Shown here: piece after piece, positions 1-64,000 of the stretch
Position numbering within the stretch: the first letter of the stretch is position 1
Layout of the letters: every line of letters starts with the position of its first letter
NCBI RefSeq assembly: GCF_900009265.2
Contig: NZ_LR735026.1
Location: 432,070 to 496,069 of the forward strand
DNA length: 64,000 nucleotides
Source: Planktothrix paucivesiculata PCC 9631
GTDB lineage: Bacteria > Cyanobacteriota > Cyanobacteriia > Cyanobacteriales > Microcoleaceae
Reading direction: 5' to 3'
The notes under the pieces: model-generated
Seen by the model: only the letters and a program-made list of their open reading frames with translations
Told to the model about the DNA's origin: nothing
Database searches by the model: none
Made by a program: the position numbers and the translations under genes

Positions 1-952
1 GGCGGGTTTTACCCCCAGAGCGGACGTTAACAGCAGTGCGGGCGATGGCCCCCGTCGCCGGAATTCCCCCAAAAAAGGGAACAATTATATTGGCCAATCC
101 TTGACCAATCAGTTCTCGGTTGCTATTGTGTTTATCGCTAACGGTCATCCCATCGGCTACCACGGCTGACAGTAAGGATTCAATACTTCCTAATGCTGCT
201 AATGCTAAGGCGGGATTAATTAATTCTCGGAGTAAACCCCAATCTTGCCAATGGGGAATACCATGGGGAAGGGGTAGAGATTGGGGAATTTCGCCAATCA
301 TCTGAATATTTAGGTGAAAATAGGCCGTTAATCCAGTTGCTAATACTAATCCTACCAAAGAACCGGGAATCAGACGGGTGATTTTGACCCAAAATATTTT
401 GGTGAAAATCACAACACTGGCAATACTAACCGTTGCCCAATTAATATTTTCTAAATGGCTAAAAGTTTGTAATAGACCGGGAAAAAAGTGTTCACTCCGA
501 GGTAAATCTAGGCCGAAAAAATTATTCAGTTGACTACAAAAAATAATCACCGCAATCCCATTTGTAAAGCCACTGGTGACGGGATAGGGAATAAATTTCA
601 CCATTTGGCCTAATTTAGTCACTCCCAAAGCCACCTGAATGATTCCGGCCATGACTCCTGCTATCCAAACTTTCTCAATCCCGTATTTACCGACAATTCC
701 AATTAAAATTACGGCCATGGCTCCGGTAGGCCCGGTAATTTGTACCTGTGACCCCCCACAGATAGCCGCGACAATCCCGGCGATAATGGCGGTATAAAGT
801 CCCGCTTTGGGTTCGACTCCACTGGCTACCGCAAAGGCTAGGGCCAGGGGTAAGGCGACAATCGCGGCGGTAATTCCTCCGGTTAAATCACCTCGCCAAG
901 AGCTAAAAATATTACCTAAGCCCAAGTTGGGTTTAACGACTTCTTCTATCAT
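1..952 (-). CDS. SulP-family anion permease, C-terminal part cut by window edge
   Basis: Inner-membrane SulP (SLC26-type) transporter for sulfate, bicarbonate or a similar anion. About 317 N-terminal residues are visible. The ATG at 952 gives MIEEVVKPNLGLGNIF, followed by a string of hydrophobic helices and the family motif QITGPTGAM at about residues 71-79. The frame stays open to base 1, so the last helices and any STAS domain lie outside the window. It follows the ArsR gene by 22 bases on the same strand, so the two are probably co-transcribed and the repressor probably controls it. Some cyanobacterial SulP proteins (BicA) carry bicarbonate, but nothing visible here fixes the substrate. 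Confidence 0.9.
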   Translation of the reverse strand, partial: MIEEVVKPNLGLGNIFSSWRGDLTGGITAAIVALPLALAFAVASGVEPKAGLYTAIIAGIVAAICGGSQVQITGPTGAMAVILIGIVGKYGIEKVWIAGVMAGIIQVALGVTKLGQMVKFIPYPVTSGFTNGIAVIIFCSQLNNFFGLDLPRSEHFFPGLLQTFSHLENINWATVSIASVVIFTKIFWVKITRLIPGSLVGLVLATGLTAYFHLNIQMIGEIPQSLPLPHGIPHWQDWGLLRELINPALALAALGSIESLLSAVVADGMTVSDKHNSNRELIGQGLANIIVPFFGGIPATGAIARTAVNVRSGGKTR

Positions 953-974
953 GGCTGTAGTAGTGTTGTGATAG

Positions 975-1319
975 TCATTTATGATCTTCTGAATTTGGAT
1001 GTTCGAGATTTTCTAAGACATCACGCACTTCTACGAGATGGTTATTAAAAACTTCTAGGGCGGCATCGAGAACTTGAAAAATCGCCGGGTCACGGATGCA
1101 GTAGAAGATATAGTTTCCTTGGCGTCGGGCTTTGACTAGATTATAGCGACGCAGAATTGCTAACTGCTGAGAAACTGAAGATGCCTCAACTTCAATCCAT
1201 TGGGCGATATCGTTAACGCTTTTTTCCCCAACACGCAAGGTGTCTAAAATCTGTATCCGCAGAGGGTTAGACAGCACTTTGAAGAAATCGGCTTTGAAGT
1301 AACTGGGCTGAAATGTCAT
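975..1319 (-). CDS. ArsR/SmtB-family transcriptional repressor
   Basis: Winged-helix repressor of the ArsR/SmtB/BigR type, 114 aa from the ATG at 1319. The frame runs on to a TTG at 1349, but that start would lie inside the palindromic operator at 1332-1363, so the ATG is preferred. Wing-helix signatures VLSNPLRIQILDTL and SSVSQQLAILRRYNLV are present. The alpha-3 metal-site cysteines (ELCVCDL type) are absent and only one cysteine remains (FYCIRDP), so classical metal sensing there is unlikely. A redox, sulfide or other signal is possible by analogy with other ArsR proteins paired with sulfur or anion transporters. It lies directly upstream of the SulP gene and probably represses the operon. 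Confidence 0.9.
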   Translation of the reverse strand: MTFQPSYFKADFFKVLSNPLRIQILDTLRVGEKSVNDIAQWIEVEASSVSQQLAILRRYNLVKARRQGNYIFYCIRDPAIFQVLDAALEVFNNHLVEVRDVLENLEHPNSEDHK

Positions 1320-1331
1320 TTCATTGGGTTT

Positions 1332-1363
1332 GTATCTGAGTATCTTCAAATATCTTCAGATAC
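1332..1363. promoter_or_regulatory. Palindromic operator upstream of arsR-type gene
   Basis: Perfect 8-bp inverted repeat GTATCTGA / TCAGATAC separated by 16 bases, with two direct copies of TATCTTCA (1341-1348 and 1351-1358) inside it. It sits 13 bases upstream of the preferred repressor ATG. Position and symmetry fit an autoregulatory ArsR operator. Confidence 0.65.
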
Positions 1364-1434
1364 TTTATCACAAAAAATGTCAGCAGCAACCCGCGCTCTT
1401 GAGGATAATACGACGAGAGACAGAGGACAACCTC

Positions 1435-1546
1435 TTAAAGTCCCCCAATTTTGGGGGATTTAGGGGGCAAATACACTATACATTTCAAGCCATCTAGCCC
1501 CCTAGCCCCCAAATTGGGGGGAAAATAAATAATTAGGACTTTTTAG
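1435..1546. repeat. MITE-like inverted repeat built on CCCCCAATT(T)TGGGGG
   Basis: Left arm 1441-1468 contains TCCCCCAATTTTGGGGG and TTTAGGGGGC. Right arm 1497-1521 is the reverse arrangement, GCCCCCTAGCCCCC then AATTGGGGGG. Outer bases (TTAAAGTCC on the left, GGACTTTTTAGG on the right) extend the imperfect symmetry. It lies in the intergenic space between the divergent arsR-type promoter and the end of the cad-like gene. Confidence 0.6.
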
Positions 1547-1592
1547 GCTGATTGCTATGATCATTGGTATGCGATCGCCTACTTTTGACACG

Positions 1593-1620
1593 CTATATGT
1601 AGCCTGCTTGCGTAAGTCCT
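1593..1620. repeat. Solo copy of dispersed AGGACTTACGCA transposon end
   Basis: Reads CTATATGTAGCCTGCTTGCG then TAAGTCCT on the plus strand. It closely matches the right end of the decayed element at 60670-60695, so it looks like a solo terminus of that family. Confidence 0.55.
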
Positions 1621-1631
1621 GTTTTTTTCAT

Positions 1632-2336
1632 TTATAAACTTTGAGTTTTGAATTGTGAGGCTTGAATAATTTTGATTAATCCCATTAAACACAAACAGCT
1701 AGTGATTAAAGCCAGGGGACTCAAAGAAGCACTATCTAGGATAATAAATACACCTAAACCAATTAAAATAAAGGGAACAAAATGATTTCCATAGCGAGCG
1801 AGTAAATTGGAGATATCCCGTTGACAAGTGAGTTTATAAGTCATATAACACCAAATTCCAACAAGTAACAAAAAGACTGATATAATAATCAGTAAACTAG
1901 AAATACCCGTAGAAGCAAATAAGGGCATATAGATGCTGATATTATCGCTCCCATTGGCAATCGTAATCGCTGCGACACTATAAGCTGGAGGAGAAATAAA
2001 CCTAGCTAAACCAGAAGTCGGGGAAATTTTTGTTTCTAATTCTGACTCATAAGATGAATCATCATCAGGATTTAGTAACCGATTAAGTCCCATCGTAATG
2101 GGAACTAAACCCAAAAGTCCCATCCATTCCAAGGGTAACATTAAACCCCCTAAAAAACCCACCAAACTCGCGATAATTAAAGTACAAAAACCCAGATACT
2201 GACCGATGACAATATGGCGACGACGAAAGCTGGTATTAACTTGAGAAAACAACAGGGTGAGGATAACTAAATCATCCAAATTTGTAGCAGTAAAAGCTGT
2301 AATACCAGTAAAAATAGCCGTAAAAATATCATTCAT
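1632..2336 (-). CDS. Cadmium resistance transporter (CadD-like) family protein
   Basis: Small polytopic membrane protein of 234 aa in the Cad (PF03596) family of the LysE superfamily. Hydrophobic segments cover most of its length and the N-terminal motif TATNLDDLVILTLLFSQ is typical of the family, including an Asp pair in the first helix. The C-terminal half has a matching pattern (ITIANGSDNISIYMPLF). Gram-positive CadD members export cadmium, but cyanobacterial members are uncharacterised, so the substrate is inferred. It is a single gene, with its 3' end facing the repeat-rich stretch before arsR. Confidence 0.8.
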   Translation of the reverse strand: MNDIFTAIFTGITAFTATNLDDLVILTLLFSQVNTSFRRRHIVIGQYLGFCTLIIASLVGFLGGLMLPLEWMGLLGLVPITMGLNRLLNPDDDSSYESELETKISPTSGLARFISPPAYSVAAITIANGSDNISIYMPLFASTGISSLLIIISVFLLLVGIWCYMTYKLTCQRDISNLLARYGNHFVPFILIGLGVFIILDSASLSPLALITSCLCLMGLIKIIQASQFKTQSL

Positions 2337-2632
2337 TTTTATATCGCCTTAATCCTTAGAATATTCCATCTGTAAGGTCTTGTTTCAATTGGGGTTTTCC
2401 CAATAATTTTTAATTTACCGCGATTAACAGATAGAAACAAATATTCTTTGTTTTCAAAATGATAAATAAAATTAATCAATTTATTTTAAGGCTGGACAGG
2501 ATAATTTACGGGTATCGGTTGCGACTCAATAACCCTGTTTTCTGTGTCGGGCGATATCTAATTAAACTTGTACATAAGTGGTGATTTAAAGAATAGGTTT
2601 AGGGAAATTTTTTAGACGATTCAGGATAATTT

Positions 2633-5068
2633 TTAATTCAAATCGTTTGTAATATTATGAAATAGCCAATACTCCTGATATTCTAATAGAATAAATTCCA
2701 TAGCTTCTTCAAATTTTATCTCTAAATCATAATTTTGAATATCTAGGATCATTTGATAAAATAACTCAAACAAAACTCTATGATCCTGATTCCAAACCAT
2801 CAGTTTTCCATTTTTAGAATGTTGAAGTTTTTCTAGCTCAAATAGGCTTTTCTGACCACTGATGGGATAATCGGTTTGATCTCGACAGAGAATAAATTTA
2901 AAATTAGGTTTCAAAACCAATAATTCATTCCAGTTTTTCATTCTATGGAAAAAGGGTGCTCCACCTAAATGCAAAAATCCCACAACAAAACTATGGGTTT
3001 TAGTTTGAATAACTAAATGTTCGGGAATTACCCGTTTTCCTAAGTGTAAAACATCAAAACTCAATGGAGAAATCACTAACATTAAGGCTTCCAAAATTGT
3101 TATTAATTTCCCTAAATCGTCACTGTCGGTCAGGATTTTAGGCTTGGATAAACTCGCTTCTAAACAAATTCGTTGCGCCTTTAAATAATTTTTGAGTTCA
3201 CGTTTAGCTGCGGAATCAAAAGAGGGGACAAACCCGAATAATTCCCCATTAAATATTTCTAAATTTGGCTGATTTTTGTCTTCTAAAACCTTAAAAATTT
3301 GTGTCATTCCCTGTTTCATTTGTTCCAGTTCAATTTCTAACTGTTTTAACCGTCTTTCCATCTCACCTTCATCGGTTTGTAATACGGGAATCAGTTGATG
3401 TTTTGGGAGAGGAATTCCATCGACTTTATAGCGGTAATAATCCGCCGCCACATTGAGGACTGTCCGAATAGAAATATGATTTAAAATCGCAGTAATTTCA
3501 TCCACTTCAAATAAATCATCCAGAGTGACATCTAAACCTTGTAATTTTAAATTTAATAACTGTTTTAACTCTTGATTGGAAGGACGGTTAAGCAAGACTT
3601 GGGACTGGGATACCCGATCAATAATTGACCCGTCAAAAACCTGTTTAAATTGTTGCCAGCGATCGGGAAATAGGTTTAAAATAATTAAACTATTGGGAAC
3701 ATGGGTAAAAATCTCTTTAATTGCAGTTCCAAAACAGTTTAATAACCGTTCATTGTGTTTTAATCCTAATCCTTCTAACTGGTCAAAAACAATGATTAAA
3801 GGTTCATCTAAGAGGGATAAACACCCCAAAACCTTTAACGCCTCTAAAGACGCTTCCTCCCGACTCAATTCATCTTCCCAAGAGGGCAAACCCACCCGGT
3901 CTAATTCTTCTTGGGGGAGATTATTCATTGCTAACCATTGGGTAATAATTTGACGGCGATTAAAGTCCGTATAGCCACAAAATTTCACAATTCCCTGTAA
4001 AAATTTAGGGGCGTAACCCGCGGCGGAAAAGTTATTATTCCACCACTCCAAAGCCCGTTTTTCAATATGTTGCCAAAACTCCCGTTTTGTTTTGGTTTCC
4101 GCCTGGGATAAGTCGGTAAATAGCTTTAAATTTCCCCCTTGAATCAGTTGTAATATCTTTTCATCTCTTTGGGTTTTTGAGGTAAAATAGTTATCAGTAG
4201 ATTTAATAATTTCGGCAAAACTATTCGCTAATAAATACTCAAGCTGAGTATGAATACTATTCGGAACAATTTGGATTAAGGATTCTAAAATTCGACTATA
4301 GGTATGGAATAAAACCGTATCCGGGTTATTGGGTTGACGGATAAATAATAATCTATTTTTGGCTAATAAATCCTTGGCTAATCGCATCATTAAATGGGTT
4401 TTTCCCGACCCGGGTTCCCCAATCACAATCGCCCCTTTTGTTTGATGATTAAAGTCTAATTTAATATCGCCTAAAATAGCTTTTAAGCGATCGCATTCCT
4501 CCGCAAAAATCCCTCGAAAATCCGGGTGATCCTGAAAGGGAGTATCAACCCGACTGGTGCCAAAAGGGTTGGGTTGGGTTTTTAATTCTTTTTTGAGAAA
4601 TTCATTGACAATATGTTTATAAAGTTGATAGGTAAATAACGCATCATATTTAGCTCGATGGGCAGAATCTTTGATAAAAAATTGACCCTCTAATTTCAGT
4701 CTCAGATGTTTACTTAAAGCCTCTAAAGAATGACTATTTAATTGGGGTAAATAGCGTTGAGCTAGTTCAAAACTACACTGAAAATCTAATTGAGGAGCAG
4801 AGATTCCCGCGGCTTTAAACGTATTTCTTAATACTTCAATATCATGTTGAGCATAATGACAAATAATGACTTGAGATTGGGCAATTTCCAGAAATTCTGT
4901 TAAAATTACTTTCAAGGGTTTAGTTAGATGGGCAATTTTAGGACTTTGGGGATGATTTTCCACAAAGGCTTCATACATTAATTCTCCTTGATCATTGACA
5001 ATTGCTAATTCTCTTAAAATTGGTTGTCCTTCCGTATCAATAACAATAAAGTTTTTTGTAGTTTTCAT
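2633..5068 (-). CDS. DEDDh 3'-5' exonuclease fused to a P-loop ATPase
   Basis: Two-part protein of 811 aa. Residues 7-155 form a DnaQ-like exonuclease with the full DEDDh set: D11 and E13 (DTEG), D76 (HYAQHD), then H137 and D142 (HRAKYDA). Residues about 210-560 form an ATPase with Walker A GEPGSGKT at 217-224 and Walker B LIIVFD at 424-429. The residue after the Walker B Asp is Gln, where many AAA proteins have Glu. A short coiled coil follows (about 568-600), then an unrecognised C-terminal domain. The exonuclease should trim 3' ends of DNA or RNA. The ATPase may control access, as in STAND or conflict proteins. It is a stand-alone gene with no obvious partner, and its function is inferred only. 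Confidence 0.75.
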   Translation of the reverse strand: MKTTKNFIVIDTEGQPILRELAIVNDQGELMYEAFVENHPQSPKIAHLTKPLKVILTEFLEIAQSQVIICHYAQHDIEVLRNTFKAAGISAPQLDFQCSFELAQRYLPQLNSHSLEALSKHLRLKLEGQFFIKDSAHRAKYDALFTYQLYKHIVNEFLKKELKTQPNPFGTSRVDTPFQDHPDFRGIFAEECDRLKAILGDIKLDFNHQTKGAIVIGEPGSGKTHLMMRLAKDLLAKNRLLFIRQPNNPDTVLFHTYSRILESLIQIVPNSIHTQLEYLLANSFAEIIKSTDNYFTSKTQRDEKILQLIQGGNLKLFTDLSQAETKTKREFWQHIEKRALEWWNNNFSAAGYAPKFLQGIVKFCGYTDFNRRQIITQWLAMNNLPQEELDRVGLPSWEDELSREEASLEALKVLGCLSLLDEPLIIVFDQLEGLGLKHNERLLNCFGTAIKEIFTHVPNSLIILNLFPDRWQQFKQVFDGSIIDRVSQSQVLLNRPSNQELKQLLNLKLQGLDVTLDDLFEVDEITAILNHISIRTVLNVAADYYRYKVDGIPLPKHQLIPVLQTDEGEMERRLKQLEIELEQMKQGMTQIFKVLEDKNQPNLEIFNGELFGFVPSFDSAAKRELKNYLKAQRICLEASLSKPKILTDSDDLGKLITILEALMLVISPLSFDVLHLGKRVIPEHLVIQTKTHSFVVGFLHLGGAPFFHRMKNWNELLVLKPNFKFILCRDQTDYPISGQKSLFELEKLQHSKNGKLMVWNQDHRVLFELFYQMILDIQNYDLEIKFEEAMEFILLEYQEYWLFHNITNDLN

Positions 5069-5296
5069 AGTAATTCATCACAATAAATAGTCGGTACACA
5101 GAGAAGCACATGATCGAAATCACAAGATTTGCTTGATTTCCCTCACTCCCTTCTTTGTTCATTGTCACTCAAATTGAACGTTATTATCACAGAATTTTAG
5201 AGATAAGCGTCCCTGATTTAACCGCGAAAATACGGAATAATTAAATTATTGAGTTGATCTCTATTCTTTCCACCGTTAAGGATTTGGAGGGTGATT

Positions 5297-5410
5297 ATGA
5301 AAGTTTATCCCAAACCACTGCGCTCAAACCCCTACAATAGTTACCGCGACCCTAAAACCGGACGCTGGTTAGTTGTCAAACCCCTGGAGAATTCGGCTAA
5401 AATGGATTAA
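5297..5410 (+). CDS. Small basic hypothetical protein, 37 aa
   Basis: Short frame MKVYPKPLRSNPYNSYRDPK, then TGRWLVVKPLENSAKMD, with a strong GGAGG ribosome binding site at 5287-5291 six bases before the ATG. The composition (NPY-YRDPKTGRW core, basic) looks protein-like and not random. It lies alone between the exonuclease-ATPase gene and the photolyase gene. Conservation is not proven from this sequence. Function unknown. Confidence 0.6.
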   Translation: MKVYPKPLRSNPYNSYRDPKTGRWLVVKPLENSAKMD

Positions 5411-5491
5411 GTGTAACGTTTTGTAAATCCGTGAGTTCAACTAACCGACGGACTACTAAAACGAACTTAACCCTTTAGACGGCCAATTCCT

Positions 5492-6955
5492 GTGACCCCA
5501 AAACGAATTTTAATCTGGTATCGAAACGATTTACGACTTCATGACCATCAACCCTTATCCTCAGCATTAAACACGCAAGCACAGATTATTCCTGTGTATT
5601 GTTTTGACCCCAGACAGTTTAAAAAAACCTCCTATGGATTCCCCAAAACCGGAGCTTTTCGCACTCAATTTTTATTAGAAAGTGTTACAGATTTACGTCA
5701 ATCTTTCAGAAAGTTAGGAAGTGATTTAATCATCCGTGAAGGGAAGCCAGAAATAGTTATTTCTGAATTAGTTAAAATCCTAAATATTGATGCGGTCTAT
5801 TATTATCAAGAAGCCACTTCCGAAGAATTAACCGTAGAACAAAATTTAAAAACTGCCTTAGCTGCTTTAGGAGTTGTTGTTAAATCCTACTGGGGTGCAA
5901 CCCTTTATTCTATCGCTGATTTACCTTTTTCTATTCCTCAACTTCCAGAAATTTTTACTCAATTTAGAAAGCAAGTTGAATCTAAATCAATTATCAATAC
6001 TCCGTTTTCTTCCCCTCAACAATTACCCCCTTTACCCGAAATTGAATTAGGAGAATTACCCACAATTCAAGATTTGGGTTTAGAAATGCCTGTTTTTGAT
6101 CATCGGGCGGTGATGGAATTTAAAGGCGGAGAAACCGCAGGATTAGACCGTTTAAAAGATTATATTTGGGAACAGGATTGTCTAAAAACCTATAAAGAAA
6201 CCCGCAATGGAATGTTAGGGGCAAATTATTCTTCTAAGTTTTCCCCCTGGTTAGCTTTAGGCTGTTTATCTCCCCGACTAATTTATAATACAGTTCAAAT
6301 TTATGAAAAAGAACGGATCAAAAATGATTCAACTTACTGGTTGATTTTTGAATTATTATGGCGAGATTATTTTAAATTTATTGCTTTAAAACATGGAAAT
6401 AAAATATTTTATCCTCAAGGTCTACAAGGAATAGAAATTCCTTGGAAAGACAATCCCAAACAGTTTGAACAATGGCAACGGGGAATCACTGGTTTTCCCT
6501 TAGTTGATGCGAATATGCGAGAATTATTAACCACAGGATTTATGTCAAACCGAGGGCGGCAAAATGTAGCTAGTTTCCTGACTAAAAATTTAGGGATTAA
6601 TTGGCAAAGGGGGGCAGAATGGTTTGAATCTTTGTTAATTGATTATGATGTTTGTAGTAATTGGGGTAACTGGAATTATACCGCGGGAGTGGGTAATGAT
6701 GCCCGAGGATTCCGTTATTTTAATATTCTCAAACAATCGAAAGATTATGATCCGAATGGAGATTATGTTAAACACTGGCTCCCCGAATTAAGGGATTTAC
6801 CGCCCTCAAAAGTTCATCAACCTGGGAAATTATTACCCGTTGAACAAAAACGCTTTGGGGTAATTTTAGGCGTTGATTATCCTCAACCCATGGTTGATTT
6901 AGAAAAATCTGTTCAAGCAAATCAATTGATTTATGAAGCTGCGGTGAGAATTTAA
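5492..6955 (+). CDS. Cryptochrome DASH / photolyase family protein
   Basis: Flavoprotein of 487 aa that uses blue light. DASH members repair cyclobutane dimers in single-stranded DNA and bind FAD plus an antenna cofactor. The N-terminal antenna fold begins RILIWYRNDLRLHDHQPL, and the DASH-type stretch YGFPKTGAFRTQFLLES is present. The C-terminal FAD domain has GMLGANYSSKFSPWLALG, ELLWRDYFKF, FPLVDANMREL and the DASH-like ending DPNGDYVKHWLPEL. The start is GTG at 5492, and no in-frame ATG precedes the conserved domain. It is monocistronic and is followed by a palindromic repeat. Confidence 0.9.
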   Translation: MTPKRILIWYRNDLRLHDHQPLSSALNTQAQIIPVYCFDPRQFKKTSYGFPKTGAFRTQFLLESVTDLRQSFRKLGSDLIIREGKPEIVISELVKILNIDAVYYYQEATSEELTVEQNLKTALAALGVVVKSYWGATLYSIADLPFSIPQLPEIFTQFRKQVESKSIINTPFSSPQQLPPLPEIELGELPTIQDLGLEMPVFDHRAVMEFKGGETAGLDRLKDYIWEQDCLKTYKETRNGMLGANYSSKFSPWLALGCLSPRLIYNTVQIYEKERIKNDSTYWLIFELLWRDYFKFIALKHGNKIFYPQGLQGIEIPWKDNPKQFEQWQRGITGFPLVDANMRELLTTGFMSNRGRQNVASFLTKNLGINWQRGAEWFESLLIDYDVCSNWGNWNYTAGVGNDARGFRYFNILKQSKDYDPNGDYVKHWLPELRDLPPSKVHQPGKLLPVEQKRFGVILGVDYPQPMVDLEKSVQANQLIYEAAVRI

Positions 6956-6960
6956 GATCT

Positions 6961-6988
6961 GTAGGGGTAATTCATGAATCACCCCTAC
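6961..6988. repeat. GTAGGGG...CCCCTAC palindrome, copy 1
   Basis: 28-bp near-perfect palindrome: GTAGGGGTAATTCA joined to TGAATCACCCCTAC. It lies between the convergent photolyase gene and the small membrane-protein gene, five bases after the photolyase stop. Related copies are at 37669, 57160 and 63911. It could act as a bidirectional terminator hairpin. Confidence 0.75.
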
Positions 6989-6995
6989 TATAGTT

Positions 6996-7199
6996 TTATT
7001 CCTGATTCATTTGAGCATCTTTAACCGCAGCAAAAAATAGAAATATACCTAAAGGAATACTCAGGGCTAAAATCACACTGGTGGTTAAACCGCCCAGTTG
7101 GGGATCGCCTGACGAGAGTTCAAAGACCGAACCCACCGATGCGATCGCCGCCACACAAGATCCTAATAACAAAACCATACTTTTTGGAGTGCCGACCAT
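6996..7199 (-). CDS. Small two-helix membrane protein, 67 aa
   Basis: Two hydrophobic segments are visible (about residues 8-28 and 38-60), with a short polar tail AAVKDAQMNQE. No family was recognised. It starts with ATG at 7199, 16 bases after the stop of the peptide deformylase gene on the same strand, so the two are likely co-transcribed. Good frame length, hydrophobic pattern and tight spacing support a real gene. Function unknown. Confidence 0.65.
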   Translation of the reverse strand: MVGTPKSMVLLLGSCVAAIASVGSVFELSSGDPQLGGLTTSVILALSIPLGIFLFFAAVKDAQMNQE

Positions 7200-7215
7200 C
7201 TGGAATTATCCTATA

Positions 7216-7779
7216 TTATTTAACAGATTTAACCGCTTTAGGCGAGAATTTATGCTTGGTCAATTCTTCATTTAAAGCCAATTTATTCTCGACTCTATCG
7301 ACAAACAAAACCCCCTGCAAATGATCCATTTCATGTTGAATGGCACGACATAATAATTCCGTCGCTTTCAGGGTGCGCGGTCTGCCATTTTCATCTTTAA
7401 AAGATACTTCTATCTCCTCCGGGCGAGTCACATCCATATAAACCCCCGGAATACTCAAACATCCCTCTTGAAATGGTGAAATTTCCGTACTGGATTTAAT
7501 AATTGTTGGATTAATCAAGACTAAGGGAGGAGTGGCAGCGTTATCGGGTTCGCAGTCGATCACAATCACCTGTTTATTCACCGCCACTTGGGGGGCAGCT
7601 AAACCAATACCGTCCGCACTGTACATGGTTTGTAACATCTCCCGCACCAGTTGACGAATTTCGTCATCAATCCGCGCTACCCTTTTGGCAGGAGTTCTTA
7701 AGGCGCGATCGCCTAAAAAGTGAATCTCAAAGGGAGGTTTTTCTAACTTTTTCTTTTCAACTAAAACTTGTACGGTCAT
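7216..7779 (-). CDS. def: Peptide deformylase
   Basis: Metal-dependent enzyme that removes the formyl group from the first methionine of new proteins, 187 aa. All three signature motifs are present: GIGLAAPQV (57-65), EGCLS (105-109, metal Cys107) and QHEMDH (148-153, with the two metal-binding His and catalytic Glu). Length is normal, with a short basic N-terminal extension (VEKKKLEKPPFEI) common in cyanobacterial copies. ATG at 7779. The small membrane-protein gene follows closely and may share the transcript. Confidence 0.95.
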   Translation of the reverse strand: MTVQVLVEKKKLEKPPFEIHFLGDRALRTPAKRVARIDDEIRQLVREMLQTMYSADGIGLAAPQVAVNKQVIVIDCEPDNAATPPLVLINPTIIKSSTEISPFQEGCLSIPGVYMDVTRPEEIEVSFKDENGRPRTLKATELLCRAIQHEMDHLQGVLFVDRVENKLALNEELTKHKFSPKAVKSVK

Positions 7780-8017
7780 AGAAGGGTTACTCTGAACTTC
7801 TGAAACAATCTGGTGAACTCAGTCGAAAGATCGCCCCTCCGACTCGTTTTCAAAACCGTGAGGGGTGACTTTCATCTCCGACGGTTTCTTAAATTATACG
7901 GTGCTGATCACCCATAAAGAGCGATATCCTGGGACATTCTCACCTCCTTTTGATGTAGAAATGTTTTCAGCCAACATCCCTATGCTTTTGGTTGATGTTC
8001 TCCCCTAAATTGAGAAT

Positions 8018-8977
8018 TTAACTCGCCATATAGTCATCAATATCTTTTTTACGTTTTCGCAATTTTGTTAAAGCTTCTCTTTCAATTTGTCGAACTCGCT
8101 CTCGACTAATATTCAAGCGATCGCCAATTTTAGCTAAGGTTAAACTTTGCCCATCTTCTAAACCAAATCGCAACGATAGCACCTGACGCTGTTGTTCGGT
8201 TAAATCAGCCATCATTACTTCTAAATCGGTGCGGAGGGAAGATTGCAAGGCAAAATCCTCGGGAGATGTTCCCGTATCTTCTAAAAGATCCCCTAACTCC
8301 GTATCTTGGTTATCGCCCACCCGCAAATCCAGGGACAGAGGCAGACGAGCCCGTTCTAAATATTCCCGAATTTGTCGCGGGGTAAGTTCTAATTCCACCG
8401 CCAATTCCGCCATGGTCGCGGCTCGCCCGAATTTTTGGGCCAATTGACGTTGGGCTTTTTTAATTTTGTTGAGTTTTTCGGTAATATGAATCGGCAGACG
8501 AATGGTACGGCCTTTTTCAGCGATCGCCCGGGTAATCGCCTGACGAATCCACCAATAGGCATAGGTGGAAAAACGATATCCTTTGGTGGGATCAAATTTT
8601 TCGACGCCACGCTGCATTCCAATGGTGCCTTCTTGGATCAAGTCCAGTAGGTCTACATTCCGTTTAATGTACTTTTTGGCAACGGACACCACCAAACGCA
8701 AGTTAGCCTCCACCATTTTGCGTTTCGCACTTTGGCCCTGTTCCATCACCCGCTCTAATTGCGCTTCCGATAGTCCCACTGCTTCCGCCCATTCTGCTGG
8801 GCTCGGCGCTCGACCTAAACTGGTGGCTAGATCTTCCCATTGATTTTGAACAGCATTCAAGTGTTGTACTTGTTTGCCATAGATAATTTCTTGCTCATGG
8901 GTGAGCAGGGGAACGCGACCAATTTCTCGTAGATAAGCGCGTACAGAGTCTGTGTCTGAGGTTTTAGCAAATTTCAT
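8018..8977 (-). CDS. RNA polymerase sigma factor, group 2 (sigma-70 type)
   Basis: Primary-like, non-essential type sigma factor of 319 aa. Region 1.2 ([21 protein letters not shown]) lacks the long 1.1 extension of SigA. Region 2 is intact ([58 protein letters not shown]), as are region 3 ([20 protein letters not shown]) and the region 4 helix-turn-helix ([20 protein letters not shown]). The sequence most resembles SigB/SigC/SigD-type factors, but the subgroup cannot be assigned safely. Such factors mediate stress, carbon/nitrogen or dark responses. It has a long leader with several hairpins (8978-9265). Confidence 0.93.
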
Positions 8978-9082
8978 GGCTCATCTCCGGCTGGATACCT
9001 TAACCTATAAAGGTTTGATACGTCAAGCCCCTACTCGAAGCGCGAAAAACGATATCTTTCGTGATCAAGTACGGACGGTTAG

Positions 9083-9110
9083 CCTAGGTGTTAGTACCTG
9101 GGGGTTTTTT
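9083..9110 (+). terminator. Terminator-like hairpin with T6 tail on plus strand
   Basis: CCTAGGT (9083-9089), a six-base loop and ACCTGGG (9096-9102) form a stem with one G-T pair, followed by GGTTTTTT. It reads rightward, opposite to the sigma gene, and no gene precedes it on that strand. It might end a small antisense RNA to the sigma leader. Confidence 0.4.
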
Positions 9111-9163
9111 CAATGTTTAAGCTCTATAACGCTAATTTGCCGTTACAGTCTTAACATAACTAC

Positions 9164-9169
9164 ATTATA
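9164..9169 (-). promoter_or_regulatory. Candidate -10 box for the sigma gene
   Basis: Minus-strand TATAAT, about 190 bases upstream of the sigma start. No good -35 box is visible at 16-18 bases, as expected for an activator-dependent or group 2 promoter. Assignment is tentative. Confidence 0.35.
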
Positions 9170-9205
9170 TGTTAAGAAGTTTAACATTTCTTAAAGTAAC
9201 TGACT

Positions 9206-9262
9206 ATCCCCCCTAGGAGCGGAATCTCCAAAGGCCAGACGCTATATTCCTAGGAGGGTAGC
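9206..9262. repeat. Inverted repeat CCCCTAGGA / TCCTAGGAGGG
   Basis: Arms around 9207-9220 (CCCCCCTAGGAGCGG) and 9247-9262 (ATTCCTAGGAGGGTAG) can pair over about 12 bases. It lies between the sigma leader and the Anbu promoter. It may be a regulator site or RNA hairpin. Confidence 0.45.
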
Positions 9263-9330
9263 CTGTAACAGTTTTTTTGATTGCATCACACAAAACAAAA
9301 TCTTCATGTTCCCTTAACAGTTGATATCGG

Positions 9331-9360
9331 TTGACAGGTTCCGTCCCAGAAGTCTATGCT
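9331..9360 (+). promoter_or_regulatory. Sigma-70 type promoter for the Anbu-type gene
   Basis: Consensus -35 TTGACA (9331-9336), an 18-base spacer and -10 TATGCT (9355-9360), 42 bases before the ATG at 9402. Confidence 0.6.
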
Positions 9361-9401
9361 CTAAGGTTTGGCAGTCTGCTGATTTTGTTTAAACTTCATT
9401 T

Positions 9402-10169
9402 ATGACTTATTGTTTAGGAATTATTACGGATACGGGCTTTGTGATGGCTTCGGACTCCCGCACGAATGCTGGGGTTGATCATATTTCTACCTATCGAAAA
9501 TTATTTGATTTCTCTAAACCGGGCGATCGCGTTATCCTATTATGTACTGCCGGAAATCTTTCCGTTACCCAGGGGATTGTCAGCGAATTAGATCGGGATA
9601 TTAAAAGTCAGGAAGATGTCAATTTACACAGTCTTCCCTCCATGTATGAAGTGGCTCGATATATTGGGACAAAACTCAGAAAAGTTCAAGAAATTGATGA
9701 GCATTGGCTGAAAAAAGACGGGATTGAACCGAAATGCTCCATGCTATTAAGCGGTCAAATCCAAGGACAAGAACCTTGTCTATTTTTGATTTACAGCCAA
9801 GGTAATTTTATTCATGCCACCAAAGAAACACCTTTTTTACAAATCGGAGAAACCAAATATGGTAAACCTATTTTAGATCGCACCCTCAGTTTCCAAACCC
9901 ATTTAGAAGCGGCGGCTAAATGTGCCTTACTTTCGATTGATTCTACGATGAAATCTAATATTTCTGTGGGGCCACCGATTAATTTAGTTTTGTATGAAAA
10001 AGATAGTTTAGAAATCAAAAATTTTCTGAAACTGCGTTTAGGTGATCCCTATTTAGCCAAAATCCGTAAGGTTTGGGAAGAATGTCTCAAACAAGGATTT
10101 AATGAAATTCCCGATATCGATTGGCAACATCGAGGTAGTGATTTCTCGGAAGATGTTTTAATTGATTAG
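9402..10169 (+). CDS. Anbu-type proteasome-like Ntn-hydrolase
   Basis: Proteasome-type protein of 255 aa related to Anbu (ancestral beta subunit, COG3484). After Met removal the N-terminal residue would be Thr, the nucleophile of Ntn proteases. The Asp of ASDSRT (D18) and a Lys in TYRKLF (K33) match the usual catalytic Asp and Lys. The stretch LLCTAGNLSVTQGI fits the family core. Anbu proteins form helical or ring-like oligomers and their substrates are largely unknown. In proteobacteria the gene sits with alpha-E, transglutaminase and ATP-grasp genes. Here it stands without them, next to a dehydrogenase gene. It has its own promoter. Confidence 0.88.
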   Translation: MTYCLGIITDTGFVMASDSRTNAGVDHISTYRKLFDFSKPGDRVILLCTAGNLSVTQGIVSELDRDIKSQEDVNLHSLPSMYEVARYIGTKLRKVQEIDEHWLKKDGIEPKCSMLLSGQIQGQEPCLFLIYSQGNFIHATKETPFLQIGETKYGKPILDRTLSFQTHLEAAAKCALLSIDSTMKSNISVGPPINLVLYEKDSLEIKNFLKLRLGDPYLAKIRKVWEECLKQGFNEIPDIDWQHRGSDFSEDVLID

Positions 10170-10217
10170 CTAATCGTATTCTTTGAATTGTAGCCCTATT
10201 ATTCTATCGCAGTTAAC

Positions 10218-11078
10218 ATGAAAATTGGAGTCATTGGAACCGGGTTAATGGGATTACCCATAGCCCTAAGAATTCTGGAAATGGGATTTAAAGTGATGGT
10301 TTATAACCGCACAACCTCTAAAGTCGAACCACTAAGAGAAGCTGGAGCAACAGTAGCAGGAACTCCCCAAGGTTTAATCGCTGCTAGTGATTGTATTCTG
10401 TTAATGTTAACCAATCAAGAGGCGATTGAGTCGGTATTATTCCGGGCGGAATTTCAATCGATTTTATCTGGAAAAACAATTATTTCTATCGGAACAATTT
10501 CCCCAACGGAAAGTAAAAATATCCAAAAAGAAATACTTAAAGCTGGGGGAAACTATTTAGAAGCACCCGTTTTAGGAAGTATTCCCGAAGCCAAATCCGG
10601 GACACTACAAATTATGGTGGGTTCCACCGAAGCCCAGTTTAAACAGTGGTTTCATGTCTTACAACCATTAGGAGAACCCAAATATATTGGGGAAGTTGGA
10701 AGTGCATCAGCCTTAAAATTAGCCTTAAATCAGTTAATTGCTTCCCTCACAACCGCTTTCGCCCTGAGTTTGAATTTTGTTCAAGGTCAAGGAGTTGATA
10801 TCGACCTGTTTATGGAGATTTTACGCAAGAGTGCCTTATATGCTCCTACTTTTGATAAAAAATTACAACGGATGTTAGAAGAAAATTATCAAAACCCTAA
10901 TTTTCCTACCAAACATTTATTAAAAGACACGAATTTATTTTTAAAAGAAGCTGCCACCATGGGGTTAAATGCCAGTTCTTTAGAAGGGGTGAGAGGCATA
11001 TTAGAAAAAACTCAAAAACTGGGAAAATCAGAGGACGATTATTCCGCCTTATTTACTGCGATTAAAAAGGAGAGTTAG
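10218..11078 (+). CDS. NAD(P)-dependent beta-hydroxyacid dehydrogenase (3-hydroxyisobutyrate dehydrogenase family)
   Basis: Soluble oxidoreductase of 286 aa with an N-terminal Rossmann motif GVIGTGLMG (Gly7, Gly9, Gly12) and the sheet-end stretch VMVYNRTTSK. Substrate-site motif EAPVLGSIPEAKSGTLQIM and catalytic-lysine region SALKLALNQL fit the 6-phosphogluconate/3-hydroxyisobutyrate dehydrogenase superfamily. Possible roles include glyoxylate/succinic semialdehyde reduction, but the substrate is not fixed by the sequence. It starts 48 bases after the Anbu gene, so they may share a transcript. Confidence 0.85.
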   Translation: MKIGVIGTGLMGLPIALRILEMGFKVMVYNRTTSKVEPLREAGATVAGTPQGLIAASDCILLMLTNQEAIESVLFRAEFQSILSGKTIISIGTISPTESKNIQKEILKAGGNYLEAPVLGSIPEAKSGTLQIMVGSTEAQFKQWFHVLQPLGEPKYIGEVGSASALKLALNQLIASLTTAFALSLNFVQGQGVDIDLFMEILRKSALYAPTFDKKLQRMLEENYQNPNFPTKHLLKDTNLFLKEAATMGLNASSLEGVRGILEKTQKLGKSEDDYSALFTAIKKES

Positions 11079-11132
11079 ATTCCAAAACTATAGCGCTAGG
11101 GAACAGGGAATAGGCAATGAGTTTGCACAGAT

Positions 11133-11232
11133 AGGACTTACGCAGAAACCGGGTTTCTGAACGATAAATGTTGATTTTATCCGCAAAATCAGGGCCAGAA
11201 ACCCGGTTTCTTTGGTCTTGTGCGGAAGTCCT
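11133..11232. mobile_element. 100-bp MITE with AGGACTTACGCA termini
   Basis: Starts AGGACTTACGCA and ends TGCGGAAGTCCT, its inverse with one mismatch. Inside are two inner arms, AGAAACCGGGTTTCTG (from 11145) and CAGAAACCCGGTTTCTT. It is non-coding and lies between a convergent gene pair. The same termini occur at 63884-63973 and on the decayed element at 59436-60695. Confidence 0.75.
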
Positions 11233-11242
11233 GACAGATTTA

Positions 11243-11295
11243 GTAGAGACGTGCGGTGAGCACAGCGATGCCGTAGGCTATTGGCGCGTCTCTAC
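11243..11295. repeat. GTAGAGAC...GTCTCTAC hairpin repeat
   Basis: Arms GTAGAGACGTGC and GCGCGTCTCTAC flank a short core. A related, shorter copy is at 59396-59425. It lies directly after the MITE between convergent genes, so it could also help end transcripts. Confidence 0.6.
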
Positions 11296-11358
11296 AACTG
11301 TAATGCGTAGCGCTATTGGGCGCGCCGTCCCCCCAAAGGAAAATCAAGCTATAGTTTT

Positions 11359-12711
11359 CTATTCCCCTTTTTTCATCATTTTTTCCACAAAATTGGTATA
11401 AATTTCTCCTCGAAGAAATTCGGGATTTTCTAATATTTTTTGATGAAATCCGATAGTCGTCGGAACTCCGGTAATTGCAAATTCCCGTAAAGCTCGTTTC
11501 ATTCTTAAAATTGCCGTCGGACGGTCTGGCCCCCAAACAATTAACTTGCCAATTAAAGAATCATAATAGGGAGGAATTTCATAATCCGTATAAACATGGG
11601 AATCAATTCTCACCCCATTTCCCCCCGGCGGTAAATAACCACTAATTCGTCCAGGGTGGGGGCGGAAATTGTACTCAGGATCTTCGGCGTTAATCCGACA
11701 TTCGATGGAATGACCGCGCAAAATTACTTGATTTTGAGTTAATAATAACTTTTCCCCTTGGGCGATGCGAATTTGTTCAGCAATTAAATCTAATCCAGTG
11801 ATCATTTCCGTAACCGGATGTTCCACTTGAATTCGGGTATTCATTTCCATAAAATAGAAATTGCCCGACTGATCAACTAGAAATTCAACCGTTCCCGCCC
11901 CGGTATAATTAATCGATTTAGCCGCTTTTACCGCCGCCGTTCCCATCTTTTGACGCAGTTTAGGAGTAATAAAAGAACTCGGTGCTTCTTCTAATAGTTT
12001 TTGGTGGCGTCTTTGAATCGAACAATCCCTTTCTCCCAAGTAAATTACATTGCCATAATTATCAGCTAAAATCTGAATTTCAATATGGCGAGGACGTTCA
12101 ATAAATTTCTCTAAATAAACCCCCGGATTGCCAAAGGCGGCTTCCGCTTCCCCCTGGGCGGCGGCAAAGAGTTTGGGGAGTTCCGAATCTTCCCTAACTA
12201 ACCGCATTCCCCGACCTCCCCCCCCGGCGGTAGCCTTAATAATCACCGGATAACCGATTTTGCGGGCCAGTTGTAGGGCTTCTTTATCATCACTCAGGAG
12301 TCCATCACTGCCCGGGACGGTGGGAACTCCGACCCGTTGCATGGTTTCCTTGGCCGTTGATTTGTCTCCCATTGACCGCATAGCGTGGGGTGTGGGGCCA
12401 ATAAAAGCAATATCATGATCGGCACAAATTTCGGCAAATCGGGCGTTTTCGGCTAAAAATCCATAGCCGGGATGAATGGCCGTGGCGTTACGAGTCAGGG
12501 CGGCGGCGATAATATTGGGAATATTCAAATAACTTTTACTACTGCTGGGTTCCCCGATACAAACGGCTTCATCGGCCAGTTGGACATGAAGGGCGTGGCG
12601 ATCAACCGTTGAATGAACAGCAACCGTCGCAATACCCATTTCCTCGCAGGTGCGAAGAATCCGTAAAGCTATTTCCCCTCGATTGGCAATTAATATTTTT
12701 GAGAATCGCAT
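11359..12711 (-). CDS. accC: Acetyl-CoA carboxylase, biotin carboxylase subunit
   Basis: ATP-grasp enzyme of 450 aa that carboxylates biotin on AccB with bicarbonate and ATP, the first step of fatty acid synthesis. Visible signatures: N-terminal [16 protein letters not shown], glycine-rich ATP loop [25 protein letters not shown], catalytic region [15 protein letters not shown] and the C-terminal RMKRALREF. Length matches the family. It lies downstream of ileS on the same strand, separated by a palindromic repeat, so it may not share the transcript. Confidence 0.96.
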
Positions 12712-12747
12712 CTTTAATATCAGAAAACAAGATTTATCAACCGCTTT

Positions 12748-12805
12748 GTAGTAAGCCCTAAAGGGCTTAGTCTTCTGGGGAAGAAAGCCCTTTAGGGCTT
12801 ACTAC
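12748..12805. repeat. AAGCCCTAAAGGGCTT palindromic repeat
   Basis: Perfect outer arms GTAGTAAGCCC / GGGCTTACTAC; each arm also contains the self-complementary AAGCCCTAAAGGGCTT or AAGCCCTTTAGGGCTT. It lies between ileS and accC and is probably a small mobile or terminator-like repeat. Confidence 0.7.
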
Positions 12806-12819
12806 TTTTAGAAATAGTT

Positions 12820-15711
12820 TTAAAAGGTTCCTGCTAACGCCTCTACACACCGTTCACAAATGGTAGGATCTTCTTTTGATTCCCCAACATGGACGGAATA
12901 ATTCCAACAGCGATCGCATTTTTCCCCATCTGCTTTTACCACACCAATTCCCAAATCTTCAAACTGTTGATTATAGGGTAAACCGTTTAAAGGTTCAGGA
13001 GTATCTAATAGTTCAACCTGGGAACAAATCAAGAGATAACGTAATTCATCAACCCCATTATTATCTTTTAATTCGGTGGTTTTGGGGTTCATTTGTTGCA
13101 TCTGTTGACGCAAATCCTCATCCGCCACATATAACAAGACTTTGGCTTCTAAAGATGCACCAATAATTTTGTCCTGACGGGCTTTTTCCAAGACAACATT
13201 AACATCACTTCTAATTTGTCGTAACTGTTGCCATAACGTCCCTAATTCTGGCTTTTCCCAGTGTTTTTCTAATGTCACCCAACCCGCTTCAAATACCGAA
13301 GTCTGGGGGGGAGAATAGGGAATATTTTGCCAAATATCTTCGGCTGTATGGCATAATACGGGGGCGATCGCCTTCGCTAAATTTTCTAACGCTACCGCTA
13401 AAACCGTTTGACAACTACGACGCCGAAACCCATCAGCCCCACTAATATATAACCGATCTTTGGCAATATCTAAATAGAAATTAGACAAATCCACCACACA
13501 GAAATTCTGAATTACCTGGAAAAATCGGAAGAATTGATAACTTTCAAAGGATTCTGTTACCTCAGTAAAAACCTCCGTAATCCGGTGTAACATATATTGG
13601 TCTAATTCCGGTAATTCCTCGTATTTAACCGTATCTTTTATCGGATCAAAATCATGCAAATTTCCCAATAAAAATCGGGCGGTATTTCTAATTTTGCGGT
13701 AAACATCTGCCATCTGTTTGAGGATATTTTTCCCCAGAGGAACATCCGAAGAATAATCTACCGAGGACACCCACAGCCGCAGAATATCAGCCCCATAGGG
13801 TGGTTCTTGCTGTTGATTTTTCCCCCCTTCAATCACAATTGCAGGATCAACTACATTTCCTATGGATTTACTCATTTTCATCCCCTTTTCATCAAGGACA
13901 AATCCATGGGTTAATACGGTTTTATAGGGAGCGTGACCATAGTTAGCTACACTGGTTAATAAACTTGATTGAAACCAGCCCCGATGTTGATCAGAACCTT
14001 CTAAATACATATCCGCCGGATAGCGTAATTCGGGGCGTTGATTCGCCACCGCCGCCCAGGAAGACCCCGAATCAAACCACACATCCATGGTATCGGTTCC
14101 CTTACGGTAATTCTTGCCATTATTATGATATTCTGGAGGTAATAATTCCTCAATTGATAACTCCCACCAAGCATCGGAACCCTTTTCAGCAATAATAGTT
14201 TGAACGTGATTAATTGTGCTTTCATTTAATAGGGGTTCGTTGGTTTCTTCATCATAAAAAACCGGAATGGGAACCCCCCAACTCCGTTGTCGAGAAATAC
14301 ACCAATCACTGCGATCAACTACCATGGAAGTAATCCGATTTTCCCCTTGGGCGGGAATCCATTTGACCTCAGAAATTGCTTTTAAAGCCGCATCTCGGAA
14401 CCCTTTAACCGAGGCAAACCATTGTTCTGTAGCCCGAAAAATTGTGGGTTTTTTCGTGCGCCAATCGTAGGGATATTTATGTTGATAGGGTTCTTCTTTT
14501 AATAGGGAATTAACTTCTGTTAAAGCCTGAATAATTGCCCCATTTCCCTCACCTAAAACATTTAATCCTTCAAATTTTCCCGCTTCATCGGTAAAGTTTC
14601 CTTGATCATCCACGGGGGATAAAATCGGTAAACCATATTTTTGACCCACAATATAGTCTTCTTGACCATGACCGGGGGCGGTATGAACTAATCCCGTACC
14701 GGATTCGGTGGTAATATAATCTCCCCCAATAACTATCGGACTTTTCCGATTAAATAGGGGATGTTTATAGGTAGAATTTTCTAAATCCTTACCTGTAAAA
14801 GTGGCTTTAACTGTTAAGGAATAACCCAAGGTTGCTGATAATTGTTCAGCTAAATCCGTCGCCACAATTAAATACTTAAACGCCGGGGGTTTTTCACTTT
14901 CCCCCACTTCCACAACGGCATAATTTAAAACGGGGTTAACTGCAACGGCTAAATTACCTGGAATTGTCCAGGGGGTTGTTGTCCAAATTGCTACCCCTAA
15001 TTCCGATAGAAAGGGCGCTAATAATTCCCGCAAAGGTTCAGATACTGTTAATAGTTTAAAGGCGGCAAATAAACTGCGGGAAATGTGACCTTCAGGATAT
15101 TCTAATTCCGCTTCAGCTAAGGCGGTTTTAGAACTGGGACTCCAGTGCACGGGTTTATGTCCTCGGTAAATATATCCCTCTAAAACCATCTTGCCAAATA
15201 CACCAATTTGGGCGGCTTCATATTCGGGTTTTAAGGTTAAATAGGGGTGTTCCCAGTCGCCCCAAACCCCATACCGTTTGAAACTGGTTTTCTGTTGTTC
15301 AACGGCTTGTAAGGCGAAATCCCTGGCTTTGTGACGCAAAGTTAAGGGGGTTAATTGTTCCCTTTCCCCGGCTTTCATGTTTTGTAAAACTTTCAATTCA
15401 ATGGGTAAACCGTGACAGTCCCACCCCGGAACATAACGAACTTTACGACCCTGTAAAATTTGATAGCGATTAATAATATCTTTAAGAATTTTATTTAGAG
15501 CATGACCAATATGCAGCGTCCCGTTCGCATAGGGGGGGCCATCATGTAAAATAAATAATTCGCCGGGGTTATTTTGTGATAGGCGTTGATAAATTTCCTG
15601 TTCAGCCCAAAAGGCTTGGATTTCCGGTTCTCGCTTCACGGCGTTTGCCCGCATATCAAATTTTGTTTGGGGCAAGTTGACGCTATCTTTATAGGATTTG
15701 GCTTCTGTCAC
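12820..15711 (-). CDS. ileS: Isoleucyl-tRNA synthetase
   Basis: Class I aminoacyl-tRNA synthetase that charges tRNA-Ile and edits valine. HIGH motif (PYANGTLHIGHALNK), KMSKS motif (EKGMKMSKSIGNVV), the CP1 editing domain and a C-terminal zinc site (CDRCWNYS, CERC) are all present. The chosen start is GTG at 15711, giving 963 aa and the usual cyanobacterial beginning (TEAKSYKDSVNLPQTKFDMR), with AGGA at 15719-15722 seven bases upstream. The longer frame to a TTG at 15786 adds residues encoded by an intergenic repeat copy and is unlikely to be translated. Confidence 0.95.
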   Translation of the reverse strand: MTEAKSYKDSVNLPQTKFDMRANAVKREPEIQAFWAEQEIYQRLSQNNPGELFILHDGPPYANGTLHIGHALNKILKDIINRYQILQGRKVRYVPGWDCHGLPIELKVLQNMKAGEREQLTPLTLRHKARDFALQAVEQQKTSFKRYGVWGDWEHPYLTLKPEYEAAQIGVFGKMVLEGYIYRGHKPVHWSPSSKTALAEAELEYPEGHISRSLFAAFKLLTVSEPLRELLAPFLSELGVAIWTTTPWTIPGNLAVAVNPVLNYAVVEVGESEKPPAFKYLIVATDLAEQLSATLGYSLTVKATFTGKDLENSTYKHPLFNRKSPIVIGGDYITTESGTGLVHTAPGHGQEDYIVGQKYGLPILSPVDDQGNFTDEAGKFEGLNVLGEGNGAIIQALTEVNSLLKEEPYQHKYPYDWRTKKPTIFRATEQWFASVKGFRDAALKAISEVKWIPAQGENRITSMVVDRSDWCISRQRSWGVPIPVFYDEETNEPLLNESTINHVQTIIAEKGSDAWWELSIEELLPPEYHNNGKNYRKGTDTMDVWFDSGSSWAAVANQRPELRYPADMYLEGSDQHRGWFQSSLLTSVANYGHAPYKTVLTHGFVLDEKGMKMSKSIGNVVDPAIVIEGGKNQQQEPPYGADILRLWVSSVDYSSDVPLGKNILKQMADVYRKIRNTARFLLGNLHDFDPIKDTVKYEELPELDQYMLHRITEVFTEVTESFESYQFFRFFQVIQNFCVVDLSNFYLDIAKDRLYISGADGFRRRSCQTVLAVALENLAKAIAPVLCHTAEDIWQNIPYSPPQTSVFEAGWVTLEKHWEKPELGTLWQQLRQIRSDVNVVLEKARQDKIIGASLEAKVLLYVADEDLRQQMQQMNPKTTELKDNNGVDELRYLLICSQVELLDTPEPLNGLPYNQQFEDLGIGVVKADGEKCDRCWNYSVHVGESKEDPTICERCVEALAGTF

Positions 15712-15760
15712 AACAGTATCCTGAATGATTCTTGTTAATTGATTTGTATTGTATCCTAAC

Positions 15761-15837
15761 ATCGTAGTGAGCCCTTCAGGGCTCAATTATTGATCTCAAG
15801 TAGTAAATCGTAGTGAGCCCTTCAGGGCTCAATTATT
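15761..15837. repeat. Two tandem 31-bp copies of a GAGCCCTTCAGGGCTC hairpin repeat
   Basis: Identical 31-bp units at 15761-15791 and 15807-15837 (46-bp spacing), each with the palindrome GAGCCCTTCAGGGCTC. They lie between clpC and ileS, upstream of the ileS start. Confidence 0.8.
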
Positions 15838-15866
15838 CATCTTCAACCAGGACAGTGAACTTGATC

Positions 15867-15899
15867 TAAAAAACCCGCCCTACCGGAGTAAGACGGGTT
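15867..15899 (-). terminator. Rho-independent terminator of clpC
   Basis: On the minus strand AACCCG pairs with CGGGTT across a 19-base inner region and is followed by TTTTTT. It starts 19 bases after the clpC stop codon. Confidence 0.7.
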
Positions 15900-15918
15900 G
15901 GATGAGAATTAAAGTTAA

Positions 15919-18396
15919 TTAGGAATGGGTAACGGCGTATTCATTCAGAGAATTCAGGGCATGATCTCCGGGTGAAATCGTGACTTTCCCCTGTTGATCC
16001 ACATCAATAAATGCTCGATCGCCATCCTTAATTGTTCCAGCTAATAAGGCTTCAGCTAAGGCATCTTCTAACAGATTCATTAAGGCCCGACGTAACGGTC
16101 TTGCCCCATATTTAGGATCAAAACCCACATTAACTAAATGATCTTTGAACCCTTCACTCACCGTTAAAGTAATATCCCTTTCCATTAACCTGGCCAGCAG
16201 ATCTCGGAGTAAGATTTCGGCAATTTGCTTAACTTCAGATTTCAGCAATTGACGGAAGACAATAATTTCATCCAAACGGTTAAGAAATTCCGGCCGAAAA
16301 TATTGTTTGAGTTCCTCATGGACTAAATTTTTAATCCGGTTATATTGCTGATCTGCTTCAGAAGCAGCACCCCATTCAAATCCTAAACCGCCGCCGCCTT
16401 TTTCAATTACCTTAGAACCCACGTTTGAGGTCATGATAATTAAGGTGTTTTTGAAACTGACCGTGCGACCTTTAGCATCGGTTAAACGTCCATCTTCTAA
16501 GATTTGTAATAACAAATTGAAGACATCGGGATGGGCTTTTTCAATTTCATCAAATAGCACCACCGTATAGGGACGACGACGGACGGCTTCAGTTAATTGC
16601 CCGCCTTCTTCATAGCCAACAAATCCTGGGGGAGAACCGATTAATTTAGACACCGTATGTCGTTCCATATATTCCGACATATCTAAACGAATCATCGCGT
16701 CTTCTGCCCCGAAGAAATAGGTCGCTAGGGCTTTAGTTAATTCGGTTTTTCCGACTCCCGTGGGGCCAGAAAAAATGAAACTGGCAATCGGGCGATCGGG
16801 ATTTTTTAATCCCACCCGGGCACGACGAATGGCGCGAGAAACGGCCCCTACCGCTTCATTTTGACCAATTAAACGTTCATGTAAGATATCTTCCAATTTC
16901 AATAATTTTACCGATTCTGATTCGGTTAATTTATTGACATTAATACCTGTCCATGCAGCTAAAATTTCGGCAATATCGTCTTCAGTAACAACTAAACCCG
17001 TACCCGCTATATTGGTTTTTTCAGTGGGGGTTTCTAGTTTATCTTTGATTTCCAATTCGCGATCGCGCAGTTGACTGGCTTGATCGAAATCTTGGAGTTT
17101 GACGGCTGTTTCTTTTTCGCCAATAACTTTAGTTAATTCCCGTTTTAACTCGCGTAATTCGGGGGGAACTTTGGAATTCATCACCCGGACTCGCGAACCC
17201 GCTTCATCAATTAAATCAATGGCTTTATCGGGTAAAAAGCGATCGCTAATATAGCGATCAGATAGGGTCGCCGCCGCGTATAATGCCTGATCGGAAATCG
17301 TTAATTGATGGTGTTGTTCATAAGCGCGACGCAAGCCGAACAGAATTTCCACGGTTTCTTCCACGGTGGGTTCGCCGACCATCACCGGTTGGAACCGCCG
17401 TTCCAGGGCCGCATCCCGTTCAATATATTTGCGGTATTCATCCAGGGTAGTCGCCCCTAAGCATTGCAACTCACCCCGGGCGAGGGAGGGTTTGAGCATA
17501 TTGGAGGCGTCCATAGTCCCTTCAATGGAACCTGCACCCACAATGGTATGCAGTTCATCGATGACTAAAATGATATTTCCGGCGGTACGAATTTCTTCGA
17601 CAATGGTTTTCAGCCGTTCTTCAAATTCCCCCCGGAAGCGGGTTCCAGAGATCAGGGTTCCCATGTTCAAGCTGATCACTTGCTTGTTTTCCAGGACATC
17701 GGGAACATCGTTATTGACAATGCGTTGGGCCAAGCCTTCCGCAATGGCGGTTTTTCCCACCCCGGGTTCACCCACCAACACGGGGTTATTTTTCGTGCGG
17801 CGTCCCAGAATTTGAATTACCCGCTCAATTTCCCGTTGACGACCGATCATCGGGTCAAGTTTGCCTTCGGCGGCCAGTTGGGTGAGGTTTGTGCCGAATT
17901 CGTCCAGGGTGGCGGTTTTGGTGGACTTGCTGCGACTTCCTCCCCCCGGGGCGACGGTGGCTTCTTCTCCCAGGGATCGAATTACCTCAGTCCGCACTTG
18001 AGAACGGTCAACCCCCAGATTTTCTAGGACTTTTGACGCTACCCCTTCGTTGTCTTGGAGTAATCCGAGTAAAATATGTTCGGGGCCGATATAGTTATTG
18101 CCCATTTGTCGCGCTTCTTTCATCGCGGTTTCAAAGATGCGTTTGGCCCTGGGGGTAAAGGGAATTTCCACGGGCAGGAAACCTGACCCACGACCAATAA
18201 TTGCCTCAACTTCTTTTTGGACTTCACGGAGGGCTAACCCTTGCGCCTTCAAGGTTTTGGCAGCAACACTGGTTCCTTCACTCATCAAGCCCACAAGAAT
18301 TTGTTCTGTTCCTACAAAGTTATGTCCCAGGCGTCGGGCTTCTTCCTGAGCTAACATCACCGCCTTAATTGCCTTATCCGAGAAGTATTCAAACAT
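15919..18396 (-). CDS. clpC: ATP-dependent Clp protease ATP-binding subunit ClpC
   Basis: HSP100 unfoldase of 825 aa that feeds proteins into ClpP/ClpR and is the main Clp chaperone of cyanobacteria and plastids. Domain order: two N-terminal Clp_N repeats (about 1-145), first AAA+ module with Walker [12 protein letters not shown]-like middle segment (about 420-455), second AAA+ module with GPTGVGKT, and a C-terminal D2-small domain. Sequence identity to ClpC is clear from [23 protein letters not shown] at 18396 with a GGGAG site before it. It ends in its own terminator. Confidence 0.97.
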
Positions 18397-18565
18397 TTTT
18401 TATGCTCACTCCCTTATGACGTTTATTTTTATGGAGTTGTCATCCCTGGTGGGGGACGATGATAGGTTTTAATGTCCCGATGTAAATTTTTATTGAGATA
18501 CTACAACCTAATGTAACGTTATTGGGGTCAATGTGTAGTGGGGACACCCGTAATTTTAGAGGAGG

Positions 18566-18594
18566 TTGTCATTGCTCCCTCGGATCGATATAAT
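18566..18594 (+). promoter_or_regulatory. Consensus sigma-70 promoter, target unclear
   Basis: TTGTCA (18566-18571), exactly 17 bases, TATAAT (18589-18594). It reads rightward and the first gene in that direction begins about 250 bases later, so it drives either a long leader or an unannotated RNA. Confidence 0.5.
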
Positions 18595-18720
18595 GTCACG
18601 GACTTTGACCCGGGTAGGCCCTTGATTTTGATCCTCTCGGGCGGATATGTCCTAACGGATAGTTGGGCTAGTTTAGGGGCGGGTGAGCAATTATGCAATC
18701 GCTAACCTCATTTTAATTCT

Positions 18721-18750
18721 TTATTATTCTTTTTAGGTAGGGGAGGTAAA
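18721..18750. repeat. Left copy of 30-bp direct repeat
   Basis: Begins TTATTATTCTTTTTAGGTA and ends GGGAGGTAAA. It differs at one position from 21365-21394, where it lies in an MFS-transporter relic. In the matching frame it reads LLFFLGRGGK, also like an exporter tail. The copies bracket 2.6 kb holding the antitoxin-like and TOPRIM/AAA genes. Confidence 0.7.
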
Positions 18751-18852
18751 CTCAACCCTAGGATGAATTAGATTTTAATACATTTTTATAACGGATTTAG
18801 AGTTTCTATAAAAAAATATATAATAGACAATAACCCAATTCAAAAGCACTTT

Positions 18853-19170
18853 ATGAACGTTACCGATATTCGCAATCAAGTTAAACAGTATGTTGATCAG
18901 CTATCTCCAGAAAAACTCAGGGTAGCTGCGGATTTTTTATCGTATTTAGCAGAACGAGAAAGTCAAGAAGCAACAGAAGAATTACTTGAAATTCCTGGGT
19001 TTAAAGAATCTTTTGAAAAAGGAAAAGAAGATGTTTTAGAAGAACGATTGATTTCTGTTGATAAACTCAAAAAACGAAAAATTTTGATTAATACCCTACA
19101 AGGAAAATATGCTCATGCTCCCACCAGTAGTGAAGATTTTGCTCAACAAAAACAAAAGGACTATGAATAA
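18853..19170 (+). CDS. Antitoxin-like small protein
   Basis: Polar protein of 105 aa. The N-terminal part (VKQYVDQLSPEKLRVAADFL, then SYLAERES) resembles DUF2281-like or antitoxin proteins common in cyanobacteria. The C-terminal part (QGKYAHAPTSSEDFAQQKQK) resembles the tail of antitoxins that pair with PIN toxins. The join, with a repeated lysine-rich linker (DKLKKRKILI), may be a chimera of two antitoxins. No toxin gene follows; the next gene is convergent. Function is by resemblance only. Confidence 0.6.
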   Translation: MNVTDIRNQVKQYVDQLSPEKLRVAADFLSYLAERESQEATEELLEIPGFKESFEKGKEDVLEERLISVDKLKKRKILINTLQGKYAHAPTSSEDFAQQKQKDYE

Positions 19171-19187
19171 TCTTGAATAGCATCTAA

Positions 19188-19982
19188 TTAAAATTGGGTT
19201 TCTGCTTCATTTGACTGTGAACTATTTGTTGTTTTGAGTACGTCCATCACCACTTTTGCCGCCTCCGTTAAACCTTTGGTGAAAGGAGCATATCCAGTTG
19301 AACAACAAGTTTTAATAATGTCTAAATCAATCTCAAACCCTAGTTTCCATCGGATTTGAAGTGGTCGTTGATTGCTACTAACTTCTGAGAGATAAGTTGA
19401 TTTTGCGATCGCTGTTTCTAAAACATTCTTGATATCATCTAAGATTTCCATATTCTCCAGTTGTTCAATTTCTACATCTAAAATCCTTGAAACAGTTTGA
19501 ATATCAGCCAACAACCACGCCTCAAAATTCTTAATGGCTAAACCACCAGCACTGCGATCATTAATCGATTGATCATTAACATCTAAATGATTATCACGAA
19601 TTCTATTCAAAGCACGTTCTAAGTCCTTCTGTCTTTGAGATAGTTTATCATCCGCATCAACTACAATTAGGATTAGATCTACCTCCTCTGGTTTCCAAGA
19701 AATTACCACCTGTGCTAAATATTTGAGGTCTAAAATTGAATATCCAGTACGCCGTTTACAGACTCGACTTTCATTACTTAATGGGTGTCTTTGTACAAAA
19801 TCAACAAAATCACAATCAGGTAATCCCGCACTTTTGAGTTCTCGTCTAATTAAAGTATGAAGCGCTCCTTCTTTATCCTTTTCAATAATTTTTCCACCGT
19901 CTTCGGGTTTAATATAAGGAATACTATCGCCTAATTCTGCTTCCCCTTCAGCAATTAACCCAATACGAATCGGACGACTCAT
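19188..19982 (-). CDS. TOPRIM-like nuclease partner (DUF4276/RloB-like)
   Basis: Protein of 264 aa, downstream of and overlapping the AAA gene by four bases (ATGA), so translation is coupled. It opens with IRIGLIAEGEAE, placing a Glu (E12) after a hydrophobic strand, and later has LILIVVDADD with a D-x-D (D109, D111). That is the TOPRIM acidic layout of DUF4276, DUF4435 and RloB proteins. In known two-gene systems (RloAB, PARIS) the ATPase senses phage and the TOPRIM partner cleaves nucleic acid. Family assignment is by motif; the defence role is inferred. Confidence 0.65.
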   Translation of the reverse strand: MSRPIRIGLIAEGEAELGDSIPYIKPEDGGKIIEKDKEGALHTLIRRELKSAGLPDCDFVDFVQRHPLSNESRVCKRRTGYSILDLKYLAQVVISWKPEEVDLILIVVDADDKLSQRQKDLERALNRIRDNHLDVNDQSINDRSAGGLAIKNFEAWLLADIQTVSRILDVEIEQLENMEILDDIKNVLETAIAKSTYLSEVSSNQRPLQIRWKLGFEIDLDIIKTCCSTGYAPFTKGLTEAAKVVMDVLKTTNSSQSNEAETQF

Positions 19983-21136
19983 AGGGGATTTCCTCCAAAT
20001 ATATTAGTAAACCAAAGTTCACCTAAAGCGCCATCATAAGCTTCCAGTGCTTTTTGAAAACGCACAGAATCTATGGGTAAACTATGAACTTGAGTTTTAC
20101 CTTCGTTATCTAGTTCAACAGCACGAACTTGATAAGGCTCAACATAATTTAACAGGACAGGAGAATGGGTTGTAATTAAAACTTGAACAGGTTTACCCGC
20201 TATTCCTTCTGTTGATACTATTTTCAATAATTCCATCATTTTATGCAGTAACCAGGGATGAACTCCATTCTCTATTTCTTCAAAACAAAGAATACTCGGA
20301 GTGTGTTCTTGATAAAGTGCAGTTAGAAAAGCCAGGATTCTCAATGTTCCATCGGATATGTCAGAAGCTGGGATATGATGTTCTGAATATCTATCAACTA
20401 ATTCCAGCAAAAAGGTCTGTCTACCACGGAAGGTTGGATTATTACTAGGTAATTTAATTCCTTGTATATTGGGAACAAGTTGTGTTAAACGTTCCTCTAA
20501 TTCATCAAACTTTTTACGATTATTGTGCAAAATATCAACTAAAGCAGAAGCAATTCCTTGCCCTGTCTTTTCCATGCCACCATTTGATGAGTCATCATCG
20601 GATAAGTGAACTGCGGAAAAATTGTAAATACTTACCTTTCTTAAGGCATTAGCAACAAAAGAATCGTGGTATTGATTAGAAACCAAAAATTCTTTGAGTT
20701 CATAAGCAGAATGACTTATTTTATCACAAGTCTGTTTAAGATTTTCTATAAAAACTTTTTTCTGCCGATAATCAAGATTGACTAATAGATCTGAAAATAT
20801 TGTAGTTTCTTCAGAAGAATTGCTTTCTGTTGTAGAACGGGTACTCACTTCAAACAACAGTGAATCTAGTTTTCCCTGCCAGAATTTAGATTCAAAACTC
20901 TGTTGATTCTTACTTACAATTGTTGAAGAATCGCCAAACAAATGTATTAGCCCTTTATCATTCCTAGCAGTAGTAGTAGCTATCACCTTTTGGAGAAAAT
21001 CAGATAATACAGCTAAAGATTCACAAATATTTGATTTTCCCGAACCATTCGGCCCAATAAAGACAGTTAAGGGTTCTAAATTAACTTCTGTATCAAAGAG
21101 GCTTTTATAGTGCTGAACTCGTAGTTTAGATAACAT
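19979..21136 (-). CDS. AAA (SMC/RecF-like) ATPase of a two-gene defence-like module
   Basis: ABC/RecF-type ATPase of 385 aa. It begins LSKLRVQHYKSLFDTEVNLE with Walker A GPNGSGKS at 28-35. A signature-like SDGTLRILAFLTAL, Walker B ILCFEEIENGVHP and the switch histidine strand VLITTHSPVLL follow. Such AAA_21 proteins occur with TOPRIM partners in anti-phage modules and with OLD nucleases. Here the TOPRIM gene follows with a 4-base overlap. The pair lies between two direct repeats, next to dynamin-like genes. Confidence 0.85.
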   Translation of the reverse strand: MLSKLRVQHYKSLFDTEVNLEPLTVFIGPNGSGKSNICESLAVLSDFLQKVIATTTARNDKGLIHLFGDSSTIVSKNQQSFESKFWQGKLDSLLFEVSTRSTTESNSSEETTIFSDLLVNLDYRQKKVFIENLKQTCDKISHSAYELKEFLVSNQYHDSFVANALRKVSIYNFSAVHLSDDDSSNGGMEKTGQGIASALVDILHNNRKKFDELEERLTQLVPNIQGIKLPSNNPTFRGRQTFLLELVDRYSEHHIPASDISDGTLRILAFLTALYQEHTPSILCFEEIENGVHPWLLHKMMELLKIVSTEGIAGKPVQVLITTHSPVLLNYVEPYQVRAVELDNEGKTQVHSLPIDSVRFQKALEAYDGALGELWFTNIFGGNPL

Positions 21137-21262
21137 CTCTTTTAGAGTGAGCAGATTTATTTATTATATAGCAATATTAAACACTTTGTAAAACAAAAAC
21201 TTTTATCCCTATAAAATCGGAGCAATCGCGATCTATATATAATAAGCTTTAAAATTCCATAA

Positions 21263-21421
21263 GCTTTGGTGTCATTAAGTCAAATTGTCGATACCCAAGT
21301 GGCGGTTCTCTCTTTTGCTGATATTTTTAGGGTGGTGGGGGTGGCGTTTTTATGTTCATTACCGTTATTATTCTTTTTAGGTAAGGGAGGTAAAGGTGCA
21401 AAAGCTCCCGCAGCCCATTAA
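21263..21421 (+). pseudogene. C-terminal relic of an EmrB/DHA2-type MFS exporter
   Basis: A 52-codon open stretch preceded by a stop. It reads VSLSQIVDTQVAVLSFADIF and then a hydrophobic helix ending LPLLFFLGKGGKGAKAPAAH, which fits the last helix and tail of DHA2-family drug exporters. All upstream parts are missing. It contains the right copy of the 30-bp repeat, which suggests that the neighbouring module inserted into or recombined with an exporter gene. Confidence 0.65.
21365..21394. repeat. Right copy of 30-bp direct repeat
   Basis: Matches 18721-18750 at 29 of 30 positions. It lies inside the MFS exporter relic. Confidence 0.7.
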
Positions 21422-21522
21422 GGTAAGGATTTTAAAATTTTCCTTCCTGTTGTATAATTCAAAACATTAAGACTGCTCCACATCTTCTGCCTTTTTCCCT
21501 TCCTCCAGTCCTAACCTAAATT

Positions 21523-24072
21523 ATGTCTAATTATTCGCCAGTCGTTGACCCGTCCCTCGACTATCAGTTTTTGCTGGTGACTCACATGGTCTGTGCTGAT
21601 CAACAGATTCACAGTGAAGAATCCAAAACACTTCATGAACTTGCGGTTGAAGTTGGGATCGGAGAACGCACGATCGCAGAAATGGAAAAAATATTAGGTC
21701 AAGATGACGATTACCTATCCATTGAGGAGATCGCAAAGCAGATCCTACCCGGTCAGCAACAAGAAGCGATGAACCAAATTTTAGCGATCGCTTATGTCGA
21801 TGGATTTTGTTCTGTATTGGAACGAAAAATGGCGCAACAGGTCGCTCAACTTTGGAATTGGCCAGAGGGAGAAGTTCAGAAACAATTAATCGAAGCGGGT
21901 GCATTTTCCGATACTCATTCAATTATTGGTAGCGAGAAGCAAGAACTTTCAATTGGAGCGCGTTTACTTAAAAAAGCGGGTACTATTCTATCCCAATCAC
22001 TAATTGATGATTTAGCTAAATTTGTAGGAAAAACGGAAAAAATTGAACAACTCCGACAGGAAATTTTATTATCCGGCCCAGAATATGATCAAGCAATCCG
22101 TCAATGTGCTGCTATTGCAGAAGAAGATTATAAATATGCGGATTTGGCATTAGTGAAAACTGACTCGGCTTTAAAAGGGTTACAGAAAAGCATTAAATTA
22201 AATGTTCAATCAATTGAAAACAAAAGGACAGGGAACGCTCAAGTAAACCTAACTACTCAGGAAGTCGTAAAACAGCTTAAAGTAACTGAAGAAGCACTGA
22301 CCGGACAAATTATTCAACAACTAGAAAGTATACAAGATTCACTGCGTTCTAAAAGACAAGCATTGAATTACTTTAGTATTGCTTTTATGGGTCGAACTAA
22401 AGCCGGAAAAACGACACTTCACGCTATTATTACTAATGATGGGTGGGATGCGATCGGGGTCGGAAAACAACGAACAACCCGGTTTAATCGTGTTTATGAA
22501 TGGAAAAATATCAGAATTATTGATACCCCTGGAATTGGTGCGCCTGGAGGGAAAAGCGATGAAGAAATTGCTGAAAGTATTATTGATGAATCAGATATTA
22601 TTTGTTATGTTGTTACCGATGATAGTATTCAAGAAAGCGAATTTCATTTTTTACGACTTTTAAAAGAAAAAGCCAAGCCTTTAATTATTCTATTGAACGT
22701 TCACAAAAACTTTAAAGACTCAAAACGTGGCCCTTATGAATTAGATAAATTTCTCAAAGATCCTAATAAACTGTTTGCCATGGAAGGTCAAAGTGGTTTA
22801 AGAGGACATATTGATCGAATTCAACGTTATGCTCAAGAATATTATGCCAATGATTACTTTGATATTATTCCTGTAATGTTATTGGCTGCTCAAATGTCCC
22901 GTGAACCTGAACATCAGCATCATAAAGATCAACTTTTTCAAGCTAGTAAAATCCAAAACTTTTTAGACTCAATTCGATCTTCTCTAATTAAACATGGAAA
23001 AATCAGAAGATCGCAAACTTTACTCGGTTCTACCGTTGGCTCAATTGATAATCCTAACTTAACAACTGCTGAAAAAGCACCCTTACAATGGGTTCAAGAA
23101 CAATCAAAAATTTATCATCAACTTAGCGAGACTCTTAAGAGTAAACGAGGAGGAATTTTCACCAAGGTTCGGAAAACCCAAAAAGATACCCAAGCTTTTT
23201 TATTGCAACAAACTGAGACAATTTTTCAAGATGCAATTAATGCAGTTCCGACTTTTGCAGAACAGCATTGGCAGTCTAAGGAACAGGAATTAACATTAGG
23301 ATGGGAGAAAACCCTTAACTCCTTACAATTTGAGCAACGGTTAAGAGGGAGTTATGAAGAATCGAGTAAAACCTTTAATAAAGAAGTTCAAGAAATATTA
23401 GAGGAAGTCGGTCGTGAGCTAGAGCTTGTCGCCCAAATTGGACAATATAAATTTAGTTTTAAGGAACAAGGCTCTATTAATTTTCGCGATATTTTTAGAA
23501 TCAGTGGTAGTATTTTACTGATAGCTTCTGCTATTTTAGTGTTTGTTTCTCCCCCTATAGCTTTAGTTGTTAGCATTGTAGGTGGACTGGTAGGTTTTGC
23601 TAAAAACTTGTTTAAGTCTAAGGAGCAAAAAAGACGAGAAGCCGTTCAAAAAATCTCTGAGGAATTATATACACAGCTTAACCAGGAGAAACGCAAATAT
23701 CTTAAGCAAGCCGATGAGAATTTCATTCAATCTTGTCAAAGTATTATCACAGCAATCGAGGTTTATTTTAATAAGTTAATCGAAGGATTAGACGATATTG
23801 CTAAACAGTTAGATAAGGCAAATAATGAACTAAAGGATAATTCTAAATGGCTTAATCGTGGTTATGCCAAACGAATTATTGACTGGCTGAATGATCGAGA
23901 TGAAGAATTAAATCCTCAAAATATCAATAACAGCATTAAAAAAGTTGAGAGAAATTTTGGTCAGAAAATTCTGATCCAGACAAAAGTTAAGATTTCGGTC
24001 AATAAATCCTCAGAAGAACTTAAGAGTGTACTTCAAGAGGATCTAATCATCAATGATAATAAAATCTTGTAA
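21523..24072 (+). CDS. TerB-domain dynamin-like GTPase
   Basis: Large protein of 849 aa. Residues about 13-115 form a TerB-like helical domain (FLLVTHMVCADQQIHSEESK and AIAYVDGFCSVLERK). A dynamin-type GTPase follows: G1 GRTKAGKT at 290-297, G2 Thr in KQRTTRF, G3 DTPG at 334-337, and an altered G4 (NVHK instead of NKxD). Helical stalk regions surround a hydrophobic segment (about 650-695, SGSILLIASAILVFVSPPIA onward) that could insert into membrane like a dynamin paddle. The second GTPase gene begins 23 bases later, so the two likely form a hetero-oligomer. Role in membrane remodelling or defence is inferred. Confidence 0.8.
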   Translation: MSNYSPVVDPSLDYQFLLVTHMVCADQQIHSEESKTLHELAVEVGIGERTIAEMEKILGQDDDYLSIEEIAKQILPGQQQEAMNQILAIAYVDGFCSVLERKMAQQVAQLWNWPEGEVQKQLIEAGAFSDTHSIIGSEKQELSIGARLLKKAGTILSQSLIDDLAKFVGKTEKIEQLRQEILLSGPEYDQAIRQCAAIAEEDYKYADLALVKTDSALKGLQKSIKLNVQSIENKRTGNAQVNLTTQEVVKQLKVTEEALTGQIIQQLESIQDSLRSKRQALNYFSIAFMGRTKAGKTTLHAIITNDGWDAIGVGKQRTTRFNRVYEWKNIRIIDTPGIGAPGGKSDEEIAESIIDESDIICYVVTDDSIQESEFHFLRLLKEKAKPLIILLNVHKNFKDSKRGPYELDKFLKDPNKLFAMEGQSGLRGHIDRIQRYAQEYYANDYFDIIPVMLLAAQMSREPEHQHHKDQLFQASKIQNFLDSIRSSLIKHGKIRRSQTLLGSTVGSIDNPNLTTAEKAPLQWVQEQSKIYHQLSETLKSKRGGIFTKVRKTQKDTQAFLLQQTETIFQDAINAVPTFAEQHWQSKEQELTLGWEKTLNSLQFEQRLRGSYEESSKTFNKEVQEILEEVGRELELVAQIGQYKFSFKEQGSINFRDIFRISGSILLIASAILVFVSPPIALVVSIVGGLVGFAKNLFKSKEQKRREAVQKISEELYTQLNQEKRKYLKQADENFIQSCQSIITAIEVYFNKLIEGLDDIAKQLDKANNELKDNSKWLNRGYAKRIIDWLNDRDEELNPQNINNSIKKVERNFGQKILIQTKVKISVNKSSEELKSVLQEDLIINDNKIL

Positions 24073-24095
24073 ACCTTAAATTAAGGAAGAAAAAA

Positions 24096-25850
24096 ATGGC
24101 TGCTCAAAACTCTATCTTTAAATCAGCTATAGTAGGTGAAAAATTTAATAAAATCTTGGCTTATTTTGAGAAATTACTCGCTGAAGCCAATCTCCCAGAA
24201 CTGACAGAAATTCAGGAAAAGCTGCGAGAGAATTTAAAAGTATATCGAGAAGATGGAGTTTTAAGCGTTGCTTTTATTGGGCAATATAGCTCAGGTAAAT
24301 CAACCATAATTTCTGCATTAACCGGAAACAGAGATATTAAAATTGATGCCGATATTGCTACAGATAGAACAACCGCTTATAACTGGAATGGGATTAAAAT
24401 TATTGACACGCCAGGGTTATTTACTGAACGCCAAGATCATGATCAAATTACATACGAGGCAATTAATCAAGCTGACTTACTGGTATTTTGTCTAACTTAT
24501 ATGCTGTTTGACTCTATCACAGTTGAGAATTTCAAAAACTTAGCCTATAACAAAGGTTATCGCTGGAAAATGATGTTAGTTGTTAATAAAATGTCAGATG
24601 GAGCCGGAGAGGAAGAAGAACTGATTGCTAATTATCGTGAAAGTTTAGCTCAAGCACTAAAACCCTATAGTTTTGATGAATTTCCGGTTTGTTTTATTGA
24701 TGCAAAAGATTACTGTGAAGGTATTGATGAAAAAGAAGATTTTCTGATAGAAATTAGTCGTTTTCAAACTTTCATTGATGCTTTAAATAAATTTGTTCAA
24801 AAACGCGCTACTTTCGTGAAATTCGATACCCCCATTCGGATTGCTTTAGGTTTTGTTGATGAAGCGGAATTAATTTTTACTCGAAATTCCCCTGAAGATA
24901 ATGCTTTTTTAGAGATTTTAACTCGTCTTTCCCGTGTTCTTCGTAAAGAACGCAGTCGTTTACAAACGAAAGTTAAAAATATTGCTTTGAAAATGTCCTC
25001 ACAAATTGTTAAAGAAGGAACAGTTTTAGCAAATGCGGTAGGAACAGATAAAGATTCCACTCTCTTAAATCAACAAATTGAACTCAATCTTAAAAAATAT
25101 TATGAAACAGCCGCAGCAGAATTACAAGATGTTATTAATGCTGCGGTAGAGGATGTCCGCCAAGAATTTGAAACTGTTTTTCAGGATAATTTAGTTCAGT
25201 CTTTTGTTGCTTGCCTTGACAAAAATCAAACCGTTTCGGCTAATAATGTTAGTGCAGGCATAGATATGGAACGTCTAAAAGTTCAAGTCACCTGGATTAA
25301 AGCCATTGGCGAAACCGCAGGAGTACAAGTTTCTAAACTGGCTACCAACAATTTTCTAAAAACTGGAGCAGAAGGCTTTTTACATTCTATAGATGTAGCG
25401 GGTAGTAGTTTGCATCAAGCTGTTTTAGAAGTTGGCAAATTTGTGGGATTTAAGTTTAAACCTTGGCAAGCAGTGGGAATTGCTAAAGATATTGGTAATG
25501 TCGCTAGTTTTTTAGGCCCTATTCTTGCATTGGCTTCTGTTGGTGTTGACTTGGTAGAAATGCAAAAAGAGAATCAACGTCAACAACAAATGGCTGATAG
25601 TCGCCGAAATATTACGAGCCAGTTTCAAGTCATTGCTAAAGATTTAGAAGATCAAATCTTGCAGCAAGAGAAGGATTTCGAGCAGCAAGTTTATGAAGAA
25701 ATTGACAAGAAAATAGCCCAAGCCCGCCAAGACCAACAAGAGGCGATAGCAGCTTCTAATACTGGGTTGCAAAAATTTATAAAAATCCGCAATAATTTAG
25801 GAACAATCCTTGATTATATTAGCCGAATGAGCAATAATTCAGAGGCTTAA
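24096..25850 (+). CDS. Dynamin-like GTPase (LeoA-like)
   Basis: Protein of 584 aa and partner of the preceding gene. GTPase motifs: G1 GQYSSGKS at 62-69, G2 DRTTAYNW, G3 DTPG at 104-107 and a conventional G4 NKMS at 164-167. Long helical regions follow, with a hydrophobic stretch (about 452-485, IAKDIGNVASFLGPILALAS) that could bind membrane, and a coiled-coil tail rich in Gln and Lys. The order of a GTPase with altered G4 followed by one with normal G4 suggests unequal partners. Tandem bacterial dynamins act in membrane fusion, vesicle export or phage resilience; which applies here is unknown. Confidence 0.8.
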   Translation: MAAQNSIFKSAIVGEKFNKILAYFEKLLAEANLPELTEIQEKLRENLKVYREDGVLSVAFIGQYSSGKSTIISALTGNRDIKIDADIATDRTTAYNWNGIKIIDTPGLFTERQDHDQITYEAINQADLLVFCLTYMLFDSITVENFKNLAYNKGYRWKMMLVVNKMSDGAGEEEELIANYRESLAQALKPYSFDEFPVCFIDAKDYCEGIDEKEDFLIEISRFQTFIDALNKFVQKRATFVKFDTPIRIALGFVDEAELIFTRNSPEDNAFLEILTRLSRVLRKERSRLQTKVKNIALKMSSQIVKEGTVLANAVGTDKDSTLLNQQIELNLKKYYETAAAELQDVINAAVEDVRQEFETVFQDNLVQSFVACLDKNQTVSANNVSAGIDMERLKVQVTWIKAIGETAGVQVSKLATNNFLKTGAEGFLHSIDVAGSSLHQAVLEVGKFVGFKFKPWQAVGIAKDIGNVASFLGPILALASVGVDLVEMQKENQRQQQMADSRRNITSQFQVIAKDLEDQILQQEKDFEQQVYEEIDKKIAQARQDQQEAIAASNTGLQKFIKIRNNLGTILDYISRMSNNSEA

Positions 25851-25920
25851 TTTATAGGTGCGATCGCTTAACCCAAAGCAATGATCAAAATTAGTTTAAG
25901 AAATGCGATCGCTCTTATTA

Positions 25921-25965
25921 AAACCCGGCTTCTCAACTAATCAGAAACCGAGTTTCTTGGTTTTT
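25921..25965. repeat. AGAAACCG-type dispersed repeat with terminator-like form
   Basis: AAACCCGGCTTCT and AGAAACCGAGTTTCT can pair, followed by TTGGTTTTT. It lies between the convergent dynamin and aroA genes. Related cores occur at 11145 and 49978. Confidence 0.5.
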
Positions 25966-25974
25966 AAGACAATT

Positions 25975-27324
25975 TTAAACCGTACAAATTGCGGTTAACG
26001 TAGCCACGAAATTCGGGTAAGAAATTCCGGCGGCTTCGGCGCGGTGAATCGTGGTTTTTCCTTGGGAATTTAAAGCGGCGATCGCTAAACTCATGGCAAT
26101 TCGATGATCCGTATCGCTATCCACTTCCGTCCCGGTTAAAGGGAAACCCCCGGTAATTTCTAAGCCGTCGGGACGTTCCCTAATCTTAGCTCCCAATTGA
26201 CTCATTTGAGTTGCCATCACGGTAATCCGATCGCTTTCTTTTACCCTTAATTCTTCCGCATCTTTAATAATTGTTGTTCCTTCAGCAAAAGCCGCAGCCA
26301 CCGCTAAAATTGGAATTTCATCAATTAATCGAGGAATAATATCCCCCCCAATTTCACAGGCTTTTAACGCGCCATATTTCACTCGAATATCCGCCACAGG
26401 TTCCCCCGCCACAGTCCGTTCATTCTCTAATTGAAGATTGGCCCCCATTTTTTCTAAGGCTTCTAAAATCCCGGTGCGAGTTGGGTTCACCCCCACATTT
26501 TCTACCACTAATTCCGACCCCGGAACAATGGCCGCCGCCACTAACCAAAAAGCCGCCGAACTAATATCCCCCGGAACCACAACGTGCTGACCGTGTAATT
26601 CTGCTGGCCCTTTAACCGTTACACTAAAGGTATCCGGTTCAACGGTTAAATTCGCGCCAAAAGCTCTTAACATTCGTTCACTATGATCCCTAGATAGGGC
26701 GGGTTCGGTGACGGTGGTTTCGCCTTCCGTCATCAAGGCGGCTAACAGAATACAGGATTTAACCTGGGCTGAAGCAATGGGGGAAACATAATGAATCGGG
26801 CGCAGGGCTTGGCCCTGAACCGCTAGGGGCGCATAAGACCCCCCTTGACGGCCCCAAATGGTGGCTCCCATCTGTTGTAAAGGTTGAGTAACCCGGGACA
26901 TGGGGCGACGTACCAGGGAACTATCCCCGGTGACACTAAAAAATCGTCCGGGGTGGGAGGCAAGTATTCCTAACATTAACCGTAGGGTTGTACCGGAATT
27001 TCCGGCGTCTAAAACCTCCAGGGGTTCTTGCAGATTACCCAGTCCAATGCCTTTGACTTCTACCCGTTCGGAATTTAACTCGGAAATTTCTGCCCCCATC
27101 CGAGAAAAACATTGGGCGGTGCTCCGGGGGTCTGCTCCTAACAATAACCCTTCGATGGTGGTGACACCCTGGGCTAAGGCCCCTAACATTAAGGCGCGAT
27201 GGGAAATTGACTTATCCCCAGGAATGCGAATGCGACCTTGTAAGGATAATCCCGATTTGGGGGGGTGTATTGTTAATATTTGCTCAGTTTCTGTATTTTC
27301 TGTTGTTACGATAGTCTTTTGCAT
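25975..27324 (-). CDS. aroA: 3-phosphoshikimate 1-carboxyvinyltransferase (EPSP synthase)
   Basis: Shikimate-pathway enzyme of 449 aa joining shikimate-3-phosphate and PEP. Signatures: [10 protein letters not shown] at 35-44, [13 protein letters not shown], the loop [11 protein letters not shown] and the late [10 protein letters not shown] short N-terminal extension precedes the domain. Length is normal. It ends against the dispersed repeat behind the dynamin genes and appears monocistronic. Confidence 0.97.
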
Positions 27325-27431
27325 TTTATGATCTTAGATTAGGTCACCGATGACTAAAGGTGATCCTACCGCTTTCTCGACTCTAAGCAAATTGGAAACA
27401 TCGAGAATTTTACCTAATATTGAGATGAGTT

Positions 27432-27917
27432 ATGTTAACACACTATCGCGTCCCTGTGAGTCTGTCTTTAGTTGCCGTAGACTTACCCCTGCGCTCTTTA
27501 ATTGAGGGGTCGGCAACCCTCTATCAGAAGGAGCGAGATCAGTTCCATTTATTGTTACATGAACCGGCGTTAGTGGAATGGGAGCCTGATATTTTGCCCC
27601 AGGAAACGCCAAAACCTCCCCAGAAACCCCGTTTATTGTGGCTGGAGGTGTCTCCCTACCGGGCCGTGATGACGATGCAGGGACAGGGGAAATATAGTTA
27701 TCGTCATTTGTGGCAACAGGGAATGTATGGCTTGAGTCGCTATTACTTACAAACGGATTTACAAGCTATGGCGGGTCAATTGCGTCTGCGTAATTTTACT
27801 CGCAAGTTAGAGTTAGTCGGACATCCTCTGCCGGAATATGTGCGTTTAGAATACGAACTCTGGTCGGAAAATCTACAAATGGGTCGTTATGTTTTAAGTT
27901 TGGAAATTCACCATTAG
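27432..27917 (+). CDS. Conserved-looking hypothetical protein, 161 aa
   Basis: No family recognised. Start ATG at 27432. It shows a hydrophobic N-terminal strand (VPVSLSLVAVDLPLRSL), a proline-rich stretch near residues 56-66 and several aromatic-rich strands (WLEVSPYRAVMTMQGQGKY). No signal peptide or helix bundle is obvious. It is divergent from aroA and its stop overlaps the convergent lipoprotein gene. Coding quality is good, but function is unknown. Confidence 0.7.
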   Translation: MLTHYRVPVSLSLVAVDLPLRSLIEGSATLYQKERDQFHLLLHEPALVEWEPDILPQETPKPPQKPRLLWLEVSPYRAVMTMQGQGKYSYRHLWQQGMYGLSRYYLQTDLQAMAGQLRLRNFTRKLELVGHPLPEYVRLEYELWSENLQMGRYVLSLEIHH

Positions 27918-28396
27918 GGTTTTTTACTGGGGCAATAGTTGACTAATTCTTTGAATAATACCTCATTATTAGTGGCAATTTGTTTGGCTTTTTGACCATT
28001 TTCTTCGACATTTTTTTGAGCTTCTAATAGTTGTTTTTTCCCTTCTGGAGTAACGGGGGCTTTCTCCGCAAGGGTTAGGGCTTCAGCGATTTGTTTTAGA
28101 CTATTGGAGAGGTCTTTAAACTGTTGGGTTGAGTTTTTTTGAAAGGTTTGTAGGGATTTATCTTTAATGCTTAGGGTTTCTATATCCTTTGCAATACTGT
28201 TTAATTCTTGAGACAGTTGTTGGGTGGTTTTCCCATCTAATTTAGGGCTAAGGTTAACTACTAGGGTTTGACCTTCATTGATCATATCGATAAGTTTAAT
28301 GCAGTCGGCGGGTTTACTGCTGCAACTGTTGAGGGAAAATGCGATCGCAACAACGGTTACGATCTTCGATAAATAGGGGTTAAAACTAAAACGCAT
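27914..28396 (-). CDS. Predicted lipoprotein, hypothetical
   Basis: Predicted lipoprotein of 160 aa from ATG 28396. Signal sequence (MRFSFNPYLSKIVTVVAIAF) is followed by a lipobox SLNSC, so it is probably anchored to a membrane. The mature part is helical and Lys/Gln-rich (KDKSLQTFQKNSTQQFKDLS). The longer frame to 28510 overlaps the upstream TPR gene and adds an unlikely basic leader, so the later start is preferred. Its stop overlaps the convergent gene. Function unknown. Confidence 0.7.
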   Translation of the reverse strand: MRFSFNPYLSKIVTVVAIAFSLNSCSSKPADCIKLIDMINEGQTLVVNLSPKLDGKTTQQLSQELNSIAKDIETLSIKDKSLQTFQKNSTQQFKDLSNSLKQIAEALTLAEKAPVTPEGKKQLLEAQKNVEENGQKAKQIATNNEVLFKELVNYCPSKKP

Positions 28397-28457
28397 AAAT
28401 ATTAATTTTAGTGAAATGGTGCGGGTATTGAAATACACGCACCCTGCTTTAATGGGT

Positions 28458-30293
28458 TTAACCTTCGGTTTCATCCGGTTGCAATTCCTTGACTTTTTGA
28501 AAGGCGGCAACGGCTGCTTCTGTTTGTCCTAAATCCTGTAATGTCAGACCTTTATTATACCAAACATCGGCATCATCCGGTTGCAATTCTAGGGCACGAT
28601 TAAAGGAAATTAAAGCATCTTCTAATTGTCCTAAATTGAGTTGTGAAATGCCTTGGTTATATAAAGCATTAAAATAATTAGGCTCTAATTGAATCGCCTG
28701 TTGATAGGATTCTAAGGCTTCTTCTAGTCGTCCTAAATCCGATAAAGCGTTTCCGCGATTATTCCAAATATAGGGATCATTGGGTTCTAAATCAACGGCA
28801 AGTTGATAGGATTTTAAGGCTTCTTCCATATTATCTAAAACTTCTAAAACACTACCTCGATTATTCCAAGCATCTGCATACTCAGGTCGCAGGATAATCG
28901 CCTGCTCAAAGGATGATAATGCTTCTTCTATTCTCCCTAGACTTCTGAGGGTATTACCTCGATAAAACCAAACACAAACATTATTAGGTTGTAGCTGAAG
29001 TATCTGATCAAATAAGTCTAAAGCTCCTTGAAAGTCTCCGGCTTCATCTTGTTTAATGCCTTGATCAAACCATTCTTTAACTTCCGGTGAATTTTCCTCA
29101 ACTATTGGAGTTTCTTCGGGAATAATTTCGGGTTGGTAACTAACGGGAGTTTCCTGAATAATTGGAGTTTCTTCAGAAATTATATCCGGTTGGTAACTAA
29201 CGGGAGTTTCCTGAATAATTGGGGTTTCTTCAGGAATAATTTCCGGTTGATAACTAACGGGAGTTTCCTCAACTATTGGGGTTTCTTCAGGAATAATCTC
29301 CGGTTCGTTACTAACGAGAGTTTCTTGAATAATTTGGGTTTCTTCAGGAATAATCTCCGGTTGATAACTAATGGGAGTTTCCTCAACAATTGGAATTTCT
29401 TCAGAAATTATATCCGGTTGGTAACTAACGGGAGTTTCCTCAACTATTGGAGTTTCTTCAGGAATAATTTCCGGTTGATAACTAATGGGAGTTTCCTGAA
29501 TAATTGGAGTTTCTTCAGGAATAATTTCCGGTTGGTAACTAACGGGAGTTTCCTGAATAATTGGGGTTTCTTCAGGAATAATTTCCGGTTGGTAACTAAC
29601 GGGAGTTTCTTCAACTACTGGAGTTTCTTCGCGAATTATATCCGGTTGATAACTAACGGGAGTTTCCTGAATAATTGGAGTTTCTTCAGGAATAATTTCC
29701 GGTTGGTAACTAACGGGAGTTTCCTCAACTATTGGAGTTTCTGCTTCTGTTGAATTGGTGACACCATCCCCAATAAATTCCGCATTAATAATCGGAGAAA
29801 CTTCAATATTGTTAGAAGGATTGACCGGAGTAGCAACCCTCAACCCATCCTCGAGAAATTCTGCATCAATTATCGGTTTAACCTCATTAATATCTGAGGT
29901 TGTAATCTCATTTTCTGGAGTTAACTGGGCTAAGATACTTCTACCAATACTTCCTGCCACATCTCCCAAATCACCGACATCCAGACCCGCTAAAAATACC
30001 ATACGTCGTGCGAGTTCTTCGTGTTGGCTGGGTGTTTCCTGTAGACGGGTTCCAAACCGCTCTAACCAAGCCACTAACTCTGTTTCTTGCACCCGATTAC
30101 CTATTAACCATCCTTTGATTTGTCCCCGACTGCTGGCGGGTTGTAAGGTGTCCAACAGTTGCAGAAATAGGGCTTCATATTCCGTATCTGTCCGAGTTGG
30201 AGTCGTCTCGACGGAGGGCGATGGAGGAGTAGGTTGTTTCCCGAACAGGCGTTGAATCAGTCGTTTGAAAAATTGAATAATTCGGCGTAGCAT
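28458..30293 (-). CDS. TPR protein with minisatellite-encoded ETP repeats
   Basis: Protein of 611 aa. The N-terminus is basic and helical (LRRIIQFFKRLIQRLFGK), then a region (about 40-190) with a helical fold of unknown type. The middle (about 190-400) has roughly 11 copies of a 19-aa unit rich in EETPIIQETPVSYQPEIIP. The C-terminus carries about six TPRs with typical YRGNTLRSLGRIEEALSSFE units, probably for protein-protein contacts. The repeat block is the DNA minisatellite at 29100-29745. Function unknown. Confidence 0.8.
   Translation of the reverse strand: MLRRIIQFFKRLIQRLFGKQPTPPSPSVETTPTRTDTEYEALFLQLLDTLQPASSRGQIKGWLIGNRVQETELVAWLERFGTRLQETPSQHEELARRMVFLAGLDVGDLGDVAGSIGRSILAQLTPENEITTSDINEVKPIIDAEFLEDGLRVATPVNPSNNIEVSPIINAEFIGDGVTNSTEAETPIVEETPVSYQPEIIPEETPIIQETPVSYQPDIIREETPVVEETPVSYQPEIIPEETPIIQETPVSYQPEIIPEETPIIQETPISYQPEIIPEETPIVEETPVSYQPDIISEEIPIVEETPISYQPEIIPEETQIIQETLVSNEPEIIPEETPIVEETPVSYQPEIIPEETPIIQETPVSYQPDIISEETPIIQETPVSYQPEIIPEETPIVEENSPEVKEWFDQGIKQDEAGDFQGALDLFDQILQLQPNNVCVWFYRGNTLRSLGRIEEALSSFEQAIILRPEYADAWNNRGSVLEVLDNMEEALKSYQLAVDLEPNDPYIWNNRGNALSDLGRLEEALESYQQAIQLEPNYFNALYNQGISQLNLGQLEDALISFNRALELQPDDADVWYNKGLTLQDLGQTEAAVAAFQKVKELQPDETEG
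29100..29745. repeat. 57-nt tandem repeat (about 11 units) inside the TPR gene
   Basis: Period of 57 bases encoding a 19-aa unit; each unit contains GGGAGTTTCCT followed by AATTGG-type variants. The unit length is in frame, so copy-number change would not shift the reading frame. Unit-to-unit differences are few. Confidence 0.85.
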
Positions 30294-30467
30294 AAATAGA
30301 CTCAGAAAATATAGTTGTTAGTGAAATGCTGGACAAAACCACCAGGATATCGGACATAATACACCGTTTTGATCTCAATCCTGATCCACTAATATTCAAA
30401 GGTTAACCTCTCACTCTCTGGGGTCAAAAAGAAAATATCTGTTTTATCCTCCTATTTGTGGGGGAGT

Positions 30468-30749
30468 TCAGATCATCCGCAATAAACCCTGTTGACCCAG
30501 GAGCATTTCTCGTAACAAACTAAATAGTCCCACCCAAATAATCGGGGTAATATCAACTCCTCCTACTGGCGGAACAATTTTGCGGGTAAGGACTAAAAAG
30601 GGTTCGGTGGGCCAAACAATTAGGTTAAAGGGAAAACGCTGTTGATTGACTTGGGGATACCAGGTGAGGACAATTCGGAAAATAAATAAAAAGGTCATCA
30701 AACCCAGAATTAAACCTAAACCCCACGTTAAAATCGTTGTAGTCTCCAT
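30468..30749 (-). CDS. YggT family membrane protein
   Basis: 93-aa YggT/YlmG (CCB3-like) protein with two hydrophobic segments around a loop carrying the family pattern FRIVLTWYPQ, PTEPFL and PPVGGVDITPIIW. Plastid and cyanobacterial homologues are linked to thylakoid or cytochrome biogenesis and nucleoid partitioning, but this copy is uncharacterised. ATG at 30749. It stands alone, upstream of psbX on the other strand. Confidence 0.85.
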   Translation of the reverse strand: METTTILTWGLGLILGLMTFLFIFRIVLTWYPQVNQQRFPFNLIVWPTEPFLVLTRKIVPPVGGVDITPIIWVGLFSLLREMLLGQQGLLRMI

Positions 30750-30910
30750 AGGATCAGCAAAAATATTTTAAGTTTTGTTACCGTTTACCCGATCAATTGT
30801 AACGGTTTTGGGAAGTTTTCTGAGAAACAGACGAATACCTTCTCAAGATTGTGAAATTTTGTTAAACTGGTAAACCAAGAAATCATTCTAAGACAAGGAT
30901 CGCATTTGTT

Positions 30911-31030
30911 ATGACACCTTCATTAATGAACTTTTTCTATAGTTTGCTGGCCGGAATCCTGATTGTGGTGATTCCTGCAACTATCGGTCTGCTCTTTATC
31001 AGCCAAAAAGATAAAGTCATTCGTTCCTAG
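30911..31030 (+). CDS. psbX: Photosystem II protein X
   Basis: Single-helix photosystem II subunit of 39 aa: [20 protein letters not shown], then [19 protein letters not shown]. The ending VGL/IGL-ISQKDK is the PsbX signature. It sits at the PSII edge near cytochrome b559 and affects quinone exchange. AAGGA at about 30895-30899 gives a ribosome binding site. It is too short to be noticed by length alone. Confidence 0.93.
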
Positions 31031-31090
31031 ACTGGTGATCTGGAAACGGGTCTAGGTAGACTTGCCAAAATCCTGGTTAAACCTATAGAC

Positions 31091-31134
31091 TTAGGGGCTA
31101 AGAATCAGAATTATCTCTGAATCGATAGCCCTTA
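31091..31134. terminator. Imperfect hairpin downstream of psbX
   Basis: Arms TTAGGGGCTA-AATCAGA and TCTGAAT-TAGCCCTTAA pair with small bulges. It lies 60 bases after the psbX stop and ends in TGTTTATTGTT, so it is a plausible but not classical terminator. Confidence 0.4.
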
Positions 31135-31230
31135 ATGTTTATTGTTGCCAAAATACCCAGCCCCAAGCACCGATCAGTAGAGATTTTCAAAAGAAATCGC
31201 TAAGATAGGACTGGCATAGGAGAAAAAATA

Positions 31231-32103
31231 ATGGTTAATTTAGGTTTAAATTTCAGCAGCTTAGTGGGCATTGCCCTCGCGGTTTCTGGTGCTGGATTAT
31301 ATTTCCTGCGTTCTTGGCGGCCAAAACTAGCACGGGATCATGATATTTTCTTTGCCGCCATTGCGTTACTCTGTGGCGGGATTCTGTTGTTTCAAGGATG
31401 GCGACTTGATCCCATTCTAGCCTTTGGTCAATTTTTATTAACTGGAAGTGCAGTTTTCTTTGCGGTGGAAAGTATTCGCCTCCGAGGAATTGCCGTTGTC
31501 CAAGCTAAGGAACGAGGGCCAATTGTTGACGACGAACGCTATGTCAGTGACGTTTATCGGGTGGATGCAGAATTAGACGAACTCGAACCAACGGACGAAT
31601 ATATGCCCCGGGCTCGTCAAATTCGCGGGAGTCGTGATACTCGTTTAAGTAGAGCAGATAATTATGAGGATGATACGGTTCGTCGGCGTCCCTCTAGCCG
31701 CAAAAGCACCACCGTTGATTATCCTCCCTCGGCCGAACGTCCTCGCAAACGTCGTCCCAGTCCAGAATCTCGTCCCGAATCTCGTCCAGAATCTCGTCCC
31801 GAATCTCGTCCCGAATCTCGTCCCGAACCGACCTCGGATTGGGGAGAACCCCCTAGGGAACGGGAACCAAGACCTCCTAAAAGTCGCTCTAACCGCCCAC
31901 CCGCATCGCCTGCGATAGATCGAGAGGATTGGACAACTTCTGCTTCTGATGCACCCCGGTCTCGCCGTCGTCCCTCTGCTTCTTCGGAGTATCGCTATTC
32001 TGAAGACCGTCGGGTGAAAGACAATTCAACGGATTATGTTGAATATCGACCTGTAGATTATTCTGATGATGAGGTTGATAGTTCTTCCAATTTTGAACGA
32101 TAA
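31231..32103 (+). CDS. ycf66: Ycf66 family protein
   Basis: Cyanobacterial and plastid Ycf66 protein of 290 aa. The N-terminal 90 residues hold three hydrophobic helices and the family stretch FLRSWRPKLARDHDIFFAAI plus LLFQGWRLDPILAFGQFLL. The tail is long, charged and probably disordered, with a tandem RPES unit repeated five times (in-frame 12-nt repeat near 31757-31826). Its role is unknown, probably in the thylakoid membrane. GGAG precedes the ATG at 31231. Confidence 0.9.
   Translation: MVNLGLNFSSLVGIALAVSGAGLYFLRSWRPKLARDHDIFFAAIALLCGGILLFQGWRLDPILAFGQFLLTGSAVFFAVESIRLRGIAVVQAKERGPIVDDERYVSDVYRVDAELDELEPTDEYMPRARQIRGSRDTRLSRADNYEDDTVRRRPSSRKSTTVDYPPSAERPRKRRPSPESRPESRPESRPESRPESRPEPTSDWGEPPREREPRPPKSRSNRPPASPAIDREDWTTSASDAPRSRRRPSASSEYRYSEDRRVKDNSTDYVEYRPVDYSDDEVDSSSNFER
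31757..31826. repeat. 12-nt tandem repeat in ycf66
   Basis: About five copies of TCTCGTCC(C/A)GAA encode ESRP units in the tail of Ycf66. In frame, so copy change is tolerated. Confidence 0.75.
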
Positions 32104-32187
32104 AACCCCTAAAAAATCAATCAAGGGTTTAGGAATTAGGTATTAGGGTTATATTGTTTCCCTACCTAGTTCCTAATTTTTTTAAAA

Positions 32188-32226
32188 TAGGTAATGGGTA
32201 ATGAATGGGTAATGGGTAATGGGTTA
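32188..32226. repeat. GGTAAT(G) short tandem repeat
   Basis: Several copies of TAATGGG follow one another before the end of the GNAT gene. Between convergent genes; probably slippage-prone spacer DNA. Confidence 0.5.
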
Positions 32227-32658
32227 TTAACAATCCCAAGAATTAGGGATTTTTTCTTGAGTCATTAACTTAACATTATCCGATACATTAAACCCTAATT
32301 TATTATAAAAATCAACCATTTCTGGTAAACAGATTAATAGAAATAATTCAACCTCTTGTAAATCGGGATGAGTCAGAATTTCATGGATTAATTGTTTCCC
32401 TAAACCTTGATTTTGATAGGAACTCTCCACTAAGACATCCCAAATTGTGGCTCGATAAACATAATCAGTTAAAATTCTGGTAAAACCAATTAATTTTTGA
32501 GTTTGATCATCGATTAAACCGATAATAATATCAGAGTGAGTTAACATTTTCTGGATATCTTTTAAGGTTCTCTGATGACTCCACCATCCCAGTTGATAGA
32601 GTTGCTCTAAATCTTGTATTTGGGTGGGGGTTAAATCCTGAACGACAAGAATAGACAA
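32227..32658 (-). CDS. GNAT family N-acetyltransferase
   Basis: 143-aa acetyltransferase fold. The acetyl-CoA loop is visible as VESSYQNQGLGKQLIHEIL (Q-x-x-G-x-G/A pattern) and is followed by the beta-bulge strand VELFLLICLPEMVDFYNKLGF. The substrate cannot be deduced. It starts 14 bases after lpxB on the same strand, so it is likely co-transcribed, though not obviously linked in function. Confidence 0.8.
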   Translation of the reverse strand: MSILVVQDLTPTQIQDLEQLYQLGWWSHQRTLKDIQKMLTHSDIIIGLIDDQTQKLIGFTRILTDYVYRATIWDVLVESSYQNQGLGKQLIHEILTHPDLQEVELFLLICLPEMVDFYNKLGFNVSDNVKLMTQEKIPNSWDC

Positions 32659-32671
32659 GGCAATTCTCCTT

Positions 32672-33889
32672 TTAAATATTATCTGACTCTGATCTCAATT
32701 TTACACTATTCAGAATTTTTAAAGCCGCGCGATCGCACACTCCTTCCTCTCCCAGTGCTTGTTTCATCTGTTGATAGTGATTTAATATTTCCTGTCGTTT
32801 GGGTTGATTTGTGAGTAATTCTATTGCTTCTCGTACAATATTTTCGGGGGTTACTTCTTCCTGTACCAGTTCAGGGACGATGGCTTGCATTTGTACTAAA
32901 TTAGTAGGGGATATAAACGGAACTGAAAAGTTTAAGAAACGACGAACCAGCCAAGCGGTTAAATTACTTACCCGATAAACCACAACTTGGGGAACATTTA
33001 ATAAGGCAATTTCTAAGTTAACGGTTCCTGATTTGGTAATTGCTAAATCTGCGGCGGATATCACTTCTAAAGTTTGATAATTTTCGGAATTTGTGGAAAC
33101 TAAAACTGCATTTAATTGATAGTTTTTAATGGCGGTTTCTATGACGTTATGATATTCGGGTAGAGACACCGGAATCCAAAATTTAACCCCGGGAATTTTA
33201 TCTTGAATTTGTTTAGCAGCTTCTAATAATATCGGCATTAAATATTTGATTTCTTGCCATCGGGATGCCGGAAGTAAAGCGATCGCAATTTCATCCGGTT
33301 CTATCCCCAATTTTATCCGAGATTCTGCTCTACTAGGAGCCCCTTTCATCCGGTCTAATAGGGGATGACCCACCCAAGTCACCTTCGCACCTTTCGATTG
33401 AAAATAACGGGCTTCTTCAGGAAAAATTGCTAAAATTTCGTCGGTTAACTTAACAATTTTTTCCGTACTCTTTGAACCCAATGACCAGACCCATTCTTGC
33501 GGTGCAATATAATATAAAATCGGCATCTGGGGGAAGTGATTTTTAATAAAATTTCCGATACCAATATTCGGCCCCATATAATCAATTAAAATGACGATAT
33601 CGGGAGGATTACTTTTTAAATATTGTTTGGTTTTTTGCTGAATTAAATAAGTGGGAATAATATAAGGAATAGATTCTAAAAGCCCAACGGAACCAATTCC
33701 GGTAGTATTGCCTAATAATAATGCTCCGGCTGCTGCCATTTTTTCCCCGCCTAATGCTATAATTTCTATAGGGATATTCTGATTTTTGGCTTGTCTGAAT
33801 AAGGCTTCAATTAACATTGATCCTTGTAAATCGCCAGAGACTTCTCCCGTACTTATAAAAATCCGAATTAGGGTTTGATTGGGAAGCAT
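32672..33889 (-). CDS. lpxB: Lipid-A-disaccharide synthase
   Basis: Glycosyltransferase (GT19) of 405 aa joining UDP-diacylglucosamine and lipid X in lipid A synthesis. It begins with the family stretch RIFISTGEVSGDLQGSMLI, has GIGSVGLLESIPYI and PILYYIAPQEWVW, and ends normally. Cyanobacteria keep the early lipid A steps. A GNAT gene follows 14 bases downstream. Confidence 0.93.
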   Translation of the reverse strand: MLPNQTLIRIFISTGEVSGDLQGSMLIEALFRQAKNQNIPIEIIALGGEKMAAAGALLLGNTTGIGSVGLLESIPYIIPTYLIQQKTKQYLKSNPPDIVILIDYMGPNIGIGNFIKNHFPQMPILYYIAPQEWVWSLGSKSTEKIVKLTDEILAIFPEEARYFQSKGAKVTWVGHPLLDRMKGAPSRAESRIKLGIEPDEIAIALLPASRWQEIKYLMPILLEAAKQIQDKIPGVKFWIPVSLPEYHNVIETAIKNYQLNAVLVSTNSENYQTLEVISAADLAITKSGTVNLEIALLNVPQVVVYRVSNLTAWLVRRFLNFSVPFISPTNLVQMQAIVPELVQEEVTPENIVREAIELLTNQPKRQEILNHYQQMKQALGEEGVCDRAALKILNSVKLRSESDNI

Positions 33890-34163
33890 TAGAACTCAAT
33901 AGTAAATAATTTGGGAACGGATTAGATCGGTTTTATTCATAACCTAACCCCAGATTATAGCTGTTTATTGAGTCCCTGCTGAGTTTTCCTAAAAATTTGA
34001 TGATTCCGATGGGCTAAAAACGATAAAATCACAATTCACCAACGAAAATTGTAGCTTCTCCTACGGTCGTTTTGAGACTGTCAAAAAGTGTTCTGGCTCA
34101 GGAACGTTTATAATCAAAATCGGGTCTTAGTGAGTATATCCAATTAATAGTCTAAGTCAAATA

Positions 34164-36680
34164 ATGACAATTTTATTTATGAACTCTTTATCAAATATAG
34201 CCGGACTTTCCTTGGGAATTATAATTTTTAGTGGTTTAAATTTTATGGGAAATACTACTCCAACTTTTGCGAGTTTACCTCAACAGTTGAATCGTCAATC
34301 ATCAGTATTGAAATTAGCACAAATTCCTGAACAACCCTCGGATAAAGTATTAGGGGGTTTATATGTTCAATCTGCAACTCAAAGCCAAGTTTTTCCCCTC
34401 AAACAAACCCAAGTTAAGGCTAAAATTTCCGGGAATATTTCACAGGTTGAAGTCTCTCAAACCTTTGAAAATCCTTTTAAAGAACCTTTAGAAGCGATTT
34501 ATGTATTCCCTCTCCCCGATCAAGCCGCCGTTGATGAGATGGTGATTAAAATCGGCGATCGCACCATAAAATCCAGAATTGAAACCAGAGAAGGCGCGAA
34601 AGAAATCTATCAACAAGCTAAGGCTCAAGGTCGCACCACAGCTTTATTAGAGCAGGAGCGAGATAATATCTTTACTCAATCTCTTGCTAATATTCAACCC
34701 GGCGAACAAATATCCGTAACAATTCGCTATATTGATCAATTAAAATTTGAAGGGGGAAACTATGAATTTGTGTTTCCGATGGTAGTTGGCCCCCGTTATA
34801 TTCCGGGTGAATTAGTTAATAAAAATCAACCCAATACTAATCAAGTTCCCGATGCGGATCGGATCACGCCTCCCATTATTGACCGAGAAACAAAATCCCC
34901 CCATAAAATTCAAGTTGATCTGGAAATTGATGCCGGGGTTCCGATTGAAAATGTTCGTTCAACTTCCCATAAAATTATTACCCAACAGCAGGGAAATCGG
35001 ATATTTGTTAGTTTAGATCAATCCGATCAAATTCCTAATAAAGATCTAATTCTAAGATATCAAATTTCAGGAGAAAATACAAGGGCAACGGTATTAACAG
35101 AAGCGAATCAACAGGGGGGACATTTTGCCGCCTATTTGTTACCCGCAATTAGTTATAATCCTAATCAAATTATTGCGAAAGATGTTATTTTTCTGATGGA
35201 TACTTCCGGTTCCCAAGAAGGTGAACCGCTCAAAAAATCTCAAGAATTAATGAAACGATTTATTCAAGGATTAAATCCCGAAGATACTTTTAATATTATT
35301 GATTTTGCCAATACCACCAATACCTTATCAGAAACTCCCCTAGAAAATACCCCCGCTAACCGACAAAAAGCGATCAATTATATTAATCAATTAGAAGCTA
35401 ATGGGGGGACAGAATTATTAAATGGAATCCAGGCGGTTATGAGTTTTCCCTCTCCCTCCAAAGGTCGCTTACGCAGTCTGGTTTTATTAACCGATGGATA
35501 TATTGGAAATGATCAGGAAGTAATTGCAGAAGTTCAAAATAAACTTAAACCCGGGAATCGATTTTACGCCTTTGGGGTGGGAAGTTCTGTTAATCGATTT
35601 TTACTCAATCGTTTGGGAGAAATTGGCCGGGGAACCACCCAAATCGTGCGTCAAGATGAACCGACAGAAACCGTCGTAGAAAACTTTTTCAAACAGATTA
35701 ATAACCCGATTTTAACCGATCTGGAAATCACTTGGCAAGGGGAAGGATTAAAACCTGAAATTTATCCGATCAGCTTATCGGATTTGTTTGATAATCAACC
35801 CTTAGTATTATTTGGGCGTAAAGTTGATCGGCGTAATGGCTTATTAAAAATTACCGGAATAACCGCAAAAGGCGATCGCTATGAACAAACATTACCCGTT
35901 AATTTTCCTGAGATAAATAATAACGAATCAGGTAATATTGCCATTGCTAAATTGTGGGGACGGGCGAGAATTAAAGAACTAATGAATCAAATGTTTTCTG
36001 GGGAAACAAAATCGGGTGTTGAAGGGGTAACACGCACCGCTTTAGCCTATCAATTACTATCTGAATATACCGCTTTTGTCGCCGTGAGCGAAGAAGTGAG
36101 AGTCGATCCCAATGGAACCCGTCAAACCGTAGAAGTTCCCCTAGAATTGCCCGAAGGAGTGAGTTATGATGGTATTTTTGGCACTCCAGAAATATCTCAA
36201 TTGCAATCAGCAAAACCCATGAGTTTAGGACGAACTCGTTCTGCATCTGGTTTGAATAATTATGGGAGTCAACGTAGTCCAGAAATTGCGCCCGCTCCCT
36301 CAATATTATCAGGATCAGATCTATTACCGACAAGACTTACTACATCGAAAAATACGGCTTCTACTATTACCGTCGTTCAACTGACTGGAATTAGCGATCG
36401 CACCTTAATTGATGACCTCAACCGTTATTTACAAGGGTTAAATTTAGCCGATCAAATCAATGGAAAAGTGACTTTTGAAATGATTATTGATCAAGGCAAT
36501 GTCCAACGAGCTATTTTTGATGATGTTGACTCTGATCTGAATGTAGAGAATAATCTCAAACAGGCTATAATTATTGATCAAATTCGGCGATCGCTCCTAA
36601 CTTGGCAACCTTCTAAACCCGTGACTGGAAAACTTAAAATCACCTTAGAATTAAAAGCAACACCATCCCCAACTCCATGA
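34164..36680 (+). CDS. VIT and vWA domain protein, secreted or membrane-anchored
   Basis: Protein of 838 aa related to inter-alpha-trypsin-inhibitor-like bacterial proteins. N-terminal hydrophobic leader (about 8-36, ending PTFA), VIT domain (about 62-195, with PLEAIYVFPLPDQAAVDEM), and vWA domain with MIDAS DTSGS at 346-350 and AFGVGSSVNRFLLNRLGEIG. A C-terminal part (about 730-830) resembles TonB-like folds. Probably a metal-dependent adhesion or surface protein. It overlaps dusA by four bases, so the two are transcribed together. Confidence 0.85.
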   Translation: MTILFMNSLSNIAGLSLGIIIFSGLNFMGNTTPTFASLPQQLNRQSSVLKLAQIPEQPSDKVLGGLYVQSATQSQVFPLKQTQVKAKISGNISQVEVSQTFENPFKEPLEAIYVFPLPDQAAVDEMVIKIGDRTIKSRIETREGAKEIYQQAKAQGRTTALLEQERDNIFTQSLANIQPGEQISVTIRYIDQLKFEGGNYEFVFPMVVGPRYIPGELVNKNQPNTNQVPDADRITPPIIDRETKSPHKIQVDLEIDAGVPIENVRSTSHKIITQQQGNRIFVSLDQSDQIPNKDLILRYQISGENTRATVLTEANQQGGHFAAYLLPAISYNPNQIIAKDVIFLMDTSGSQEGEPLKKSQELMKRFIQGLNPEDTFNIIDFANTTNTLSETPLENTPANRQKAINYINQLEANGGTELLNGIQAVMSFPSPSKGRLRSLVLLTDGYIGNDQEVIAEVQNKLKPGNRFYAFGVGSSVNRFLLNRLGEIGRGTTQIVRQDEPTETVVENFFKQINNPILTDLEITWQGEGLKPEIYPISLSDLFDNQPLVLFGRKVDRRNGLLKITGITAKGDRYEQTLPVNFPEINNNESGNIAIAKLWGRARIKELMNQMFSGETKSGVEGVTRTALAYQLLSEYTAFVAVSEEVRVDPNGTRQTVEVPLELPEGVSYDGIFGTPEISQLQSAKPMSLGRTRSASGLNNYGSQRSPEIAPAPSILSGSDLLPTRLTTSKNTASTITVVQLTGISDRTLIDDLNRYLQGLNLADQINGKVTFEMIIDQGNVQRAIFDDVDSDLNVENNLKQAIIIDQIRRSLLTWQPSKPVTGKLKITLELKATPSPTP

Positions 36681-37672
36681 ATATTCCGCCCTCAATTTCA
36701 CCCTTAAATCAGGGTTATCCCCTCAGTATTGCACCGATGATGGATCGCACCGATCGCCATTATCGCTATTTTATGCGACAAATTACCCGGCGAACTTTGC
36801 TCTATACCGAAATGGTGACAACGGCGGCAATTTTACATGGAGATCAAGAGCAATTATTAGGATTTTCTCCCGAAGAAAAACCCATTGTATTACAGTTAGG
36901 AGGAGATAATCCGAATCATCTGGCAACTTGTGCCAAAATAGCCGAAGATCGGGGATATGATCAAGTTAATTTAAACGTGGGATGTCCCAGTGATCGGGTA
37001 CAAAATGGCAATTTTGGGGCGTGTTTAATGGCGCAACCCGAGTTAGTAGCTCAAGCGGTGGAAGCTATGCAAAAATCGGTTAATATTCCGGTGACAATTA
37101 AACAGCGAATTGGCATTGATGACCAGGATAAATATGAAGATATGGCACATTTTGTGAGAATAGTTGCTAATGCTGGATGTAAACATTTTACGGTTCACGC
37201 GCGCAAAGCTTGGTTACAGGGTTTAAGCCCTAAAGAAAACCGCACTATTCCCCCCTTAAGATATGAAGAAGTTCATCGTTTAAAACAAGAGTTTCCCCAT
37301 CTATTTATTGAAATTAATGGCGGGTTTAAAACCTTAGCAGAAGTCAAAGATCAACTACAATTTGTTGATGCTGTAATGATCGGACGTGCTGCTTATGATC
37401 ACCCCTATTTGTTTGCAACGGCGGATCAAGAAATCTATGGGGAAAAAACTCCCCCTTTCACCCGTCAGGAAGTCATAGAAGCTATGTATCCCTATCTTGA
37501 ATATTGGTTACAAAAAGGGGTAAAATTAAATAGTATGACCCGCCATTTTTTAGAGTTATTTGCCGGACAACCGGGAAGTAAAGCCTGGAAACGTTATATT
37601 AGTGAAAATGCCCATTTAACTAATGCTGGAATAGAAGTTCTTCAGCAAGCATTAAAGCAAGTTCCATTGTAG
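36677..37672 (+). CDS. dusA: tRNA-dihydrouridine synthase A
   Basis: FMN enzyme of 331 aa that reduces U20/U20a in tRNA. Signatures: SIAPMMDRTDRHYRYF, LQLGGDNPNHLATCAKI, LNVGCPSDRVQNGNFGACLM (active-site Cys) and FTVHARKAWLQGLSPKEN, matching DusA. It begins inside the stop of the VIT/vWA gene (ATGA overlap). Its own stop lies inside a GTAGGGG palindrome. Confidence 0.94.
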   Translation: MNIPPSISPLNQGYPLSIAPMMDRTDRHYRYFMRQITRRTLLYTEMVTTAAILHGDQEQLLGFSPEEKPIVLQLGGDNPNHLATCAKIAEDRGYDQVNLNVGCPSDRVQNGNFGACLMAQPELVAQAVEAMQKSVNIPVTIKQRIGIDDQDKYEDMAHFVRIVANAGCKHFTVHARKAWLQGLSPKENRTIPPLRYEEVHRLKQEFPHLFIEINGGFKTLAEVKDQLQFVDAVMIGRAAYDHPYLFATADQEIYGEKTPPFTRQEVIEAMYPYLEYWLQKGVKLNSMTRHFLELFAGQPGSKAWKRYISENAHLTNAGIEVLQQALKQVPL

Positions 37673-37696
37673 GGGTAATTCATGAATTACCCCTAC
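37669..37696. repeat. GTAGGGG...CCCCTAC palindrome, copy 2
   Basis: Perfect 28-bp palindrome (GTAGGGGTAATTCA and its exact complement). It contains the dusA stop codon and lies between the convergent dusA and cobW genes. Confidence 0.8.
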
Positions 37697-37719
37697 ATTT
37701 AGGGTTACATTCCCAAATT

Positions 37720-37731
37720 TGCGTAAGTCCT
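37720..37731. repeat. Solo TGCGTAAGTCCT end
   Basis: One copy of the MITE terminus TGCGTAAGTCCT just after the palindrome. No partner end was found nearby, so it is probably a remnant. Confidence 0.5.
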
Positions 37732-37765
37732 GAAAGATTAACTTTAACCCGCCCCTACGGGGTAT

Positions 37766-38803
37766 TTAGGAACCTAAAACGGAATTTTTAATCTCAGAGG
37801 CTTGCAAATTTTCCCCAATAAATACTAATTGAGTTTGACGGGTTTCTGATGGTTTCCAGAGACGATCATAAAAGGTTTCAATGCGATCGCCCACTCCCTG
37901 TAATACTAACCGCATGGGTTTATTAGGAACAGAAACAAACCCTTTAATTCGGTAAATTTCCTGTTGTTTTACCATGGTTTTTAACCGTTGAATTAAATCT
38001 TCCGGGTCAAAATCTTGGTTTAAAATCACCGGAACCGAATTAATATTATCATCATGGTCATGTTCTTCTTCCGTATCATGATGACTCGGACGGGCTTCTA
38101 AATTATCCTCAACCGCCGCATTAAATCCTAAAATTACATCGGGATGAATATTTCCCTGTTGACAAGGAACAATTTTGACTCCTTCTCGCAATTCCTGTTT
38201 TAACCAAGTTACAACTTTCTGTTGAGTTTCTTGATTAACATGATCGGTTTTGGTTAATAAAACTAAATCCGCACAGGCTAATTGATCTTCAAATAATTCC
38301 TCTATTGGGGTTTCGTGATCTAAATTCGGATCGGCTTGACGTTGGGCTTCTAGGGCTTCAATATCCCCGACTAAACTGCCATTTGCTACCGCTTCACAGT
38401 CCACTACAGTTATTACCCCATCCACCGTTGCCCCCGTGCGAATTTCCGGCCAGCGAAAGGCTTGTACTAGGGGTTTAGGTAATGCTAACCCAGAGGTTTC
38501 AATCACAATATGATCAATTTTATCCCGTCGTTTGAGCAGGGCTTGCATGGCGGGGAGAAATTCTTCCTGCACCGTACAACATAAACAACCATTGGTTAGT
38601 TCTACTAGGTTAACTTCCTCGGTTTCATCGTCACAAACTTGACAGGATCGGATTAATTCACCATCAATTCCAACTTCTCCAAATTCATTGACTAAAACGG
38701 CAATCCTTCGCCCATAATTATTTTGTAATAAATGACGAATTGCGGTGGTTTTTCCACTTCCTAAAAATCCAGTAATAACTGTAACAGGAATTTTGGCAGA
38801 CAT
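37766..38803 (-). CDS. cobW: CobW-type GTPase (COG0523 metallochaperone)
   Basis: G3E GTPase of 345 aa, probably delivering metal. Walker A GFLGSGKT at 12-19, metal motif GCLCC (C73-x-C75-C76), Walker B region HIVIETSGLALP, and TKTDHV for the NKxD box. A His/Asp-rich stretch (HHDTEEEHDHDD) may bind metal. The long C-terminal domain fits CobW proteins of cobalamin synthesis; other COG0523 branches handle zinc. Proximity to a riboswitch-controlled cobalt permease supports the cobalt role. Confidence 0.8.
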   Translation of the reverse strand: MSAKIPVTVITGFLGSGKTTAIRHLLQNNYGRRIAVLVNEFGEVGIDGELIRSCQVCDDETEEVNLVELTNGCLCCTVQEEFLPAMQALLKRRDKIDHIVIETSGLALPKPLVQAFRWPEIRTGATVDGVITVVDCEAVANGSLVGDIEALEAQRQADPNLDHETPIEELFEDQLACADLVLLTKTDHVNQETQQKVVTWLKQELREGVKIVPCQQGNIHPDVILGFNAAVEDNLEARPSHHDTEEEHDHDDNINSVPVILNQDFDPEDLIQRLKTMVKQQEIYRIKGFVSVPNKPMRLVLQGVGDRIETFYDRLWKPSETRQTQLVFIGENLQASEIKNSVLGS

Positions 38804-38983
38804 AATATTTATAAGAGGGAATAGGGAACAGGGAATTACGAATTACGAATTACGAATGGGGGGAAAGACTTTACTGTGAGCTTTGGTGGATCAATCTTTA
38901 TCCGGGTTGTTATAATTGAAGGTTTAAAGGTTAAAAGTAGAGATACTTTATCAATATCTCTACTCAATTCTAATTAGGCTCAA

Positions 38984-39652
38984 CTAGCCCGTAATGGCTG
39001 AGGATAAAGCTACTACACCAATAGCTAAAACAGCAAAACCCGAATATTTGATCAGGGAAAATTTGCTATTTTCCAAGGTTTCTTTAAAGGATTGAGTCAG
39101 TTTCATTGTAGATCCAGCAATGATCAATTGAATGGCGGTAAACCCAATTAAATAGGAGATTAAGGGGGTCATTTCGGCTCCCATAATTGATTCTCCGTAG
39201 GCATAACCATGAAACAAACCTGCGACACTGGCTAAACCAATTAATGCTGCTAGGGGTAATTGTTGTTTGAGAACTAATAAAATCCCAATGGTGATCACAG
39301 AAAGGGCGATCGCAATTTCTGGAATAGGCAAATTAAAACTGATCAAATGAATTCCTGTTCCCAACATAGCAGTTAACAGAAAAGCAAAAATTACCCAACT
39401 ACCGCCCACAATTCCGGCCGCAATTAAACCGATAGAAACCACAAAAGCTAAATGATCAATTCCAATAATCGGATGGCCAAGTCCGGCGAGAAATCCTTGA
39501 AAAAAGTTCTCTGGGGTTTGCCCTCCAAAGGGATGATGGGCTGCCGCGGGCTCCGCCATTAAGAGTAATAATAAACTCACCCCTAAAACTAAGATGCGAT
39601 TGCTATTTTGTAGCGAAAAATTTTGAAAAGACTTTAACATTTTAAACACCAT
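38984..39652 (-). CDS. hupE: HupE/UreJ-type nickel/cobalt permease
   Basis: Inner-membrane metal permease of 222 aa. N-terminal signal-like helix (VLGVSLLLLLMAEPAAA) precedes the metal motif HHPFGG, then GHPIIGIDHLAFVVSIG with conserved His and Asp, and GLFHGYAYGE. Several more helices follow. The cobalamin riboswitch upstream points to cobalt rather than nickel import. ATG at 39652, with an alternative ATG at 39640. CobW is encoded downstream after 180 bases. Confidence 0.88.
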   Translation of the reverse strand: MVFKMLKSFQNFSLQNSNRILVLGVSLLLLLMAEPAAAHHPFGGQTPENFFQGFLAGLGHPIIGIDHLAFVVSIGLIAAGIVGGSWVIFAFLLTAMLGTGIHLISFNLPIPEIAIALSVITIGILLVLKQQLPLAALIGLASVAGLFHGYAYGESIMGAEMTPLISYLIGFTAIQLIIAGSTMKLTQSFKETLENSKFSLIKYSGFAVLAIGVVALSSAITG

Positions 39653-39684
39653 CTGTACCGCGCAGATGTGCGAAAGAACAATCT

Positions 39685-39812
39685 GATTTCGGTGGGTGTT
39701 CTGACTTAGAGATTCATATTCTCATCACAGTTGCGGGACAGTGTTGGATTTGCGCCAAACTTTCCCCTTACTTCTAGCGACTGTTCCCCGCTAGAACCGA
39801 TTCAGATCCCAG
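39685..39812 (-). promoter_or_regulatory. Cobalamin riboswitch upstream of hupE
   Basis: The minus strand reads a B12-element set: GCGGGGAACAGT, AAGGGGAAAG, GCGCAAATCC, then the B12 box CACTGTCCCGCAACTGTGA and CTAAGTCAGAACACCC. A TATAAT -10 lies at 39813-39818. Known elements of this class bind adenosyl- or aquacobalamin and turn expression off, so hupE should be expressed when B12 is low. Confidence 0.85.
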
Positions 39813-39862
39813 ATTATATCACAATTTCTCCCGCTTGAATAGGGGGAGAAATAATTAAATAA

Positions 39863-40306
39863 TTACCATTTTTTATAGGAAAGAAATTTTCCACACATTG
39901 TAACCTGAACTCGATCACCCTTGGGATCTTCGATTTTATCCACATCTAAAGTAAAATCAATCGCACTCATAATTCCGTCTCCAAATTTTTCATGAATCAC
40001 GCTTTTAAGAGGCATTCCATAGACCTGCATAATTTCATAAAACCGATAAAGTAAGGGATCGGTGGGAATCACGGGATCAAGTGATCCTTTGACGGGATAA
40101 TCGGTTAAGGTTTCAATATATTCTGAACCTAAACCCAGGGCTTCAACCAGTTTTTTAGCTTCCTCATAGGAAGCACTCGCCTGTCGATAAATCACCGCAG
40201 CAATCCAAACTTCATCGCGGCCCAACAGTTGTTCTAAATCGGAAAAAGTCACACCTTTAGATTTTTTAGCCGCTAATAACTTTTCTGTAATTTCTGAAAT
40301 AGCCAT
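39863..40306 (-). CDS. cynS: Cyanate hydratase (cyanase)
   Basis: 147-aa enzyme converting cyanate plus bicarbonate to ammonia and CO2. Catalytic Arg, Glu and Ser are present (R88 and E91 in [12 protein letters not shown]114 in GIMSAIDF), each offset by eight from E. coli numbering. Full length, ending FLSYKKW. It has its own ATG at 40306. No cyanate transporter genes are adjacent, so it is a solo copy here. Confidence 0.96.
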
Positions 40307-40414
40307 GAAAATCTCCTGGTAGAATTAATCGGGTTTATAACTTGTCAAAAATTATAAAATATTTTGCCAGTAATTTAACAGAAGTATTTAATTTTTAGCC
40401 CGGGGCGATCGCCT

Positions 40415-41257
40415 TTAGGATGGGGAATTTTTAGGCAGAGGTTTAGGGGGAATGGGTAAATTCCGAGGATTAGTGGTTTGTAATTGTTTAACCACCGACA
40501 ATAACCGTTTTAGATGGGGTTTAATCACCTCTTGATGTTCTTGGGTGAGTTCATCCAATCGGGTTTGAATTTGAGCTAAATTTAGATCGGAAGCAGATGC
40601 TACGGATTTTTCCTGTTGTAATTGATTAATCACATTTTGAAGTTCTAAAAATTGTCCTTGAAAATCTGCTTGTAAAGACTCTAAATGAGCCGCTTCAGTT
40701 GAGGAAAGTGTTTGTAATTCTTGCCGAAATTGTTCTCGAACTTCTTCCAATACCACGCCAATATTTTCCTGCATTGATGTTACTGATTGTCCTAAAGCCG
40801 CGATCTGTTTAGCTCGATAGGCGGAGTCTAAGGCTTCAGTGGTCGGAAATGCTTCTAATTTTTGTTGGAGGGATTGAATTTCTTGTAATAGTTGTTGTCT
40901 CAATCCCATCACAACTTTAACGGTATTTTTTTCTAATGTTTCAACGGAGTTTTGAGCTTGAACAATTTCGATTTGATTTTGATGGGTTTCTTGTTCTAAA
41001 CGATAACGGTTGGCAACATTCAGCGATAGGGCTAAGGTCAGGGGGGCAACTCCATAAAACGCTTGACCGGAAAGGGCCACCACTCCCGAACCGATAGCCG
41101 AACTGATCAGGGAAACATACTCTGCTAACTCTAACCAATGCCGTTGTTTGAGGGTAGAAAAAACCGTTTTGGGAAGGATTGAGTTAGGCATCGGCATAGC
41201 ACTAGAAGTTATAGCATGGGGTCGATTGGGATGGGCAGAAGACGCTGGAGGAAACAT
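40415..41257 (-). CDS. Hypothetical membrane-anchored coiled-coil protein
   Basis: 280-aa protein with no recognised family. A polar N-terminus is followed by two hydrophobic stretches (about 45-82, VSLISSAIGSGVVALSG and FYGVAPLTLALSLNVAN). The rest is a long coiled coil (LRQQLLQEIQSLQQKLEAFP, VREQFRQELQTLSS and so on) with a proline-rich end. Topology resembles envelope-tethered coiled-coil proteins. Several in-frame ATGs near the start (codons 1, 21, 23) leave the exact start open. Confidence 0.65.
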   Translation of the reverse strand: MFPPASSAHPNRPHAITSSAMPMPNSILPKTVFSTLKQRHWLELAEYVSLISSAIGSGVVALSGQAFYGVAPLTLALSLNVANRYRLEQETHQNQIEIVQAQNSVETLEKNTVKVVMGLRQQLLQEIQSLQQKLEAFPTTEALDSAYRAKQIAALGQSVTSMQENIGVVLEEVREQFRQELQTLSSTEAAHLESLQADFQGQFLELQNVINQLQQEKSVASASDLNLAQIQTRLDELTQEHQEVIKPHLKRLLSVVKQLQTTNPRNLPIPPKPLPKNSPS

Positions 41258-41547
41258 AATAATCTATTTTACTGGGAATCTTGGGATACAGTGGTTAACT
41301 CCAGAATACAAAAAATCATGGATATCCGCACTAATAATTGACAATTTGATTATCGGTTCGGTGAGTCCTTAACTGTTAAGATGTTTTGGGACTACAAAAT
41401 CCTCTGAACTTATCGCTGAATGCCCTTGGGTTGTCTGGATTTTAACACCCTTAACGCCTAGACTCAATCTTTCCTGTTAGAAAACCAGGTTCGTCCCAAC
41501 TGTAGCCCAATCAACAGAAAACATTAATTCCTAGGAGATCAATCAGA

Positions 41548-41691
41548 ATGAAACCGAATCAAGATCCAAAATCCGATCAATTAAGATCTGTTTTGAGTGT
41601 CACTACTTTTGTGATTTTAGTCCTAGGAGTAGGGTTTTTGAGTGTGAATTTTATTCTGGCTTTATTTCATAAATTCTCATCAACAATTTAA
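41548..41691 (+). CDS. Small single-helix membrane protein, 47 aa
   Basis: Reads MKPNQDPKSDQLRSVLSVTT, then a hydrophobic helix (FVILVLGVGFLSVNFILALF) and HKFSSTI. A TAGGAG site at 41532-41537 lies ten bases before the ATG. It sits just before the convergent TIGR03792 gene. Its shape, charge pattern and ribosome binding site support translation, but no family was recognised. Confidence 0.6.
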   Translation: MKPNQDPKSDQLRSVLSVTTFVILVLGVGFLSVNFILALFHKFSSTI

Positions 41692-41698
41692 CCTGTTT

Positions 41699-41992
41699 TT
41701 AGTGCATAAATTTTCTAATTTGATAGGATCGACTTTCTAAAATAGGTACTTTAAAAACCCCCATTTTTTCGTCAAGTTCTTGAAGGGTTTTTGCAGGAAT
41801 AGCTTGCCATTGTTCCTGAGACTGCCAACGAATTACCATAACAATTTCCTGCTGTTCACGATCAAACCAAACTTCCTTCCCTATAAAACCAGGAATTTTT
41901 TGCAGTCCGGCTGTCCAAACTTCTTCATCTTTTTGAATAAATAGCTCCGATTGTTCGGGATCAACTTTGAATTTCAACCATTCAATAACCAT
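41699..41992 (-). CDS. TIGR03792 family protein (dimeric alpha-beta barrel)
   Basis: 97-aa protein starting MVIEWLKFKVDPEQSELFIQ, the hallmark of the cyanobacterial TIGR03792 family, related to antibiotic biosynthesis monooxygenase folds. PGFIGKEVWFDREQQEIVMV and IRWQSQEQW follow. These small barrels often bind haem or small organics, but this family has no assigned reaction. Single gene. Confidence 0.8.
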   Translation of the reverse strand: MVIEWLKFKVDPEQSELFIQKDEEVWTAGLQKIPGFIGKEVWFDREQQEIVMVIRWQSQEQWQAIPAKTLQELDEKMGVFKVPILESRSYQIRKFMH

Positions 41993-42115
41993 AGTTTTTA
42001 TTAAGATTAATTAAACTACAAAGACACCAAAAAGTTTTAAAAATGCTCCCCATTGTTATATTGTGCAGAAGTAGAGAACCAGAAACAATCTATGATTCCC
42101 TACTCCCGATTCCTT

Positions 42116-42640
42116 TTAACCTTTAAAATATTGTCCTCCTAAACGCATGGCATCAGCAATATCCACATCTCCATCCCCATCCGCATCTAAAAAACTATTT
42201 AAAACCGAATTAGAACCTGATGCAGATTGTTGTTGATTGGTTCCTGTTTTCAGCAGGTTTAAAACTAAAGGAACAACCATGGGTAAAACTGATTGAATAG
42301 TTTCAGCACTAACCCCGGTATGTTGAGAAACGGTTTGAATTAATTGCTGTTGCTGAGTTGAAGAAAATAGCATTTCCACTGCTTGGGGGTTAGAAGTAAT
42401 TCCAGCAAATTGATTGACTAGATTTTGTACCCCATCATTGCCGATTTCGGTTTGTTTTTCTTGTAAAGAAGACCGCACCGAACTCCCGACCATTGACATC
42501 ACCATTTGACTGGTTTCAGGGGCAATCCCTAATTGATTGCCAACCTGTTGAGCGGTATTCACAATACTGCCGATTTGGTCGGTGTTTCCCACTGTATTGG
42601 GATCATTCAAGGCTGTTAGAATTTGATCAAATAGTCCCAT
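42116..42640 (-). CDS. DUF937-like protein with a calcium-type D-x-D-x-D loop
   Basis: 174 aa from the ATG at 42640; a TTG four codons upstream is possible. The main part is helical (GLFDQILTALNDPNTVGNTD, QQLIQTVSQHTGVSAETIQS) as in DUF937 proteins. The C-terminus carries DADGDGDVDIADAM, an EF-hand/dockerin-like loop expected to bind calcium. Function unknown. Confidence 0.75.
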   Translation of the reverse strand: MGLFDQILTALNDPNTVGNTDQIGSIVNTAQQVGNQLGIAPETSQMVMSMVGSSVRSSLQEKQTEIGNDGVQNLVNQFAGITSNPQAVEMLFSSTQQQQLIQTVSQHTGVSAETIQSVLPMVVPLVLNLLKTGTNQQQSASGSNSVLNSFLDADGDGDVDIADAMRLGGQYFKG

Positions 42641-42709
42641 AGTATGACTCAACCTCTGATACAGATGAACTCCCCTCTAGTTTATCCTAGATTGGATCTA
42701 TTGGCTTAA

Positions 42710-44584
42710 TTAAGTTGATAAAAAGCTAATAACGCCTTCAAAATTTAAGGGGCGAGAAAACAAATATCCTTGGGCAGCTTCGCAGTCTAAGGATTGTAAA
42801 ATTTCCTTTTGAATTGGAGTTTCAATTCCTTCGGCAATAATATCTAAGTTAAGACATTTGGCTAAATTAATAATGGTTTTGGTGATTTCTAAATCTTTTC
42901 CTTGGTATTGTAAATTTTTAACAAAACTTCTATCGATTTTTAGGATATCTATGGGTAAATTCTGCAAGTAACTTAAAGAGGAGTATCCCGTGCCAAAATC
43001 ATCAATTAAAATTTTGATTCCCCGATGTTTTAACTGCGTTAAGATGCTAATACAATTAGCGGAACTTTTCATCAAGTTAGTCTCGGTAATTTCTAATTTT
43101 AAGTGATTATAATCTAAATTATTGGATTGAATAATCTGATCAATTTCTGCCAGTAAATCAGGATGATGCAACTGCACTTCTGATAAGTTAACACTCATAC
43201 TTAAATCGGGAAATTGTTGTTGCAATTCATATAAATCCCGACAAGCTTGTTCTAAAACCCATTGTCCTAGGGGGATAATTAATTCTGTTTCTTCAGCAAT
43301 AGGAATAAATTCAACCGGAGGAATTAAACCTTTTGTGGGGTGTTTCCAACGCACTAATGCTTCAAAACCCATAATATTTCCAGTATTTAAATGAATAATC
43401 GGTTGATAATTCAAATGCAACTGTTGATGGGCGATCGCCTTTTGTAAATCTGCCTCTAAGGTTTCTCTTTGGGTAATGGTTTCTAGCATTTGAGGATGAT
43501 AGAATAGGGTAGCACTTTTTCCTTGTTTTTTGGCATAGAACAGGGCAATATCAGCAGATTGTAAATATTGTTCGGGATATTTCCAATTAAATTCGCTACA
43601 AACAATTCGCATATGAATTGCTGAGGTTAGGTTGATGCCATTTAAACTAAATGGGGTGATAAATTGATTTTTAATGCGATTTATTTGAGAATTTAAACAC
43701 TCGATATCAACAAAATCAGGAATTAAAATAGCAAAGTCTTCGCTATCGACTCTAGCCACAATATCTACAACGCCCGTACAATTTTGTAAACGATGACTGA
43801 CTTCAATTAATAATTGTTCAGCCAAATTATAACCCCAACTATATCTTAGGGATTTAAGGGGATATAAATTAATATAAATTAAAGCAAAGTTTTGAGAATC
43901 AACCGGACTTTCTAAACAATATTTTAAGCATTCAATTAATTGGCTACGATTGGCTAAACCCGTAAGAAAATCTTGAAACGCATATCGTTGTAATTGGCGT
44001 TCAGCTTGTATACGGGCAGTGATATCCTGGGCTAAAACCACCTGGGCTGATTGATCTTTCCATTGTAATTGATGAGAAAGTATTTCTACTTCGATTAAAT
44101 TTCCATCTTTTTTTTGATGTTGAGAAAAATTTCCCAGATCAATATTTTCAGGATTATCTAGGGTTAAACTCCTGAAAAATCCCGACTTTTGATCAGGATA
44201 AATATCTAATATTTTCATTCTCATAAATTCTTTTTCTGAATAACCATAATGGGCGATCGCAGCCTCATTAACCGCCAGAAATTTTAAAGTTTTCAGATCA
44301 TAAACCCAAATCGGTTGAGGATGACTCAGAAACAAATCTCGATACCGTTTTTCTGAGAGTTGCAAACGCTGGGTTTCTCGATGAATTAAATAATAAAGTA
44401 AAATACTGGTAATCAGAACAAAGAACCACCCTTTCAGAGTTTGAAGAACTGTAACTGAATAGGGAGAATTCGATAATATTGCCAATACTTGGTCAGAAAA
44501 CGCAATCCAGAGACCTCCAATTACTCCATAAATTAAAGTAATTTGGTACGCGGGATTTATAACTAATTTTTGCCAAAGTTTCAT
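42710..44584 (-). CDS. Membrane PAS-GGDEF-EAL protein, probable c-di-GMP phosphodiesterase
   Basis: 624 aa from the ATG at 44584 (a GTG four codons earlier is possible). Two N-terminal helices (LIYGVIGGLWIAFS; WFFVLITSILLYYL), a PAS domain (about 80-190), then GGDEF and EAL domains. The GGDEF motif is degenerate (RVDSEDF), so cyclase activity is unlikely. The EAL side is intact: EALVRW, ETNLMKS, DDFGTGYSSL, KIDRSFV and AEGIET. It should hydrolyse cyclic di-GMP, with the PAS domain as sensor and the old GGDEF as a GTP site. Confidence 0.88.
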   Translation of the reverse strand: MKLWQKLVINPAYQITLIYGVIGGLWIAFSDQVLAILSNSPYSVTVLQTLKGWFFVLITSILLYYLIHRETQRLQLSEKRYRDLFLSHPQPIWVYDLKTLKFLAVNEAAIAHYGYSEKEFMRMKILDIYPDQKSGFFRSLTLDNPENIDLGNFSQHQKKDGNLIEVEILSHQLQWKDQSAQVVLAQDITARIQAERQLQRYAFQDFLTGLANRSQLIECLKYCLESPVDSQNFALIYINLYPLKSLRYSWGYNLAEQLLIEVSHRLQNCTGVVDIVARVDSEDFAILIPDFVDIECLNSQINRIKNQFITPFSLNGINLTSAIHMRIVCSEFNWKYPEQYLQSADIALFYAKKQGKSATLFYHPQMLETITQRETLEADLQKAIAHQQLHLNYQPIIHLNTGNIMGFEALVRWKHPTKGLIPPVEFIPIAEETELIIPLGQWVLEQACRDLYELQQQFPDLSMSVNLSEVQLHHPDLLAEIDQIIQSNNLDYNHLKLEITETNLMKSSANCISILTQLKHRGIKILIDDFGTGYSSLSYLQNLPIDILKIDRSFVKNLQYQGKDLEITKTIINLAKCLNLDIIAEGIETPIQKEILQSLDCEAAQGYLFSRPLNFEGVISFLST

Positions 44585-44696
44585 GGAGAAAGGCACAGCT
44601 AGTTTAGTTATTTATAGTTTAATACAAGCTACGCAGACATTGGCTGGGTTATCAAATATAGCAATCCTAGATAATTCAATAATGATTAGGTGATTT

Positions 44697-45131
44697 TTAA
44701 GGATGATCTGACCCCGTTAACTCCATCAATCTTCTGACGGTTGTTACTTTTTCCCGATGAAGGGGTGCAAACCATTCTAAATTGATAATCATCACTTCCA
44801 GAGTATAAGTATCTGGATTTAAGTAAATTCCCGCCGCCTGGTTTTGTTCCAATTCCACTACCCAATATTCTATCCCATCGACTAGATGTAATTTTCCCCG
44901 TTGTTCTAATTCTAAAAGGGTATGATCTTTAGGAGTGGCCCAATTTGCATCGACCATTAACCGAGCTTGAGTAATGCGATGCTCGATATTTTCCATTTTC
45001 CACTGATTGTGTTCAGCGATTTTACAAAGTTGTTTTAACTCAATCTCACCAAATTTTGTACATAAAGGAATCGGTTTGAGTGAGCCATTTGCACTGACAA
45101 AGGTTTGAGTTGATTTGGTAGCCACAATCAT
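44697..45131 (-). CDS. Hypothetical protein, 144 aa
   Basis: No family recognised. Polar alpha/beta protein without signal peptide or transmembrane segment. The middle has ITQARLMVDANWATPKDHTL and the end has TLEVMIINLEWFAPLHREKV. Start ATG at 45131. It lies near the EAL gene but 113 bases away, so a shared operon is possible only. Confidence 0.55.
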   Translation of the reverse strand: MIVATKSTQTFVSANGSLKPIPLCTKFGEIELKQLCKIAEHNQWKMENIEHRITQARLMVDANWATPKDHTLLELEQRGKLHLVDGIEYWVVELEQNQAAGIYLNPDTYTLEVMIINLEWFAPLHREKVTTVRRLMELTGSDHP

Positions 45132-45572
45132 TTTAGTGTTCTCACGGATAAACTGTCTGGACTTGTGTTCTTATAATCTACGTATTTTCGCTAAAAGTCA
45201 GTGATTATACAGGGGTTATGGTTGTGATGTGTTGATCTGATATCCGTGATCATACGCAAAATCTTCCCTGACTGAATTAACATCTCCAGAGTGATGAGGA
45301 TCACAAACTCGGGTAAATGTTAATATCGATTATATTAATAAATAATTAGAGGTTTTTCTCGTTGAGGTTTAGTTATCGTTAATTATATCTGCTTTTATCT
45401 ATTATCTTAGCTAGGTTAATATGGTTTTTTTTATTTTAATCAAATTTATATTAGATTATCTTAAAAATTGAGGATAACCTATGGATATTAATCAAAAATT
45501 GTCGGATTCAAGAAAAGCAATTACAATTTAAAAAATGAGTTCTTTCGTGTTTTGTCTAAATTCCATACCCAT
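45132..45572. other. Gene-free AT-rich spacer
   Basis: About 440 bases, very AT-rich in its second half, with runs such as AATATCGATTATATTAATAA. Only a 16-codon frame (from 45481) occurs on the plus strand, without good support. Nothing else identifiable. Confidence 0.5.
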
Positions 45573-45791
45573 TTATTCACTTTCCATAACTGCCAATTGG
45601 TATAATTCCCGGGATTCTTGCTTGACTTTTCCTGACATTGCTGCTAATTGTAAGTTAGCAAAGGCATGAATATCCTCAGAATCATAATGGGTAGTTTGTA
45701 ACATTCGTCTTAATTTGTTTTCCAGATTCAAGCTCAGATAGCCCGTAGACATCACTTCTTGAACCACATCACGAACACGAATACAAGTCAT
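45573..45791 (-). CDS. Small conserved-looking hypothetical protein, 72 aa
   Basis: Starts ATG at 45791 (MTCIRVRDVVQEVMSTGYLS) and has a helical body with LNLENKLRRMLQTTHYDSED and FANLQLAAMSGKVKQ. No helix-turn-helix or membrane segment is clear. The regular hydrophobic pattern suggests a real folded protein. It lies upstream of the gene-free spacer. Function unknown. Confidence 0.6.
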   Translation of the reverse strand: MTCIRVRDVVQEVMSTGYLSLNLENKLRRMLQTTHYDSEDIHAFANLQLAAMSGKVKQESRELYQLAVMESE

Positions 45792-45975
45792 GGTACAGTC
45801 CTATTGTTGAAAAGTTCTGATAATACTTAGTATCAGGGAATTTTACTAAACCTGTCGTGATCCTGATACATCCCCTGTACTGATATTTGTCGTCAGACTC
45901 GGGTGATCCCAAACAATTTTCAATGGTGATCTCGATCAAATAGTGAATCAAAAACCTGAGTTGAGTGATCCAGGG

Positions 45976-48147
45976 TTAAGGAATACACTGTCCTTTTTCC
46001 TTACCCAACGGAGAAAAGCCAGGGATCAGACGGCGATTAACCTCCTGTTCCCGTAACCAACCCAGGTTCCCGGCTTCTAAGGATAACGGAATAGGGGTGG
46101 CCGTTGGATCAACCTCTAACTGTCCATTCGTCCCTTCCTTGGGGGTGGGAGTCGAACAAATTTTAAGCTCTATCCAGGTTCCCGCTTGGGGAGTAGACTC
46201 TTTTCGCTGAACCTGAAATACCGTTCCCTCTGGGACAGTTCCCTTAATCGTGGTTTTCCCAAATTCGCTCAGGAGAGTAATGGGTGAGGAATTAGTGGCG
46301 GGGTTTCCCAATTGAATCAAGGATTGTAGGGTTAACAGACTGGTGGGCGATGCCGTAGGCGTGGGGACGGGAGTAATCAAAGAAGTATCGGCAGGAGTAG
46401 GCGCTTCCGTCGGTTGGGCTTGAGGATCATTCGGGTTAAATAATACGCCTAAACCATAGAGCAAAGCCCCTAGAATCCCTAATAACACAGCAATCCCCAG
46501 GGATAAGAACCAAATTTTACTCACCCTTGATTCATCCGGCTGATTACCAGCAATTTTGGTTTCGATCAAGGAATCTTCTGCATCACTGGTGTCGGAAGAA
46601 TCATCCCCCGAATCGTCGGTTAAAGGAATCACCGGAGGGATGCAAACGTCTTTCGGGCCATCGGGATCATCCTTGGGAACAACCGTAATTAACAATAAAG
46701 CCAGAGTAACGTTATCATGACCATTTTGAGTATTGGCAATTTCAATCAGACGATCCCGAACCGTCCCTAAATCCACTTCTTGACGCAAAACCGGTAAAAT
46801 TTCCGTTTGCCAATGTTGTTCTACCCGATCGCGATCGCTTAACCCATCAGAACACAATAAAAATACACAATCTTCATCCAGGGGAAACCGTTGTACCGTT
46901 GGATGCAGCGTCACCGATGAGGTAATGCCCAAAGCCTGAATTAAGGCCCCAGAAGCCCCCTGTTGCAAAGCATCTCGATAGATGGCGCAACCTAAACGCA
47001 CCTGGCGAGAAGCCACATCATCGTCCACCGTCACCTGATGACAACCACTGGAACTAATCCAATAAACCCGACTATCCCCCAAGTGGGTTAAATAAATTTC
47101 ATGAATATGGGCCAAGGCCATTACCAAGGTTGTTCCCATGCGTTCGCGACCTTGACGGTTTTCATCATCGTTGCGTTGACAAATCACGTCATTAGCGATG
47201 CAGGTTGCCCGTTTTAATTTAGGGGTTAAAGACAATGGATCCCAATGGGCTTGATGCAGGGGCATTTGTTCCACCTGCTGACGCAGAACATCAATCGCCA
47301 TCGAAGATGCGACTTCCCCGCCGTCCTGTCCCCCAATGCCGTCACAAACAATAGCCAGGGCTGCTTCCCCCGGAGTAACTTGGAGCGGTTTACTTCCCAG
47401 GGGATAACAGGCATCCTCATTATGGGAACGAGTGGGGCCAGCATCGGTTCCAGTGGCAATTTCAATCCGACGATGATAACTGCGTGCACAAATCGAGAGA
47501 GCCTGATCTAATTGTTGGATCAGTTGGGTGGACGTGCGTAATTCCCCCGAGGCCATTTGATGGGTCAGTTGTCGGAGGAATTTTTGGATTTGAGGCTGGG
47601 CGGTTGGAACCCACTGTTGCCAAAAATAACCTAATTGTTTGAGGGTGGGATTGTGGATGTCTAAGTCTAATTGCAACAACCGGACAAATCTTCCCTGAAG
47701 CCGCAGTAAGTGGGAATTGAGCAAACTCGAAGCGACATCTTGACGACTAAAGGGTTGCCAAAGTTGAGCAATTTGCCATAACCAATTGAGTTGGCGCATG
47801 GCGGTTGCATCGGGCCACAGGGCTGTTAAAGTGGGCATTAAGGTTTCCCCGTGCTCTGCAATCGGCCCTTTTTCCAAGAGAATGATCGGTTTATTAGTTT
47901 CTGCCTTAGCTGGGGAGATAATTCCATAGACCTGCGGAATGTGCAACCGATAGGCAAATAATTTTAGATAGGGAGAAATCTGATCAGAAATCTCGCTGGG
48001 TATTTCTGGCAAGAGATCTGGCCGCGTATCCACTACAATTCGATTGGTTTTGAGGAGGTAGCGATCTGCGATCAGCGTTCCCGAAGGTTTATCTTCGATT
48101 CCTTCGCCTACAGTCCACAGATAGTGTTTTGCCACAGGATTTTGCAT
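45976..48147 (-). CDS. PP2C-family protein phosphatase with membrane anchor
   Basis: 723-aa metal-dependent Ser/Thr phosphatase. Residues about 1-220 form an uncharacterised helical domain. The PPM domain follows (about 225-480), with GTDAGPTRSHNEDAC, AIVCDGIGGQDGGEVAS, THLGDSRVYWI, LLCSDGLSDRD and HDNVTLALL covering the metal-binding Asp set. An acidic linker precedes one transmembrane helix (about 545-570, IWFLSLGIAVLLGILGALLY), then a Pro/Thr stretch and an SH3-like C-terminus. Likely counters Hanks-type kinases. Monocistronic. Confidence 0.88.
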   Translation of the reverse strand: MQNPVAKHYLWTVGEGIEDKPSGTLIADRYLLKTNRIVVDTRPDLLPEIPSEISDQISPYLKLFAYRLHIPQVYGIISPAKAETNKPIILLEKGPIAEHGETLMPTLTALWPDATAMRQLNWLWQIAQLWQPFSRQDVASSLLNSHLLRLQGRFVRLLQLDLDIHNPTLKQLGYFWQQWVPTAQPQIQKFLRQLTHQMASGELRTSTQLIQQLDQALSICARSYHRRIEIATGTDAGPTRSHNEDACYPLGSKPLQVTPGEAALAIVCDGIGGQDGGEVASSMAIDVLRQQVEQMPLHQAHWDPLSLTPKLKRATCIANDVICQRNDDENRQGRERMGTTLVMALAHIHEIYLTHLGDSRVYWISSSGCHQVTVDDDVASRQVRLGCAIYRDALQQGASGALIQALGITSSVTLHPTVQRFPLDEDCVFLLCSDGLSDRDRVEQHWQTEILPVLRQEVDLGTVRDRLIEIANTQNGHDNVTLALLLITVVPKDDPDGPKDVCIPPVIPLTDDSGDDSSDTSDAEDSLIETKIAGNQPDESRVSKIWFLSLGIAVLLGILGALLYGLGVLFNPNDPQAQPTEAPTPADTSLITPVPTPTASPTSLLTLQSLIQLGNPATNSSPITLLSEFGKTTIKGTVPEGTVFQVQRKESTPQAGTWIELKICSTPTPKEGTNGQLEVDPTATPIPLSLEAGNLGWLREQEVNRRLIPGFSPLGKEKGQCIP

Positions 48148-48418
48148 TTGGGTTCCTCACGCCTGGCGTTGCCACTCAAAAGTGATCTTCTAAAATTTAG
48201 GATGGTTTACTGTTGTTCTCTACTTCACTGCCACGGGGCGACAACAAAGCACCGCAACAAATGGGCAATCCGGCTTGATTTTTATAACTCACCCTAAAAA
48301 TTAGCACCAATTGGCAATCAAGATCGGGTAATCTGAACTATTGTAGCCTTTGAGCATCACCATCTGGTTAACCGTTTGTTGTTAATTTTTCTTGGCTCCG
48401 GGCAAGGATGCTTACAGC

Positions 48419-48679
48419 ATGAGTGATTCTCCGCCTAACCCCTCCGATGACCCTAAGTTATTACCTGATTTGGAAATTAATGAACGCCTGACTCAACTCA
48501 AAAAGTCTCACGGTCACTATTACCAGATGATTAATTTAGAGGTTTGGGCTTTAATTGAAACCCTGGATCAGTTTTTTCCGGGTTCTTGGAATCGGTTTAT
48601 GAGTAACCGTCAACTTTCCCTGAAACAATTTTTACAACGTCAGCGATCGCAAAAACAATCTCCAGCACCGGATGAGTAA
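48419..48679 (+). CDS. Small hypothetical protein, 86 aa
   Basis: Starts MSDSPPNPSDDPKLLPDLEI. A longer frame back to TTG at 48392 adds nine residues and is less likely. It contains an aromatic helix (LEVWALIETLDQFFPGSWNR) and a basic tail rich in Gln and Arg. No known family. It is convergent with ndhM, separated by a clear hairpin. Confidence 0.65.
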   Translation: MSDSPPNPSDDPKLLPDLEINERLTQLKKSHGHYYQMINLEVWALIETLDQFFPGSWNRFMSNRQLSLKQFLQRQRSQKQSPAPDE

Positions 48680-48724
48680 GCTGATTTTAGCGCAATCATA
48701 AGGTTTAGGGCATCTACAAAGTCG

Positions 48725-48765
48725 CCATAAAGAGTCTGTATACAGTGAGTACAGACCCTTTATGG
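48725..48765. terminator. Bidirectional terminator hairpin between convergent genes
   Basis: Long arms CCATAAAGAGTCTGTA and TACAGACCCTTTATGG (one G-T mismatch) around a nine-base loop. It lies between the small hypothetical gene and ndhM. No long T run, but stem length and place fit termination from both sides. Confidence 0.65.
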
Positions 48766-48775
48766 TCTACTTTTA

Positions 48776-49108
48776 CTAACTGCTGAGTCGGGGTAATCCC
48801 ATGCTATAGTTCACCGCCCGACAGTTGAGGTTATAGCTAATTTCACCCTTTTGGATCAGCGATCGCACTAAATGCTCTAAATCTGACCCGATTCGGCGTA
48901 AATTATATTCGGTCAGGTCTTCGCCACTGGACGCTTCAACTAACTCGTCAAATTTGCGATAGACTTGTTGCAAAGCCTGATCATTCCAGTTAAATTCGTT
49001 ATCGGGATCAATATCCAAGGTCAATACTTGTTCATTGTTCACTAACTCCTCATCCTTAATTTCCGCCGTATAAATATGAATATGGCGAGTTGTTGATTTC
49101 AGCAGCAT
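48776..49108 (-). CDS. ndhM: NAD(P)H-quinone oxidoreductase subunit M
   Basis: 110-aa oxygenic-photosynthesis-specific subunit of the thylakoid NDH-1 complex (cyclic electron flow and respiration). It matches NdhM from MLLKSTTRHIHIYTAEIKDE to the C-terminal NLNCRAVNYSMGLPRL. Not found outside cyanobacteria and plastids, so it is a strong marker of the host. Monocistronic. Confidence 0.95.
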   Translation of the reverse strand: MLLKSTTRHIHIYTAEIKDEELVNNEQVLTLDIDPDNEFNWNDQALQQVYRKFDELVEASSGEDLTEYNLRRIGSDLEHLVRSLIQKGEISYNLNCRAVNYSMGLPRLSS

Positions 49109-49172
49109 AGGCGGTTTATCTGAATAGATTTTATCTTGATTGTTTTTTATTTTGACATTACTCCAGGAAATA

Positions 49173-49976
49173 ATGACTAATCTTTGGGATCAAATTTTTA
49201 ACTTTGCACTCACCACCGCCACCGACGTTGGACAACAGTTAATCCTCGATTTTGGCACAGTCCAAGCTGCGGAAAAAGCCGATGGTAGTTTAGTTACTCA
49301 GTCTGACCAATGGGCGGATCAAGAAATTCGCACCCGCATCGCTAATACTTTTCCCGATCATGGGGTGATCAGTGAAGAAGCTGAACATATTTTTCCGAAT
49401 ACCGACTGGTGTTGGGTAATTGATCCTTTAGATGGTACAACCAATTTTGCTAGAGGGATTCCGATTTGGGGGATTTCTCTAGGATTACTCTATCAAGGAA
49501 CTCCCGTATTTGGTTTAATCCATTTACCGCCTTTACAGCAAACCTTTCATGGGTTTTGGTATGGTGCATCGGGGTTAACCGGGCCAGAAGGAGCGTTTTT
49601 AAATGGTCAGCCTATCCATTCTAGTCCTGATCCTTTGAGTTCTAATCACTTCTTTAACCTCTGTTCTCGGAGTATTGCGATCGCTCCCCAAATTCCTTGT
49701 AAAATTCGGATGTTAGGGATGGCGGCTTATAACTTTCTAACGGTGGCCGTTGGCGCTACATTAGGGGGCGTGGAAGCCACTCCTAAAATTTGGGATATCG
49801 CCGGAAGTTGGGTTATTGTTAAAGCGGCGGGTGCGGTTTGGTATCCCCTCTCGACTGAACCTTTTCCCCTAGAAATTGACCGAAATTATGGAACTCAATC
49901 CTATCCTACATTAGTTGTGAGTCAACCTGAATTATTATCAGTATTTCAACCCTTGGCTAATGATTTTATCAATTAA
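49173..49976 (+). CDS. Inositol monophosphatase family protein
   Basis: 267 aa from ATG 49173 (AGGA upstream; a longer TTG start at 49140 is less likely). Metal-dependent phosphatase fold with ADGSLVTQSD, SEEAE at 67-71, the hallmark WVIDPLDGTTNF at 81-92 and the late WDIAGSWVI. Cyanobacterial members may act on inositol phosphates, histidinol phosphate or other sugar phosphates, and the sequence does not decide among them. It is convergent with the ArsA gene. Confidence 0.88.
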   Translation: MTNLWDQIFNFALTTATDVGQQLILDFGTVQAAEKADGSLVTQSDQWADQEIRTRIANTFPDHGVISEEAEHIFPNTDWCWVIDPLDGTTNFARGIPIWGISLGLLYQGTPVFGLIHLPPLQQTFHGFWYGASGLTGPEGAFLNGQPIHSSPDPLSSNHFFNLCSRSIAIAPQIPCKIRMLGMAAYNFLTVAVGATLGGVEATPKIWDIAGSWVIVKAAGAVWYPLSTEPFPLEIDRNYGTQSYPTLVVSQPELLSVFQPLANDFIN

Positions 49977-49977
49977 C

Positions 49978-50012
49978 TAGAAACCGGGTTTCTCGGAGAA
50001 ACCCAGTTTCTA
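49978..50012. repeat. AGAAACCGGGTTTCT palindrome
   Basis: Arms TAGAAACCGGGTTTCTC and GAGAAACCCAGTTTCTA overlap the IMPase stop region and precede the convergent ArsA stop. Same core as in the MITE at 11133. Confidence 0.65.
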
Positions 50013-50016
50013 AACT

Positions 50017-51204
50017 TTACACCTTCACTCCATTAGCAAACTTAATTTTTAAATAATCATCTTCCATTTTTGCCCCAGAAGGTTGCAACATAGCTAGGGC
50101 TTGAGGTAACACTAAATTCCGGCGATGATTGCCAATTCTGATATTAAGTTCATCCCCGGTTTTATTCAATTGAACTTGTTCTTTAGGAATCCCAGGTAAA
50201 TACAATTCTAGCGTATATTCATTATTATCTACCACCACTCTAAGTGTATTTTCTTGATAATAAACCTGGCTAGGATCTTCATCCTTATATAGCACTTCTT
50301 TCAATCTTTCTAGGGCTTCAAACCCACATAACTCCTCGGAAAATAACGGCACTTCCTTAACAGGTAAGGGGCTGAAATTGTCGTGGATTTCTTGACGATA
50401 CTGTTTTTGATTGTCTTTCCATTTTTGGAAAAAAGGATCAGTCACTTCATCAGGAATAATCCGATTAGAAATAACTAAATCCGTGGAAACATTATACAAA
50501 CTTAAATAGGCATGGGCGCGTAAAGATTCCTTAATTACCATTTTTTCAGGGTTTGTAACTAAACGCACCGAGGTTTGCGTATTATCCGTTAACACTTTTT
50601 CTAAGGCTTCAATTTTTTCATAAAAGTCATAAGGCGCGTCCATCACTTCTTTATCAGGTAAAGAAAACCCCGTCAAAGGTCTAAAAATCGGTTCAAATAG
50701 AGGACGCAACGCCACCGACATCCCTTGTAACGGTTTATAAAATTTTCTCATATACCAACCCCCGACTTCGGGTAAACTTAACAGTCTCAACGCTGTTCCC
50801 GTTGGGGCAGAATCAATAATTAATACTTCAAAATCTCCCTCATCATAATGGCGTTTCATCCGAACTAGACCAAAAATTTCGTCCATTCCCGGTAAAATAG
50901 CTAATTCTTCCGCCTGGACACCATCGAGTCCTCGCGCCTGTAATACCTGACTAATATAGCGTTTCACCGCCCCCCAGTTGCCTTCGAGTTCCATTAGGGC
51001 GTCCAATTCTGCCCCCCACAGGTTGGGTCGGACGAGACGGGGTTCGTGTCCCAAGGGCATATCAAAGCTGTCGGCGAGGGAGTGGGCGGGGTCGGTACTC
51101 AATACTAGGGTTTTATGCCCCAACTCGGCACAGCGTAAGCCTGTTGCTGCTGCAACGGAGGTTTTACCCACGCCACCTTTACCCGTCATTAGAATTACGC
51201 GCAT
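50017..51204 (-). CDS. ArsA/Get3-type ATPase with C-terminal HSP20-like domain
   Basis: 395-aa deviant Walker A ATPase: GKGGVGKT at 8-15, [16 protein letters not shown] (switch I) and [19 protein letters not shown] (switch II). The C-terminal 85 residues (from [20 protein letters not shown]) form a small alpha-crystallin-like domain, an ArsA_HSP20 fusion seen in cyanobacteria and plastid Get3 types. No arsB or other ars genes are near, so a chaperone or tail-anchored-protein targeting role is more likely than arsenite export. Confidence 0.88.
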
Positions 51205-51236
51205 ACCGTTTTAAGATTAAAATTTGTTTACATTAT

Positions 51237-51629
51237 TTAACTGTAGCGGGTTTTCATCCCGAATAACTGTTTCACCACCTCCAAGCGCGAACAGTCCCAA
51301 TAGTCGATATGGCTTTCAATCAGGTTATGGGGGTTTAATTTGAGTTCACTCCGTCCAGGGATAGAAATTCTGGGTTTCCAGGGGAGGGGAGTTGTCCAAC
51401 TCAGTGTCCAACGGGTTTCTATTAAATTCTCGGTTTGAGTAATATTATGTAAATCCAGTTGAATCTCTAAAAACCAAGTTTTCATAAATCCAATCATTTG
51501 TTGATAGCGTTTTAACCCGTTAAATTGATTCATGGGGTCTTTAAAATAAACGTTATCGGCATAAATATCATAGCTTTGATTATCGGGAAATTGTTGATAA
51601 TCTTGTTTAATAATCTCAATAATATTCAT
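51237..51629 (-). CDS. DUF2358 family protein
   Basis: 130 aa from ATG 51629; a TTG six codons upstream is possible. It fits DUF2358 with DIYADNVYFKDPMNQFNGLK, LDLHNITQTENLIETRWTLS and HIDYWDCSRLEVV. These are NTF2-like cone folds common in cyanobacteria and plants, function unknown. It lies 32 bases upstream of the ArsA gene on the opposite side of its start. Confidence 0.8.
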   Translation of the reverse strand: MNIIEIIKQDYQQFPDNQSYDIYADNVYFKDPMNQFNGLKRYQQMIGFMKTWFLEIQLDLHNITQTENLIETRWTLSWTTPLPWKPRISIPGRSELKLNPHNLIESHIDYWDCSRLEVVKQLFGMKTRYS

Positions 51630-51688
51630 AATTTTATTATAACCCAAAACCGATTAATTTATTGTATCTAGCAGTAAACGGGAATTGC

Positions 51689-51967
51689 TCATTGAGAATT
51701 ATCAGGGTAACGTTTTGCTGTTCCATATAGGTAATGATCGTGATTGATTGACCAATCTGGAGGAGCCTCAACAGTTCCCGTTATTGATTCTAAGATATCC
51801 CAAGCATTTTGTTGATTTTGAACAAAAGTTATCTTTTGCTCAGTTTCTTTTTCGTGTTCTGTATTCCCTTCAGTATTCAAATAAGTTTGTAACCATTCTG
51901 CCAGTTGACGGACTTCAATAGCAGATAATTTTTGAATAGCCGCTTCAACTTCTGTTAGTGAATTCAT
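51689..51967 (-). CDS. Antitoxin-like protein, orphan
   Basis: 92 aa. N-terminal helix pair (LTEVEAAIQKLSAIEVRQLA) followed by a polar stretch and the tail EAPPDWSINHDHYLYGTAKR, typical of cyanobacterial antitoxins for PIN-type toxins. The toxin gene that normally follows is absent; DUF2358 comes next. It may be a relic or act in trans. Confidence 0.6.
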   Translation of the reverse strand: MNSLTEVEAAIQKLSAIEVRQLAEWLQTYLNTEGNTEHEKETEQKITFVQNQQNAWDILESITGTVEAPPDWSINHDHYLYGTAKRYPDNSQ

Positions 51968-52017
51968 CCTATTTTAGCGGTTAAGTAACAATTTGATTTT
52001 AACATTATTTCTCAATC

Positions 52018-52137
52018 CCTCGTTCCCTCGTTTCTAGGTTCTACCTAGAAATGCTAAAACGGTGGCTCTGCCACGAGTCAATAATAGAGGCAGAGCCTCA
52101 ATCATAGCATTGCCAGGCTGGAGCCTGGGAACGAGAA
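52018..52137. repeat. Multi-hairpin repeat with CGTTCCC/GGGAACG ends
   Basis: Four nested palindromes: TTTCTAGG..CCTAGAAA, GTGGCTCTGCCAC, GAGGCAGAGCCTC and CCAGGCTGGAGCCTGG. The outer ATGCTA/TAGCAT also pairs. It can fold into a cruciform. Position just after the STAND gene suggests a non-autonomous mobile repeat. Confidence 0.65.
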
Positions 52138-52143
52138 AATAAA

Positions 52144-53526
52144 TTAGTGCTTTTGCCTAGTTTTGACATATTGCGCCACCACCGGATTTAAACTAAAAAA
52201 AGTTATTTTTTCCCGATCTTGTATCTCCAATAAAAATCGCATACACAGAGATTTTATCGCATTAATTAAGTCGGAATTAGATAATTTTATTTTGTTTAAT
52301 ATGTCTGATAGGAGAACCCCTTCTGTTTCTTCGGCAAGCTGAGTAATTACCGTAACTTCTTCCTCTGTTAATCTTCCTAATAGTTGCTCTAAACGCGATT
52401 GTAATGATTCATCTAAAAGGGGCATATCATATTCCAAAAAATCAGCAACTTTACTACTAAATAATTCTCGAATCAGGGCAGCGGTTATATTTAACCAGAG
52501 AGGGTTGCCTTGATAGATATTAATTAGGGTTTCCCAGGTTTCTGCTTCTAATAATTGATATGAGCTTAAAATCTCTTTCGCGCCTAGACCTAAACTCCCT
52601 AAAACTAAAGAATGAATGGGGGAATTTGATTTTTCTAATTCGGCAATTTCCCTAGGTTTTTCCGAACTAATTAACAGGAAACAACTATTATGATTAACTT
52701 CGGTGATTTGTTTAAAAAATAACTGATAATCTTCATAGCCTGATTTATATTGTCCAGCAAGTTGACCACTGCTAAAAAGTGCCTGCACGTCATCGAGAAT
52801 AATTAGACATCGGTATTTTCGCAGATAATCGAGAGTTTGGGAAATTTTGGTTTCGATATTTTGGGGAATTTCTGATGATTCGGAGAAAATTTTTAGGATT
52901 TTGGAAAGATATTGTTCTAAGGTAGGGGAAAAGCGGAGACTTCGATAGATGATGTAATCAAATTGGGTTTTGATTTGGTCTATTAGGTGAAGGGCAAGGG
53001 TGGTTTTACCAATACCACTGATTCCTAGAAGTGCAATTAAGCGTGTGCGATCTTTTGTTATCCAGTTTTCGAGGGTGGAGAGTTGGGGAGTGCGATCGTA
53101 GAAGCTGAATATTTCGGGTGCGTCGCCTAAGTCTATGTGGAGTTGTTTGGGAGTTTGTTCGGAGTTTTGGGGTTTCGTTGGATTTCTCGCCCTTTCTTGA
53201 CAAATATTGAGGTTTTTAATCGCTACATAATCTCTACCTACTCTACCGATGGCTGATGAAAAGTTATCAAATTTCGCTTTTTCTAATATTGCTCTAAAAT
53301 TTCTTTTAGTAATATCTTCTCCCAATCCCTCTGAAAATATTTGCCATAATTGCGAACCGATATCTCTGGTATGGCCTTCACTGGAATGAGTCGCTTCAGC
53401 AATTTCTGGGTATGTTCGACCTTGGAATGTCCCTTCAAGGATAGCTTTTTGCAGATAGTCTATATGTTCTCCCGTCTTCGCGAAAATTAGCTCGTCTGCG
53501 AGTTTTAAGACTTCTGCGATTTCCAT
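52144..53526 (-). CDS. STAND (NB-ARC) ATPase without a repeat sensor
   Basis: 460 aa. Residues about 1-110 match the vWA-MoxR-associated N-terminal domain (TYPEIAEATHSSEGHTRDIG, with FSSAIGRVGRDYVAI). An NB-ARC ATPase follows: Walker A GISGIGKT at 168-175, Walker B LIILDD at 241-246, sensor-like CFLLISSEKP, GNPLWLNI in the helical part and a winged-helix end (LLGRLTEEEVTVITQLAEET). Family members usually continue into WD40 or TPR sensors. Here the protein stops after the winged helix. Likely a conflict or signalling switch, perhaps working with the next genes. Confidence 0.8.
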   Translation of the reverse strand: MEIAEVLKLADELIFAKTGEHIDYLQKAILEGTFQGRTYPEIAEATHSSEGHTRDIGSQLWQIFSEGLGEDITKRNFRAILEKAKFDNFSSAIGRVGRDYVAIKNLNICQERARNPTKPQNSEQTPKQLHIDLGDAPEIFSFYDRTPQLSTLENWITKDRTRLIALLGISGIGKTTLALHLIDQIKTQFDYIIYRSLRFSPTLEQYLSKILKIFSESSEIPQNIETKISQTLDYLRKYRCLIILDDVQALFSSGQLAGQYKSGYEDYQLFFKQITEVNHNSCFLLISSEKPREIAELEKSNSPIHSLVLGSLGLGAKEILSSYQLLEAETWETLINIYQGNPLWLNITAALIRELFSSKVADFLEYDMPLLDESLQSRLEQLLGRLTEEEVTVITQLAEETEGVLLSDILNKIKLSNSDLINAIKSLCMRFLLEIQDREKITFFSLNPVVAQYVKTRQKH

Positions 53527-53560
53527 AGGTCTGTCGTGTGCTGCGATTTGTCGTATTATA

Positions 53561-53612
53561 TCCGACTTTCCGACATTTCCGACATTTCCGACAAGATTCC
53601 GACATTTCCGAT
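53561..53612. repeat. TCCGAC iterons
   Basis: Six near-copies of TCCGAC(ATT) at 53561, 53569, 53578, 53587, 53598 and 53607, mostly 9 bases apart. They lie in the divergent promoter space between the STAND gene and the ParB-like gene, so they are a candidate regulator site. Confidence 0.6.
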
Positions 53613-53709
53613 TTGCTTGTCTCTGGAAAGTCCCGACATTACCAGATTCATCCTTGTAATATACTGAGCTTTAGGTGAACAAGATAAGAATAAAATTTCA
53701 AACAAGCAA

Positions 53710-54018
53710 ATGGAAATGAAACCTTGTGATTTATACTGCACACACGCTGACGCACTTAACCGGAGTAAAATTCGAGAAATGGCAGATGAAATTCGATTCA
53801 ACGGGGATTATTTGAGAGATAAATGGGAACCGATAAAAGTCTATTATTGTGATGGAAAATACTTAATTTTAGATGGTAATCATAGAACGATAGCTGCTAG
53901 TAAAGCAGGTATTAAAACACTTCCAGTTCTAGAATGCCCTAATGGTAATGAATTATGGACTACTGAAGAACTAAAAGAGGCTTCTAAAACATCGCGTCAA
54001 GTATTATGGATAGATTAG
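53710..54018 (+). CDS. ParB/sulfiredoxin-like domain protein
   Basis: 102 aa. Core motif LDGNHRTIAASKAGIKTLPV is the ParB/Srx-type (D-G-x-H-R) phosphate-binding loop, preceded by IREMADEIRFNGDYLRDKWE. Too short for a full ParB with helix-turn-helix, so more like stand-alone Srx/ParB enzymes in conflict systems. It starts downstream of the iterons and 25 bases before the next gene. Confidence 0.7.
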   Translation: MEMKPCDLYCTHADALNRSKIREMADEIRFNGDYLRDKWEPIKVYYCDGKYLILDGNHRTIAASKAGIKTLPVLECPNGNELWTTEELKEASKTSRQVLWID

Positions 54019-54043
54019 TTAATAAAACTACGAGGAGTGAAAT

Positions 54044-54346
54044 ATGGAAAGCCAAAAAATAATGAGTAAAGATGAGACAGGAACAAGAATAGATATTGAA
54101 TATGAAAAAGGCAGAAAACTAGGAAATGTTCATGTACAAAATGAATATAATCATAAAGAAACGCTTTTTACATATCCAGACGATCCTGATGATGATGAAA
54201 TTGAGGAAGCTATTAAATCATCTGATATTCTGAATCGAGCTTATAACCTTAAGAAACGCGAAAAAGTAGCGGAGCTTAAGAAGTATATAAAAAAGGGGAT
54301 TGAGATAATGACTACTTTTGCAGAAACAGGTTATACCTCTGATTAA
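54044..54346 (+). CDS. Hypothetical protein resembling polymorphic-toxin tails
   Basis: 100 aa from ATG 54044 with GAGGAG seven bases upstream. TGTRIDIEYEKGRKLGNVHV and the lysine-rich helix KKREKVAELKKYIKKGIEIM recall C-terminal domains of some Rhs/polymorphic toxins (RIDIE-x-GxxHVQ patterns), though catalytic residues cannot be named. It probably forms an operon with the ParB/Srx-like gene. Not certain; other small alpha/beta folds are possible. Confidence 0.5.
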   Translation: MESQKIMSKDETGTRIDIEYEKGRKLGNVHVQNEYNHKETLFTYPDDPDDDEIEEAIKSSDILNRAYNLKKREKVAELKKYIKKGIEIMTTFAETGYTSD

Positions 54347-54537
54347 GTAAATTTTGAGCGCTGCTTCCAAAATGGAAGGATTGATAAAAGTTGCGATCGC
54401 CAACATTTATAGGAAAGGTTAAAGGTTAGCCGATCGCTCCCTCGAATCTACTATGCAATAGCCAAAAGGATGCGAGAGGGTGCAGGGGGCGATTCTTCTT
54501 CTTAATATCATTGATAATTTTAAATTGGAGTATAAAT

Positions 54538-55335
54538 ATGAGCGATATTAAGAAAAGATCCGTTCCGATTAGTCACATACTCGCAGCGTTTTTTTTCCCC
54601 CCGCTTGGCGTATTTTTGACGGTCGGGCTTGGCGCTCATTTTTGGATAAACCTGGTACTCACATTATTTTTTACCTGGATTCCGGGAGTTATCCACGCTT
54701 TTTGGCTGCTTTTTAATCACAATGCCTTAGTTAATAAAAATGAAGCTAAAACTTCTAGTCTTCCTAATCCTAATGAAATAAAATACCCGACTATTGATGA
54801 AAGTCAACTGAATGACGATCTAAGTTCAGCAGTAGGAATAGATTATCGAAACCTAAGAAATTTTCTCGCAGTTAAGGATTTTAAATCCGCTAATAAAGAA
54901 ACTGAATCTATTTTCAAGGAGTGTTTCTTTATAGATATTGGAAGGGTTAGTGTTGACCCTGAGAGACCAAAAAGTATTCCTTGTACAGATATATGCACTA
55001 TAGATAGACTCTGGGTAAAATATAGTAAAGGATATTTTGGTATTAGCGTTCAAGATGGCATTTGGTCTGATATTTTCTTGAGTATGTACCTTAAGGAAAA
55101 AGATTTTGCTAATCGAGAAAAACTTGAAAAGACCGACGAACAACTTCGCCAAGTTGCTTTGTTTGAAAGTTGGCGTAAATTCAATAACAAATTAGGGTGG
55201 AAATCAGACATAAAATATATTTATGATTTTTCAGCACCAAAAGGTCATTTACCAGTCCTATATCATCCTCATAGTAACAGTTGTTACTGTGCTATGACAG
55301 TCTTATTTGATCGACTTCGTAAATGTCTTGAGTAG
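54538..55335 (+). CDS. Pmp3/UPF0057-GUN4 fusion protein
   Basis: 265 aa from ATG 54538 (GGAG at 54527-54530). Residues 8-60 match small Pmp3/YqaE membrane proteins (AAFFFPPLGVFLTVGLGAHF, WIPGVIHAFWLLF). After a linker, residues about 93-235 form a GUN4-type domain (NLRNFLAVKDFKSANKETES, TIDRLWVKYSKGYFGISVQD). GUN4 normally binds porphyrins and stimulates Mg-chelatase, and GUN4 domains also occur as signalling add-ons in cyanobacteria. A membrane-tethered porphyrin or stress sensor is possible. Confidence 0.85.
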   Translation: MSDIKKRSVPISHILAAFFFPPLGVFLTVGLGAHFWINLVLTLFFTWIPGVIHAFWLLFNHNALVNKNEAKTSSLPNPNEIKYPTIDESQLNDDLSSAVGIDYRNLRNFLAVKDFKSANKETESIFKECFFIDIGRVSVDPERPKSIPCTDICTIDRLWVKYSKGYFGISVQDGIWSDIFLSMYLKEKDFANREKLEKTDEQLRQVALFESWRKFNNKLGWKSDIKYIYDFSAPKGHLPVLYHPHSNSCYCAMTVLFDRLRKCLE

Positions 55336-55424
55336 AAAAAAAGATACCTAGGCTCCGCGAACAAGTCGCCCAACTTAATCAAATGAATTCTATATAGCAA
55401 TTTCTGCTCAAGAGTGAGGAAAAT

Positions 55425-55482
55425 GCGATCGCGCTTAATTTTCTGAAGTGCGATCGCCCTTCTTTTTCCAAAATGCGATCGC
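55425..55482. repeat. HIP1 cluster within an inverted repeat
   Basis: Three GCGATCGC octamers at 55425, 55450 and 55475 (25-bp spacing), with outer arms TTCTGAAG (55441) and CTTCAGAA (55488) around two of them. Regular spacing of HIP1 sites is unusual. Confidence 0.6.
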
Positions 55483-55615
55483 CCCTTCTTCAGAAATCAT
55501 AACAGAGTTGGTTTTCATAAATTAATTCAGAATATTAATCAATTTCAATTTTACTTTCCCGATGGATAACTCTACTTTTTATTACTTGTTGATTTCGGAG
55601 AGTGACAGAAGATAG

Positions 55616-55798
55616 CTAAGTTACCCCTACGGCGTTATTCGCCATTTGCGACAGGTTTTTTCGCTCACTTTCTCCCAATAATCCCCCTAAATAGTTCCTA
55701 AATTCCCGTTTTTGCGCTTGATGGCTGAAAATATCGTCAAATCGACCACACCATCTATCGAAGCAAGGGGGCATCGCTGTCGGGGTTGTCTCTTTCAT
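55616..55798 (-). pseudogene. N-terminal fragment of an IS701-type transposase
   Basis: 60 codons reading MPPCFDRWCGRFDDIFSHQA and REFRNYLGGLLGESERKNLS, then QMANNAVGVT and a stop. This matches the start of IS701-family transposases; everything after is missing, including the DDE core. The following bases (55594-55612) resemble 60646-60664, so both sites keep parts of the same type of element. Confidence 0.7.
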
Positions 55799-55934
55799 GC
55801 GTTATTCTTTCACGTTATCTGCTTGCTCTATAATCATTATCATCTATTTCCCTCCTTATTTTTGTTTAAGTCCCATTAATATAAATATGGCAATTTTCAG
55901 TTAAAATAAATTAAGTTGAGACTATTGGCGAAAA

Positions 55935-57116
55935 ATGAACACCCTATCTACTCCTACAATTCCATCTCAAACCCTGACCAAAATTGGTGTAATTGGAGGG
56001 GGACAACTGGCTTGGATGATGGGAATAGAAGCGCCATCTTTAGGGGTTTCTTTATTTGTTCAAACGCCCCAAACGGATGACCCGGCTGTACCTTTTGCCA
56101 CGGAAACTATTTTAGCTAAAATTGATGATGCCACAGCCACGGCAAAATTAGCAACTCATTGCGATGTCATTACTTTTGAGAATGAATTTGTTGATTTAAA
56201 CGCCCTCTCTAAACTCGCGGAACAGGGGGTTTGTTTTCGTCCTCGCTTGTCGGCTTTATCTTTATTATTAGATAAATATGATCAACTCAGTTATTTAGAA
56301 AAAATCGGTTTACCCGTTCCAGAATTTCAACTTTTAAACCCTGAAAAGGGCAAAGAAGTTGATCATAATTTAGGTTATCCCGTGGTTTTAAAAGCCTGTC
56401 GCTATGGCTACGATGGACAGGGAACTTTTATTATTAATAATGCAGAGGAATTATCGGAAATTTGGTCAAAATTTAACTATCCTCCCATGTTATTACAGAA
56501 ATTTGTTCCGTTTGAACGGGAATTAGCGGTAATTGCAGCCCGTTCGGTGGCGGGAGATGTGGCAGTTTATCCCATAGTTGAAACAGTACAGAAAAATCAA
56601 GTTTGTCATCGGGTTATCGCTCCAGCTAATATTAATAAAAGTATCGCTGAACAGGCAAAAGCGATCGCCATAACCCTACTAAATAGCTTACAAGTGATTG
56701 GTGTATTTGGCATAGAATTATTTTTAACACCGGAAGGCGAACTATTAGTGAATGAAATCGCCCCCCGTACCCATAATTCCGGTCATTTTAGTTTAGATGC
56801 TTGTGAAACTTCCCAATTCAAACAACATTTAAGGGCGGTCAGTGGTTTACCATTAGGGAATACGGCTTTAAAATGTAGTGGGGCGGTGATGGTAAATTTA
56901 TTGGGTTTTGAAACTGCCAATAGTGAGTATTTAGAAAAGCGTCAAAAAATTGCAGAAATTCCTAATTCCTTTATTCGTTGGTATGGTAAAACCGCCTCTC
57001 GCCCGGGTCGAAAATTAGGTCATGTAACGGTATTAATTCACACAGAAAATGATCAAAATATAGAAGAAGAAGCAAATGCGATCGCCGATCAAATTGAATT
57101 GATTTGGTATTCCTAG
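55935..57116 (+). CDS. purK: 5-(carboxyamino)imidazole ribonucleotide synthase
   Basis: ATP-grasp purine enzyme of 393 aa making N5-CAIR from AIR. Signatures: IGVIGGGQLAWMMG, CDVITFENEFVDL, LKACRYGYDGQGTF, and NEIAPRTHNSGHFSLDACET with the catalytic acidic residues. A short polar N-terminus precedes it. Full length. It is followed by a palindromic repeat and a convergent kinase gene. Confidence 0.95.
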   Translation: MNTLSTPTIPSQTLTKIGVIGGGQLAWMMGIEAPSLGVSLFVQTPQTDDPAVPFATETILAKIDDATATAKLATHCDVITFENEFVDLNALSKLAEQGVCFRPRLSALSLLLDKYDQLSYLEKIGLPVPEFQLLNPEKGKEVDHNLGYPVVLKACRYGYDGQGTFIINNAEELSEIWSKFNYPPMLLQKFVPFERELAVIAARSVAGDVAVYPIVETVQKNQVCHRVIAPANINKSIAEQAKAIAITLLNSLQVIGVFGIELFLTPEGELLVNEIAPRTHNSGHFSLDACETSQFKQHLRAVSGLPLGNTALKCSGAVMVNLLGFETANSEYLEKRQKIAEIPNSFIRWYGKTASRPGRKLGHVTVLIHTENDQNIEEEANAIADQIELIWYS

Positions 57117-57159
57117 GATGGGTAATTATCAAGCCCATAAGCGGGATTTAATTCTATCT

Positions 57160-57188
57160 GTAGGGGCAATTCATGAATTGACCCTGTA
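57160..57188. repeat. GTAGGGG-type palindrome, copy 3
   Basis: Imperfect palindrome of GTAGGGGCAATTCA and TGAATTGACCCTGTA. It lies between convergent purK and the FGGY kinase, ending one base before the kinase stop. Confidence 0.7.
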
Positions 57189-58502
57189 TCAGTGATGTGT
57201 AAGTTCTGTTAATTTCTGGTTACGAGCAAGTAAGGCAGTTCCATAGGCGGCTTCCGTATGAATAGAATTAACCGTATTAACGTTTAAATAGCGCTGACGA
57301 ATGGCTGTCCAAATCGGATTTTTTGCCCCTCCTCCGGCGCTATAAACTTGAGTTAGGGGAGTTGCACCCAGTTGTTGTAAAAGTTGATAACCTTGGGCTT
57401 CAATTTTGGCAATTCCTTCTAATAAACCCTGTAAAAATTCAACGGGATTATCGGGACGGGGTTGGAGACGGGGAAGTAATTCGGGGTCATTAATGGGGAA
57501 GCGATCGCCTTTTTTAATTAAGGGATAATAATTTAAGTTACTATTATAATTAGGGTTGATTTGACGGCTGAAATTTTCCAGTGACCGATCACTAAAAAAT
57601 TGACGTAAGACCGCACCCCCGGTATTAGAAGCACCTCCAGTTAACCATAAATCTCCTAAACGATGGCTATAAATACCATATTTGCTATGATTTATAGGAC
57701 TATTACTGAGAAGTTTTAAGACTAAAGTTGAACCTAAAGATGTTACTGCTTCCCCTGGAATCTTGGCACCACTGGCTAAAAAAGCGGCTATACTATCGGT
57801 AGTTCCTGCACAGATAACACAGGTTTTTGGCAATTTTAACTGTTCTGCTATTTCGGGGGTAATAGTCGTAATTGGGGTTCCAGGGGCAACTATATCAGGT
57901 AGTTTCAATAATTCTAAATCGGTCAGGGATTGTAAACCATTAATTAACCAGTTAGGATAGGTCAAATTCTCGACATCGTAGCCCAATTTTAAGCTATTAT
58001 GATAATCACTAATCCCTAACTTTCCATGGAGTAAAAAGGCTAACCAATCGGCTTGATGTAGAAAATAGTGGGGTGCGGATTTTTGTGGTTTAGTGTTGGC
58101 AGTTTCAACGGTTAACCACCAAATCAGTTTGGCTAAACTAGAAGTAGCACTGTTAACAATATGATCGGGAGGAGCGATTTTTTTTAACTGTTCTAAAACA
58201 GTAATAGCCCGACTATCATTATATAAAATAGGGGACTGTACGGGAATGCCATTAGTATCACAAAGTAGCACGGTGGCAGAGGTTCCATTAATAGCGATCG
58301 CATCAATTTGACGACGAAAATGTAACGGAATTTGTTGAATTACGTCAAACAGAGCCGTTTTCCAAAGGCTAACCCATTCAGAGGTATCCGTAAACGGGGG
58401 AAAAGGAAATTGAGTTTGGGCCACCACTGTCCTTTGAGAATTAATGGTAATCGAACGAGCGCCGGACGTGCCAAAATCAATCCCGATATAAAAATTAACC
58501 AT
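57189..58502 (-). CDS. FGGY-family carbohydrate kinase
   Basis: 437-aa sugar kinase of the FGGY class. IGIDFGTSGARSITINSQRT (ATP loop), INGTSATVLLCDTNGIPVQS, YNDSRA, and SLGSTLVLKLLS then GGASNTGGAVLRQF are family regions. Cyanobacterial and plant proteins with this GIDFGTSGAR start have been assigned as D-ribulose kinases, which is a plausible but unproven reaction here. Single gene, convergent with purK. Confidence 0.85.
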   Translation of the reverse strand: MVNFYIGIDFGTSGARSITINSQRTVVAQTQFPFPPFTDTSEWVSLWKTALFDVIQQIPLHFRRQIDAIAINGTSATVLLCDTNGIPVQSPILYNDSRAITVLEQLKKIAPPDHIVNSATSSLAKLIWWLTVETANTKPQKSAPHYFLHQADWLAFLLHGKLGISDYHNSLKLGYDVENLTYPNWLINGLQSLTDLELLKLPDIVAPGTPITTITPEIAEQLKLPKTCVICAGTTDSIAAFLASGAKIPGEAVTSLGSTLVLKLLSNSPINHSKYGIYSHRLGDLWLTGGASNTGGAVLRQFFSDRSLENFSRQINPNYNSNLNYYPLIKKGDRFPINDPELLPRLQPRPDNPVEFLQGLLEGIAKIEAQGYQLLQQLGATPLTQVYSAGGGAKNPIWTAIRQRYLNVNTVNSIHTEAAYGTALLARNQKLTELTHH

Positions 58503-58730
58503 TGTTGCTATCTAAGTTCAATTCATATTTTTTTATTTATAGTACAATTGTAGGTTTGTGAATTATAAGATCATGAGTTATTTTGTTAAGTTTTAATAAA
58601 AATTGCGGAAACAGTAAAATTGCTCTGGACGTTTATTGCTCACAAAGTTATAAATTAAGGGTCAGTAGTTGAACTTTAATCGGATTAACTGCTTGCAATT
58701 GAACTTCTTAATGCCTTAATCGAGGATTTT

Positions 58731-59387
58731 ATGGATACTCTTGCTTACAATCATCTAGTTTCTGCCTATGAGTCCCCTCGCCAAACCCATTTCAACGGGG
58801 ATTTGGTACTATTTCGATCTGTGAATTGGAGTAAAATATCAACGGCTTGCTGGGTGCCCATTGTCGCAACCGCCATTGGCTTGTCTGTACTCAGTGTCAG
58901 CCAACCCGCCAGTGCTGCCCTCTCTCGGGGTGATAGCGGTCATAGCGTTAAAAGTGTTCAATATGCGTTGCAGAATTACGGCTATTTTGGCGGCAGAGCA
59001 ACGGGTTACTTTGGGTCGGTGACAAAACACGCCGTCATGGCTTTTCAAAGAGATTATGGCTTAACTGCTGATGGCGTAGTTGGCCCGGCAACGGCATCGG
59101 CCCTAGGGGTAGGCAGTTATCACAAACCCAAAAAACATCACTATAGCAATGCCAGTTATGGCTGTAGTCATAGCTGTGGTGGCGGTGGTTCTCTGTCCCG
59201 CGGCGATAGTGGCTATGATGTCAAAAAATTACAAAATCGTTTAGCCAACCTGGGTTATTTTCATGCTAACTCCACGGGTTACTATGGCAAATTAACCGCT
59301 AGTGCTGTTAAATCCTTTCAATATAACTGTGGACTCTCGGCTGATGGTGTTGCTGGCCCAGCAACCATGGCCGCATTAGGCATTTAG
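58731..59387 (+). CDS. Secreted protein with two peptidoglycan-binding domains
   Basis: 218 aa. N-terminal hydrophobic stretch (VPIVATAIGLSVLSVSQPAS) ends in ASA, a likely signal cleavage site near residue 62. Two PF01471 domains follow (LSRGDSGHSVKSVQYALQNY and LSRGDSGYDVKKLQNRLANL), separated by a His/Cys/Gly linker. No catalytic domain follows, so it is a wall-binding protein. It is followed by a hairpin repeat. Confidence 0.88.
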   Translation: MDTLAYNHLVSAYESPRQTHFNGDLVLFRSVNWSKISTACWVPIVATAIGLSVLSVSQPASAALSRGDSGHSVKSVQYALQNYGYFGGRATGYFGSVTKHAVMAFQRDYGLTADGVVGPATASALGVGSYHKPKKHHYSNASYGCSHSCGGGGSLSRGDSGYDVKKLQNRLANLGYFHANSTGYYGKLTASAVKSFQYNCGLSADGVAGPATMAALGI

Positions 59388-59395
59388 CTGCCTTT

Positions 59396-59425
59396 GTAGA
59401 GGCGTGCCACGGCGCGTCTCTCTAC
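59396..59425. repeat. GTAGAGGCG...CGTCTCTCTAC hairpin
   Basis: Arms GTAGAGGCGTGCC and GGCGCGTCTCTCTAC pair with a bulge. Related to 11243-11295. It lies just after the peptidoglycan-binding gene. Confidence 0.6.
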
Positions 59426-59580
59426 TTTCTCTCTCAGGACTTACGCAGTTACGCTATATATCCCTCTTTTATTACTACAGGAAGAGTAAAATAAGGAAGA
59501 GAATCCGCAAAGGCTGTGAAACATATGGGTACACCACATCGTCCACCTAGACCAACAGTCAAGTTTATAGATGATTATTA

Positions 59581-60586
59581 GACATCTCCGAAATAAAAAT
59601 GGGGAGGGATACTTGATGGTAAAATTAGATTTTACCCCAAGGAGAGATGACTAAATTAAGAGGCTATCTGGACAAGAATCCCCAGCAAACAAAAAGGCTA
59701 TTGTCGATGAACAAATCTTACTAACTCTAATTTATCTGCATCAGATGCCCACATTTCAAATGTTAGGGTTACAGTTTGAAGTGAGTGAATCAACAGCGAA
59801 TGATATTTTCCATAACTGGATAAAAATCTTCAGAGAATTACTGCCAGCCAGTTTAGTTGAGCAAGTAAAAAAAAACGAGAGTGATTGGGAGTGGGTAGAA
59901 GAAATTCTGCTGGAATTTGAGTTAATAGTAGATAGCTATGAACAGCCCATGCAAAGACCAATAGACAACGAAGAGCAGAAAAAATATTACTCAGGAAAGA
60001 AAAAAACACATACGTTTAAAAATCAAGTCATTGTCATGCCGAGCGGGAAAGAAATAGTGGATGTAGCTGTGGGTTATACCGGAGCAACAAGCGATCTGAA
60101 ATTGTGGAGAGAAAGAAGGGAGGAATTGGGGAATCATCAAAAATACAGGGGGGATAAAGCTTATGTAGGGGAAACAGCAATTAATACACCACATAAGAAA
60201 CCGAGGAATCAAGAAATATCCCTTGAACATCGAGAAGAAAATCGGTTAAAAGCCAAACAAAGGATTGTAGTCGAACATTTAATAAGACTGATAAAAATTT
60301 ATCGAGTTGCTTCCGAAAGATTTCGGTTAAAGAGCCAAAATTATGAAGCAGTAATCTTGACAGTATGTGGACTAATAAGATGGCGAATAGGAGCGATTGT
60401 ATTATCATCTAAGAATTGCCCAGAATACTTTTGAAAAATGATTGAATATCAGAAATAAAATTCATTAATTATTATTAATGTAACTGAAAAAGCCTATGAA
60501 TCCGTTACTTTAGGAGAACCCGGCACAGGAGTGCTAGAGGCTCAAAAAGTAGCGATAGAGGGCGTTTGAGGATTTTCGGAGATGTC
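59581..60586 (+). mobile_element. IS5-family insertion sequence, degenerate
   Basis: 1006 bp with terminal inverted repeats GACATCTCCGAAA on both sides and a TA duplication (59579-59580 and 60587-60588). It carries one damaged transposase gene and lies inside the older element. Confidence 0.75.
59616..60434 (+). pseudogene. IS5-type DDE transposase, disrupted near its 5' end
   Basis: The start (ATG 59616, MVKLDFTPRRDD) meets a stop, and the main frame resumes in another phase soon after (LSGQESPANKKAIVDEQILL). From there it is open to 60434, with TFQMLGLQFEVSESTANDIF and DDE-type residues in LIVDSYEQP, YRGDKAYVGE and RIVVEHLIRLIKIYRV. A small deletion and frameshift removed the N-terminal DNA-binding part. 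It might have used frameshifting, but the missing segment makes inactivity more likely. Confidence 0.7.
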
Positions 60587-60726
60587 TAATGAATTTAAAC
60601 CATTTTATTCTTCTGGATGAATTAGCTGATTTACTACCTGCTTAATTCGGAGACTGACAAAAGAGGGATATATATAGCCTGCTTGCGTAAGTCCTGTCAA
60701 ATAGGATTGCTATAAAATTGTTAGAT

Positions 60727-61162
60727 TCAGTTTAACAATTCTGTTGCTAAATTTTCTGCTTGTTCTCGAATTTCTCGGACTGCGGTGGTTTCCCAGCGAC
60801 ATCCTTTGCAAGTTGTCCCTAAAGTATATAAGTTTTGAGAAATTTCACCTTTTTGATCAATTAATGCTCAAGTTTTTGTGACATCTAAACCTAAATTTAA
60901 TGAGTCAGAACGAATTAAATCGCTGGGTGTTTTATTAATAGCGATCGCTTCATCTAAAACCCGATACAAAAGAACTCATTTTTCCAGCCGAAACATTGAG
61001 TAAATGATGATCCGAAGGAGTGCTATAGGCAATCCCTTCTCCTAATTGATTTCTCTGTTCTATTAAATAAATATTTACAGGATAGGTGGATTTTTCGAGG
61101 AGATGAATTGCTACCATCACCCCACTAAAACCTCCTCCAATAATTGCTATTTTTTGAGCCAT
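60727..61162 (-). pseudogene. FAD/NAD(P)-binding oxidoreductase relic with large internal deletion
   Basis: The N-terminal 69 codons (MAQKIAIIGGGFSGVMVAIH, ending NVSAGKMSSF) give a dinucleotide loop GGGFSG. Then the frame shifts and the C-terminal part appears (AINKTPSDLIRSDSLNLGLD, ETTAVREIREQAENLATELL). An in-frame TGA interrupts it. Roughly the middle two thirds of the usual protein are missing. Deleted by recombination, perhaps linked to the nearby transposon. Confidence 0.75.
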
Positions 61163-61388
61163 AATTAGGAGTTAATTGTGATAATTAATGCTTAGACAGT
61201 TATAAAAATCAACTGCCCTCTTTTGGGTATGAAAGCAGTTGATAGGCTGAGTTTTAATTGGTTTGTATTGCAAGTGAATTGTAATTCATTTAAGATGTCA
61301 AGCCCTAAAAACTCATCTATAGATAGAATCGCCCGGCTTCTAAAAGAGTTAGGATGTCAACTGGTTAAATCCCTAGGAAATAATAATT

Positions 61389-63473
61389 ATGGAAAACTTT
61401 TGGCAATATTGGGGACGTTTAGAATACAATTTCCACCCACCAATTAGCGCCCCAATTCTGGCCCAGCTATCCGAACCTGTTAGAGATCCCGTTGCCGTAT
61501 TTCTGATTATTTTGGCAATTATGTTAGTTGCGCCGTTGCTATTTGAACGGTTAAAAATGCCTGGAATTATCGGTTTAATTTTAGCTGGGGTGGTGGTTGG
61601 CCCCCACGGATTAGGGTTACTGGCCCGCGATCGCACCATTGAACTCCTCGGGACAGTGGGATTGCTATTTCTAATGTTTCTGGGGGGTTTAGAAACCAGC
61701 CTGGATGACCTCAAACGCAACGCCGACAAATCTGTGGTTTTTGGTTTAGCCACCTTCTGCCTACCGATGATTATTGGTACAGGAGCCATGTTATCCATCG
61801 GATTTAGTCCCTTAGCCTCGATCCTCGTCGCCTCCTGTTTGGCTTCCCACACCCTGGTGGCTTTGCCCGTTCTGGGTAAACTGGGAATTATGCGAAGTCA
61901 GCCAGTGATGGCGACTTTAGGAGCAACCCTAATTACCAACGTTCTGGCATTATTGGTACTAGCAATCATAGTTAAAGCCGATCAAGGGAGACTCACCGCC
62001 AGTTTTTGGCTCCTACTTATTCCCTCTTTAGCCATCTATACCTTTGCCACCCTGTGGGGAATTCCCCGACTCGGCCGTTGGTTTTTCCGCCGCTTCGGAC
62101 ACGATGAAAGCGCCGAGTTTATATTTGTTTTGGCAGCTTTATTTGTGGCGTCCTATATTGCTGGATTAATTGAAATTGAGCCGATTGTCGGAGCTTTTTT
62201 AGCCGGGGTTGCCATTACCTCCCTCGTCCCCCAATTGAGTCCATTAATGAATCGGATTCAGTTTATTGGCAATACCCTATTTGTCCCCTTCTTCCTGATT
62301 TCCGTGGGAATGCTAGTTGATCCTTTGATTTTAGTGAAGGAACCTCGAGGGATCATGGTTGCAGTGGTGATCCTAATAGCGGAACTCGTGAGTAAATTTT
62401 TAGCCGCTTGGGGGCCGGGTAAACTGTTTGGTTGGAAGTTCCCCAGTGTGATGGTGATGTTCGGAATGTCCATGGCCCAGGCAGCTTCAACCCTGGCAGC
62501 CATTACGGTGGCCTTAAAAATTAATCTGGTGGATGAGTTAACCGTCAATGGCATTATCGTGATGATTTTGGTGACTTGTGTGGCTTCCCCCTTAATTACA
62601 GCCCGTTGGGGGTCAAAGGTTTCATTAGAAGCAACGGAGGTGAAGGAGGTTGAAAAAAGTCGGCTGAGTGCCGTGGGCGACACCTTCTCCGTCAGTGATC
62701 GGATTTTAGTACCTGTGGCTAACCCCAATACCGAAGATAATCTATTGCAACTGGCACTAATTCTGGCAAAAAGTGGTGGGGGGACACTGTTACCCCTGCA
62801 TATTATTTCTGACCAAACCCGGCCTATTCCATCAGGGGCGAAGGTGCGACAGGAACAATTATTGGCAAAGGCGGAGATGGTCGCCCATGCGGCAGTGACT
62901 TCGGTGGAAACCATTGGTCGAGTTGATAATTCGATTGGAATGGGGATTGTTCGCAGCGCAGAAGAACGGAATGCTACTTTGATTGTTTGTGGTTGGAAAG
63001 GATATTCGACCTATCAGGAGAACTTTTTTGGCGGGATGATTGACATGGTGGTGCGCTTGGCAACTATCCCGGTGTTAATTACTCGTTTTCCCCAACCCCT
63101 TAAAAATACCCAGCGAATTTTGTTCGTGGTCGGGGAAATTGATATGACCTCTTGGGCTTTCCGGGAAACCTTTAGCTTGGCTCAAAGTCTATCGGGAGAG
63201 TTGAAAGCCACGTTACAGGTTTTACAGGTGCTTTGGGATCAAAAACCCCGGGCTTCAGGGTTGGAATTAACCGGGGTTAACGGTCAGGTTCCGGTGGAAC
63301 AAATTCGGGGGAATTTCGTAGCTAAACTTTCTCAGTTTCTGAAAGTTGATGATTTGGTAATTGTCATGGCAAGTAGCCATCGTTTAGGACAACCAACTTT
63401 AGGAAAAGATCCAGAAACGATCGCTCGCCTACATCAACAAACCTCTTTGTTAATTGTTCATTTTCCCACTTAA
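61389..63473 (+). CDS. CPA2-family cation:proton antiporter with USP tail
   Basis: 694 aa. Residues about 20-420 hold some 11-12 hydrophobic helices with CPA2 (KefB/NapA-like) patterns: GIIGLILAGVVVGPHGLGLL, FLMFLGGLETSLDDLKR and PFFLISVGMLVDPLIL. The C-terminal 250 residues carry universal-stress-protein-like domains (RILVPVANPNTEDNLLQLAL, TLIVCGWKGYSTYQENFFGG) that could bind nucleotides and gate transport. Cyanobacterial homologues exchange Na+ or K+ for H+. Ion choice is not visible. A small secreted-protein gene follows. Confidence 0.88.
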   Translation: MENFWQYWGRLEYNFHPPISAPILAQLSEPVRDPVAVFLIILAIMLVAPLLFERLKMPGIIGLILAGVVVGPHGLGLLARDRTIELLGTVGLLFLMFLGGLETSLDDLKRNADKSVVFGLATFCLPMIIGTGAMLSIGFSPLASILVASCLASHTLVALPVLGKLGIMRSQPVMATLGATLITNVLALLVLAIIVKADQGRLTASFWLLLIPSLAIYTFATLWGIPRLGRWFFRRFGHDESAEFIFVLAALFVASYIAGLIEIEPIVGAFLAGVAITSLVPQLSPLMNRIQFIGNTLFVPFFLISVGMLVDPLILVKEPRGIMVAVVILIAELVSKFLAAWGPGKLFGWKFPSVMVMFGMSMAQAASTLAAITVALKINLVDELTVNGIIVMILVTCVASPLITARWGSKVSLEATEVKEVEKSRLSAVGDTFSVSDRILVPVANPNTEDNLLQLALILAKSGGGTLLPLHIISDQTRPIPSGAKVRQEQLLAKAEMVAHAAVTSVETIGRVDNSIGMGIVRSAEERNATLIVCGWKGYSTYQENFFGGMIDMVVRLATIPVLITRFPQPLKNTQRILFVVGEIDMTSWAFRETFSLAQSLSGELKATLQVLQVLWDQKPRASGLELTGVNGQVPVEQIRGNFVAKLSQFLKVDDLVIVMASSHRLGQPTLGKDPETIARLHQQTSLLIVHFPT

Positions 63474-63523
63474 GCTAGAATTGAAGGCAATTGCTTAATC
63501 CACCTCTAAAATTATTCATCTCA

Positions 63524-63868
63524 ATGTTGAGTTCTTTTGATTTCCGTCGTTTCCAGCCTCTAATTCTGTTAGTGCTCGGTGCTGGTTTTTTCATTCCGGC
63601 TAATCGGGCATTATCCCTAACGAATGAAGAAGCTCAAGCCTTTAGTACCGAATACATGAAAGGCTGTTTGCAAGGAGTTAGTCAGTTTAGTCTTGATCCC
63701 GAAAAAGGAGAACAGTATTGTCGTTGTACCCTGAATAATTTGTTACAACTTCCAGATGAAAAATTGAAGTCTTTAGGACAGTTGACCGAAGAACAAATTA
63801 GACAAGATTCAGGGATTAAAAATGCGTTTAATAATTGTCTATCTACTTATATTCAAACGGATCAATAG
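63524..63868 (+). CDS. Small secreted Cys-containing hypothetical protein
   Basis: 114 aa from ATG 63524 (a TTG at 63491 is possible). Signal peptide MLSSFDFRRFQPLILLVLGA onward, with cleavage likely after NRA. The mature part has four cysteines (KGCLQG, YCRCTL, NNCLST), suggesting two disulfides in periplasm or outside. No family recognised. It starts 50 bases after the antiporter stop. Confidence 0.65.
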   Translation: MLSSFDFRRFQPLILLVLGAGFFIPANRALSLTNEEAQAFSTEYMKGCLQGVSQFSLDPEKGEQYCRCTLNNLLQLPDEKLKSLGQLTEEQIRQDSGIKNAFNNCLSTYIQTDQ

Positions 63869-63883
63869 GTAGAAGACTTTTAC

Positions 63884-63973
63884 AGGACTTACGCAAAACA
63901 ACCATATCTAGTAGGGGCGAACGGCCGTTCGCCCCTACAGATGGTGTATAATTGGGTATTCTGCGTAAGTCCT
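63884..63973. mobile_element. 90-bp MITE with AGGACTTACGCA termini and inner palindrome
   Basis: Exact inverse termini AGGACTTACGCA and TGCGTAAGTCCT. Inside, 63911-63938 is a perfect 28-bp palindrome (GTAGGGGCGAACGG and complement), a fourth relative of the GTAGGGG family. Non-coding. Confidence 0.8.
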
Positions 63974-64000
63974 ATTTTAGTAATTTTATCCAGGTCTAAA

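Follow-up and report, generated by a model that had tools for sequence, protein, structure and literature searches.

PARIS, a class 4 OLD system composed of AriA and AriB, relies on a TOPRIM tRNase that is sequestered by a hexamer of the ATPase until a phage cue frees it, as described in the available part of one study (PMC12409363), while class 4 is defined by separate, adjacent genes according to the available part of another (PMC12796447). An ATPase with a TOPRIM-type partner is likewise found in AbiL/RloAB (for AbiL, in the available part of PMC12409363). OLD proteins of classes 1-3 and GajA of Gabija hold ATPase and TOPRIM in one polypeptide, and PtuA (Septu; retron Ec78/Eco7) has an HNH nuclease as its partner, as named in the titles of solved structures. 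A further set, the Hma-embedded candidates (HECs), is placed under unknown mechanism in the accessible part of a survey (PMC10855318), and several of them, HEC-06 included, are given as antiviral in the accessible part of PMC12988326, which cites a 2024 preprint. A literature search found nothing on HEC-01 with PADLOC, nor on DUF4276, and a term search of the main text of the PADLOC 2021 paper (PMC8565338) returned no word starting with HEC.

Here we describe an ATPase-TOPRIM gene pair from the bloom-forming cyanobacterium Planktothrix paucivesiculata PCC 9631 (genome G000), carried on a stretch of 64,000 nucleotides (the window, to which all coordinates refer). Judged by its sequence, the pair is a divergent relative of the candidate kind HEC-01, an ABC ATPase with a DUF4276-like TOPRIM protein. 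Our best explanation, to which we assign a probability of about 0.6, is that the pair is a putative split OLD-type anti-phage abortive-infection system, sited through recombination, or duplication and loss, at a decayed exporter gene.

Profiles, motifs and folds of the two proteins

The ABC/SMC-type ATPase gene (19979..21136, 385 amino acids) and the TOPRIM nuclease-like gene (19188..19982, 264 amino acids) both lie on the minus strand and overlap by 4 bases. This is the layout of PARIS, with separate and adjacent ATPase and TOPRIM genes, and it differs from the single polypeptide of OLD classes 1-3 and GajA. Upstream of that gene for the ATPase is a promoter-like site (21163..21192, minus strand, 11/12), a weak candidate given that the region contains 15 sites of this kind and shuffles give 9.5 (sd 3.1).

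Profile searches match the ATPase to Pfam AAA_21 (6e-34) and, as the top match among 117 PADLOC families, to HEC-01A (5e-47). Its predicted model (pLDDT 75.9) has fold matches to PtuA and SMC heads with E about 1e-13; the best solved structures are those of PtuA (E 5e-14), whose HNH partner sets it apart from the TOPRIM partner in the window. The GajA model matches at 1.7e-18, and the best NCBIfam match is MADS3, for the Mad3 ATPase of MADS systems, at 109.5 bits against a cut-off of 420; the multi-gene context of MADS was not seen, and one neighbour protein at a related locus (L072) matches the mad2 model (1.7e-16).

The TOPRIM protein sits under the cut-off of every Pfam family that it touches, DUF4276 being matched at 2e-4 (22.1 bits against 30.2), and its best PADLOC match, to HEC-01B (2.6e-6), is weak and partial, spanning positions 63-158 of a profile of 197. 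HEC-01B models match all 22 TOPRIM relatives (best 2.9e-9), and DUF4276 matches 21 of the 22 at E<=1. The acidic motif of TOPRIM domains consists of an E and a DxD; residues E12, D109, D111 and D112 are invariant across 22 TOPRIM sequences. Comparison of the predicted model (pLDDT 77.5) ranks OLD TOPRIM domains first, at a non-significant E of 0.05 (probability 0.51-0.77), and gives no structure match at E<=0.001. Solved structures searched by sequence profile yielded no TOPRIM relative, and NCBIfam gave no match to the protein.

The shared two-gene layout and the ATPase matches to AriA (2.2e-34) and AbiLi (4.5e-25) could place the pair within PARIS or AbiL/RloAB, an assignment that we consider highly improbable. 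The matched AriA model spans the same region as Pfam AAA_21 and scores under HEC-01A, the AbiLi match is also weaker than that to HEC-01A, and the TOPRIM protein has neither the AriB match (none at E<=0.1, and none at 0.01 among 22 relatives) nor the DUF4435 match (none at E<=1 for the window protein and 22 relatives), while its RloB match (0.045, 14.4 bits) lies under the cut-off of 31.5. Membership in PARIS and in RloAB was rejected on these profile tests; the pair resembles PARIS in layout and differs from it in family. The initial annotation had described the two proteins as distinct in appearance; they prove less so, grouping with HEC-01A and HEC-01B of PADLOC. The profile searches it proposed left DUF4276 and RloB below cut-off and DUF4435 without a match, and the structure prediction it proposed gave a significant fold match for the ATPase and a non-significant one for the TOPRIM protein.

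The direct repeat and the decayed exporter gene

A 30-bp direct repeat, identical at 29 of 30 bases, brackets the pair on the plus strand, with its left copy at 18721..18750 (exporter codons LLFFLGRGGK) and its right copy at 21365..21394 (exporter codons LLFFLGKGGK). Direct comparison bears out the initial description of a repeat flanking an antitoxin-like gene and a coupled TOPRIM-like/AAA pair. With up to three mismatches allowed, the repeat has two matches in the window, where 100 shuffles gave 0.00 on average, and only two in the whole 6.1-Mb assembly; it is thus not a sequence common elsewhere in the genome, which would have told against the initial proposal.

The initial annotation had also put the right copy within the final codons of a DHA2-type exporter, and this agrees with our comparison to an intact exporter of 519 amino acids in genome G006. 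Pfam matches that protein to MFS_1 (3.8e-59), and DHA2 is a label that we presume. Full-length exporters of 519 amino acids occur in four of ten Planktothrix genomes (G001, G003, G004 and G006), and the last codons of the gene hold the repeat sequence, with additional mismatches in G003. In the window, the 3' end of the exporter with its natural stop occupies 21261..21421 (plus strand; 92% over 52 amino acids by tblastn to the G006 exporter, E 8.6e-29, with DNA matches in other genomes), and the right copy stands in its native position within these 52 codons. The 104 bp of exporter DNA at 21261-21364 lie inside the interval and adjoin the right copy in native order. The left copy is the same stretch of the exporter, and directly to its left is a 5' relic of that gene (18648..18720, plus strand, about codons 37-66), recovered by blastn to the G006 exporter at 18691-18719 (89.7% over 29 bp, E 2.5e-6) and at 18648-18686 (78% over 41 columns, E 3.7e-4); the orthologous flank of genome G007 matches the G006 exporter over 164 bp (75.6%, E 1.5e-29, blastn). 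Both repeat copies are thus exporter sequence, and the interval sits within a ruined exporter gene. A 61-bp stretch (18752..18812, plus strand) is found again in several other Planktothrix genomes, the G003 copy being located downstream of that genome's intact exporter.

The comparison with close relatives suggested by the initial annotation yielded an empty site: genome G009 has window bases 16001-18750 joined to 21365-25869, at 95.7% identity on each side and with one 30-bp copy in common, and the 5' relic meets the repeat at the same point in both genomes. This comparison is valid only to window base 25869, beyond which the two genomes differ, and the 32 kb of G009 compared showed no aroA. 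A near-perfect repeat bounding the block and an empty site with a single copy speak for a transposon-like or site-specific element that carried the module to the exporter 3' end and duplicated a 30-bp target, yet we judge such an element very unlikely. The 104 bp of exporter sequence within the block, which run on into the right copy as in the native gene, lead us to reject a target-site duplication; a Pfam scan of the three interval genes found no recombinase, and none of 20 listed inverted repeats connects the two interval ends. The initial reading of the repeat as the mark of a mobile element is, on the same grounds, not supported. Most likely the repeat survives from a dead transporter gene and was not left by a jumping element; it is probably not a target-site duplication.

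We propose that a crossover between the two repeat copies of the window allele would produce the G009 allele, and that, in reverse, the window allele would result if the G009 allele underwent a single crossover with a circle or donor that bore the module together with the exporter 3' end. Alternatively, the window allele may have arisen by tandem duplication followed by complementary losses. A clpC tree of eight genomes leaves the order of G000, G009, G007, G001 and G004 open, and so gives no polarity of gain versus loss.

The remaining gene of the interval, an antitoxin-like ORF of 105 amino acids (18853..19170, plus strand), is chimeric, without a ParE partner, and has no Pfam match over cut-off. 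The ORF is adjacent and convergent to the pair, and in P. rubescens (G001) the pair is also adjoined by a chimeric antitoxin with the same composition; on these grounds the ORF might be a third component, with the TOPRIM protein as the toxin under its control. We find this very doubtful: an antitoxin homologue appears among the neighbour ORFs of one of 24 loci (L056, which is G006; L055, also with a homologue, is outside this set), the G006 antitoxin overlaps a ParE toxin gene that is likely its own partner, and G009 and G005 have the antitoxin but not the pair. It looks like an orphan chimera, a probable bystander and no component of the system.

Turnover, exchange and distribution of the pair

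The neighbourhood of clpC, exporter and aroA looks like a turnover hotspot, because relatives carry different genes at this site. In G006 the order is intact exporter, reverse transcriptase (PADLOC RT-Protease_XI, 5.9e-141), antitoxin, ParE toxin (6.1e-10) and pair. G004 has the exporter, LeoBC, a LeoA gene split by a DDE_3 transposase gene, and an antitoxin and toxin; adjoining aroA it retains 79 bp from the 3' end of the TOPRIM gene, and its clpC is on a separate contig. P. rubescens carries aroA, the chimeric antitoxin, the ATPase and a TOPRIM gene without a counterpart of window bases 19470-19803, which hold the DxD codons, and G007 carries clpC, the exporter 5' relic, an NB-ARC protein and aroA. 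The pair or its remnant thus lies beside aroA in two genomes (G001 and G004) and downstream of the intact exporter in another (G006), placements within the same neighbourhood that run counter to the initial reading of the repeat as a mobile element's mark. These observations fit a module sited by recombination, or by duplication and loss, at a decayed exporter in a neighbourhood that collects defence-like genes. In the window, the pair is adjoined by two plus-strand genes of the dynamin family, LeoBC-like (21523-24072, PADLOC LeoBC 3.2e-113) and LeoA-like (24096-25850, PADLOC LeoA 1.1e-131); PADLOC lists the Leo genes as defence, and they form a system separate from the pair.

The pair appears to have been exchanged horizontally within the genus, since pair and exporter are less diverged than core genes between clades, an argument that leans on one MAG (G006). 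Synonymous divergence between G000 and G006 is 0.665 for clpC and 0.153 for the ATPase; between G000 and G001 it is 0.228 for clpC, 0.270 for aroA and 0.098 for the ATPase; and between G006 and G001 it is 0.698 for clpC and 0.163 for the exporter. Over the opening 2,070 bases of a core flank, the G006 contig is 96% identical to its sister genome, G008, compared with 86-90% for the eight others, so mis-binning of the contig was judged unlikely. Over the next 900 bases identity is 91% to G003, 90% to G002 and 88% to G008, and 84-85% to G000, G001, G004, G005 and G007. G008 itself has no exporter and no TOPRIM match, the flank alone matching within the 16 kb compared.

A scan of contigs from one genome per species with six peptide patterns returned 29 loci, in 26 of which a TOPRIM match adjoins the ATPase (exceptions L073, L079 and L082). 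The 4-base overlap is present in 25 of 25 measured loci (L076 and L079 were unmeasurable, and L081 and L082 were outside the set); at L073 the overlap is there with no TOPRIM similarity after it. Comparisons with L057 and L058 give dN/dS of 0.11-0.25, and L066-L070 gives 0.14-0.26; values are 0.52-0.75 within Planktothrix and 0.56 for L070-L080. The pair is under long-range purifying selection. At E<=1e-10 the TOPRIM profile is found in 11 of 386 cyanobacterial genomes and 7 of 142 genera, all in the order of the window, and the gene is partial or interrupted in five of the eleven (G001, G119, G184, G271 and G408), some of these perhaps being assembly cuts. Seven of nine other Planktothrix genomes lack the pair at high identity. 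The initial annotation would have been refuted by a pair that all relatives carry in one place with no empty site; instead, its occurrence is patchy, and G009 has the empty site. Phage and plasmid records yielded no TOPRIM relative, and a search of viral contigs with two peptide patterns gave 10 stretches with no relative among them, which is weak evidence of absence. What stands of the mobile defence module first proposed is the empty site, the patchiness, the signs of exchange, best PADLOC matches that are defence candidates and the adjoining Leo genes; the reading of the repeat as an element's mark is not supported.

We compared 318 neighbour ORFs from 24 loci and listed the families common to at least four of them; no neighbour family accompanies the pair generally. 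The widest family occurs at nine loci, at three of them within 600 bp. We take its members to be Uma2-like, and one of them matches PADLOC PDC-S03 (5.4e-23). At L059 a RelE toxin gene adjoins the pair (6.1e-46), and 3 of 10 neighbour proteins scanned with PADLOC match at E<=1e-4. Naming urease and gpmI neighbours by Pfam on one representative each, we find the pair between ureC and ureB at L066, L070 and L080, near ureC at L061 and L063, and immediately upstream of gpmI at L059, L060, L062, L064, L068 and L078. In the urease setting it lies antisense between ureC and ureB. Its shared positions in several genera speak for long residence there.

A putative split OLD-type defence system

The architecture, motifs, 4-base coupling, selection and patchiness of the pair are matters of observation, and its mode of action can be modelled on PARIS, Septu and Gabija. 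By analogy with these systems, the ATPase would assemble, hold the nuclease silent and sense an infection cue, and the freed TOPRIM protein would cut nucleic acid and halt phage growth. The complex, the sensing, the release, the target and the protection from phage are all taken from these analogues and would apply to the pair if it works as they do. Against the defence explanation stand the TOPRIM protein's position under all Pfam cut-offs, its fold match at E 0.05, the high dN/dS within Planktothrix and the absence of its relatives from phage and plasmid collections; identified neighbours outside Planktothrix, mostly housekeeping genes (urease, gpmI) and not defence islands, also count against it, as does the low yield of PADLOC matches (3 of 10) among scanned neighbour proteins.

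The common chromosomal positions beside ureB/ureC or gpmI in several genera would suit a housekeeping or stress enzyme acting in repair, the cell cycle or RNA processing, and an archaeal OLD-family protein acts in the cell cycle according to the available part of PMC12796447. We regard such a role as unlikely, though by no means negligible, for a pair so patchy in its distribution, so often partial or interrupted, and missing at high identity from most other Planktothrix, and whose best-matching models are defence candidates. A more speculative and decidedly doubtful suggestion is that the pair represents a cyanobacterial split OLD class that is no ordinary island-borne defence, having settled in or beside housekeeping genes elsewhere and being moved in Planktothrix by crossovers that need as few as 30 bp of homology from a dead exporter. 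If that were true, the nuclease would guard or answer a host pathway.

Read as a putative split OLD-type anti-phage system, the pair gives the HEC-01-like candidate class a compact and conserved cyanobacterial representative, whose function is directly testable because natural intact and broken copies exist alongside an empty-site allele. The locus also highlights that a near-perfect direct repeat with an empty site need not imply a transposable element, and that a dead gene can provide the short homology for gain and loss of defence modules.

Variable neighbours in Planktothrix

To the right of the interval with the TOPRIM/ATPase pair, the window carries LeoBC-like and LeoA-like dynamin-family genes (21523-25850; PADLOC 3.2e-113 and 1.1e-131, respectively), which probably constitute the Eleos system. 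The LeoBC-like protein has an N-terminal TerB domain (2.1e-6), and near copies of both genes (95-97%) are found in G004 and in G009, the relative with the empty site. In the metagenome-assembled genome G006, the intact exporter is followed immediately by a reverse transcriptase gene of the PADLOC RT-Protease_XI type (L086:10998-12092; 5.9e-141); its product has only 364 aa, the remainder of the 510-position model being missing. The G007 version of the locus encodes an NB-ARC/STAND-type protein (L090:9398-10747; NB-ARC 1.7e-10), with weak matches to both PDC-S27 and PDC-S01.

Nickel-related settings of the pair

In three loci outside Planktothrix (L066, L070 and L080; about 8001-9883), ureC and ureB flank the pair, which is antisense to them; the gaps, 201 and 45 bases, are almost the same from locus to locus. 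In L077, the pair is preceded, at a distance of 28 bases upstream, by a nickel insertion protein gene (6648-7973; 1.1e-143). Counted together with the urease sites, there are two nickel-related settings, possibly by chance.

The antitoxin-like gene and recurrent stretches

Comparison with Planktothrix antitoxins indicates that the antitoxin in the window (18853-19170) is chimeric: its N-terminal portion resembles ParE-paired antitoxins elsewhere in the genus, and its final portion is otherwise present only in the copy that P. rubescens carries next to its own pair. The antitoxin 5' region (18807-19071) and a 61-bp stretch (18752-18812) each recur at several positions in Planktothrix genomes, and both may be sites of rearrangement near clpC and aroA.
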